Shown here piece after piece: positions 1 through 33,854 of a stretch of DNA of 33,854 bases. The number at the start of each line of letters is the position of its first letter. Position 1 is the stretch's first letter. The stretch spans positions 1 through 33,854 of the forward strand of contig LUCC01000002.1 in assembly GCA_001593855.1 (NCBI GenBank), in the 5' to 3' direction. The DNA comes from Candidatus Hecatellales archaeon B24 (lineage in GTDB: Archaea > Thermoproteota > Bathyarchaeia > Hecatellales > Hecatellaceae). The translations under genes were made by a program, and so were the position numbers. The notes beneath the pieces are model-generated. The model had not been told where the DNA came from, ran no database searches, and was given only the letters and a program-made list of their open reading frames with translations.

Positions 1-167
1 GATTTAGGCTGAGGATTCAGGCTTAAAACTTCGGCAGCCTTAACTATTTCCTGGAGACGGGGTGAACGGAAGCAGATGTTTCGAGGAAGCCTCCTACCTT
101 CCCTCCTAGTTTTGGAAGCGTCAAAATATGCAAGCCAGAGAATAACCTTGCCCTTAAGCTTCCTCAA
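1..167 (-). CDS. srp19: Signal recognition particle 19 kDa protein (SRP19), partial, runs off the left edge
   Basis: Not in the ORF track. Reverse-strand reading gives (M)RKLKGKVILWLAYFDASKTRREGRRLPRNICFRSPRLQEIVKAAEVLSLNPQPK..., with the SRP19 pattern AYFDxxKxRxEGRRLP. No stop before the window edge. Directly downstream of S8e. Start (TTG at 167) is uncertain. Confidence 0.75.
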   Translation of the reverse strand, partial: MRKLKGKVILWLAYFDASKTRREGRRLPRNICFRSPRLQEIVKAAEVLSLNPQPK

Positions 168-187
168 CCCGATAACCCTGAAAACTT

Positions 188-580
188 TTAGCTGGACCCG
201 CTTGATTCTAGGAGAACCGCGTTGAGAACTCCGTTCTGACTTGGCCTTGAGGTAACCCTTACCAGGCCTAGGTCGGTTTCTAGAATCGTTCCTCGAGTTA
301 TTACACCGCGCCTGCTATACTCGATGTTCGCCGGATTTCTTACCACTCTTAGAATAGAAGCCTTAACTGTTTTACCTGTTTTAGGATCTGAAACCTGAAC
401 TGTTTCAGAAGCCTTCAGGCGTACCTTGAAGTTTCCTCCTCTAACCCGTTCAAGCCTTCTCTCTTCAGGTCCCTGCATGGTTTCAACGGGGAAACCACCC
501 CTCTCGAATTTTCTGCGTCCACGGGAGGGTTTACGTTTCCCGCCGGTAGGCTTACGCTTGTGGAGGTCTGAATGCCACAA
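188..580 (-). CDS. rps8e: 30S ribosomal protein S8e
   Basis: 130 aa; MWHSDLHKRKPTGGKRKPSRGRRKFERGG... and GNFKVRLKASETVQVSDPKTGKTVKASILRVVRNPANIEYSRRGVITRGTILET match S8e. Confidence 0.95.
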   Translation of the reverse strand: MWHSDLHKRKPTGGKRKPSRGRRKFERGGFPVETMQGPEERRLERVRGGNFKVRLKASETVQVSDPKTGKTVKASILRVVRNPANIEYSRRGVITRGTILETDLGLVRVTSRPSQNGVLNAVLLESSGSS

Positions 581-669
581 GACTTCTCTTCCACCACCCT
601 CACAACATGGTTTTCAGGGTTAATCCCTAGTGGAGAGCTTGAAGCCATGTAAAAAGGTTTCTGAAGGTT

Positions 670-1902
670 TTACTTCAAGATTCCGTAGCCTACAAGCCTC
701 CACCGGCCTGCTATCCTACGGCTTAAGGCAACCCTTGAACCCTCCCCGGCGCACACAGGCTTCCTAAGGGAGATCTCAACGTAGCCATCCCGGCTGGAAG
801 TTATAACGCCAGCGGTTACAGAGGTGCCGGAGTTCACGACAACAGGCTCATTGGTTTTCAAAGGTTCAACCTCAACAAGTTCAGGCGTTCCAATAGCATA
901 CTTGAAAAGGCTGACTTCCACTCCAATCCGCTCTAAGGTTTCAGGCAGAGTTCCAGGCTTGCCCAGCAGGTTTCCTATAAGCCCGTCGGCTTTGGTGAAG
1001 GCCGGGTCCAACAGGGTTCCAACGCCTACTAGGCCTCCGCAGCCAGCCTCCTCAACGCTTCTCCCCCCAGCCCTTAAACTCACAACCTCGGTGTGAAGAG
1101 GCTCGTAGCCTCCTTCCTTTTCAACTCTAACCCCGGGCTTTATCTCTATTTCCTCTCCAACTTTGAGCTTTCCTTCGACGATGGTTCCGCCGAGAACTCC
1201 TCCTGTCAAATCTTCAATCTTGGTTCCAGGCTTGTTAATGTCGAAGGAGCGGACGATGTGCATGAGCGGAGGCTTAGAGGGATCTCTCCTAGGCGTAGGG
1301 ATGAAGTTTTCAACAGCCTCTATTAGGAGGTCTAGGTTTACCGCGTGTTGGGCTGAAACCGGGATTATAGGTGCGTCCTGTGCAACTGTCCCCTCAAGGA
1401 ACTTTTTGATGGCTTTAAAGTTTTCTTCAGCCTGCTCCCGGCTTACTAGGTCAACCTTGTTCTGAACTACCACGATGTTTTTCACGCCTATTATTTCGAG
1501 GGCTGCCATGTGCTCTCTGGTTTGAGGTTTGGGAACAGGCTCGTTGGCTGCTATTACGAGAATGGCGCCGTCCATTACAGAAGCCCCGGAAAGCATCGTG
1601 GTCATAAGGATTTCATGGCCTGGACAGTCTACAAAGCTTACAGCCCTCAGAAACTCGGTTTCACCACCGCAGAGAGGGCACACAGGCTTGGTGGTGTAGC
1701 ATTCGGGAGGAGGATGATTTGGACAGCGGTAGAAGCCGCAGTCAGCATAGCCAAGCCTAATCGTAATCCCCCTGCGAAGCTCCTCTGAGTGCCTAGCAGC
1801 CCAAACGCCTGTGAGTCCTTGGATAAGCGTGGTCTTACCATGGTCTACATGGCCTGCAGTTCCAATATTGCATTCAGGCTGCCTCGGCAGCGGCTCAGAC
1901 AA
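670..1902 (-). CDS. eif2g: Translation initiation factor aIF2 gamma subunit
   Basis: GTPase motifs GHVDHGKT, DCPGHE, NKVD; Cys-rich insert CPNHPPPECYTTKPVCPLCG typical of aIF2-gamma. The ORF extends to 1926, but MSEPLPRQPECNIGTAGHVDHGKT from a TTG at 1902 is a more typical N-terminus. Confidence 0.93.
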   Translation of the reverse strand: MSEPLPRQPECNIGTAGHVDHGKTTLIQGLTGVWAARHSEELRRGITIRLGYADCGFYRCPNHPPPECYTTKPVCPLCGGETEFLRAVSFVDCPGHEILMTTMLSGASVMDGAILVIAANEPVPKPQTREHMAALEIIGVKNIVVVQNKVDLVSREQAEENFKAIKKFLEGTVAQDAPIIPVSAQHAVNLDLLIEAVENFIPTPRRDPSKPPLMHIVRSFDINKPGTKIEDLTGGVLGGTIVEGKLKVGEEIEIKPGVRVEKEGGYEPLHTEVVSLRAGGRSVEEAGCGGLVGVGTLLDPAFTKADGLIGNLLGKPGTLPETLERIGVEVSLFKYAIGTPELVEVEPLKTNEPVVVNSGTSVTAGVITSSRDGYVEISLRKPVCAGEGSRVALSRRIAGRWRLVGYGILK

Positions 1903-1954
1903 ACCCGGCCACCAACACACAAACACAAACTAAACATTTATCCATTATGCTACC

Positions 1955-2956
1955 TCACGGTTTCCTCCAGGGAATCGGCACCGTGTCCAGCCTCCATCTA
2001 GGCTTAACAAAGCTGCGTTCCACTGGTACGCTTACGCCAGCTTGGCGGGCGAGGATCCCCGTCCAGGCGATCTGAGCCCCGCAGTCGCCGCTGTATTCTT
2101 TCGGCACAACGAGGAAGCAGGCTTCATGCTCCTCCGCCACGATTCGAAGCATTTCCTGAAGCCTCCGGTTTGCTGCTACGCCTCCTGTTAGCAGGAGCTC
2201 CCTCTTCTCTAGGAAGGCAAGAGCTCTCTCAGAGGCTTCAGCTAAGGCTGAGAAAGCAACTTCCTGGAGAGAGAAGCATAGGTCTTCAAGCCTGCAGCCC
2301 TCCCCCAGCTTTTTGACGGCTTGGGTTAGCAGGCCTGAATAGGATACGTCGTTTCCCTTAACCGTTAGAGGAAGCGGGATAAGATGTCTGCCCTCCCGGG
2401 CAAGTCTTTCAACGTTTGGCCCTCCAGGCGATGGAAGCTTAGCCTCCCGTGCGAAGCCGTCTAGCAGGTTTCCCAGCGTGATGTCTTCAGTTTCCCCGAA
2501 AACCCTCCACTTCCCAGCTGAGAAGGCCACTATGGAAGTGTGTCCTCCTGAAACCAGAACCACTAGGGGGTCTTCAGCCCCAGTTTTCAAGGCTGCAAGC
2601 TCAATATGACCTATAGCATGGTGGACGGGTATCAGGGGGACTTTAAGATACTTGGCTAGGGCCCTCGCCACCGTGGCTCCGGTTCTTAGGCATGGGCCTA
2701 AGCCTGGCCCCTGCGAGAAGGCTACAGCATCCACATCTTTCAGGCTTACCTCAGCCTTTCTGAGGGCTTCCATTAAAACTGCTGAGGAAACCTGGGAGTG
2801 ATGCTGCGCGCTCTCTCGGGGGTGGATGCCTCTGCCTGGGGGAGGCTTATAAACGCTTCGCTCATCGGAGAGGATTTCACCTTTACCAGTGGCCAAACTA
2901 ACTCCGAAGGTGTGAGCTGTGCTTTCTATGCCGAGACATAGGATTTCACGTGGCAA
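1955..2956 (-). CDS. kae1: tRNA N6-adenosine threonylcarbamoyltransferase Kae1 (KEOPS subunit)
   Basis: MPREILCLGIESTAHTFGVSLATGKGEILSDERSVYKPPPGRGIHPRESAQHHSQ; HHAIGHIELA; SGGHTS; GGVAANRRL motifs. Confidence 0.95.
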   Translation of the reverse strand: MPREILCLGIESTAHTFGVSLATGKGEILSDERSVYKPPPGRGIHPRESAQHHSQVSSAVLMEALRKAEVSLKDVDAVAFSQGPGLGPCLRTGATVARALAKYLKVPLIPVHHAIGHIELAALKTGAEDPLVVLVSGGHTSIVAFSAGKWRVFGETEDITLGNLLDGFAREAKLPSPGGPNVERLAREGRHLIPLPLTVKGNDVSYSGLLTQAVKKLGEGCRLEDLCFSLQEVAFSALAEASERALAFLEKRELLLTGGVAANRRLQEMLRIVAEEHEACFLVVPKEYSGDCGAQIAWTGILARQAGVSVPVERSFVKPRWRLDTVPIPWRKP

Positions 2957-3038
2957 GCCCTTCCAGCCCTTAAGGCTAGCCTCTCCGGAAGCAGTTAAAC
3001 TTTAATTTACGACGGGTTGAAAAGCTTAGCGGGGGAGG

Positions 3039-3689
3039 TTGAAGCTTCTAAGGAAGGGTGCTGAGGCAAATCTTTACTCAGCAAGGTTTCTAGGCCTAAA
3101 ATCCATAGTTAAGCTTAGGGTTAGGAAAGCCTACAGGGTGCCTGAACTTGACAGGAGAATCCGAGGGTACCGGACGGTCCACGAAGCAACCCTCCTCCAC
3201 GAAGCCAGAAAAGCTGGAGTGCCAACCCCGCTGGTATACTTCCTTGACAGGAAGAGCTGTAAGCTGATCCTTCAGCATGTGGAGGGGGTTAGACTTAAGG
3301 AAGCTCTGAACGGCAGGCTGGAACCTGGGAAAGTTAAAGGTTTGGCTTTAAGGCTTGGAGAGCTCGTAGGCAGGCTGCACAGCCACGGGATAATCCACGG
3401 CGACCTGACAACCTCCAATGTTATCCTCACACCTGAAGGCGGAATGGTGCTGATAGACTTCGGCTTAGGCTTCCACTCTGAAAGCTTGGAGGACAGGGGA
3501 ATGGACCTACACCTTCTAAGGCAGACCCTTGAAAGCCACCATACAAGGCTGGCTAAACCCTTCTTCCAAGCCGTCCTAGAAGGCTACGGGAAAATCCTTG
3601 GAAAGGAAAAACTCAGCGAAATAGAAGGCAAGCTTGGGGAAATCAAAGCAAGAGGCAGATACGTCCCCCCAGAAGACAGGAAAACCTGA
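3039..3689 (+). CDS. bud32: Bud32 (PRPK-type) atypical kinase, KEOPS subunit
   Basis: KGAEANLY, HEATLLHEARKAGVPTPLVYFLD, IIHGDLTTSNVILT, LIDFGLGFHSESLEDRGMDLHLLRQTLESHH. Start TTG at 3039. Confidence 0.92.
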   Translation: MKLLRKGAEANLYSARFLGLKSIVKLRVRKAYRVPELDRRIRGYRTVHEATLLHEARKAGVPTPLVYFLDRKSCKLILQHVEGVRLKEALNGRLEPGKVKGLALRLGELVGRLHSHGIIHGDLTTSNVILTPEGGMVLIDFGLGFHSESLEDRGMDLHLLRQTLESHHTRLAKPFFQAVLEGYGKILGKEKLSEIEGKLGEIKARGRYVPPEDRKT

Positions 3690-3706
3690 AACCTGCATTA
3701 AACCGG

Positions 3707-3922
3707 TTATAAACATTTAAGGTAATCTTCACGTGGGATACCACAATCCCTCAGTATTCTGCTAAGCAGCCCTACACCTATCTCCTTTACAGGAACGGTG
3801 ACGAAAACACCATCACGTTCAAGGGTAACATGACTGCCCTTACGGCGAACCACCTTAAAGCCAAAATTACGGCAAAGTATCTTTATAAGCTCACCTCCCC
3901 GTATAGGTTTTAAACGCATCAA
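3707..3922 (-). CDS. hicA: HicA-like mRNA interferase toxin (YcfA family)
   Basis: 71 aa; GGELIKILCRNFGFKVVRRKGSHVTLERDG..VTVPVKEIGVGLLSRILRDCGIPREDY; GSH motif with HicA fold pattern. Confidence 0.85.
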   Translation of the reverse strand: MMRLKPIRGGELIKILCRNFGFKVVRRKGSHVTLERDGVFVTVPVKEIGVGLLSRILRDCGIPREDYLKCL

Positions 3923-3995
3923 TAATCCATCTTCCTGGTATTCTTCTAAACTTTAATCAAGAAAGCTGCCAACAACAGAAGAAAAGTTTGGAAAA

Positions 3996-4193
3996 TCAGC
4001 CTACTTTAATCTGATTTTCAACCAGTTTTATGGCTTTTTCTTTTAATAAGGAAAGATGTAATTCAAGTGCTTCTTTAAAATTTTTTTTAGCTTCCTCCAA
4101 AGTTTTTCCTACACTATATACTTTCAGCGATGAGCAGGCAATGGCGTAGCTACCATCTTTCTCCCGGATAATTTCTATGCTGACCTCTTCCAA
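3996..4193 (-). CDS. hicB: HicB-like antitoxin (partial RNase H-fold type)
   Basis: 65 aa; SIEIIREKDGSYAIACSSLKVYSVGKTLEEAKKNFKEALELHLSLLKEK matches HicB-like family; upstream of hicA-like gene. Confidence 0.8.
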   Translation of the reverse strand: MEEVSIEIIREKDGSYAIACSSLKVYSVGKTLEEAKKNFKEALELHLSLLKEKAIKLVENQIKVG

Positions 4194-4197
4194 TCTT

Positions 4198-4255
4198 GTA
4201 AACCTTCCAGGCTTTCTATTAAAAAGTAACCAAAACTATTACAATTAAGGTTTAC
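4198..4255. promoter_or_regulatory. Inverted repeat GTAAACCTT-N40-AAGGTTTAC bracketing a putative TATA element upstream of hicB
   Basis: Perfect 9-bp inverted repeat, arms 4198-4206 and 4247-4255. On the minus strand a TTTTTAATAG element lies between the arms. Confidence 0.4.
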
Positions 4256-4268
4256 TGTACGGACGGTT

Positions 4269-4661
4269 TTATAGGAGTTTAAGCCGTCCTGTAACCTTGT
4301 TTATCAGGCTTACTGGGGCTGGTCCTATTCCAAGGCAGGTTACCGTTCCTGGTGGAACCTCTGTTAGGCCACGGTCTTCTATGAGGGCTGTGGGAAGCCC
4401 GAGGCTTTCAGCTTCAGCCTTAAGCTTTTCCAGCTCTTGGAAGCTTTCAACTTTCAGCACTACTTTACGCTGGCCTTCGCCAATCCACTGCCTCCACCAT
4501 TCAGGCCTGGCTTTTCTTGCTTTTTCAGCGGCTGAGACGGCTGCGTGGGCTATTTGGCTGCAGAGCTTCCCCTTGGAGAGTTTTAGGTCTTCTCTGACTA
4601 TGATGTTCTGGGTGTACTGGAATTCTTCAGCCACCTCTGGAAGCGGCCTCCTAGAAGGCAA
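4269..4661 (-). CDS. pth2: Peptidyl-tRNA hydrolase, Pth2 family
   Basis: [82 protein letters not shown]. Confidence 0.95.
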
Positions 4662-4722
4662 TTTATATATAGGAGTTTTAGGCTTCCCCTCTCATTTAAG
4701 GCTTGCAGGGGAAGGTTGAGGA

Positions 4723-4923
4723 GTGGGTTTAGAAGCCTCCACTGGAGTAAGCGAAGTTAAAGTTCCTATATGCACCTCCTGTGGCAGAACCATTATCCCG
4801 CTTGAATACTACGTGAGGTTCCCATGTCCAAACTGCGGCCAGATAACCATAGTCAGATGTGAGAAGTGCAGGAAGTTCGGCAGGTCCTATAAATGCCCTA
4901 AATGCGGCTTTCAAGGCCCCTAG
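4723..4923 (+). CDS. Small zinc-ribbon protein (HVO_2753-like / zinc-finger RNA-binding family)
   Basis: 66 aa with four CxxC knuckles (CTSC, CPNC, CEKC, CPKC). Immediately upstream of aEF1-beta, a common archaeal arrangement. Confidence 0.85.
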
Positions 4924-4947
4924 GAGGCTTAAAAAGGTGAAAGCGTG

Positions 4948-5217
4948 ATGGGTGAAGTGGTAGCATCCTTGAAGCTGCTTCCAGCTGAAGCCGACACGGA
5001 CTTGGAAGCCTTAAAGAAGAAGCTGGCTGAAACGCTTCCAAGCGAAGTTAGGATTTACAAGTTTGAGGAGGAACCCATAGCCTTCGGGCTGAAAGCTCTA
5101 ATAGCCCATCTGGTTCTCCCAGAAGACCAGACGGGTAAAATGGAGGAAGTGGAGGAAGCTGTTAAGAAAGTTGAAGGTGTGGGTGAAGTAGAAGTATTAA
5201 TGGTGAGAAGGTTTTAA
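4948..5217 (+). CDS. ef1b: Elongation factor 1-beta (aEF-1B)
   Basis: MGEVVASLKLLPAEADTDLEALKKKLAETLP...EEEPIAFGLKALIAHLVLPEDQTGKMEEVEEAVKKVEGVGEVEVLMVRRF. ATG at 4948 preceded by GGTGA. Confidence 0.93.
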   Translation: MGEVVASLKLLPAEADTDLEALKKKLAETLPSEVRIYKFEEEPIAFGLKALIAHLVLPEDQTGKMEEVEEAVKKVEGVGEVEVLMVRRF

Positions 5218-5342
5218 ATGGAAAAGTAAAGGCTTCACATGGCGAAAGCCGTGGAAAAAGGGTTTATTTTATGTCGAAAACGAATTAAAGCTTAAGTCTT
5301 ATGAGGGTTTAACCATTAGTGCGAGGGGGTGAGCCCAGAGTT

Positions 5343-7526
5343 ATGACAAGTGAAATACAGCTTAGGGTTGCTGAAGCAAAGCAGAGGGATGTAGGCAGAG
5401 GAAAGGCGAGAATAGACCAGAGGGCTATGGAAGTCCTAGACGTAATGGCAGGCGACATCTTAGAAATTCGAGGTAAAAAAGTTACAGCCGCCATAGCGTG
5501 GCCTGCCTACCCTGAAGACCAGGGCGTGGACATCATACGTATAGACGGGCTCACCCGGAGGAACGCCCAAATATCGCTGAATGAGTACGTAACCGTTAGG
5601 AAAGCCATGGTTCATAACGCTTCCAGCGTAACCCTGGCCCCGGTGGACGTTCGAATAGAATTTGACCCTGACTTCACAAACTTTGTTAAGTCACGCCTTT
5701 TGGAGATGCCCTTAGTTGAGGGTGACATTGTTCTTCTATCCGTCTTCGGGAATGCCATGCCCTTCACCGTCGCCAAAACTAGGCCTTCAGGCATAGTTAG
5801 AGTTACCTCCGGCACCATATTCCAGGTTCTAAGCGAGCCAGCCCCTGAGAAGAAGGGTATTCCAAGGATAACCTACGAGGACATTGGAGGCCTCCACGAG
5901 GAGGTTCAGCGGATAAGGGAGATGGTTGAGCTTCCGCTTAGACATCCTGAACTGTTCCAGAGGCTTGGCATAGAGCCTCCGAAGGGCGTTCTGCTTCACG
6001 GGCCTCCGGGATGCGGGAAAACGCTGCTGGCGAAAGCAGTGGCCAACGAGGCTAACGCCTACTTCATCAATATTAATGGTCCTGAAATCATGAGCAAGTT
6101 CTACGGTGAATCGGAGGCAAGGCTTAGAGAAATCTTCCAGAAGGCCCAGGAGAACGCTCCCAGCATCATCTTCATAGACGAAATAGACGCTATAGCACCT
6201 AAGAGGGAGGAAGTTGTCGGGGAAGTGGAGAAGAGGGTTGTAGCCCAGCTGCTGGCCCTCATGGACGGGCTTCAAACTCGGGGGAACGTCATAGTTATTG
6301 GAGCTACAAACGTCCCTAACATGCTTGACCCTGCACTTAGAAGGCCGGGACGCTTCGACAGAGAAATAGAAATAGGAGTGCCTGACAAGGATGGACGCTT
6401 CGAAATCCTGCTTATTCACACCCGAGGCATGCCTATGGCTAAAGATGTAAACTTGAAGATGCTGGCGGATATAACTCATGGATATACGGGGGCGGACATA
6501 GCAGCCCTCTGCAGGGAAGCTGCCATGAAGGCTTTAAGGCGTTACCTTCCCAACATAGACCTAGAGCAGGAGCGAATTCCACCCCAAATCTTGGAGAGCA
6601 TGGAAATCAGGATGGACGATTTTATGGCAGCCTACCGGGAGATAACTCCAACAGCCATGAGAGAGGTCTTCATAGAAATTCCTAACATCCGCTGGGATGA
6701 CATTGGAGGGCTGGAGAAGGTTAAAAAGGAGTTGAGGGAAGCCGTTGAGTGGCCTCTAAAGTATCCTCAAGCCTTCGAGAGGGTTGGCATAGAGCCTCCG
6801 AAGGGCATCCTCCTCTACGGGCCTCCGGGATGCGGGAAAACGCTGCTGGCGAAAGCAGTGGCCAGTGAAAGCGAATCCAATTTCATAACGATTAAAGGGC
6901 CTGAAGTCTTCAGCAAGTGGGTTGGAGAGTCTGAAAGGGCGGTTAGAGAAGTCTTCAGGAAGGCTCGAATGGCTTCCCCAGCCATAATATTCTTCGACGA
7001 GTTTGACGCTTTGGTTCCGAGGAGAGGTATGGGCTATGCTGACCAAGGCGTGTCTGAACGTGTTATAAGCCAGCTTCTAACAGAGATGGATGGAATAATA
7101 GGTTTGGAGAACATAGTTGTGATTGGAGCTACAAACCGGCCTGACATTTTAGATCCGGCTGTACTCCGTCCAGGACGCTTCGACAAGCTAATATACGTTC
7201 CAGCCCCCGATGAGAAAGCCCGCAAGGAAATCTTCAAGGTCTACACCAAGAACATGCCTTTAACCGAGGATGTAAGCATTGAAGCCTTGGCTTCTCTGAC
7301 CAAGGGCTATAGTGGAGCTGACATTGAAGCCGTATGCAGAGAAGCAGGGCTTAACGCGTTGAGGAAGAACATCAACACCAAGGAGGTTTCCATGGAAGAC
7401 TTTAGGGAAGCCTTAGCCCGCATAGGCCCCAGCATCACACCTGAAATGGAGAAGTTTTATGAGAGCTTTGGAGCCACCTACAGGAAGCAGATGGAGAAAA
7501 CCCTCGTACCCCCGCCTATAGCTTAA
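5343..7526 (+). CDS. cdc48: CDC48/VAT-type AAA ATPase (two AAA domains)
   Basis: N-domain plus two AAA modules ([65 protein letters not shown]). ORF track begins at GTG 5319, but ATG 5343 has a good ribosome-binding site (GAGGGGGTGA). Confidence 0.96.
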
Positions 7527-7547
7527 ACTTCAGCAGCTGGGGAGAGG

Positions 7548-7796
7548 GTGGACGGCTTGTCAACCATGAAAATTTGGAGGCTAATCCCCCTACAGCAGAG
7601 GATAATGGAAGCCCTAAGGCAGCTTGGCTCATGCACAGACGACGAGCTTCTAAAGGCGTTGGACAGGGAGGGAGAAAACGTTACACCTGAAATTCTAAGT
7701 AAGGCGCTTCTACAGCTTGAAGTCCGAGGCCTCATAAGGCTTCTAGGCGCTCCGAAAGGTAGAAGGAAAATCGAGGTTAGACAGGGGAAGCCTTAA
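7548..7796 (+). CDS. Small winged-helix protein, conserved hypothetical
   Basis: 82 aa; [49 protein letters not shown] reads as a wHTH. 21 bp downstream of cdc48. Confidence 0.6.
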
Positions 7797-7842
7797 CATT
7801 AAATATTCTCTTCAGCCTCTAACCCTTCTGGAGGGGGCAGAA

Positions 7843-8883
7843 GTGGGCGTAAACCTCGGCGACCTTGTACCACGCAGGGAGATAAGCCTCCAAGAGCTTT
7901 CAGGCAGAAGCGTTGCCATAGACGCCTACAACGCCCTATACCAGTTTCTATCCATAATAAGGCAGCCTACAGGCGAACCTTTAATGGACAGGTCTGGCAG
8001 GGTGACAAGCCACCTAAGCGGAATCCTATACCGGACAGCAAACCTGGTGGAAAGAGGAATAAAAGTTGTATACGTCTTCGACGGAACTCCGCCTTCACTT
8101 AAGGAAGCTGAAATCCAGAGGCGAACGCAGATGAGGGAGGAAGCCTCTTTAAAGTATGAGGAAGCCGTTAGGAAAGGCGACTTGGAGGAAGCCAGAATAT
8201 ACGCTCAGGCTACAAGCCGGCTGAGAGACGAGATGGTTGAAGACGCTAAGAGACTTCTAACATTTTTAGGTGTGCCCTGGGTTCAGGCACCGTCGGAAGG
8301 CGAAGCCCAAGCCGCTTATCTGGCTGCCAGGGGGCATGTTTGGGCTTCAGCCAGCCAGGACTACGACTCCCTACTTTTCGGGGCGCCAAGGCTGGTGAGA
8401 AATCTTACCATAACCGGGAGGAGAAAGCTTCCTAGGAAAAATGTTTACGTTGAAGTTAACCCTGAACTTGTTGAGCTTGAAGAGGTTTTAAGACGTTTAG
8501 AAGTTGACAGAGGACAGCTGGTTGACATAGGCATTCTGGTTGGCACCGACTATAACCCAGATGGAGTTAAGGGGATAGGCCCTAAGACAGCTCACAAACT
8601 CGTCAAGGAAAACGGAAGCCTGGAGAAGCTTCAAGACCTCCTGAAGGCTAAAGGCAGCATGCTTCCTGAAAACTGGAGGAAGATAAGGGAAATCTTCCTC
8701 AAGCCCGACGTAACCGACAACTTCAAGGTTGAGTGGCGTAATCCTGACGTTGAAGGCGCTGTCGCGTTTCTATGCGGGGAGAGAGACTTCTCGGAGGATA
8801 GAGTTAGAAACGCCCTAGAGAAGTTTAGGGCTGGGATGAGCGAGCTTAAGGCTAAGCGTACCTTGGACGCCTGGTTCGGCTAG
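7843..8883 (+). CDS. fen1: Flap endonuclease 1
   Basis: [97 protein letters not shown]; terminal TLDAWFG resembles a PCNA-interacting tail. Confidence 0.95.
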
Positions 8884-9296
8884 AGGTACCTGGAAATTCC
8901 TGGAATATCCTTCCTCCCCAGAATGCTTCTCACCCCGTAAATCATGGCGTTAGCGTACAGAAGGGTGAAGTCTGCCACGTCTTCGGCGGGGATGCTGAAG
9001 GGTGCCTCCTCAACGTCGTATAGGATTTGAAGTTCATCCTCGAATTCAGGCTCATTCCTCCTCATTAAATAGCAGATTTTAAAGTTTTTCACAGGTTCAA
9101 AGGCTACTGCCCATTCTATGGAGGAATCCTCGATTGGAGGAGGGTGTAGGAAGAAGCCTCCGAGGGCTTCAGCCAGGATTTCCGCTTCCCTGCGGTTTAC
9201 ATGCTTTAAAATGCTGGTTCTAGCCTTCATCCCGTTTCTAACAAAGCTTTCATGGGCTTGTCCTCCCTCGAAAAACCTTATGTTCACCAGTTTCAC
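8880..9296 (-). CDS. Conserved hypothetical protein, possibly DUF3786-like
   Basis: 138 aa; C-terminal half ([58 protein letters not shown]) resembles the DUF3786 pattern as remembered; not verified. Confidence 0.5.
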
Positions 9297-9374
9297 AGCT
9301 GGTCTCCCCCAAGAGAATACTTCGCTCTAACAGGGCTTTCCCAGTTCAGCCTGAAAAATTTTAACCTGCCACCC

Positions 9375-10070
9375 TTAAACCCTGTGCCCGTAGGCTCCTC
9401 GGAGGGGGACAAAGGCTACTCCGAGAAGGTCTTCCCAGCTGAGTTTCCCATCCGAATGCTTCCTTGCAACTCTTAGAACCTGGTAGGAGTGGGGGTCTCC
9501 CACCGGGATTACGATTATCCCACCGGGATTAAGCTGCTGGGCTAAAGGCGGAGGAATTCCGGGTGACGCTGCTGTCACGAAGATTCTGTCGTAGGGTGCA
9601 TGCTCTGGAAGCCCCAGTGAGCCGTCCCCATGGATAACTGTGACCCTGCCTGTGTAGGACGCTGCTTCAAGGTTTCTCCTTGCCAGGTCAGCTAGCTCCT
9701 TGACTATTTCAATCGTGTAGACATGCCCCGGGTTTTCCGCTTCCTTTGGCGCAACTATTTCGGCTACGACGGCTGCATGGTAGCCGCAGCCTGCCCCAAC
9801 CTCGAAAACCTTGTGTCCGACCTCCAATTCTAGGAACTCGCACATGAGGGCTACCATGTGGAGGGCTGAAACCGTTTGACCCCACCCTATGGGCAGAGGC
9901 GTGTCAAGATATGCTTGTCCTCTAAACTTTTCCGGGACAAATTTTTCCCTTGGAACCTTGAGCATAGCCTCTTCAACCTTCCTGCTCTTGATAACCCCCT
10001 GGGCTTTAAGGCCTTCCACAGCCTTCCTCCTCTGCTCTTCGAAGCTTTCCCTCATGGAGGCGGACACCAT
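9375..10070 (-). CDS. pcm: Protein-L-isoaspartate O-methyltransferase
   Basis: REKFVPEKFRGQAYLDTPLPIGWGQTVSALHMVALMCEFLEL..GHKVFEVGAGCGYHAAVVAEI; GDGSLGLPEHAPYDRIFVTAASPGIPPPL. Confidence 0.95.
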   Translation of the reverse strand: MVSASMRESFEEQRRKAVEGLKAQGVIKSRKVEEAMLKVPREKFVPEKFRGQAYLDTPLPIGWGQTVSALHMVALMCEFLELEVGHKVFEVGAGCGYHAAVVAEIVAPKEAENPGHVYTIEIVKELADLARRNLEAASYTGRVTVIHGDGSLGLPEHAPYDRIFVTAASPGIPPPLAQQLNPGGIIVIPVGDPHSYQVLRVARKHSDGKLSWEDLLGVAFVPLRGAYGHRV

Positions 10071-10110
10071 TTAGAAGGATAGGCTTCAAACGGCTTAAAC
10101 TTAAAGAAGC

Positions 10111-11469
10111 TCAGCTTCCGATAACCCTGACCTCCTCCACTCTAACCCAGGGTGCAACCAGCGAGCCGAAAAACCTGACGTTGGAAGCTAAACCTGAAAG
10201 GTTTTCCAGCATCCCGTACACGGTTCCGGCCAGCATTATGCTTCTAACAGGCCTAGACAGGCTTCCATCCTCTACCAGCCACACGGGAGCTGCTACCACG
10301 GAGAACTCTCCGCTTTCAGGATTACTGCTGTGGGCGCCCTGAACATAGGGAACATAGAATCCGCGGCCTGTTTCAGCTAGGAGGTCTTCAGGCCTTAAGC
10401 CTGAAGGCTTCACCACCAGGTTTGAAGGCTCTATTATGGGGGTTGACGCGTAGGAGGCAGGCCTCACAGCGTTCCCGGTGCTTTCAACCCCCTCCTTTGA
10501 AGCCCTGTAATGGTCGTAGAGAAACCCTTTCAAGACTCCACGCTCGATAAGCGGCGTACGCTGGCTTGGCACCCCCTCATCGTCGAAGCTTGAAGTGTTA
10601 AGTCCTCCTTCCAGCAGTCCATCGTCCACCAAGGTTAAAAGGGGTGAGAAAACCTTTTCACCTATCCTGCCTTTAAGCGGAGACCTTCCACGCTGAACGT
10701 TATCCGCCTTCAAGGCTGGAACCAGCGTATAGGACAGGATGGAGAGCAGTGCAGGCTGGCCTAGGATAATGGTAGCTCTGCCGCTTTCAGCTTTCTCTGC
10801 TCCAAGCGCTGAGAGAGCAAGCTCTGCAGCCTTCCTTCCAACTTCAGCCACGTTAAGCCTAAGCATCCTAGAAAAATCGAACTCGAAGCAGGCTGGAGTC
10901 GTATCCAGGCCTTCCTTGGCTAGGGCTTCAAGGTAGCATCCAGCCCAGGTTCCCTCATCTTCCACCTCAACGCCTAAGCTGTTGGCTAAAACCCTCTTGG
11001 TATAGGTCAGGTTTACAGCTCCCTCTGAGGCTTTAACCCTCCCGTCCAAGCTTAAAGACGCCTCCAGCATTTCCGATGCTAAATCTACGGCCGCTTCAAC
11101 CTCGGCTTCAGCTACCCTGCCATCACAGGTTTTCAGGGTTTTCCTGCAGGCTTTAGAGGGTGGGAAGCCTTTCCACTGCTTGTCAGGCTGCGAAGCCCCT
11201 GCCAGCTTCAAGGCTTTCCTAACGGTTTCCCTCAGGCTTTCCATGTTAAGCCTGTTAGTGTAGGAAAAACCTATTCGCCCTTGAAGCGAAACCCTCAGAC
11301 CTAAACCTTCCTCCCAGACGGTTTTAGCCTTGACAATCTGGTCGTTTTCTATGGCTGCTGAAACCGTTCTAGTTCTGCTTAGGTAGGCTTCGCCTTCAGC
11401 TCCCCCTGCTTCACAGAGTTTAACAGCCTTTAAGGCTGCGTCTAGGAGGCTTAGACTGCTGTCAGCCAT
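10111..11469 (-). CDS. tldE: TldE/PmbA family protein (TldD partner)
   Basis: TldD/PmbA-family sequence without the HExxxH motif; directly downstream of tldD. Confidence 0.88.
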   Translation of the reverse strand: MADSSLSLLDAALKAVKLCEAGGAEGEAYLSRTRTVSAAIENDQIVKAKTVWEEGLGLRVSLQGRIGFSYTNRLNMESLRETVRKALKLAGASQPDKQWKGFPPSKACRKTLKTCDGRVAEAEVEAAVDLASEMLEASLSLDGRVKASEGAVNLTYTKRVLANSLGVEVEDEGTWAGCYLEALAKEGLDTTPACFEFDFSRMLRLNVAEVGRKAAELALSALGAEKAESGRATIILGQPALLSILSYTLVPALKADNVQRGRSPLKGRIGEKVFSPLLTLVDDGLLEGGLNTSSFDDEGVPSQRTPLIERGVLKGFLYDHYRASKEGVESTGNAVRPASYASTPIIEPSNLVVKPSGLRPEDLLAETGRGFYVPYVQGAHSSNPESGEFSVVAAPVWLVEDGSLSRPVRSIMLAGTVYGMLENLSGLASNVRFFGSLVAPWVRVEEVRVIGS

Positions 11470-11472
11470 GCT

Positions 11473-12855
11473 TCATCCTCTCCCTCCTATTCTAACAGAT
11501 TTAACCCTCATGGTAGGTCCTCCATCGCATATGAAGGCTGTCTGACCTTTCCCGCAGCGTCCAGGCCAGAGTTCAAAGTCTTTCCCCACGGCTTCAACCC
11601 CCGTCAGGGTTTCAAGAGTGTTTCCTCCTATGGAGAGGTTTCTCACAGGCCTCCCAATTTCCCCTTTAACTATTTCGTAGGCTTCCTGAACGCCAACCTG
11701 GAAGGTTCCGTCCATGTTAACCTGGCCTCCCCTCAGAGACTTCAAGTAGTATCCGAACTTCACCGGCTCCAACAGCTCTTCGAGGCTCTGGTCTCCCGGA
11801 GCCATGAAGGTGTTCCTCATCCTCACCAGAGGTGCATGTCTGAAGCTTTCAGCCCTAGCGTTTCCTGTAGGCTGGGCTTCAAGTCTTCCAGCGGTTTCAC
11901 GGCTGTGAAGTAAACCTTTAACAACGCCTTTCTCTAAGATTACGGTTCTGCCAGCCTTAACTCCCTCATCATCGTAGGCGAGAAAGCCGAAGGAGCCTTC
12001 CAGCCCTCCATCATCGAAGATGGTTACATGCTCGGATGCAACCTGCAAGCCCATACGCTCCAAGAGAATGGAGCCGGAGAGGGCTAGGTCAGCCTCAGCC
12101 ATGTGGCCCAGCGACTCATGGGCGAAAACCCCTACGACGCTGGGGCCTAGAACAGCCCGGTAAACGCCGCCCTTAGGCAGCACAGCTTCCAGCTGGCTTT
12201 TAACCCTCCCCGCAAGCCTGTCCTTCAAGGCTTCAAGTCTTTCATCGTTCAAATATTCGAAGCCCTGGCTTGCCCCTGCCTCTTCACCGGCTGAAGCGTA
12301 AACTCCAGCTTCAAAGGCTGAAAGGTTAGCCCTAAGCCAGACGTAAACCTTCTCCTGGAAGACTCTTGCCCCCTCACTCGTGTAGATGTGCTGGCGTATG
12401 GAGAGGTCCATATACTCCACGGTGCAGCTTCTAACCCTCTTATCGGCCTCTAGAAGGCTTCGGCTGAGGTTTAGGGCGAGTGAAACCTTCTCTTCCACGG
12501 GAACCTTTGAAGGGTGAACCTTAAACTTCCATCGGACCTTAACCCTTTCAGGCTTAGCCTCCGCCAGCTTTACAGGCTTCTTAATTTTTCTGCCCGCAGC
12601 CTTGGCAAGCTTGAAGGCTTCCTCGGCAGCCTCCTCAAGGGAGGCGGAGTCGGTCTTCGAGGTGGAAGCATAACCCCAAGCTCCTCCGGCTAGAATGCGG
12701 ATTCCAACTCCGCTGTCAAAGCCTTCCCTGGCAACTTCAACCCTCCCGTCTTTAACGGTTATCAGGGTTTTCACGGCTTCTTCTCCTCTAGCCTCTACCA
12801 GAGAAGCTTTCAGCCTTCCCCCTCGGTCTAAAGCCTTCAGCAGAGCGTCCTCCAA
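11473..12855 (-). CDS. tldD: TldD family metalloprotease
   Basis: HExxxH motif (GVFAHESLGHMAEADL), GGRGFGVG-like region, and C-terminal LSIGGNTLETLTGVEAVGKDFELWPGRCGKGQ. Confidence 0.92.
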   Translation of the reverse strand: MEDALLKALDRGGRLKASLVEARGEEAVKTLITVKDGRVEVAREGFDSGVGIRILAGGAWGYASTSKTDSASLEEAAEEAFKLAKAAGRKIKKPVKLAEAKPERVKVRWKFKVHPSKVPVEEKVSLALNLSRSLLEADKRVRSCTVEYMDLSIRQHIYTSEGARVFQEKVYVWLRANLSAFEAGVYASAGEEAGASQGFEYLNDERLEALKDRLAGRVKSQLEAVLPKGGVYRAVLGPSVVGVFAHESLGHMAEADLALSGSILLERMGLQVASEHVTIFDDGGLEGSFGFLAYDDEGVKAGRTVILEKGVVKGLLHSRETAGRLEAQPTGNARAESFRHAPLVRMRNTFMAPGDQSLEELLEPVKFGYYLKSLRGGQVNMDGTFQVGVQEAYEIVKGEIGRPVRNLSIGGNTLETLTGVEAVGKDFELWPGRCGKGQTAFICDGGPTMRVKSVRIGGRG

Positions 12856-12948
12856 GCCTTAAGCCTCCGGGCTTAACCTCAGTTTAAAGTTGGAGGGGGA
12901 AGGGAAAAGTTTTTGGGCTTAGCCTGGTGGAGGGTTTAACCGGAAGCC

Positions 12949-13830
12949 TTGAAGGGTTGGGTAAGGCTTAACCATCCGCTCGTGGAGAGGCTGTGCAGGG
13001 TTAGGACAGGCTACTGGCTTCCAGGCACAGACTACGCTTCAAGGGTGGCTGAGGCTGTTGAAGGGAAAGCCTCCAGCGGCGATGTGATAGCCGTATCTGA
13101 GAAGGCTGTTTCAACCGCCATGAATCTAACCGTGGATGAAGCGGAAATCAAGCCTGGCGTGTCAGCGAGGATGCTGGCATCCCTCTGGATGAGGCTCGGC
13201 TGGGGATACCTACTCGGCCCCATCTGCAGGCTTAAACCTCAAACCTTCAGAAGGCTTAGAGGATACCCGAAGGAGGAAGGAGCCCGCCACAAGCAGCTCG
13301 CCTTGGAGAGAGCCGGAATCCTTCAAGCATTAAAGTTCGGCTCCGAAGGCGGAATAGACGCTTCAAACCTTCCAGCCTCCCATGTAAGCCTTCCCCTTCC
13401 AAACCCGGCTCATGCAGCCCGCAGAATCCATGAAGCTGTTAAGAGCAGACTTGGAGTTGAGGCCTACGTGTTAATCGTTGACTCTGACAAGACCTACTCG
13501 CTGGGCTGCCTCCACCTAGCGCCAACCCCCACAAGCCTGAAGGGCTTTAAAACCGGTGGAGGCATATTCTACTATGTTCTGGGGAGACTCTTTAAGCTTA
13601 AGCCTAGGTCCACGCCTAAGGCTTGCTATCCTCCAGGAAGGCTGACCGTGGAGGAGTGCTTAGAGCTGGCTGAGCTGGCTCATCAGGCTATGAGCAGGGG
13701 TAAGCCTAAAAACGTCTGGGAGATGGTTGAAAGCTTCGGGGTGGGGTTAACAGAGGTCACCTGGCTGATGCTCAAAAAAATGGTGCACCATCCGATAGTC
13801 GTTTTAAAGCCTAGAAAGCCGGTTTTTTAA
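12949..13830 (+). CDS. Coenzyme F420-0:L-glutamate ligase (CofE)-like protein
   Basis: GDVIAVSEKAVSTAMNLTVDEAEIKPGVSARMLASLWM; GGIDASNLP; LIVDSDKTY; CofE-like fold signatures. Substrate not inferable. Confidence 0.7.
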   Translation: MKGWVRLNHPLVERLCRVRTGYWLPGTDYASRVAEAVEGKASSGDVIAVSEKAVSTAMNLTVDEAEIKPGVSARMLASLWMRLGWGYLLGPICRLKPQTFRRLRGYPKEEGARHKQLALERAGILQALKFGSEGGIDASNLPASHVSLPLPNPAHAARRIHEAVKSRLGVEAYVLIVDSDKTYSLGCLHLAPTPTSLKGFKTGGGIFYYVLGRLFKLKPRSTPKACYPPGRLTVEECLELAELAHQAMSRGKPKNVWEMVESFGVGLTEVTWLMLKKMVHHPIVVLKPRKPVF

Positions 13831-13891
13831 CGTGGAAACTTTAATATGGAAACTGGGGAGACTATATTTTTAAAGGTGAAAGTGGAGAAGG

Positions 13892-14125
13892 TTGGCTAGG
13901 GCTTTCACGTTGATAACGGTTAAGCCTGGAACGGAAGACAGGGTTGTTGAAGCTATAAAAGGCATTAAAGGGGTTAAACGGGTTTACAGGATATGCGGAC
14001 CCTACGATATTATAGCGGAAATAGAAACCAGCGAGCTGTCAGCCTTAAGAGACATCGTGGAGAAAAGCATCAGGAAGATACCGGAAAACAGGTCTTCCCT
14101 AACTATGATAGTTCTTGAAAGCTGA
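13892..14125 (+). CDS. Stand-alone Lrp/AsnC ligand-binding (RAM) domain protein
   Basis: 77 aa; FTLITVKPGTEDRVVEAIKGIKGVKRVYRICGPYDIIAEIETSELSALRDIVEKSIRKIPENRSSLTMIVLES. No HTH. Confidence 0.88.
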   Translation: MARAFTLITVKPGTEDRVVEAIKGIKGVKRVYRICGPYDIIAEIETSELSALRDIVEKSIRKIPENRSSLTMIVLES

Positions 14126-14137
14126 CCCTCTAAACGT

Positions 14138-14728
14138 TCAGCCTTCCCGCCCGCCTATTTCTGAAGACTCCTCCGAGATGGTTAACAGGGACTCGGCTAA
14201 GGCTTCCAAGTCAACTTCAGCCCTAGTCCTCCAGCCTACCGTTAAAACCTCGTTTTCATCCTCATGCAGGTATCCAAGCCTAACAAACCTGTCCAGTGCA
14301 ATATTAACTCTCCACGAGGGAAGCTTGGAGGAGAGAAGCCTTTCAACCTCACCCCTCGAAGCCTTACCCTGCCTAGAAGCCAAGTAGGCGAGGGTTGCTG
14401 CTAGGGCTGCAAGGTCGTCTATACGCCATCCTGAAGCCTGTGCGTCGGTGGCTGGGAGGCTGCCCCGCAGGGTTACTAGGAAGCGGGCTCTGTCAAGCTT
14501 TGCCTCTTCGTCTCCGCCAGCCTCCCCCGAAGCCTCCGGAACTATTTTAACTTGAAGCCCAAGCCTTTCAAGCTCGCTGTCCAGCAGCTTAACGATTTTC
14601 ATGTAGTTTTTCCCAAGGCTTTTCCGCAGTTCCCATCCTTTAACTCCAGGAGTTCTGTGCCTTTGGAAGAGGAGAAGCTGAGCAGCTCTTTTCACTCTCC
14701 TAGCGTAGGAAGCTTCTCCACCGCTCAC
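14138..14728 (-). CDS. Nse3/MAGE-like (KITE-type) tandem winged-helix protein
   Basis: 196 aa; ALAATLAYLASRQGKASRGEVERLLSS...LDRFVRLGYLHEDENEVLTVGWRTRAEVDLEALAESLLTI parallels the second winged helix of MAGE/Nse3 (..GNRASEEEL.., ..YLDY..., ..YEFLWGPRAxxETSKMKVLEF). Overlaps the upstream Nse4-like gene by 4 nt (ATGA). Confidence 0.65.
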   Translation of the reverse strand: MSGGEASYARRVKRAAQLLLFQRHRTPGVKGWELRKSLGKNYMKIVKLLDSELERLGLQVKIVPEASGEAGGDEEAKLDRARFLVTLRGSLPATDAQASGWRIDDLAALAATLAYLASRQGKASRGEVERLLSSKLPSWRVNIALDRFVRLGYLHEDENEVLTVGWRTRAEVDLEALAESLLTISEESSEIGGREG

Positions 14729-15525
14729 TCTTCCCCACCGCCAACCATGAATTTATCGAGCGGTATGGCTACGGAGTATTCTCCTTTAGGCTTTCCAGCG
14801 GTTTCAGGCGTCGGCTTAAGTTTAAGCTCGCCTTTAAGCCTGTCCAAGGTTAGCTGAACATAGCCGTAGGTTGCAAGAAAGCTTACCATGTAGGCTTTAA
14901 GCACGGTTTCCCTGAAGGTTTCAGCCCTGACAAAGTCCCAGTAGGATATTTCCCCTCCAGCCTTTTCGGCTTCGGCTGAAAGCTTCTGGAAGGTTTCCTC
15001 CAGCAATCTTCTGAAGTCCCCGCTGAGGGTTAAACCTAAAGCCTTAACGGTTTCAGGTGAAACCTCGGCTTCAACCATTCTGGGGGCTTCTAAGGCTTCC
15101 GGAGGGAGGCTTCTCGGTTTAAGCCTTACCCAGTAGGAGGCAGCCTCCTTAAGCCTTTCAAGAGTTAAAACCTCGATTTTAACGGTGGGCTTCCAAGCTT
15201 TGAGGAATACTTCGGCGAGCTGTGGAATGGTCAGCTCAGCAATCCTCGTCTTAACGGTTTCAGGATCTAAAATTCTAAGCTTACTCCTAACCCTAACCCA
15301 TTCGTCTTGAAGTTCCACGACCTTTGAAAGACTGCGTAAAGCTTCCCCGTCGAGGGTTAGGTCTGAAGGTTTCACCCAGGCGGGGAGGAGACTGCGTAAA
15401 GCTTCAAGCTCCTCTTTAACGTCAACTTCAAAGGGGTTGAAACCTTTAGCTTCAACCTCCCTGCACAGGTGCACTATTCTCAGAGCCCTGTCTCTGGCTT
15501 CGCTAAGGCTTGGCTTCTCCTTCAA
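14725..15525 (-). CDS. Nse4-like kleisin
   Basis: 266 aa; C-terminal ISYWDFVRAETFRETVLKAYMVSFLATYGYVQLTLDRLKGELKLKP parallels the Nse4 C-terminal pattern (FxFVIDPxSFxxTVENxFxVSFLxxDGxxxIxLD). Overlaps the start of the Nse3-like gene and the end of the SMC-like gene. Confidence 0.65.
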   Translation of the reverse strand: MKEKPSLSEARDRALRIVHLCREVEAKGFNPFEVDVKEELEALRSLLPAWVKPSDLTLDGEALRSLSKVVELQDEWVRVRSKLRILDPETVKTRIAELTIPQLAEVFLKAWKPTVKIEVLTLERLKEAASYWVRLKPRSLPPEALEAPRMVEAEVSPETVKALGLTLSGDFRRLLEETFQKLSAEAEKAGGEISYWDFVRAETFRETVLKAYMVSFLATYGYVQLTLDRLKGELKLKPTPETAGKPKGEYSVAIPLDKFMVGGGEE

Positions 15526-17440
15526 CCAGGGCTACCTCCGATTTTCCTCCAACCTTCTGGACGACTATGATTCTTGCCTCTTCGTCGAAGACTGGGTGAT
15601 GCCAGGGTGTAATCACTATATACTGGGTTTCAGGGTTGTCTCTAACGGTTTCAACTATAAGCCGTGCCACAGCCTCCCTGTTCTTAGGGTCCATGTGTAC
15701 GTCAAACTCGTCCACAGCCCTAATAGGGGAGGCAACATGCTCCTGGAGGGCTAGGAGGAAAGCCATAATGGTGGTAGACCTTTCCCCTCCACTCTGCGTG
15801 TAAGCGTCAAGCCTTACAGGAGGAACCCCATGGAAGCCCACCGTCAACTCTAAGCCAGCCTTCTCGAAGCTTTGAGAATTAACTATTCGAACCTCTCCCG
15901 TGGCTCCTATGGTTGAGAGAAGCCGCTGGTAGCCCTGGTTAATCTTGGAAACAACCTTCTCAAGCTTTCCAATCCAAACCTCTCTTCTCGCATCTATTTC
16001 CTCCAGGAGCTTCCGCTTGTTTTCTTCAAGGGCTTCTATTTTCTCCTTAAGCTCCTCGTATAGCCTTCTAAACTTCTCGTATACCTTCTCAACCCTTCTG
16101 GAGATGTCGGAGAGGGTGGAAAGGTGGATGTTCACTGTTTTAAGCTCTTCAGCTACCTCCGGCGGGCTTCTGCCAGTGTAGATTCTCGGGCCTACCTTTG
16201 CAGCTTCAGCCTTACCGATTTCAAGGTCTTCCCTAACCTTCTCCATTTCACGGTAGAGCCTTTTAAGCTGGGAATCCAGCTCTTTAAACTGGTATTCTAG
16301 GAGGGCTTCGGAAATCCCTGCCTCGACGAGTTTATCCCTAGCCCTGTCAAGCCTGTCTTCAAGGCTTGAAAGCTGCTCCTTAAGCTTCAGGGCTTCTGAA
16401 GCTAAAGCTTTAACCTCATCCTTCAAGGCTTCAGCTTTGCCCTTAAGGTTTTCAGCCGGCTGGAGCTTTGAAAGCTCTTCCGCCAGCCTTATCCAGCCTT
16501 CCCTTTCAGCCTTCTCCACTTCAACCTTTAAGAGGTTGTGATACCTGTTTTTGAGGTCAGCCTTGACCTTTTCAAATCCTTCCAACGCTTTTTTCCTAGA
16601 GGACTTAGCTTCCTCAAGCCTTGAGAAGGTTCTGTCTATCCGCTTTTTCAGTTTTTCAGCGTCTTCAACCATTCCTTCAAGCTGAGATTCAAGCTTTGAA
16701 ACGTGTGACCATGCTAGTTCGACTTCAAGGTTTTTCCGCTGCTCCATGAGCCTGAGCTTTTTAAGGTAGCGTTCATGCTGGCTTCTCCAGTAGGAAAGGT
16801 TTTCTTCAGCCTCCTTAAGCAGCTTCCCAACGGATTTCTCCTCGGAAAGGAGGGCTTCAAGCCTTGTTTGAGCTTCAAGAACCCTTTGCCTGTAGGGATG
16901 AAGCCCTATGGCTTCCTCCACCAGCTGAAGCCTCTGCTCAGGAGAAATTAAGGCGAACTCTTCAACCATGCCCTGATGCATGATTATAAGCATGTTGTCA
17001 GGGTTTATGCCGAAGCTTGAAAGCACACGCACCAGGTCGCCTTTAGCCACATGCTTATAGTCAGCTTCAAACCAGTAGGTTCCATCCTTTCTAAGGTAGC
17101 GGGTAAGCCTGAAAGTGTCGGCGGTGGAGGTTGGAACGGGACGTCTGCCCTTAACAGGCTTGTTGCTGAAGAGCAGGGTTATCCTGGCGAGGTCGGCCCC
17201 CCGCCTGATAAGGCCGCTAAGCCTCCTAGAACGTTCTGTGTGAGCCTGACCTAAAGCCACAGATAGGGCGAGGAGAATTGAGGATTTACCAGCACCGTTA
17301 GGCCCGCATACCAGATTTAACCCGGCTTTAAGGGGAATCCTCGCATACTCGTAGGACATGAAGTTCTCTAGGATAATCTCTTCTATAATGGTTTTAGGAG
17401 CCTCCACGGCTTCAACTTTTCTTAGAGCCTCTCCACTCAA
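15503..17440 (-). CDS. Smc5/6-like SMC-family ATPase, short, without an evident hinge domain
   Basis: 645 aa. Walker A GPNGAGKSS (17279-17305); N-head LIIMHQGMVEEFALISPEQRLQLVEEAIG; signature QSGGERST (from 15796 leftward); Walker B IRAVDEFDVHMDP; ETQYIVITPW. Coiled coil between heads, no CxxC hook. TTG start with GAGGAG ribosome-binding site. Confidence 0.85.
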   Translation of the reverse strand: MSGEALRKVEAVEAPKTIIEEIILENFMSYEYARIPLKAGLNLVCGPNGAGKSSILLALSVALGQAHTERSRRLSGLIRRGADLARITLLFSNKPVKGRRPVPTSTADTFRLTRYLRKDGTYWFEADYKHVAKGDLVRVLSSFGINPDNMLIIMHQGMVEEFALISPEQRLQLVEEAIGLHPYRQRVLEAQTRLEALLSEEKSVGKLLKEAEENLSYWRSQHERYLKKLRLMEQRKNLEVELAWSHVSKLESQLEGMVEDAEKLKKRIDRTFSRLEEAKSSRKKALEGFEKVKADLKNRYHNLLKVEVEKAEREGWIRLAEELSKLQPAENLKGKAEALKDEVKALASEALKLKEQLSSLEDRLDRARDKLVEAGISEALLEYQFKELDSQLKRLYREMEKVREDLEIGKAEAAKVGPRIYTGRSPPEVAEELKTVNIHLSTLSDISRRVEKVYEKFRRLYEELKEKIEALEENKRKLLEEIDARREVWIGKLEKVVSKINQGYQRLLSTIGATGEVRIVNSQSFEKAGLELTVGFHGVPPVRLDAYTQSGGERSTTIMAFLLALQEHVASPIRAVDEFDVHMDPKNREAVARLIVETVRDNPETQYIVITPWHHPVFDEEARIIVVQKVGGKSEVALVEGEAKP

Positions 17441-17553
17441 CAGTTTTCTCCTCTACCGGGCGGGGCTGAAGAAAGGCCTCCTAGCCTTAACATGAAAGCT
17501 TAACCGGCTAAGATAAACGTTATTTCATTTTTAGGGTGCTAGCGGACGGAAAA

Positions 17554-18396
17554 CTAACCGGCCTTTTCCTCAAAAAGCTTTAAACAGTTTCTGAGAATTT
17601 CAAGCCTTGCAGCCTCCCATGAAAGCTTATCTCTGAGCCGTGCGGAAACCTCTTCATCCACGTGGAAAGGAAAGCCGTAGTCGACTTCTAACAGCATAAG
17701 CGTGGCGGCGGGAGCCGGAGGCGAGCTGAACCTGTTGAAACCCTCAGCTTTAATGCGGCTGTAGAGCACCTCTGGTTTAAGCTCTTCAGCTCCAGCTTTA
17801 AGCAGGACGGTGACTATTCTCCTTACGAGGCCGCGGATGAAGCTTTTCGCCGTGAAAACGAAGTTTATAAAGCCTTCGTGGAGGCTGACCTTCACGCCTT
17901 CGAGAGGGTTGAAGCCGAACTCAAAGGTTTTCTCCGAGGTGAAAAGCTGGGAGGCTTCAACCATGCATTTGAAGGCTTCACCCCGGTAGGGGGAGACATA
18001 AAGGTAGCGGCGCTTCAGGGCTTCCCTTCGAGGGTTGAAGGTTTTAGGAACCTTAGCCCAAGCCCAAGCCCGGATGTCTTCCGGAAGATGTGCGTTAAGC
18101 CTTTTAACCGTGAAGCTTTCAGCAGTGTTAAAGGCTATGGTTTGGCCTAGGGCGCTGACTCCACGGTCAGTTCTGGAGGCAGCCTGAAACTTGGCTTCAG
18201 CCTGCCCGCTTATAAGCTTGGAAGCCTCTAAAGCTTCAATCAGAGTTCCTCCTATGGTTGGCAGCCCTTTCTGAGGCTGGAAGCCGTAGTATCCTCTTCC
18301 ATCATAGTAAATCTTTACGGCGTAGCGTGTAGGAAGTCTGAGGGACTTCAAGAAGCTACCACCTTGAAGGTGTGCGGGCTTAGCGTTCCCTAGCAT
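17554..18396 (-). CDS. truA: tRNA pseudouridine synthase A (TruA)
   Basis: YAVKIYYDGRGYYGFQPQKGLPTIGGTLIEAL; AASRTDRGVSALGQTIAF; SFIRGLVRRIV. Confidence 0.93.
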   Translation of the reverse strand: MLGNAKPAHLQGGSFLKSLRLPTRYAVKIYYDGRGYYGFQPQKGLPTIGGTLIEALEASKLISGQAEAKFQAASRTDRGVSALGQTIAFNTAESFTVKRLNAHLPEDIRAWAWAKVPKTFNPRREALKRRYLYVSPYRGEAFKCMVEASQLFTSEKTFEFGFNPLEGVKVSLHEGFINFVFTAKSFIRGLVRRIVTVLLKAGAEELKPEVLYSRIKAEGFNRFSSPPAPAATLMLLEVDYGFPFHVDEEVSARLRDKLSWEAARLEILRNCLKLFEEKAG

Positions 18397-18913
18397 GCTT
18401 AACTATGTGTCCGGCCTCCGGGATGATAAGCTCTCTTAAGGCGAGTTCCACCGCGTTAGGGGAGCCTGGGAGGCAGAATACAGCCTTCCCCCTGCTTACT
18501 CCTGCAAGAGCCCTGGTCAGCATGGCTGGGGAGCCTACCTTCTGAAAGCTTAAAAGGCGTAGCAGCTCTCCGAAGCCTGGAAGCCTTTTCTCCAGCAGCC
18601 TTTCCACGGACTCGATGGTTACGTCGCTTTGGGAGACTCCCGTGCCTCCCATGGTGACCACCACATCAAAGTCGTGTGAGGACAGCAAGCCTTTAACAAG
18701 CCCTACTATCTGGGCTGAATCGTCGGGGATTACCTGGCGGTAGGCGACTTTATGGCCTGCTTCCTCCACGAGTTTTGCTGCCAGGCTCCCGCTTGGGTCT
18801 TCAAGAGGTTTCCCAGCCTTAAGCTCTTTCGCCTTGGATGTGCTTACCGTTATAAGGGCGAACCTAAGCTGGCTTGGGGCTTCAGCCTTATGTTTTAAGG
18901 CGGTTTCACTCAA
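18380..18913 (-). CDS. moaB: Molybdenum cofactor biosynthesis protein MoaB/MogA
   Basis: FALITVSTSKAKELK..DPSGSLAAKLVEEAGHKVAYRQVIPDDSAQI; VVTMGGTGVSQSDVTIESVERL; FCLPGSPNAVELAL. Confidence 0.93.
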   Translation of the reverse strand: MSETALKHKAEAPSQLRFALITVSTSKAKELKAGKPLEDPSGSLAAKLVEEAGHKVAYRQVIPDDSAQIVGLVKGLLSSHDFDVVVTMGGTGVSQSDVTIESVERLLEKRLPGFGELLRLLSFQKVGSPAMLTRALAGVSRGKAVFCLPGSPNAVELALRELIIPEAGHIVKHARER

Positions 18914-19446
18914 GACTTTTCCACCCTTCGAGGTTTAGGCTTGGCTTTCTTGATTTTCTTGACCACGCGTATGCTGGAGATTTGGGTGTGGGGGTATTGG
19001 CCTTCCTCATCTTTCTCGTAGGGTTTAGCCATATCCCATATGTTAAGTAGCGCCACGGCTGCGGCTGTTAGGGCTTCCATTTCAACTCCTGTCTGAGCGT
19101 AGGCTTTAACCTCTGCTGAAACCTTGATGGTGAAGTCGTCTGGAAACTGGTAGCTGACCTTCACGCCGGTTACCGGTATAGGATGACATAGGGCTACGAT
19201 TTTCGGGGTTTCCTTAGCCGCCAGCGTTGCCATAACCGTGGCGACGTTTAGGGGGTCCCCCTTCGCTATGAGGCCTTTTCTCACCCGCTTCACGGTTTCA
19301 GGCTTAAGCCTGATAAGACCTTCAGCCACGGCCTCCCTTAGAACAGCAGGCTTGCCTGAGATGTCCACCATAGCCGGTTTACCTGTCATAAGCCTGCGAC
19401 CTCCAAAAGCGAATATTCCCTGTTCACTTAAATAATAGGCTTCCAA
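18910..19446 (-). CDS. moaC: Cyclic pyranopterin monophosphate synthase MoaC
   Basis: MVDISGKPAVLREAVAEG; KGDPLNVATVMATLAAKETPKIVALCHPIPVTGVKVSYQF; GVEMEALTAAAVALLNIWDMAKPYEKDEEGQYPHT. Confidence 0.95.
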   Translation of the reverse strand: MEAYYLSEQGIFAFGGRRLMTGKPAMVDISGKPAVLREAVAEGLIRLKPETVKRVRKGLIAKGDPLNVATVMATLAAKETPKIVALCHPIPVTGVKVSYQFPDDFTIKVSAEVKAYAQTGVEMEALTAAAVALLNIWDMAKPYEKDEEGQYPHTQISSIRVVKKIKKAKPKPRRVEKS

Positions 19447-19451
19447 GCTTT

Positions 19452-20402
19452 TTACGTCTGACGTACCCTCCGGGGATAGAAAGGCTCTCTTAAGGCTACC
19501 GCCTTCCGTAAAGCCTCCTCCACAGCTCCCTGAGAAAACGGGTTGTGAAGGAGAGAAGCTACATCTATAAGGTTGTCGTTACGCATGAGGCAGGGCTTAA
19601 GCTTTCCGTCGGCTGTCACGCGAAGCCTCTTGCAGTTGGCGCAGAACTCTGAATTGTGGAAGGGGCGCACAAGCTCAACCTTAACCCTGCCATCCTTCAA
19701 ATAGTAGATTTTCCTGTTGTGGAGAGGCCTAACCTCAACCCTGCAGGCTTCAGCTTCAAGCTTTTCCTCCACAGGGTTAAGGCTTGAATAGTAGCGGCTG
19801 TAGATTTCGCTTCCGGCACCTATCTTTTCCAGCTCGATAAGCTGGAGAACCAGGTCTCTTCCCTCTATAAACTTCATGGCGGACCATATGTCCTGCTCGT
19901 TTAACCCCTTCAAGACAACCATGTTAAGTTTTACAGGTGTTAACCCGGCTTTTTCAGCTTCCGCTATGCCTTCCAGAACCCTGCCTAGCAGAGGACTTCC
20001 GGTTACACTCTCGTAGACTTCTCCTCTGAGGGATGGGAGGTTCACGTTCACCCTGGCAAGGCCTGCCTCCCTAAGCTTCCACGCGGCTTCAGAAAGCAGA
20101 ATTCCGTTGGTGGTAAGCGAAACTTCAACTATACCTTTAACCCTGGAGATTCTCCCCACGATTTCGGCTAGGTCAGACCTTAAGAGGGGTTCTCCACCTG
20201 TAAGCTTAACCTTCCTCATCTCAAGTTCTGCTGCGACTTCAACAAGACTTTGAATTTGGCTTGGGCTCAGCTCCCCGGCGGGAGAACTGCCGTAGCCTTC
20301 CCTATGGCAGTATATACACTGGAGGTTGCAGCGTTCGGTTAAAGATATTCTAAGCTGGGTTACAGGCCTTCCAAACCTGTCTAGGAGAGGCAGAAAACCC
20401 AC
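19452..20402 (-). CDS. moaA: GTP 3',8-cyclase MoaA (radical SAM)
   Basis: RISLTERCNLQCIYCHREG (CxxxCxxC), KLTGGEPLLRSDL, CxxCKRLRVTADGKLKPCL. Confidence 0.95.
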   Translation of the reverse strand: MGFLPLLDRFGRPVTQLRISLTERCNLQCIYCHREGYGSSPAGELSPSQIQSLVEVAAELEMRKVKLTGGEPLLRSDLAEIVGRISRVKGIVEVSLTTNGILLSEAAWKLREAGLARVNVNLPSLRGEVYESVTGSPLLGRVLEGIAEAEKAGLTPVKLNMVVLKGLNEQDIWSAMKFIEGRDLVLQLIELEKIGAGSEIYSRYYSSLNPVEEKLEAEACRVEVRPLHNRKIYYLKDGRVKVELVRPFHNSEFCANCKRLRVTADGKLKPCLMRNDNLIDVASLLHNPFSQGAVEEALRKAVALREPFYPRRVRQT

Positions 20403-20461
20403 ACTCCGACGAGAGATACCTAAGGCTACATAGCCTAGCCCACAAAAATAATGTTTTCCTT

Positions 20462-21151
20462 TTAGGCTGGCTGAGGAGCCGTTTTAACCTCTGCTGGAAG
20501 CTTCTGTCCAGCCATGGGGGGAGTTTCCTCTTCACCCGGCTTCCAGCCTTGCTCCTCGAACAGTTTTTCCAGCTGCCTCCTCATAAGCCTTAGGTCACGG
20601 CTTAGGTTAAAGTAGTCCGCGAAAATCTTCGTGGTTCTCAGAATACTTGTCTTGCCGAGTTTCTCCCTTTCCACGAGTCCCATTTCTAGGAGGCGTGCTA
20701 TATGCTGGTAGGCTTGAGGGCCTCTGACGCCTACAACCTTCGCCTGCGGGACAGGCTGCCTGTAGGCTATGTAGGATAAAGTTTTCAGAGGACCCTCCGT
20801 CAGCAGCGGCTTCAAGGTCAGCCTTTTAATCTTCTTGACGTATCGGGACTTAAGCTGCATGACGAATCTTCCGTCTTCCAGCTCAACGATTTCGAGGGCT
20901 CCACCTTTAACCCTGTAGCTTTCAGCCAGGCCTCTCGCTATCTCCGAGACCAGACGCTTCGAGGTTATGCCTGTTATGGAGCAGAGGGTTTTAGGTTCAA
21001 GCGGGTATCCTGAAGCGTAAAGGGCAGCCTCGATAAGCCTTCTGGCCTCCCTCTCATTTACAACCTTCTTAGGCTTCTCAGCCTTTGCAGGGGCTCCAGT
21101 TTTTTCAGGCTGTCCGGCTGCCGGGTTTTCAGGTTTCAAGCCTGCTTTCAC
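20462..21151 (-). CDS. scpB: Segregation and condensation protein ScpB
   Basis: EARRLIEAALYASGYPLEPKTLCSITG..; TEGPLKTLSYIAYRQPVPQAKVVGVRGPQAYQHIARLLEMGLVEREKLGKTSILRTTKIFADYF. Confidence 0.9.
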   Translation of the reverse strand: MKAGLKPENPAAGQPEKTGAPAKAEKPKKVVNEREARRLIEAALYASGYPLEPKTLCSITGITSKRLVSEIARGLAESYRVKGGALEIVELEDGRFVMQLKSRYVKKIKRLTLKPLLTEGPLKTLSYIAYRQPVPQAKVVGVRGPQAYQHIARLLEMGLVEREKLGKTSILRTTKIFADYFNLSRDLRLMRRQLEKLFEEQGWKPGEEETPPMAGQKLPAEVKTAPQPA

Positions 21152-21821
21152 CCTCCACGGCTTTAGACTTCAAAACTATTTTGATGTCTGAGAACTCTTC
21201 TGCCTGGTAGAGTTCTACAAGCCCCTTGGAAGCCATGAAGATTAGCATGAGAAATATTTTAACAATCTCCTTCCATGGTAGGCCTCCAGCAAGCTTTGAG
21301 AAGAGAACCTCGCCTTCCGGGATGCTTGCCTTAAGCTTATCGTAGAAGGTTTCCAGCTGCTGCTCCCATTGGAGAACCATTTTATCGTATTCGGTGAAGA
21401 GGTCTCCGGGCGGAGGCTCCAGCCGTTTAACCTTTACCAGGGCTCCAGCCTTCTCAGCCTTCAAGACCTCATCTAAAACGGCAAGTATGTCTTCAAGCCC
21501 TGTTACGGTCAGCTCAAAGCGGAAGGGAAGCTGGAGGGGTGGAGGAACATAGTCGAAGATGCGTTCAAAGCCTTTCTTCTCCTCTTCGATTTCAGCCTCG
21601 AAAATCCTTTCGGACTGAAGCCTTAGAACTATGCTGGAGGACAGGAGGGCTGTGCCTGAAGCGTTGAAGTCTACGTAGCCCATCTGCTTCATTTCCTTGA
21701 GGAAGCTTGAAAGCAGCGTTGCTATGTTTAAGTCCCATGGTCTCACCTTGCTGAGCCTCGCCAGGTCGAAGAGAACCTGCCAAGGAGGCTTAAGCCAGAA
21801 AGGCTTTTTTTCGCTGCTCAT
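21129..21821 (-). CDS. scpA: Segregation and condensation protein ScpA (kleisin)
   Basis: PPWQVLFDLARLSKVRPWDLNIATLLSSFLKEMKQMGYVDFNASGTALLSSSIVLRLQSERIF; C-terminal VLFSKLAGGLPWKEIVKIFLMLIFMASKGLVELYQAEEFSDIKI. Confidence 0.9.
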   Translation of the reverse strand: MSSEKKPFWLKPPWQVLFDLARLSKVRPWDLNIATLLSSFLKEMKQMGYVDFNASGTALLSSSIVLRLQSERIFEAEIEEEKKGFERIFDYVPPPLQLPFRFELTVTGLEDILAVLDEVLKAEKAGALVKVKRLEPPPGDLFTEYDKMVLQWEQQLETFYDKLKASIPEGEVLFSKLAGGLPWKEIVKIFLMLIFMASKGLVELYQAEEFSDIKIVLKSKAVEGESRLET

Positions 21822-21840
21822 CTGCTTCCTTTAACCTCCT

Positions 21841-24800
21841 CTAACTTACCTTGCTTACCTCCGCAACCTTGGCTGGAAGGGTGTGCACGTAGGACACCCC
21901 GTTCCTGGCGTAAACTCCGAAGAGCCTGTCCGCTCGGGAGGCCATGGGCTCCTTGAAGCTGATAACTATCATCTGAGCCCTCTTAGACTCTCTTGCCAGC
22001 AGCTCAGCCAGCCTTCCAGTGTTCACAGGATCTAAATGAGCGTCCACTTCGTCGAAAATATAGAAGGGGGAAGTTCTGGTGAGGCTTTGCAGGGCGAAAA
22101 TGTAGCATACGGATACCACGGATTTTTCTCCTCCGCTTAGGGCGGTAACAGGCATTGGAGGTTTCCCTGGGAACTCGACTATGAGGTCTAGGCCTCCGCT
22201 GAAAGGGTCTTCAGGGTTTTGAAGCTGAACCCAGCCTCTTCCACCCGTTATAGCGTTAAAGGTTTCAGCAAACCTTTGGTTAAGCTTTTCTAGGGCTGCG
22301 TAGAAGGCTTCCTTCTTCTCTTTTTCCACAGCCTCTATGAAGCGTAGGATCTCGCTTTTCTCCTCTTCAAGCTTGTTTATTTTCGCTGAAAGCCCCTTAT
22401 AGTCTCTTTTCTGAGGCTCGTAAAGGGCTGGAGCGTTCATGTTAAGCTGACTGTAAAGCCTTTCCCTTTCCTCTTCAAGCCTTCCCATCAGCATGTCTGA
22501 AAGCTTAACCTCAACCGTGGAAAGCTTTAAAGGCCTCTCGAAGCCGAGTTCTTTAAGCTCCTTAAGACACTCCTCATATTCTATTTGAAGGCGGAGCCTA
22601 CGCTCCTTTAACTCGTTAAGCTTCCCCTCCATCTTCCTTATTTCTTCTATAAGCCTCCCGTAGTCTTCATCTATCTTTTTCAGGGTGTCACCGAAACGTT
22701 TGTACTCCTCTCTTCTAGAGGCCATAAGCTCTGTAAGCTTGTCCCTTTCAGCTATAAGCTCCTTGATGGAGGAGTCTATGCCTGATATTTCAGCTAGGGT
22801 GTCCTCTTCAAGTTTAAGCTGGCGTTTAAGCTCTCTTTCAAGGCCTGTTAGCTCCTTTCTAACCGTGACAAGGTTCGGGGTGTAAACGGTTTCGAAGGTG
22901 TCCTGCAGAGACCTAAGCCTGTTGTCAACCTCGTTAAGCCTCTTGGAGAACTCTACGACTTCGGCTTCCAGCTGGGCTTTTTCGCTTTCAAGCCCTGTTA
23001 CGTATTCAGGTCTAACCTTCGCCCTAAGCCTTTCAGCCTCGCTTCTAAGCTTTGAAAGCTCGGCTTCTAGGGCTGCCTTTCCACCTTCAACCTCGTTTAT
23101 GAGGGACCTTGACTTTTCAAGCCTCCTGTTCAGAGACTCAATCTTCCTGTTAGCCTCCGATATGAGCCTCCTATTCCTCGAAAGATTATTCTTCATGGTT
23201 TCCTCTTCAGCGTCAAAGAATTTGAGGCTGTCCTCATGTCGAACCCTTTCGGATTCAAGTCTGACCAGCTCCTTTCTAAGCCTCTCCAAGTCGGCTCTAC
23301 GCCTTTCAAGAAGCTTCTCGAAGGTTACAACGGTTTCACCTACGGCGTCTATGGTTTTATCGCTGGGAACCACCTCTGAAAGGTCTATGGGCTCCCTATA
23401 GAAGCCCACCGTAAGCCTGGGTCCAGGCTCGAAAACCTCGCCTTCAACCGTTACAGCCCTGAAACCGGCTTTAGAAGCCTTCAAAGCAGCTTCAGCCGTG
23501 GAAGCAAGGAAAGTGTCGCCTAAAATGAAGTTTAAGGCTGGCTTAAACTTTGAGGAGGCATCCACGAGGGAGGCCAGCGAGCCTACTAGTCCTTCAATTT
23601 TAGGTTTGGACACCGGCTTTATGTTTCTGGCTTCTGAAAGCGGGATAATCTTGATTCTCCCAATCTTGGTCCGCTTAAGACTTTCAGCACACTTCTTAAC
23701 GATGTCTAGGTTTTCAACCACTAGCGCCTGAAGCCATCCTTCCGCTGCAGCCTCAACCGCCTGCCTGTACCTGGGAGGAATCCTGATACGCTTTCTAAGC
23801 CTTCCGTGGACGCCTCTGAGAGCTCCCATAGAGGCTAGGCTTTCAATCAGGCTTAAAGCCTTCTCCTCGGAGAGAACTCTTTCGGCTAGGTCTTTCTTGG
23901 ACTTGAAGGCTGTGACGTTCAGCTTAGCCTTCTTAACCACGCCTTCAGCCTTTCTAATCTCGTCTTCAGCCCGTGCCATCTGCTCTTTAACCCGTTCTAT
24001 CGCGTTAACTGTTTCTTCAAGGCTTTTCTCTTCTTTGCGTCTGAACTCTCTAAGCTTCTCAAGCCTTTGGGCTAGGTTGCTGAAGATTTCCTCCAGCGAC
24101 CTTCTTTTGTCTTCTATGGAGGCTATCTGGCTGATTATGCTGTTCTCCCTCTCTTTTTCACCCCTGATTTTCAGGTAGAGCTTTCCCCTTTCCGACTCAA
24201 GCCCTTTAATTTTCTTCTCCAGCTCCCTTAGGGCTGAAGCGTTAGTATCGAGGTTAAGCCTGATATCGGAAATCTTCTCCTTGATACGCTCTATTTTCTT
24301 CTGTCTCTCGGAAAGGTAGGCCTCCAACTCCTCTTTTTCTCTAACCAGCCTTCTAAGCTCCTTCTTTGCTTCCGAAGCCTGGGTTTTAAGTCTTTCCAGC
24401 TGCGCCCGCTTTTCATCCCTTCTAGCTTCAAGGTTTCTGGTGGCAGACCGGATGGAGGACAGCGTTGACTTGCGGACGGCTAGCACGGCGTTCAGGTTTC
24501 CAAGCTGAGCTTGAAGGTGAACAAGCCTGTCTCCACCCTTATCTACGACTTCCCTTGCATACTCACCGTATTCATCTTGAACCCTTCGTCTTTCAGCTTC
24601 AAGCTGGCTTCTTCTCCCTTCCAGCTCGCCTATCTGGGAGGTTAGGTTTTCTACGGCTGACTGAACTTCTTCAAGGTTCTCGAAAAGCGATTTGGCTTTA
24701 ACGGAGAGCCTTACAGCCTTGAACCTGTTGATGAGGTCTGAAAGGTAGTTGTAGCTGAGAACTATGTTTCTCCCGGTTTCCAGCTCTGTAACCCTCAACT

Positions 24801-25395
24801 TTACTTCCTCGTATTTTCCGCGGGCAACCTTAATGTTAACTTCAGCCTCTCTAAGCTCTACTTCAGCTTCTTTACGCTTCCGGTCGTATTCCGCTATTCC
24901 TATGATTTGCTCTACAGCCTTCCTTCTCTCCTCCGGGGGGCTTTCAGCAATCCGGATGGTGGTTCCCTGGAAGACTATGTTCATTCCTCCGGTAAGCGAA
25001 GCCATGGAAAGCATGTCCACTAGGACGTTCCACGAATACTTCATGCCGTTAACTTTGAGGGTGCTGGAGCCGTCAGGAGATACGCTTCTGGTTATGACCA
25101 CATCGTCAGAGTCTATGGGGATCTTCCTGTCAACATTGTCTATGTGGATGGTTACCGTAGCCCTTCTCGCCTTCTGGTAGTCGCTGTTTCCGCTGAAAAG
25201 CAGGTCTGGAAAGCTTTTCACCCTCAGCGACCTTGTGCTTCTTTCGCCTAGAACAAACTGTACGGCGTCTACGATGTTGCTTTTACCTGAACCGTTAGGG
25301 CCGACGATAACGTTCAGCCCCTTATCGAAGGTTAACACTGTCTTACGTGCGAAGGTTTTGAAGCCTGAAAGCTCCAGCCTTTTGATGAGAACCAT
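21841..25395 (-). CDS. smc: Chromosome segregation protein SMC (canonical)
   Basis: MVLIKRLELSGFKTFARKTVLTFDKGLNVIVGPNGSGKSNIVDAVQFVLGE; hinge ASMGALRGVHGRLRKRIRIPPRYRQAVEAAAEGWLQALVVE; LSGGEKSVVSVCYIFALQ; YIFDEVDAHLDPVNTGRLAELL. ORF track starts at 25467, but ATG 25395 gives the canonical N-terminus. Confidence 0.96.
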   Translation of the reverse strand: MVLIKRLELSGFKTFARKTVLTFDKGLNVIVGPNGSGKSNIVDAVQFVLGERSTRSLRVKSFPDLLFSGNSDYQKARRATVTIHIDNVDRKIPIDSDDVVITRSVSPDGSSTLKVNGMKYSWNVLVDMLSMASLTGGMNIVFQGTTIRIAESPPEERRKAVEQIIGIAEYDRKRKEAEVELREAEVNIKVARGKYEEVKLRVTELETGRNIVLSYNYLSDLINRFKAVRLSVKAKSLFENLEEVQSAVENLTSQIGELEGRRSQLEAERRRVQDEYGEYAREVVDKGGDRLVHLQAQLGNLNAVLAVRKSTLSSIRSATRNLEARRDEKRAQLERLKTQASEAKKELRRLVREKEELEAYLSERQKKIERIKEKISDIRLNLDTNASALRELEKKIKGLESERGKLYLKIRGEKERENSIISQIASIEDKRRSLEEIFSNLAQRLEKLREFRRKEEKSLEETVNAIERVKEQMARAEDEIRKAEGVVKKAKLNVTAFKSKKDLAERVLSEEKALSLIESLASMGALRGVHGRLRKRIRIPPRYRQAVEAAAEGWLQALVVENLDIVKKCAESLKRTKIGRIKIIPLSEARNIKPVSKPKIEGLVGSLASLVDASSKFKPALNFILGDTFLASTAEAALKASKAGFRAVTVEGEVFEPGPRLTVGFYREPIDLSEVVPSDKTIDAVGETVVTFEKLLERRRADLERLRKELVRLESERVRHEDSLKFFDAEEETMKNNLSRNRRLISEANRKIESLNRRLEKSRSLINEVEGGKAALEAELSKLRSEAERLRAKVRPEYVTGLESEKAQLEAEVVEFSKRLNEVDNRLRSLQDTFETVYTPNLVTVRKELTGLERELKRQLKLEEDTLAEISGIDSSIKELIAERDKLTELMASRREEYKRFGDTLKKIDEDYGRLIEEIRKMEGKLNELKERRLRLQIEYEECLKELKELGFERPLKLSTVEVKLSDMLMGRLEEERERLYSQLNMNAPALYEPQKRDYKGLSAKINKLEEEKSEILRFIEAVEKEKKEAFYAALEKLNQRFAETFNAITGGRGWVQLQNPEDPFSGGLDLIVEFPGKPPMPVTALSGGEKSVVSVCYIFALQSLTRTSPFYIFDEVDAHLDPVNTGRLAELLARESKRAQMIVISFKEPMASRADRLFGVYARNGVSYVHTLPAKVAEVSKVS

Positions 25396-25537
25396 GACAA
25401 AAGATAATAGCTTAATTGTTAAATTAAAGGTTAATATCCTAATTCTTGGTAAGTATACATCAATCAAACATTATATTTATGCATGAAATTCGAAAGATAG
25501 AAGGCTTATCCTGAAGCTAACTTGGAGGAAAAAGCCC
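25396..25537. promoter_or_regulatory. AT-rich divergent intergenic region between smc (-) and pepQ-like (+)
   Basis: Markedly AT-rich 142 bp between divergent genes; TATA-like TTATATTTAT at 25471-25480 for the + strand gene. Confidence 0.5.
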
Positions 25538-26629
25538 TTGGAAAGCCGCTTCCTAGCCGAAAGACTTAGAAAACTTAAAGAAGAGCTTAAAAACCTCAAA
25601 CTTGAAGCATACCTCTGCCTGCACCCAGCAAACATACAATATTTCACCGGAAGCCCTCAAGCCGGCGAATTAGCCCTGGGACTGCTGGTAACCTTGGACA
25701 ATCCGCCCACCCTCTTCATACCTGAAATGGGAGCCTACCAAGCTCAACTACAAGCCAAAATAAAACTGGAAACGGAAGTTTTCAAGGTTGGAGATGAAGC
25801 ATTGAAAAAACTTAGAAACACTCTCAAAGGCTTCAAAGTTTTAGGCTTCGACGACGCTTCCCAGGCTAGGATTTCAAAGCTTAAGGTTAAAGGTTTAAGC
25901 CTTAAGCCTCATCCTGAAATCCCTGAGAAGCTTAGGGTGGTTAAGGATGAAAGCGAGCTGGAGGCGTTAAGGAAGGCTGCCAGAATTCTTAGAAAAGGCT
26001 TCGACGCTGTTTTCCAGGTTTTAAAGCCTGGCGTGCGTGAGCGTGAGGTTGCAGCAGCTGCTGAGTACGCTTTGAGGGTTGGAGGCTCAGACTTCTACGC
26101 CTTTCCCACCCTGGTGGCTTCCGGTTCTAGGTCTGCTCACCCTCACGGGTCTCCTACGGCGAGGAGGATTAGGGAGGGTGATGTGGTGGTTGTGGATTTG
26201 GGAGCGAAGTTTTCAGGCTACTGTGTTGACGCTACGAGAACCTTCATGGTTGGAAGGGTTAAACCGGCTGTTTCAAAAGCTTACAGGGCTGTTTTGGAAG
26301 CCTACAGGGCTGCGGTTGGAGGGGTTAAGCCTGGAATGAGAGGGTTTGAAGCCGACATGCTTGCTAGGAAGACTATTCAGACATGGGGGTTCGGCGAGTT
26401 TTTCACCCACGGTTTGGGGCATGGAGTTGGATTGGAGGTGCATGAGGCCCCACGGCTTTCCCCAGGCAGCCGAGACCTTTTGAGGGCGGGTTCAACCTTC
26501 ACCCTTGAGCCTGGAATCTATTTGCCGGGCAGGTTTGGAGTTAGAGTTGAGAACACCGTGCTGCTGACTGAAAACGGGATTAAAGTTTTAACAGGCTGGT
26601 CTGGGAAAGAATTTATTAGCTTCAACTGA
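25538..26629 (+). CDS. pepQ: M24 family metallopeptidase (Xaa-Pro aminopeptidase/dipeptidase)
   Basis: VVVDLGAKFSGYCVDATRTFMVG; FTHGLGHGVGLEVHEAPRLSPGS; FTLEPGIYLPGRFGVRVENTV. TTG start with GGAGG upstream. Confidence 0.92.
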   Translation: MESRFLAERLRKLKEELKNLKLEAYLCLHPANIQYFTGSPQAGELALGLLVTLDNPPTLFIPEMGAYQAQLQAKIKLETEVFKVGDEALKKLRNTLKGFKVLGFDDASQARISKLKVKGLSLKPHPEIPEKLRVVKDESELEALRKAARILRKGFDAVFQVLKPGVREREVAAAAEYALRVGGSDFYAFPTLVASGSRSAHPHGSPTARRIREGDVVVVDLGAKFSGYCVDATRTFMVGRVKPAVSKAYRAVLEAYRAAVGGVKPGMRGFEADMLARKTIQTWGFGEFFTHGLGHGVGLEVHEAPRLSPGSRDLLRAGSTFTLEPGIYLPGRFGVRVENTVLLTENGIKVLTGWSGKEFISFN

Positions 26630-26668
26630 TATTTTCCATAACTCTCAGTATTGGCGGGAGAAAAGGCG

Positions 26669-28114
26669 ATGGGTGAAAATAGAATCGTGCTGAACAGGAT
26701 ACTGGACACCACGCTTAGGGAAGGAGAGCAAGCTCCCAGCGTGTACTTTAGACCAGACGAGAAATGCACCATAGCCGAAATGCTCTACCAAGTTCTCGGG
26801 CGGAAAGGTCTGATAGAGGTAGGGCAGCCCTACAGCCCTAAGTACCGGGAAGGCGTGGAAGCCGTGGTGAAATACTTCAAGGAGAAAGGCTACGAGCTTG
26901 GAAAGCTACTGGCACACTGCAGAACGCTTAAGGAAGACGTGGAAATAGCCCACCAATGTGAAACCGGAGGCATAGTGGTCTTTATGGCTCCCTCAGACAA
27001 GCATCTCCAAGCCAAGTTTGGAGGAAAAATCTCCTATGAAAGGGCTCTGCAGATGATAGGGGAGTCCATAGAATTCGCCAAGCGTGATTTAGGCTTCCAG
27101 ATGGTTCAGTACACTCTGGAAGATGCCACCAGCGTACCCATAGAAAAACTCATAGAAGTTTCAAGAGTGGCTGAGGAGGCTGGAGTGGACGTAGTTAGAA
27201 TACCTGACACCAAAGGGCAGGCTGAGCCTAAAAGCTTTGGGGAAACCATCCGGGAATTAACCTCTAACGTGAAGGCGGCTGTGGACGTTCACTGCCATAA
27301 CGACAGGGGACTGTCCATAGCTAACAGCATAGCAGGACTTCAAAACGGTGCCACAGGAGTTCACGTCACAGTTATGGGGATAGGTGAAAGATGTGGCATA
27401 GCCGACCTGGCAACGCTGGCAGACGACCTTGAAAGCTTTTACGGGGTTGAAACAGGAGTAAACTTCAAGAGGATACCCCGCCTCTACCGTTACGTGGCCG
27501 CAGCCTCAGGAGTTGTCATACCTCCAACCTTCCCCATCCTCGGCAAGTTCGCCAGAATCCATAAGGCTGGAATCCATCAGAAAGCTGTTCTGAAGGACCC
27601 CTCAACCTATGAAACCATAGACTGGACACGGTACGGGCTTGAAAGAGAATTCGAGTTTGGAGCCATGCAGACAGGCGACCTAGTAGACCACCTGCTTCGA
27701 GGCGTAGAAGTGCCAGATGAAGTTAAAAAATCCGTCATAGAGGAGATTAGGGAAATCTCCATAACCAAGGGCAGACCTCTCAAGAGGGCTGAAGTTAAAA
27801 GGCTTATAGAAAAACGGATGGGAGTAAGCCTTGCCGACAGGATTACAGCTGGAGAGGAAGTTGACGCCTTAATCTTCCTGAAGGTTAAACCTGCCTGCGA
27901 CGAGCTTACCTTAATCAAAAACATACGCCAGAGGTTTCTGAAATACGGCTTCCCCGTTGTCATCAGGGATATAGCCGGCGGATGGGACTTCGTAATAGAC
28001 GTAAGAAACGTAACGAACCCTGCCATCTTAGACAAGATAACAGGCGAAATAAGAAAGGAAAACAGCGACATAATTGAGACAAGCACCTCGCTAGTTTTCG
28101 ACGAATACAAGTAG
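26669..28114 (+). CDS. 2-isopropylmalate/homocitrate/citramalate synthase-family enzyme with a C-terminal RAM (Lrp/AsnC ligand-binding)-like domain
   Basis: LDTTLREGEQAPSV, VDVHCHNDRGLSIANSIAG, HVTVMGIGERCGIADL, GKFARIHKAGIHQKAVLKDPSTYE. C-terminal 27863-28111 (DALIFLKVKPACDELTLIKNIRQRF...STSLVFDEYK) reads as a RAM domain. ATG 26669 preferred over TTG 26651. Confidence 0.85.
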   Translation: MGENRIVLNRILDTTLREGEQAPSVYFRPDEKCTIAEMLYQVLGRKGLIEVGQPYSPKYREGVEAVVKYFKEKGYELGKLLAHCRTLKEDVEIAHQCETGGIVVFMAPSDKHLQAKFGGKISYERALQMIGESIEFAKRDLGFQMVQYTLEDATSVPIEKLIEVSRVAEEAGVDVVRIPDTKGQAEPKSFGETIRELTSNVKAAVDVHCHNDRGLSIANSIAGLQNGATGVHVTVMGIGERCGIADLATLADDLESFYGVETGVNFKRIPRLYRYVAAASGVVIPPTFPILGKFARIHKAGIHQKAVLKDPSTYETIDWTRYGLEREFEFGAMQTGDLVDHLLRGVEVPDEVKKSVIEEIREISITKGRPLKRAEVKRLIEKRMGVSLADRITAGEEVDALIFLKVKPACDELTLIKNIRQRFLKYGFPVVIRDIAGGWDFVIDVRNVTNPAILDKITGEIRKENSDIIETSTSLVFDEYK

Positions 28115-28142
28115 ACTTATTTAAAGATGCAAAACACAAACC

Positions 28143-28152
28143 TTTTTATATT
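28143..28152 (+). promoter_or_regulatory. TATA-box candidate upstream of the trkA leader
   Basis: TTTTTATATT in an otherwise non-coding 194-bp gap. Confidence 0.4.
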
Positions 28153-28211
28153 ACTCCCTTCAACATACAAGACGAAACTGAAGGTGCAGACATAAGCTAT
28201 GAGCCATAATG

Positions 28212-28251
28212 CCTCTGAGGTTTCATCCCGCCGGTCGGGATGGAAGGGAGG
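28212..28251 (+). ncRNA. Candidate structured RNA element (trkA 5' leader or small RNA)
   Basis: 10-bp stem TTTCATCCCG (28221-28230) / CGGGATGGAA (28236-28245), one G-U pair, loop CCGGT. Outer CCTC (28212-28215) / GAGG (28248-28251) across an asymmetric 5/2 internal loop. Confidence 0.4.
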
Positions 28252-28308
28252 TTGGAACTGCTTTTCTAAACAATTTACCCTGCTGGAAGGAGTGGTGGCT
28301 GAACCCCC

Positions 28309-28962
28309 TTGTATGCTGTAATTGTCGGTTTAAGCGGGGTAGGGCAAAGTCTTGCTAAAACCCTGATAGAAAGAGGCTACGATGTGGCTATAATAGATAA
28401 AAACCATGAACGCTGCGAAAAATTCTCCTCCGAATACGACGCCCTCGTAATATGTGGAGACGCTGTGGAAAAGGACACGCTTAGAGACGCTGGAATAGAG
28501 AAGGCTGACGCCCTTGTGGCTGCCACCGGAGATGACTCCGTAAACCTGATGATAGTATCCATGGCCAAAGAGTTCGGAGCTAGAAACGTGGTAGCCGTGG
28601 TTAGAAACCCCGAGCACATCGGACTTTTCAAGAAAAGCGGGGTCAGAGTTATAGTTCCAGACGAGGTTGTAGCTGAACACCTGTACCAGCACCTGTACAG
28701 GGTTAAAGACTTCCTCGTCCTCGGTGAAAACCAAGCGGAAATCTTCGTTGTCAGGGTTGAAAATGGCTCGGGGAAGCCGCTGAAGAAGATAGGAATACCT
28801 AACGGAAGCTCTATCATAGGCATCTACAGGGATGGAAAGCTTAACATAACCCTGCCATCAGACATGATTTTGAGAAGCGGAGACGAGCTACTGGTATACA
28901 CGATTAAGCCTAAACCTGAAAGCATACGGAAGGTTGTAGAAGCCTTCGCCGGGAAAATCTAA
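28309..28962 (+). CDS. trkA: TrkA-type potassium uptake regulatory subunit (RCK-N and RCK-C)
   Basis: MYAVIVGLSGVGQSLAKTLIERGYDVAIIDKNHERCEKFSSEYDALVICGDAVEKDTLRDAGIEKADALVAATGDDSVN. TTG start. Confidence 0.92.
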   Translation: MYAVIVGLSGVGQSLAKTLIERGYDVAIIDKNHERCEKFSSEYDALVICGDAVEKDTLRDAGIEKADALVAATGDDSVNLMIVSMAKEFGARNVVAVVRNPEHIGLFKKSGVRVIVPDEVVAEHLYQHLYRVKDFLVLGENQAEIFVVRVENGSGKPLKKIGIPNGSSIIGIYRDGKLNITLPSDMILRSGDELLVYTIKPKPESIRKVVEAFAGKI

Positions 28963-28967
28963 AGCCT

Positions 28968-30437
28968 TTACACGCCAGCCCTCCTCTTCCTCAAAGCCTT
29001 AAGCCTAGAAAGCTCCCTCCAAGTGTAGGGGGACAGGAGGGCTAACACCGGGAAAACTTCAAGCCTCCCAGCCCACATGCCGAAGATTAACACAACCTTA
29101 ACAGGGTCTGAAAGGCTTTTAGAAACTGGAAGCAGGCAGGGTCCAACGTTTCCCTGAGCGGAGAGGGCGCCTGAGATGGCTGTCAGAGGGTTGAAGCCTC
29201 CCAGCAGGCTTATGAGCACGCCTTCTATGATTATCAGGATGAAGTAGGCTGACACGAAGCTCATCACCCTGAAAATTTCGTCTTCCCCCACCACGTGGTC
29301 TCCAATCTTGAAGGGTTTTATAGCTCTCTCAGGCAGTGCCGACTTGAAAAGCATGTAATGCACTGCCTTCACCAAAATAATTATCCTAATTATTTTTATG
29401 GCTCCGCCAGTCGAACCTAAGCCTCCTCCGATAAACATCAGAATGGTTAAAACCCAGGTGGCCAAGTTCGGGAAGCCGGCTACGTCAGTAAGCGTGTATC
29501 CTGTGGTGGTTAAAATCGAAGCCCCATGGAAAATCCCGTAGCGGAGGGCCTCCCAGAAATCTCCTGCCACCCCGTTAAAGAAGAGGTCTACGGCTATCAG
29601 AAGAGAGGCTACGGCTACTATCAGCAGGCAAGCTTTAAATTCAACACTTTTAAGAAGCATTCTCAGGCTTCTATGGGTTATAGCTCTAATGTAAACTATA
29701 AAGTTCGTAGCTCCCACCAGCATGAAAATCACCAAGATTATTTCGGCTGTGAGGTTTCCAAGCCCTCCAACGCTGGCGTTCCTGGTTGAAAATCCTCCCG
29801 TGGACATAACCGTGAAGGCGTGGGCCACCGCGTCGAAGGGGTCCAGCTTCGCTAGGAAAATCAGTGCTAGAATGCACACAGCCGTGTAGAGGAGGTAAAG
29901 CTTCCACATGTATCTTACGGTTTCCCTGGTGGTGGCTAAAGCCTTCTCCTCTCTGGCTTCAGCCCTGTAAAGCCTCCAGACGCCTATTCCACTGGGTGAA
30001 ATAAAGAGGAGGAAGAAGAGTATTATTCCTATTCCTCCAACCCACTGGGTTAGAGCTCTCCAGAAAAGCAGGCTTCTAGGCAGCACCTCCACGTCTTCTA
30101 TAACCGTCATACCCGTGGTTGTAAAGCCTGACATAGCCTCAAAGTAGGCGTCCACCGGATGCATTTTCGCAATGTAAAGGTAGGGCACTGCCCCTACGGC
30201 TGAAACTATAAGCCAGCCTACAGAGGAAATCATGAAGGCTTCGGTTAGGGTTACCTCGCCTATACCCCCCTTACGGTAGAGCAGAAAACCTAAAAGAATG
30301 ATGGCCACAGCGTAGAAAAGGAAGAAGCTGAACTCCGACTTTTCACCGTAAATCCATGCTACAACTGCGGGGAGAAGCAGGGTTACACCTGCAGCTCTAA
30401 TAACGTTCGCCAGCCCTGCGGAAACATTTTCAGTCAC
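28968..30437 (-). CDS. trkH: TrkH-type potassium transporter
   Basis: Polytopic protein with YFEAMSGFTTTGMTVIEDVE, TVMSTGGFSTRNASVG, HGASILTTTGYTLTDV, FIGGGLGSTGGAIKIIRI, GALSAQGNVGP, GMWAGRLEVFPVLAL. Confidence 0.94.
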   Translation of the reverse strand: MTENVSAGLANVIRAAGVTLLLPAVVAWIYGEKSEFSFFLFYAVAIILLGFLLYRKGGIGEVTLTEAFMISSVGWLIVSAVGAVPYLYIAKMHPVDAYFEAMSGFTTTGMTVIEDVEVLPRSLLFWRALTQWVGGIGIILFFLLFISPSGIGVWRLYRAEAREEKALATTRETVRYMWKLYLLYTAVCILALIFLAKLDPFDAVAHAFTVMSTGGFSTRNASVGGLGNLTAEIILVIFMLVGATNFIVYIRAITHRSLRMLLKSVEFKACLLIVAVASLLIAVDLFFNGVAGDFWEALRYGIFHGASILTTTGYTLTDVAGFPNLATWVLTILMFIGGGLGSTGGAIKIIRIIILVKAVHYMLFKSALPERAIKPFKIGDHVVGEDEIFRVMSFVSAYFILIIIEGVLISLLGGFNPLTAISGALSAQGNVGPCLLPVSKSLSDPVKVVLIFGMWAGRLEVFPVLALLSPYTWRELSRLKALRKRRAGV

Positions 30438-30464
30438 AGGTGTACACCGTTCAGGGTTACGCCT

Positions 30465-32234
30465 TTAAGCTTCCGCCTCGATCTTCTTAAGCTGGCGCAG
30501 GTACATTTCTACTATTTCCTCGACGGTGGTAGCGTCTTCAGGAGCCTTATCCGTCCGGTAGCGTCCTGTGAACCTTGGAAACCTTATGGCTAAGCCGCTT
30601 CCAGCCCTAATCCTGTTCATGGCACAGGTGTGGATAGGACTTAAAGTTATTTCGGCTCCAACTATCTCCAGTACGACAGCTGGAACAAACCATACGTCGG
30701 CTTCAAGCTGAGATTCAACCCTTGCATGCCTGTGAGGTATAACGTTATCCTTGAAGAGCTTTGGAAGTTTCGCCAGGTCCTCGTCGGTGAAGCCTGTTCC
30801 AACCTTGCAGACCGTTTTGAAGAGGTCGCTTTTCTTGTCGTAGGCTGCCATGAGGAGAGCCCCGTAGGTTCCAGCCCGTTTGCCTCTTCCGTGGAAGGCT
30901 CCAACAGCCACTAGGTCCACGGTGTCGGTTAGAACGGACTTGTAGTCACGTTTATACTTTATCCAAAGCCATCCTCTGGCACCAGCCTGATAGACGGAGT
31001 CTGAGCCCATAGACTTCACCACTACCCCCTCACAGCCGTCTTCTATGGCTTTCTCAAAGAATTTTTCAAGCTCTTCGACGCTGCTGGCCACCATGGCCTG
31101 GGAGAGCTGAACCCTCTCAGAGCGTTTGATAGCCTTTTCAAGCTTCCTACGTCTCTGAGGCAGAGGTTTAAGCGTGTAGTCCTCTCCATCAGCGTATAGG
31201 AGGTCGAAGCAGAAGAGGGCTATGGGATACTGCTCCATGGCTTCTTCGATCCCGTACTTCCGCCTGCGGTGCATGAGTTCCTGGAAGGGAAGCATCTCCC
31301 CGCTGTCAGGGTTTATGGCAACCCCTTCAGCCTCCAAGATGACTTCGTCAGCCTTAACATGCTTCCTAGCAAGCTCGCAAACGTCGGGGTAGTGGTGGGT
31401 TATGTTCTCCAGCCTCCTCGAGAAGATCATCACCTCGCCGTTGGCCAGCTTATGGATTTGGAGGCGTTCACCGTCATATTTGTATTCCGCCAGCCCCTTC
31501 CCGCCTATTTTTGCCAGTATCTCCTCGGCGGAGGGAAGCCTTTCAGCCAGCATAGGCCTAATAGGCTTGCCAACGGTTACCTGGAAGCCTTTAACACCTT
31601 CAACCCCCCTTTCAGCCACAGCCTTAGCAACTCCACCTAGGTCTGAGGATAGATTGTAGGCTCTCTCAAGCATAGGCCTCAAATCCTTGGAGCCGCAGAA
31701 GGCTATGGCTAGGGCGTCCAGAATGGTCATGTCAGCTACTCCAAGCCTAAGCCTGCCTGTAACCGTTCTAACCAGGTATTTAGCCTCGTCTGGGGAGGCG
31801 TTGGAGAGAAGCCCTGAAAGTATTTTTATTTTTAGGTCTTGAGCTCCCTCCCCTGTGGCCCTAGCTATCCTGTCCAGTCCGTCGTAAACCTTCTCCACGG
31901 TTAGGGCTTCCTGGAAGAGGGTTGCCTGAGCCCGTTTACCCATGAATTTGGCTGCGGTTTCGCCTAGGTCGCCCAGCTCTTTAACCGTCCTGTCTACTTT
32001 AGGCTCGGAGACGCCGGCTGCCATGGCAACAGCCTTCACAGCGAGTTTTTCAGCTATTCCAAGCTCTATTCCCATGTAGTCAGGGTAAAGCTTCCCCTGC
32101 GTTAAATATACTACCTTGTCTACGAGTTCCACAGGGGTTTTCTTGAAAAGGTCTACCAGGTGGTCGGTTATCTCAAGCCTCTTAGTGGTTGAATCTATAC
32201 GCTGATAGGCTTCCACGAGCAGGGAGTAGTCCAA
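30465..32234 (-). CDS. lig: ATP-dependent DNA ligase
   Basis: Motif I AEYKYDGERLQIHK; FSRRLENITHHYPDV; VILEAEGVA; EGVVVKSMGSDSVYQAGARGWLWIKYKRDYK; RFPRFTGRYRTDKAPEDATT. Confidence 0.95.
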   Translation of the reverse strand: MDYSLLVEAYQRIDSTTKRLEITDHLVDLFKKTPVELVDKVVYLTQGKLYPDYMGIELGIAEKLAVKAVAMAAGVSEPKVDRTVKELGDLGETAAKFMGKRAQATLFQEALTVEKVYDGLDRIARATGEGAQDLKIKILSGLLSNASPDEAKYLVRTVTGRLRLGVADMTILDALAIAFCGSKDLRPMLERAYNLSSDLGGVAKAVAERGVEGVKGFQVTVGKPIRPMLAERLPSAEEILAKIGGKGLAEYKYDGERLQIHKLANGEVMIFSRRLENITHHYPDVCELARKHVKADEVILEAEGVAINPDSGEMLPFQELMHRRRKYGIEEAMEQYPIALFCFDLLYADGEDYTLKPLPQRRRKLEKAIKRSERVQLSQAMVASSVEELEKFFEKAIEDGCEGVVVKSMGSDSVYQAGARGWLWIKYKRDYKSVLTDTVDLVAVGAFHGRGKRAGTYGALLMAAYDKKSDLFKTVCKVGTGFTDEDLAKLPKLFKDNVIPHRHARVESQLEADVWFVPAVVLEIVGAEITLSPIHTCAMNRIRAGSGLAIRFPRFTGRYRTDKAPEDATTVEEIVEMYLRQLKKIEAEA

Positions 32235-32278
32235 CTGAGCCGTCTAACCCCCAGACAGCCCTCTAGCCGCTGGAAACC

Positions 32279-32800
32279 TTAAAACTTTTCCATGTGAAGG
32301 ATGCTTCGGAGGCTTCTCCTAGGCGTTTTCCCAGGTGTTTCACCGGGGTAACCAACCGGTATAATTGCCACAGGCCTGTATCTTTCAGGAATCTCAAGAA
32401 CAGCTTTTACCGCCTCCTCGTCGAAGGCTCCAACCCAGCATGTTCCAAGACCCAGCGAGCAGGCTGCCAAAAGCATGTTCTGGACAGCTGCAGCCGTATC
32501 TTGGAGGCAATAAAGGGTTTCTCCTCTAAGCCCGTAGGACCCTCGAGCCCTATCCAAATCCGCGCAGACAACTATTACAACGGGGGCTTCAGCTATGAAA
32601 GTCTGATGGAGGGCTGCCATGGACAGGCCTTCCTTAAGCTTCTGCTCTCTGACCACGATGAACTCCCATGGTTGAACGTTTCCGGCTGAGGGAGCCCACC
32701 GTCCTGCATCTAAAATTTTCATTAAAAACTCTTCTGGAAAGGGGTTAGGCTTGAAGCTTCTGACACTTCTCCTCCCATAGATGGCTTCAAACACTTCCAA
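32279..32800 (-). CDS. Nitroreductase family protein
   Basis: MEVFEAIYGRRSVRSFKPNPFPEEFLMKILDAGRWAPSAGNVQPWEFIVV; AAVQNMLLAACSLGLGTCWVGAF; AIIPVGYPGETP. Confidence 0.92.
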   Translation of the reverse strand: MEVFEAIYGRRSVRSFKPNPFPEEFLMKILDAGRWAPSAGNVQPWEFIVVREQKLKEGLSMAALHQTFIAEAPVVIVVCADLDRARGSYGLRGETLYCLQDTAAAVQNMLLAACSLGLGTCWVGAFDEEAVKAVLEIPERYRPVAIIPVGYPGETPGKTPRRSLRSILHMEKF

Positions 32801-32864
32801 AGCTTCCGCCTACTAAGGCTTAAAACTGTTATGGCAAATAAAATTATAGCGGTGGAAACCAGGC

Positions 32865-33854
32865 ATGACCGGAAGCTACGCTGGTAAAATACTTCAAGTC
32901 GACCTTTCAACCGGGAAAATAGAAGTTGAAGAGTTAGACCTCGAACTGGCCCACCAGTATGTTGGAGGCAGAGGCTTCGGCGTCAAAATTTTATACGACA
33001 ACCTTAAGGCTGGAGTTGACCCCTTAAGCCCGGAGAACCTTTTCATCCTGGCCGCGGGACCTCTAACAGGGACAACGGCTCCAGCCTCAGGAAGGCTTTC
33101 AGCCTCCTCTAAAAGCCCTCTAACCGGAACTGTTTTTGACTCAAACTGCGGTGGAAGCATAGGCCCAGAGCTTAAAAAAGCAGGCTTCGACATGGTTATA
33201 GTTCGGGGAAGAAGCCCTCACCCCGTCTACCTGTGGATTCATGATGGTGAAGCCGAGCTTAAAAACGCTGAAAGACTTTGGGGGGTCTTGGTCGATGAAG
33301 CGGATAGGGCTTTGAAGGCTGAGCTGGGAGACGGGGAAGTTAAAACATGCATCATCGGTCCTGCCGGAGAAAACCTTGTGAAGATGGCCTCCATCATGGT
33401 TGAAGGCCACAGAGCCTTTGGGAGAGGAGGCTTAGGCGCTGTTTTAGGCTCGAAAAACCTTAAGGCTGTGGCGGTTCGAGGCAGAGGAGCGCCTCCTCAG
33501 CCTGCAAACCCCCACGCCTTCAAGAAGGAGGTTAAGCTTGTACTGGACGTTTTAAGGCGCAACCCTGTGACAGGGGACAGCCTTGGCAGGTATGGAACTC
33601 CTCTGCTGGTCACGCCCGTGAACAAGGCTGGGGTTTTCCCCGTTAGAAACTTTCAGGAGGGCTTCCTGGAGGAAGCTGAGAAGCTCAGCGGAGAGCAGCT
33701 TTCAAAGGTTCTGCAGACTAGGCGTTACGCCTGTTACGGCTGTCCTATAGGCTGTGGCAGGCTTACAAGTCTTCCAGGTGGTAGGCTTACGGGAGGGCCT
33801 GAATACGAGACCATTTGGGCCTTAGGGCCTAACTGCGGCATCCTAGACCTTGAA
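32865..33854 (+). CDS. aor: Aldehyde ferredoxin oxidoreductase (tungsten/pterin AOR family), partial, runs off the right edge
   Basis: Not in the ORF track because no stop is reached. MTGSYAGKILQVDLSTGKIEVEELDLELAHQYVGGRGFGVKILYDNLKAGVDPLSPENLFILAAGPLTGTTAPASGRLSASSKSPLTG...; CYGCPIGC cluster ligand motif. Confidence 0.92.
   Translation, partial: MTGSYAGKILQVDLSTGKIEVEELDLELAHQYVGGRGFGVKILYDNLKAGVDPLSPENLFILAAGPLTGTTAPASGRLSASSKSPLTGTVFDSNCGGSIGPELKKAGFDMVIVRGRSPHPVYLWIHDGEAELKNAERLWGVLVDEADRALKAELGDGEVKTCIIGPAGENLVKMASIMVEGHRAFGRGGLGAVLGSKNLKAVAVRGRGAPPQPANPHAFKKEVKLVLDVLRRNPVTGDSLGRYGTPLLVTPVNKAGVFPVRNFQEGFLEEAEKLSGEQLSKVLQTRRYACYGCPIGCGRLTSLPGGRLTGGPEYETIWALGPNCGILDLE

Follow-up and report, generated by a model that had tools for sequence, protein, structure and literature searches.

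A three-gene archaeal operon encoding a hinge-less Smc5/6-like ATPase with putative Nse4 and Nse3/MAGE counterparts

The locus

The DNA considered here, which we call the window, is a stretch of 33,854 nucleotides whose contig has Candidatus Hecatellales archaea as its nearest relatives and whose source genome measures 818 kb and is 72% complete. On its minus strand lie three overlapping genes, at exactly the coordinates that a sequence-only reading had given them. That reading had also described both overlaps: the one of 23 nucleotides between the first two genes is confirmed, and the one between the second and third is indeed four nucleotides long, but it reads GTGA and not ATGA. The features are as follows.

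15503..17440, minus strand: gene for the Smc5/6-like SMC ATPase (645 aa, TTG start), with a short coiled coil and no hinge
17279..17305, minus strand: Walker A motif GPNGAGKSS, residues 46-54 (from the 34-member alignment A3)
16001..16873, minus strand: antiparallel coiled-coil arms and tip, approximately residues 190-480, with no globular hinge and no CxxC
15776..15796, minus strand: ABC signature QSGGERS, residues 549-555, its Q being Smc5-like
15689..15718, minus strand: Walker B/D-loop AVDEFDVHMD, residues 575-584, with a Smc6-like DEFDVxMD
15503..15525, minus strand: SMC/kleisin gene overlap, 23 nt (from the ORF coordinates)
14725..15525, minus strand: gene for the Nse4-like kleisin (266 aa, TTG start)
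15274..15507, minus strand: helical domain at the N-terminus of the kleisin (residues 7-84), which presumably binds the SMC neck (from a ScpA-N profile match and AF2 helices)
14812..15018, minus strand: winged helix at the C-terminus of the kleisin (residues 170-238), which presumably binds the SMC cap (from Nse4_C, ScpA C-WHD and Foldseek)
14725..14728, minus strand: kleisin/KITE stop-start overlap, 4 nt, GTGA (read directly from the sequence)
14138..14728, minus strand: gene for the Nse3/MAGE-like KITE, a tandem winged-helix protein (196 aa, GTG start)

A canonical SMC-ScpA-ScpB operon is also present in the window, about 3 kb from these genes.

An ATPase of the Smc5/Smc6 lineage

As a single sequence the ATPase matches Pfam SMC_N at 3.5e-32; among PDB entries it matches yeast Smc5 best (2.4e-31), closely followed by human SMC5 and SMC6. 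When the PDB is searched with the family profile (alignment A3, 34 members), the top ten sequences are all yeast or human Smc5 or Smc6, at 2.7e-62 to 4.1e-53, while SMC2 and archaeal Smc rank below them. The window's own canonical SMC serves as a control: its 53 PDB matches at E<1e-10 are chains of Smc, SMC1-4 and Rad50 only, with no Smc5 or Smc6 among them. A tree was built on the N- and C-terminal SMC heads, for which PDB alignments supplied just two sequences each of Smc5 and Smc6 and which has no SMC1-4. A split with UFBoot 99 sets the archaeal family plus Smc5/Smc6 apart from Rad50-like proteins and canonical SMC. Within this tree the archaeal members form a clade of their own (UFBoot 99) with Smc5+Smc6 as its sister, the grouping of those two being weak (UFBoot 69). 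Constrained topologies, each obtained from a full tree search, were compared by the AU and SH tests; forcing the archaeal family to join canonical SMC is rejected by AU (p 0.034) but not by SH (p 0.098), and a topology that joins it to only one of Smc5 and Smc6 is not rejected, whichever of the two is chosen. The trees are compatible both with a position before the Smc5/Smc6 duplication and with closeness to Smc5 or Smc6 alone, and do not decide between these.

Individual residues point the same way as the split. At 31 positions the family has a conserved residue that canonical SMC almost never shows and that at least one Smc5/6 sequence shares, against a converse count of 10; several of these residues, N149, M583 (in the Walker B ...MD) and P612 (in ITP) among them, are common to all four eukaryotic Smc5/Smc6 sequences, and M583 is absent from 11 canonical SMCs. 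The ATPase motifs are intact in the window's protein and invariant across the family, as illustrated by G46, P47, N48, G49, G51, K52 and S53 of Walker A in the 34-member alignment. The sequence-only reading had called these Smc5-type heads; the lineage stands, but the heads are about equally Smc5-like, through QSGGER, and Smc6-like, through DEFDVxMD (the aligned row of human SMC6 reads LDEFDVYMD). From such comparisons we place the ATPase in the Smc5/Smc6 clade and not in the clade of SMC1-4 and Smc.

One SMC gene and no hinge

The absent hinge is the main departure of the archaeal SMC from Smc5/6. In a Pfam domain search SMC_hinge matches none of the 34 family members, the zinc hook CxxC is likewise absent from all 34, and residues 256-375 are the least conserved part of the protein in the alignment. 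Family members span 604-756 aa, whereas the canonical SMC of the window has 1208 aa and an SMC_hinge. With neither hinge nor hook, a closed ring of the Smc5/6 type may not form. There is also no eukaryotic-like pair of Smc5 and Smc6: a single SMC gene lies here, and among the matches listed for 250 genomes each genome has one family member, so that an SMC homodimer is to be expected instead of Smc5+Smc6. Two candidates for a second SMC were considered and set aside. The longer proteins of one family (1039-1067 aa), paralogues that only a handful of genomes have, fall within the archaeal clade and contain a CxxC element, and an apparent second SMC between the SMC and kleisin genes of locus L023 is an insertion of unrelated genes.

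The two partners

The second gene encodes an Nse4-type kleisin, whose C-terminal winged helix had already been read from the sequence as Nse4-like. A PDB search with the kleisin profile (A2, 49 members) gives six matches at E<10. Yeast Nse4 and human EID3 occupy the top four places (2.5e-4 to 6.7e-4, with best values of 2.5e-4 and 6.5e-4, respectively); the fifth is the archaeal ScpA N-domain 6ivh, at E 0.078 over profile positions 8-77. Pfam Nse4_C is matched by 38 of the 49 members, at best with 5.7e-6, and the window's protein as a single sequence scores 13.1 bits against it, under the Pfam curated cut-off of 26 bits. Its AF2 model (pLDDT 76, with a low global pTM of 0.37) has N-domain helices at 7-27, 36-45 and 53-84, and a Foldseek search with this model places Nse4 first and second (7tve_G, 7qcd_F), then the winged helices of Rad21, ScpA and Scc1. 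There are matches to ScpA as well: the C-terminal winged helix has single-sequence matches to the ScpA C-WHD in 5xns_C and 4i99_C (E 0.4-0.5; TMt 0.76 for 4i99_C in Foldseek), and the family HMM also matches a relative's canonical ScpA (locus L102, E 3e-5).

The third protein is harder to recognise. Single-sequence searches of Pfam, NCBIfam and the PDB give no match, and the alignment profile finds only noise in the PDB. MAGE is the most frequent Pfam family among its relatives (5 of 36, best 3.6e-4), the best member reaching 20.8 bits, under the 25-bit cut-off. The AF2 model (pLDDT 83) contains two winged helices, and Foldseek ranks Nse3 of the Nse1-Nse3-Nse4 complex first (7dg2_C, 3.2e-5), with MAGE-G1 (5hvq), MAGEA4 and Nse1 among the further top matches, followed by JetB and MukE, from the KITE-based Wadjet and MukBEF complexes, and by ScpB. 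Nearly all leading matches are thus KITE or MAGE proteins, those of Smc5/6 coming first and cullin winged-helix domains after, at moderate TM-scores of about 0.55 and an rmsd of 5.9 for the best match. Since the sequence searches are otherwise empty, the identity of this protein rests on the fold search together with the weak MAGE matches, and the earlier proposal of an Nse3/MAGE-type winged-helix protein is borne out by the ranking of folds, with weak support from sequence. We take it to be a tandem winged-helix KITE of the Nse3/MAGE type. The source genome, at its 72% completeness, holds a single match to the KITE profile, and neither a second KITE (Nse1, with RING) nor Nse2 was found within the operon or its conserved flanks.

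Conservation and distribution

The three genes are inherited as a unit. A scan of genome contigs, from which the best 80 loci were kept, shows the order SMC-kleisin-KITE in 75 of them, usually with genes overlapping or a few bases apart; this is far beyond chance, and the same order recurs in most of 20 additional loci. A sample of 250 Thermoproteota genomes, almost all of them 85% complete or more, contains 106 with the SMC (about 40%), 105 with the kleisin and 104 with the KITE, and no genome has the kleisin or the KITE without the SMC. In the two SMC genomes that lack the full set, a gene is truncated or at a contig edge. Fisher p-values for this co-occurrence overstate independence, because the genomes share ancestry. 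In a few lineages, including the genome of locus L094, the SMC gene has moved away from the kleisin-KITE pair and all three are retained; this speaks for genes that are linked by function and not just by location. Named carriers are Bathyarchaeota, Nitrososphaeria/'Thaumarchaeota', Methanomethylicota and relatives, and one MAG labelled Methanosarcinales. There is one KITE per genome, and none was found on the viral contigs or plasmids searched.

The genes flanking the operon have no conserved strand or function, with one exception. A family of 227-aa proteins adjoins it, divergently transcribed, in about 19 loci, and in the Thermoproteota sample 92 of the 106 SMC-bearing genomes have this family, as do 8 of the 144 that lack the SMC. 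It has no match in Pfam, NCBIfam or the PDB, and may be a fourth partner of the complex.

Relation to known systems

With the core of eukaryotic Smc5/6 (Smc5, Smc6, Nse4, Nse3 and Nse1) the archaeal set shares the family of the SMC heads, the Nse4-like C-terminal winged helix of the kleisin and a KITE that resembles Nse3/MAGE. The eukaryotic complex differs in having two SMC genes of about 1100 aa where there is one here, a hinge where the archaeal family has none, and Nse1 and Nse3 where there is one KITE; Nse2 and RING have no place in the archaeal operon. Homology makes the archaeal set a relative of Smc5/6 in which three of the core subunits have counterparts. It is distinct from the eukaryotic Smc5/6 complex itself, two of whose defining features (two SMC genes and a hinge) are missing.

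The ATPase lineage is not new. An 'SMC5/6-related' archaeal SMC, which groups with SMC5 and SMC6 (MLBP/BPP 100/0.99), has already been published (PMC9389158, citing Yoshinaga & Inagaki 2021), and it is almost certainly the same ATPase family; as PMC9389158 describes it, that work concerns the ATPase, and kleisin and KITE partners, operon and missing hinge go unmentioned there. An 'ancestral SMC5/6-like complex' has also been proposed earlier (PMC6356406). A search that covered a collection of open-access papers found no description of archaeal Nse4/Nse3 counterparts, of the operon or of a hinge-less archaeal Smc5/6-like SMC. Hinge-less SMCs that branch with actinobacterial SMC have been reported from marine Actinobacteria (PMC12153180); these too have a head and a coiled coil with no hinge or zinc hook, but the paper mentions neither kleisin nor KITE and we regard them as a separate case.

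Weighing the explanations

What, then, is this operon? In separate tests, each of the three proteins sided with its own counterpart in Smc5/6, as the sequence-only reading had proposed; the outcome that would have spoken against it, namely an ATPase that sides with Rad50 or canonical SMC next to partners of unrelated fold, did not occur. We therefore think it very probable that the genes encode a minimal Smc5/6-like complex of archaea, one that is sister to eukaryotic Smc5/6 but has a single SMC and no hinge, and whose assembly and function we infer. The most obvious competitor is a lineage-specific paralogue of archaeal SMC-ScpAB, in other words a duplicated condensin whose likeness to Smc5/6 is convergent or a long-branch effect. 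The plan of SMC, kleisin and KITE is shared with prokaryotic Smc-ScpAB, the canonical operon sits close by, the kleisin profile also finds ScpA, both in L102 and in the ScpA N-domain, and the SH test tolerates a grouping with canonical SMC. That grouping is nevertheless rejected by AU and contradicted by the strongly supported split, N149, M583 and P612 are absent from canonical SMC, and the partners rank Nse4 and Nse3/MAGE above ScpA and ScpB. The window's own ScpA and ScpB match SMC_ScpA and SMC_ScpB in Pfam, not Nse4_C or MAGE, whereas the three subunits of interest match Smc5/Smc6, Nse4 and Nse3; having neither ScpA/ScpB partners nor a hinge-containing Smc, the set falls outside Smc-ScpAB, and we consider a paralogue quite unlikely.

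It strikes us as very unlikely that the operon is a defence system fixed in the chromosome, an SMC-based one like Wadjet (JetABCD) or Lamassu that would sense and remove foreign DNA, even though the composition equals JetABC, JetB of Wadjet (8dk1_F, 8as8_C) appears among the fold matches of the KITE, and PADLOC matches the ATPase to mad3 and LmuB. Neither a JetD nuclease nor any other conserved effector or defence gene adjoins the operon, its flanking genes being diverse and on random strands; the ATPase is closest to Smc5/6 and not a MukB-like JetC, kleisin and KITE have no PADLOC match, and the genes are chromosomal, widespread and single-copy, with the KITE missing from the viral contigs and plasmids searched. 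There is, finally, the idea of a Rad50/ASRP (coalescin-like) ATPase beside unrelated winged-helix neighbours, suggested by a length of 645 aa and a missing hinge, which resemble ASRP and RecN more than SMC, and by a match of the ASRP model at 2.7e-14. This is largely refuted and to our minds hardly credible: the ASRP score is 52.7 against a cut-off of 300, compared with 219 for SMC_prok_A, the ATPase family has no zinc hook, which the vast majority of ASRPs possess according to PMC9389158, inheritance is strictly joint with the kleisin, and the head tree separates the family and Smc5/Smc6 from Rad50-like proteins.

How the complex might work, and why it matters

In KITE-type SMC complexes the kleisin bridges two heads, KITEs sit on its middle and DNA is clamped on the ATP-engaged heads (PMC10512200). 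The build of the archaeal proteins suits this scheme: the kleisin has a helical domain at its N-terminus, a middle segment and a winged helix at its C-terminus, and there is one gene each for KITE and SMC. A minimal Smc5/6-like complex could be built along these lines, with two copies of the SMC pairing through ATP-dependent head engagement and perhaps also through the coiled-coil tip, and with one kleisin as the bridge, bound through its N-terminal helices to the neck of one SMC and through its C-terminal winged helix to the other head's cap. With a single KITE gene, the KITE would be expected to pair with itself, like ScpB or MukE; this dimer would sit on the middle of the kleisin and clamp DNA atop the engaged heads, and ATP hydrolysis would then drive DNA capture and translocation or compaction. 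We envisage a role in chromosome maintenance, perhaps on recombination or replication intermediates, beside the resident SMC-ScpAB; because the genes are stably kept, widespread and present in single copy, such a chromosomal role is likelier than one in defence. Beyond this, we see roughly even chances that the operon is a surviving form of Smc5/6 from before the duplication, homodimeric and hinge-less, in which counterparts of Nse4 and Nse3/MAGE were already in place ahead of the split of Smc5 from Smc6, possibly along with the 227-aa partner.

A prokaryotic source of Smc5/6 has so far been a proposal, with no concrete example found that includes the partners. The compact archaeal operon offers a minimal version of Smc5/6 that can be reconstituted. 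It also makes it possible to test directly if MAGE/Nse3 and Nse4 are older than eukaryotes, and to ask if a hinge is needed at all for clamping and translocating DNA. The ancestor of eukaryotic Smc5/6, as found in human and yeast, probably has a simple relative in this three-gene set of uncultured archaea, and if the pre-duplication reading is true, then eukaryotes would have inherited Smc5/6 from archaea and a machine made of SMC, kleisin and KITE would function without any hinge.

Genomic neighbourhood

The Smc5/6-like operon lies about 3 kb from the window's canonical SMC operon, in which the ScpA and ScpB genes overlap; for archaea, six ScpA–ScpB pairs have been reported without interaction (PMC7055376).

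20462-25467, minus: canonical SMC-ScpA-ScpB operon
17554-20402, minus: truA-like, MoaB-like, MoaC and MoaA genes, between the two SMC operons

The intervening genes form a mixed cluster of tRNA-modification and molybdenum-cofactor functions. Directly upstream of the Smc5/6-like SMC, the genes stand in the order MoaB-TruA, which is also seen in locus L021 and, with one gene intervening, in L023.

Related SMCs elsewhere

Four loci of one family (L108, L117, L109, L110) encode a second, longer Smc5/6-like SMC (1039-1067 aa), nested within the short, hinge-less family and carrying a conserved, zinc-binding-like motif in mid-coiled coil (RCDKCGS...W..HL); neither kleisin nor KITE was found adjoining these genes. 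In a MAG labelled Methanosarcinales (L094, L185), a Cas6 gene adjoins the SMC, and kleisin and KITE sit side by side on another contig; either these genes have spread outside Thermoproteota, or the bin is mixed or wrongly labelled.

1657-4857, plus: longer SMC, L108
1924-5040, minus: longer SMC, L117
894-2909: Smc5/6-like SMC, L094

A candidate fourth partner

In about 19 loci from several archaeal classes, the operon is adjoined by a divergently transcribed gene for an uncharacterised protein family of ~227 aa, with no match in Pfam, NCBIfam or PDB.

7129-7830, minus: member, L027
7149-7829, minus: member, L077
6563-7243, minus: member, L035
15578-16258, minus: member, the window's own genome (G000, contig C6)

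The family occurs in 92 of the 106 genomes with the Smc5/6-like SMC versus 8 of the 144 without it, an association inflated by the genomes' shared ancestry. We regard it as a candidate fourth partner.

Follow-up and report, generated by a model that had tools for sequence, protein, structure and literature searches.

A conserved archaeal operon predicted to encode an Smc5/6-type complex with Nse4-like and Nse1/Nse3-type partners

The MAGE/Nse3 lineage is normally regarded as eukaryotic. An earlier note described a gene at positions 14138..14728 (-) of a 33,854-nucleotide stretch of archaeal DNA, the window analyzed here, as encoding a MAGE/Nse3-like protein, which raises the question of whether it belongs to this lineage or is another kind of winged-helix protein. 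The DNA belongs to a member of the archaeal Bathyarchaeia, as the named relatives of a neighboring gene are Candidatus Hecatellales and other Bathyarchaeota. Inspection of the sequence bore out the open reading frame (196 amino acids, GTG start) and every peptide quoted from it. Of 61 related genomes, 47 contain homologues, with identities down to ~42%, and an alignment of 26 sequences contained 23 invariant columns. This distribution, the invariant columns, and the constancy of the upstream neighbors establish the frame as a real, conserved gene.

The gene is the last of three overlapping minus-strand genes. The first (15503..17440 (-)) encodes a 645-amino-acid SMC ATPase of the Smc5/6 type with a short coiled coil and no hinge, referred to here as the mini-SMC, and overlaps by 23 bp with the gene of an Nse4-like kleisin (14725..15525 (-), 266 amino acids), which in turn overlaps by 4 bp with the third gene. 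The listed start is TTG for both the kleisin and the mini-SMC gene, and the true starts may differ; a sigma-70 promoter scan of the window has no meaning in an archaeal genome. The product of the third gene is predicted to contain tandem winged helices and is encoded alongside a kleisin and an SMC, and can be assigned to the KITE superfamily. The SMC-kleisin-KITE order was observed in all same-class relatives' loci in which the contig reaches far enough. Outside the class, 20 loci of the phylum were compared: 17 showed exactly this order, one carried the kleisin and KITE genes close by but in reverse orientation, and two had an SMC without adjoining kleisin and KITE genes. At E <= 1e-40, the mini-SMC ATPase was detected in 130 of 300 sampled genomes of the phylum, corresponding to 60 of the 127 genera in this sample. 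The operon is thus retained across Bathyarchaeia and other Thermoproteota.

Several other genes recur in its surroundings. An Lhr-type helicase is encoded near the operon at 11 loci, mostly outside the class of the window (e.g., L141:8049-10925 (-)), a faint hint that would be compatible with a role of the operon in repair or recombination. A conserved protein of ~225 amino acids is encoded near the mini-SMC gene at 16 of 41 loci across classes, mostly divergently in a head-to-head arrangement (e.g., L150:3832-4542 (-)); in the genome of the window it lies away from the operon (G000:C6:15581-16267), and the member scanned, from locus L047, had no Pfam match. In several Bathyarchaeia (L040, L041, and L044), the KITE gene is directly followed by Snf7/ESCRT-III-like genes, the Pfam Snf7 match of which (E 0.0019) is below the cut-off. 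Genome G057 contains two KITE copies, and several relatives carry two ScpB genes (listed together with G057: G011, G016, G034, G037, G038, and G030); some of these additional copies may stem from contamination.

The window KITE protein had no Pfam match on its own sequence, and NCBIfam returned nothing relevant for it or for the kleisin. Among its homologues, the Pfam MAGE family was matched by 2 of 26 close sequences (best E 0.057) and 6 of 18 distant sequences (best E 2.8e-4), and was the most frequent family in the latter, followed by SMC_Nse1 (4 of 18, best E 0.015). The curated cut-off of the MAGE family (PF01454) is 25 bits; a homologue from locus L132 scored 18.0 bits, and the window protein went unmatched. 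ScpB (PF04079) was absent among the families listed for the 44 close and distant homologues. In a control scan, 25 archaeal ScpB proteins matched ScpB throughout, and their listed families included neither MAGE nor Nse1. The scan of the distant homologues was thus led by MAGE and Nse1 and not by a generic or ScpB-like winged helix, the outcome that the earlier note had named as fatal to its claim. The profile-profile comparison that it had proposed did recover MAGE (E 0.011 over 168 columns), but ScpB as well (E 0.005 over 80 columns, and E 0.013 in a second comparison), the ScpB alignment spanning one winged helix only; the scores were weak for MAGE, NSE1, and ScpB, and the alignments used were shallow, with 6 sequences for MAGE and 2 for NSE1. 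The KITE profile found no relevant match among PDB sequences, and searching the genome of the window for the MAGE family was uninformative, because no control genome gave a match. As judged from alignments and MAGE sequences, the motif WRTRAE (consensus WRxxAE; 14216..14233 (-)), with which the second winged helix ends, sits in the position of the MAGE 'WGPRA..E', to which it may be equivalent.

The AF2 model of the KITE protein (pLDDT 82, pTM 0.70) consists of two winged helices. Its first Foldseek match was Xenopus Nse3 (E 9e-6, TM 0.62), followed by human NSE1, human MAGE-G1, Xenopus Nse1 (E 2.3e-4), and, in fifth place, JetB; MAGE-A4 and yeast Nse3 came next, and MukE and ScpB ranked lower. 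For the yeast pair, the values were 1.8e-3 for Nse3 and 3.3e-2 for Nse1, chains 7qcd_E and 7ymd_C being assigned to Nse3 on the grounds that Nse1 corresponds to 7qcd_D and 7ymd_B. The identities of the eukaryotic chains were established by sequence comparison, and the sequences used were afterwards checked against the PDB chains. MAGE-G1 and yeast Nse3, which the earlier note had singled out for a fold comparison, hence both placed above MukE and ScpB. The predicted tandem winged helices appear most similar to MAGE/Nse3, with Nse1 close behind.

Taken together, fold, family scans, and gene context support an Nse1/Nse3-type KITE, a label that is safer than MAGE proper. The resemblance to the MAGE homology domain that had been read from the sequence is found in distant homologues and in the predicted fold, but does not emerge from the window protein alone. 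The preference for a MAGE/Nse3 relative over an ScpB/MukE-type KITE was well placed, with MAGE leading in Pfam, Nse3 leading in Foldseek, and an Nse4-type kleisin encoded next to it. The wording 'direct MAGE relative' is apt as far as an Nse1/Nse3-type KITE is meant; it is too narrow in that fold, Pfam, and profiles do not separate MAGE/Nse3 from Nse1. Because the two are inseparable, an age greater than that of the Nse1/Nse3 split fits best, and the lineage of the KITE most likely branched off ahead of the duplication that gave rise to Nse1 and Nse3. It is possible, though rather unlikely, that the protein is a true Nse3/MAGE orthologue that postdates this split, with Nse1 having been added separately by eukaryotes. 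Such orthology would agree with the better Foldseek values of Nse3 over Nse1 in both Xenopus and yeast, with the more numerous and stronger Pfam matches to MAGE, and with a KITE protein that has no RING domain; however, human NSE1 ranks above MAGE-G1, several homologues match Nse1, and the pairwise profile scores are weak for both MAGE and Nse1.

The kleisin was recognized through its homologues. Pfam Nse4_C was recognized in 22 of 25 sequences of one set and in 13 of 18 of another (35 of 43; best E 5.7e-6) and was the sole recurring family, and the ScpA family was absent among those listed. The window kleisin itself matched Nse4_C only below the cut-off (E 0.12). The kleisin profile retrieved yeast Nse4 (E 2.7e-4) and human NSE4B/EID3 (E 1e-3). 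In the model, which is of low overall confidence (pTM 0.37), a helical N-terminal region predicted with confidence is connected through a disordered middle to a C-terminal winged helix. Its best Foldseek match was the C-terminal domain of ScpA bound to the Smc head, with yeast Nse4 next, and the fold also resembles the C-terminal domains of Scc1. The Nse4_C-like winged helix (14815..14949 (-)), supported by the Pfam match (residues 193-237), an own-genome match, and Foldseek, is predicted to bind the SMC head. Judging by the many members that match Nse4_C, this family corresponds to the Nse4-type kleisin of Smc5/6.

The affiliation of the ATPase was clear. The best ten PDB matches of the mini-SMC profile were all Smc5 or Smc6 (E 3e-62 to 1e-49), the top canonical SMC appeared at 1e-43, and Rad50 structures scored far below Smc5/6; an independent profile from other classes gave the same ranking, the best ten matches of the two profiles spanning about E 1e-50 to 1e-67. 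As a control, the profile of the window's canonical SMC retrieved prokaryotic SMC and SMC1-4, with no Smc5/6 among 53 matches. In a head-domain tree, in which SMC1-4 were represented by Smc2 only, the archaeal mini-SMC sequences, yeast and human Smc5, and yeast Smc6 were separated from canonical SMC and Smc2 with a UFBoot support of 100. Yeast Smc6 formed a very long branch inside the archaeal group, where its placement had a weak support of 49 and is most likely an artefact, and the archaeal clade had a support of 100 in the tree without it. The Walker A motif GPNGAGKS (17282..17305 (-)) and the ABC signature SGGER (15779..15793 (-)), the latter inside QSGGERS as in Smc5, were identified in the alignment. 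The Walker B/D-loop RAVDEFDVHMDPKNRE (15674..15721 (-)) is of the Smc5/6 type; the corresponding sequences are RVVDEINQGMDPINER in human SMC5, ALDEFDVFMDQVNRK in yeast Smc6, and IFDEVDAHLDPVNTG in the canonical SMC of this genome. The mini-SMC had no SMC_hinge match, whereas the canonical SMC of the window matched this family at E 1.3e-25. Since its 645 amino acids include a single cysteine, a zinc hook is absent. Sequence comparison thus indicates that the ATPase groups with Smc5/Smc6, and not with canonical SMC or with SMC1-4, as represented in the tree by Smc2.

On the basis of sequence and models, we consider it very probable (about 0.87) that this operon specifies the core subunits of an archaeal complex of the Smc5/6 type. 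With the eukaryotic core (Smc5-Smc6-Nse4-Nse1-Nse3), this complex would share an Smc5/6-type head, an Nse4-type kleisin, and an Nse1/Nse3-type KITE; with the MAGE homology domain of Nse3 (PF01454), its KITE would share tandem winged helices, an Nse4-like kleisin as a neighbor, and a W..RA.E-like motif ending the second domain. The two also differ. The archaeal operon has one SMC gene in place of the Smc5-Smc6 pair, although this genome is incomplete and may contain a distant second copy elsewhere, and the single SMC most likely predates the Smc5/Smc6 duplication. There is likewise one KITE gene, as opposed to Nse1 with its RING and Nse3, the operon includes no RING gene, and the archaeal KITE has no known RING partner. 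In addition, the archaeal SMC measures only about 570-760 amino acids and lacks the hinge, and Nse2, Nse5, and Nse6 were not seen in the operon.

A canonical SMC, ScpA, and ScpB are encoded on the same strand at 20462-25467 (-), ~3 kb upstream of the mini-SMC operon, and a comparable layout was observed at locus L032 from the same family. Both sets of genes encode SMC-kleisin-KITE triads, and the mini-SMC operon might accordingly be a divergent second Smc-ScpA-ScpB condensin, its Smc5/6 likeness being due to convergence or retained ancestral traits. The KITE profile does score ScpB as well as MAGE, and the best Foldseek match of the kleisin is a ScpA domain. We nevertheless regard this as very improbable: the ATPase is clearly of the Smc5/6 type, with a clean reciprocal control and full UFBoot support; no ScpA or ScpB was listed for the members, whereas true ScpB was recognized at E 6e-32; and the ScpB alignment is limited to one winged helix of the KITE. 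The canonical triad differs further in its distinct ATPase clade, its hinge, and the recognition of its ScpA and ScpB by their own families.

An SMC-based defense system of the Wadjet or Lamassu kind, directed against plasmids or viruses, is even harder to reconcile with the data. JetB is among the Foldseek matches of the KITE, and the ATPase matches PADLOC mad3, LmuB, and JetC, as SMC-family heads do; the window KITE and kleisin, however, have no PADLOC match, no JetD-like nuclease recurs beside the operon, and most genomes of the class carry the operon in a fixed gene order, a distribution that is not patchy. This reading was rejected. The least probable alternative, three independent proteins comprising a RecF/Rad50-like repair ATPase and two winged-helix regulators, would agree with an SMC that lacks a hinge, as Rad50 does, and with the two loci at which kleisin and KITE are missing, but not with the overlapping genes in fixed order, the low scores of Rad50 structures, or a protein that matches Nse4 and has the architecture of a kleisin, with helices in its N-terminal region and a winged helix that binds the head.

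The proposed archaeal Smc5/6-type complex can be outlined by analogy with better known systems. Two SMC copies would dimerize with ATP sandwiched between their heads. Kleisin bridging in SMC5/6 is asymmetric (PMC7297730), and the archaeal kleisin would similarly contact the neck of one SMC through its N-terminal helices and the head of the other through its C-terminal winged helix. The kleisin middle would be gripped by two KITE copies; since the operon has one KITE gene and one SMC gene, both proteins probably form homodimers. DNA clamping in yeast Smc5/6 is mostly performed by Nse3 (PMC10512200), and the two KITE copies may clamp double-stranded DNA atop the engaged heads in the same manner, with ATP hydrolysis opening and resetting the clamp. 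Short arms and the absence of a hinge would make a DNA clamp or a short-step translocator likelier than a long-loop extruder. Canonical ScpB occurs in all but three of 41 relatives (38), so that the operon adds a further SMC system instead of substituting for the canonical one; its role is probably in genome maintenance, in parallel with SMC-ScpAB.

Part of this picture has precedents. ASRP, of the coalescin/Sph family, is also an archaeal SMC-related ATPase of similar length, and its genes have no consistent neighbors (PMC9389158); membership of the mini-SMC in ASRP was rejected, as it scored 52.7 bits against NF045487 (cut-off 300) and has no zinc hook. 'SMC5/6-related' archaeal SMCs that group with SMC5/6 in trees are already on record (PMC9389158, citing a 2021 paper), and the mini-SMC ATPase probably belongs to them. 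Under prokaryotic KITE complexes, a 2023 review listed only Smc-ScpAB and MukBEF/MksBEF/Wadjet (PMC10512200). Searches of the open literature, which leaves aside subscription journals and most preprints, turned up no description of Nse4 or Nse3/MAGE partners in archaea. Within the limits of this incomplete search, the novelty lies in these partners, archaeal Smc5/6-related ATPases having been described before.

The coexistence of canonical SMC-ScpAB with an archaeal Smc5/6-type ATPase that has dedicated Nse4 and KITE partners points to a separate, old branch, and suggests that an Smc5/6 core with a MAGE-like subunit is older than eukaryotes. We see even odds that a hinge-less, homodimeric Smc5/6-Nse4-KITE complex across Thermoproteota represents the root, within archaea, of the Smc5/6 core of eukaryotes, with a KITE and an SMC that precede the respective duplications and a separation from canonical SMC that took place before eukaryotes. 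If this is true, the origin of the MAGE/Nse3 lineage moves outside eukaryotes. The operon offers a three-protein minimal system for biochemistry and makes the question of Smc5/6 origin testable.

Follow-up and report, generated by a model that had tools for sequence, protein, structure and literature searches.

An archaeal operon that probably encodes a compact Smc5/6-type complex from single SMC, kleisin, and KITE genes

Results

The 33,854-nucleotide stretch of the Candidatus Hecatellales archaeon B24 genome analysed here (the window) carries on its reverse strand an SMC-family gene and two smaller ORFs downstream of it, and the three overlap head to tail, by 23 nt at the SMC-kleisin junction and by 4 nt at the kleisin-KITE junction. 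The source genome is a partial archaeal MAG of 819 kb, and one SMC5/6-type gene was counted in this 72% complete assembly. The operon's neighbours in the window are housekeeping genes (truA, moaABC, and pmbA/tldD). The features discussed below are the following.

15503 to 17440, reverse strand: SMC5/6-type ATPase, 645 aa, hinge-less, its two head halves (N- and C-terminal) connected by about 300 aa of coiled coil
17282 to 17305, reverse strand: Walker A motif GPNGAGKS (aa 46-53), found in 86 of 86 homologs
15779 to 15796, reverse strand: ABC signature QSGGER (aa 549-554), Smc5-like; SGGER is found in 85 of 86 homologs, and the Q is of the Smc5 type
15689 to 15718, reverse strand: Walker B region AVDEFDVHMD (aa 575-584), Smc6-like by motif and diagnostic-column comparison
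14725 to 15525, reverse strand: putative Nse4-like kleisin, 266 aa, from profile, Nse4_C, and fold matches
15196 to 15507, reverse strand: N-terminal helical domain of the kleisin (aa 7-110; long helix 53-83) in the AlphaFold2 model, expected to bind the SMC neck
14812 to 15018, reverse strand: C-terminal winged helix of the kleisin (aa 170-238), from AlphaFold2 and fold search, expected to bind the SMC head cap
14138 to 14728, reverse strand: putative KITE subunit (Nse1/Nse3/MAGE type), 196 aa, tandem winged helices in the AlphaFold2 model
14468 to 14719, reverse strand: first KITE winged helix, which contains the conserved basic patch KRAxQLLxxQRHRxPGVKGWELRKxLGKDY; DNA contact is predicted from Nse3 (PMC9191643)
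14237 to 14422, reverse strand: second winged helix of the KITE, from the AlphaFold2 model
20462 to 25467, reverse strand: complete canonical SMC (with hinge)-ScpA-ScpB operon; moaA, moaC, moaB, and truA lie between it and the Smc5/6-type operon

The SMC gene is intact, and its product matches Pfam SMC_N (E=3.5e-32). The ORF opens with a TTG codon that is not firmly fixed as the start, and conservation begins near residue 17. An earlier note on this DNA had recognised an SMC-family ATPase here from a set of short strings, and all of them (LIIMHQGMVEEFALISPEQRLQLVEEAIG, IGATGEVRIVNSQSFEKAGLELTVGF, QSGGERSTTIMAFLLALQE, VDEFDVHMD, and QYIVITP) are present, with a resemblance far beyond chance. 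An SMC match was found in the genomes of 60 of 61 relatives, and the full-length homologs in the alignment share 34 to 80% identity. D577 and E578 are invariant across the 44 aligned homologs; among 86 homologs, the exact string DEFDVxMD occurs in 22 and Q(Y/F)..(I/V)TP in 74.

The head had also been read as a mixture of Smc5 and Smc6 signatures, and the comparison bears this out. At 20 diagnostic head positions, which are identical in yeast and human within Smc5 and within Smc6 but differ between the two proteins, the archaeal consensus has the Smc6 residue at 9, the Smc5 residue at 6, and neither at 5. A phmmer search of the PDB with the ORF gave yeast Smc5 as the top match (E=2.4e-31), and human and yeast Smc6 were among the further matches. 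A profile built from 44 homologs scored yeast Smc5 at 213.5 bits, yeast Smc6 at 212.6, human SMC6 at 211.5, and human SMC5 at 181; archaeal canonical Smc reached 170 bits, Smc2 162, Smc1 137, Smc3 130, Smc4 126, B. subtilis 118 to 120, and Rad50 43.

Head-domain trees (336 columns, LG+I+G4; support given as SH-aLRT/UFBoot) agree with these scores on an affinity to Smc5/Smc6. With two species for each of Smc5 and Smc6 and one for each of Smc1-4, they are a placement test rather than a full phylogeny. The eukaryotic and Rad50 sequences are PDB chains; queries for Smc1-4, human SMC5, and Rad50 were checked against the chains, PDB search alignments supplied yeast Smc5, yeast Smc6, and human SMC6, and the end of the yeast Smc2 head rests on the query and its score. 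The rooted tree used P. furiosus Rad50 from the PDB as its outgroup; a Rad50 candidate on contig C22 of the source genome was rejected as outgroup because it is another ATPase. The rooted tree unites the archaeal group with Smc5 and Smc6 in one clade (99.2/99), and in the unrooted tree canonical SMC and Smc1-4 fall into one clade (100/100) with the archaeal SMC5/6-type group outside it. The SMC ORF belongs to the SMC5/6 clade, outside canonical SMC and Rad50 and outside any eukaryotic clade. A larger published tree likewise joins archaeal "SMC5/6-related" SMC with eukaryotic SMC5/6 (100%/0.99; PMC9389158, citing Yoshinaga & Inagaki 2021), and the archaeal SMC5/6-type SMC itself is an already known group.

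The earlier note had offered two origins for the mixed head: descent from before the Smc5/Smc6 duplication, or convergence in a fast-evolving SMC. The former is compatible with the trees, but a position as sister of both was not singled out, since AU tests left all three arrangements standing (sister to Smc5+Smc6, p=0.52; to Smc6, p=0.59; to Smc5, p=0.19). The latter is disfavoured because the stem of the archaeal clade is short, at 0.35 compared with about 1.0 to 1.3 for Smc5, Smc6, and the canonical clade.

Neither downstream ORF received a family assignment above curated thresholds. The first is predicted to be an Nse4-like kleisin on modest profile scores and a structural model. A 54-member profile matched yeast Nse4 (1.9e-4) and the human NSE4 paralog EID3 (5e-4), then ScpA (0.056) and little else, and Pfam Nse4_C matched 43 of the 54 members (best, 5.7e-6). 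Foldseek with the AlphaFold2 model returned Nse4 in first and second place, from two Smc5/6 structures (7tve_G, 9.2e-4, and 7qcd_F), and next the SMC-head-bound C-terminal winged helices of ScpA and Scc1. The winged helix superposes on the ScpA cWH bound to the Smc head in 4i99 with a TM score of 0.76 to 0.77 by target length. The whole model superposes poorly, and its pTM of 0.40 makes the relative placement of its domains untrustworthy.

The second downstream ORF is probably a tandem-winged-helix KITE nearest to the Nse1/Nse3/MAGE type. Its AlphaFold2 model is a tandem winged-helix protein (pLDDT, 86; pTM, 0.74), and the five best PDB matches in the fold search were chains of the Nse1-Nse3-Nse4 complex 7dg2, of MAGE-G1/NSE1 5hvq, and of JetABC, followed by MukE and ScpB. 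The Pfam family that matched most members was MAGE (6 of 39; best, 3.6e-4), and the window KITE itself matched no Pfam family. Searching its profile against the PDB by sequence alone gave chance matches, so the assignment rests on the fold and on the weak MAGE matches. No RING was found in the 196-aa protein or in the adjacent genes, and no Nse2 or Nse5/6 among the operon's immediate neighbours.

The three genes travel together. Among 80 related loci in public genomes, the kleisin lies downstream of the SMC gene in 77 and both partners are present in 76, with junctions that mostly overlap or are a few nucleotides apart. Two of the three kleisin-lacking loci end at the SMC gene or no more than about 1.2 kb past it; the third (L102) belongs to genome G341 (titled Methanosarcinales; loci L102 and L162), where the SMC gene is unlinked and a kleisin-KITE pair lies elsewhere in the genome. 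Within the phylum of G341, 15 of 148 genomes gave strong kleisin matches, and two more (G362 and G388) gave weak ones (E 4.5e-6) that may be divergent kleisins. Across 300 genomes of the window's phylum, in a survey made up of non-Asgard genomes, SMC was found in 128, the kleisin in 126, KITE in 125, all three in 122, and any of them in 131, so that genomes without one trio gene are nearly always without all three; SMC and kleisin co-occur with a Fisher p of 8e-77, kinship being ignored. Seven of the nine incomplete trios are in genomes at most 78% complete; in the others, the SMC gene is cut by a contig end (G022) or the kleisin lies at a contig edge (G019).

Some genomes arrange the trio differently. 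In one Hecatellales relative (L031:6285-8745), a stretch of about 2.7 kb, with a RecA/KaiC-like ATPase and two other ORFs on the opposite strand, parts SMC from kleisin-KITE. In G065, G073, G094, G108, G134, G237, and G260, SMC lies on the opposite strand from kleisin-KITE, kilobases off, or on another contig. The operon thus splits in some lineages while the trio is retained.

The SMC5/6-type protein of the window gave no SMC_hinge match at E up to 1, whereas the window's canonical SMC scores 1.3e-25, and SMC_hinge is absent from the 25 families common to most of the 44 homologs. A CxxC zinc hook occurs in none of the 86 operon-type homologs (581 to 730 aa). Length variation centres on the middle of the protein, where many phylum-wide homologs (open frames of about 570 to 620 aa) are without some 60 to 70 residues, which fits a coiled-coil tip that has no conserved domain. 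The arms measure about 140 residues (~20 nm).

We also observed, in several related genomes, a paralog with SMC5/6-type heads, 1,039 to 1,067 aa long, that carries CDKC or CNKC (CDKCGS/CNKCGS) at the apex of longer arms. Two copies are complete and two are cut by contig ends, at these loci.

L139:1657-4860: zinc-hook paralog
L140:1921-5040: zinc-hook paralog
L141:3111-4834: zinc-hook paralog
L146:1-2427: zinc-hook paralog

The paralog groups with the operon SMC of its own lineage (L037) at 99.9/100, and it stands alone, with neither kleisin nor KITE nearby in the loci seen. Genomes G025 and G057 have it in addition to the operonic hinge-less form. The same heads therefore occur in one form that has no tip domain and in another that bears a Rad50-like hook.

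Discussion

The window very probably encodes a compact, single-paralog Smc5/6-type complex of archaea, made of one SMC, one Nse4-like kleisin, and one Nse1/Nse3-like KITE from an overlapping operon, that would act as an ATP-driven DNA clamp. The gene content, the family assignments, their conservation and co-occurrence, and the absence of a hinge are observations; from them we infer the stoichiometry, the clamping of DNA, and the cellular role as follows. One SMC gene and one KITE gene suggest that both proteins form homodimers. ATP-bridged heads would join two SMC subunits, and the kleisin would make the ring asymmetric, its N-terminal helical domain sitting on the neck of one SMC while the C-terminal winged helix caps the head of the other. 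A KITE dimer on the middle of the kleisin could then close over DNA lying on the engaged heads, like yeast Nse3, and hydrolysis of ATP would open the heads so that DNA is moved or released. The geometry is that of the yeast Smc5/6 clamp, in which DNA sits on ATP-engaged heads with the KITE above and the kleisin linking them, and in which the first winged helix of Nse3 supplies lysines that clamp the DNA (PMC9191643). Without a hinge, the archaeal SMC tips would have to be held together through the coiled-coil ends, if they are joined at all. The standard ring is out of reach for an SMC that lacks a hinge, and together with arms of about 140 residues the missing hinge points to local clamping or compaction of DNA rather than large rings. 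The most likely task of the complex would be maintenance of chromosomes or DNA junctions in parallel with canonical SMC-ScpAB, and the canonical SMC-ScpA-ScpB of the window presumably does the bulk organisation.

Other readings of the trio have to be weighed against these data. One is an SMC-type immune system of the Wadjet/JetABCD or Lamassu kind, which would sense or loop foreign DNA and trigger an effector; the PADLOC model of LmuB, which is likewise short, matches residues 18 to 611 of the SMC (E=2.2e-25), JetC matches weakly (4.5e-15), and 8dk1_F, the KITE of JetABC, is among the structures similar to the KITE model (8.7e-4). Yet the chromosomal model SMC_prok_A scores better (9e-65), no PADLOC family matches the kleisin or the KITE, and the trio is not accompanied by any conserved nuclease or effector gene; its neighbours vary or, as in the window with truA, moaABC, and pmbA/tldD, are housekeeping genes. 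Defence islands are patchy, whereas the trio stays in step across whole lineages (complete in 122 of 131 genomes), and we consider an immune role improbable.

We find it very improbable that the SMC acts in repair as a simple dimer, as an ATPase of the Rad50 or RecN kind, next to two unrelated DNA-binding proteins. Such a reading would account for a short coiled coil without a hinge, as in RecN, and for winged-helix neighbours, but the bit score is 43 for Rad50 and 213 for Smc5/6, CxxC is found in 0 of 86 homologs, the three genes strictly co-occur, and the kleisin profile matches Nse4 and then ScpA. Least probable of all to us is that the operon arose by duplication of the organism's own SMC-ScpAB and then diverged, its ScpA and ScpB having degenerated. 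The canonical locus does lie 3 kb upstream (20462-25467), and kleisin and KITE proteins have folds in common; against this, the head tree splits the two SMCs at 100/100, the kleisin is nearer to Nse4 (1.9e-4) than to ScpA (0.056), the KITE members match MAGE with the ScpB family not listed, and in other lineages the two loci are not, as a rule, linked.

Taken as an Smc5/6-type complex, the trio can be set beside the known systems. It shares SMC heads, an Nse4-type kleisin, and an Nse1/Nse3-type KITE with the eukaryotic Smc5/6-Nse1-Nse3-Nse4 core, but it has one SMC and one KITE gene rather than pairs, an SMC without a hinge and with much shorter arms, and no Nse2, Nse5, Nse6, or RING found at the locus. 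The SMC-kleisin-KITE plan is also that of archaeal and bacterial SMC-ScpA-ScpB, whose SMC, in contrast, has a hinge, measures about 1,200 aa, and belongs to a different clade; ScpA and ScpB are not the top matches of the operon partners. Like the ASRPs (coalescin ClsN and Sph), the window SMC is a short SMC-related archaeal ATPase, but its NCBIfam ASRP score of 52.7 bits is far under the cut-off of 300, and it is without the zinc hook that most ASRPs have (PMC9389158). Wadjet (JetABCD/MksBEF) and Lamassu are similar in being KITE-type SMC complexes or in having a short SMC-like ATPase; the operon differs in being a trio with no JetD or LmuA-type effector and with partners that match no PADLOC model. 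With the archaeal "SMC5/6-related" SMC it shares a clade, both by the published definition and in our head tree, and the accessible text on the group (PMC9389158), which deals with the SMC proteins, does not mention kleisin and KITE operon partners or a missing hinge for the group.

A literature search returned no account of an archaeal Nse4/Nse3 operon or of a hinge-less architecture; a 2025 study of SMC evolution from archaeal ancestors lay outside its reach. Relative to that search, the Nse4-like and Nse1/3-like operon partners and the hinge-less architecture would be new, with priority uncertain.

Of the eukaryotic SMC complexes, Smc5/6 is arguably the one that is least well understood, and where it came from is an open question. 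The operon suggests what Smc5/6 may have looked like before the eukaryotic duplication of its parts. Tentatively, and with slightly more doubt than belief for the proposal as a whole, we suggest that the complex is a single-paralog precursor of the Smc5/6-Nse1/3-Nse4 core of eukaryotes, passed down vertically within archaea, whose clamp is a hinge-less SMC homodimer, and that one nearby lineage put a zinc hook on the same heads, which would show that the tip of such an SMC is replaceable. If this is true, the Nse4 and Nse1/3 families would date to archaea, and it would become clear which of the hinge, the paired SMCs, and Nse2/5/6 were added later or separately. The archaeal trio, with a single SMC and KITE in place of the paralogs, would then be a minimal system for reconstitution, and a hinge-less SMC-kleisin-KITE complex would test whether SMC action on DNA needs ring closure by a hinge.

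Some observations concern the surroundings of the operon. The order of canonical operon, moa genes, truA, and Smc5/6-type operon is kept in the close relatives L029 and L032 as far as their contigs reach. At about 13897 to 14126 on the forward strand, convergent with the operon and just downstream of it, lies a short ORF that by eye resembles an AsnC/Lrp ligand-binding (RAM) domain.
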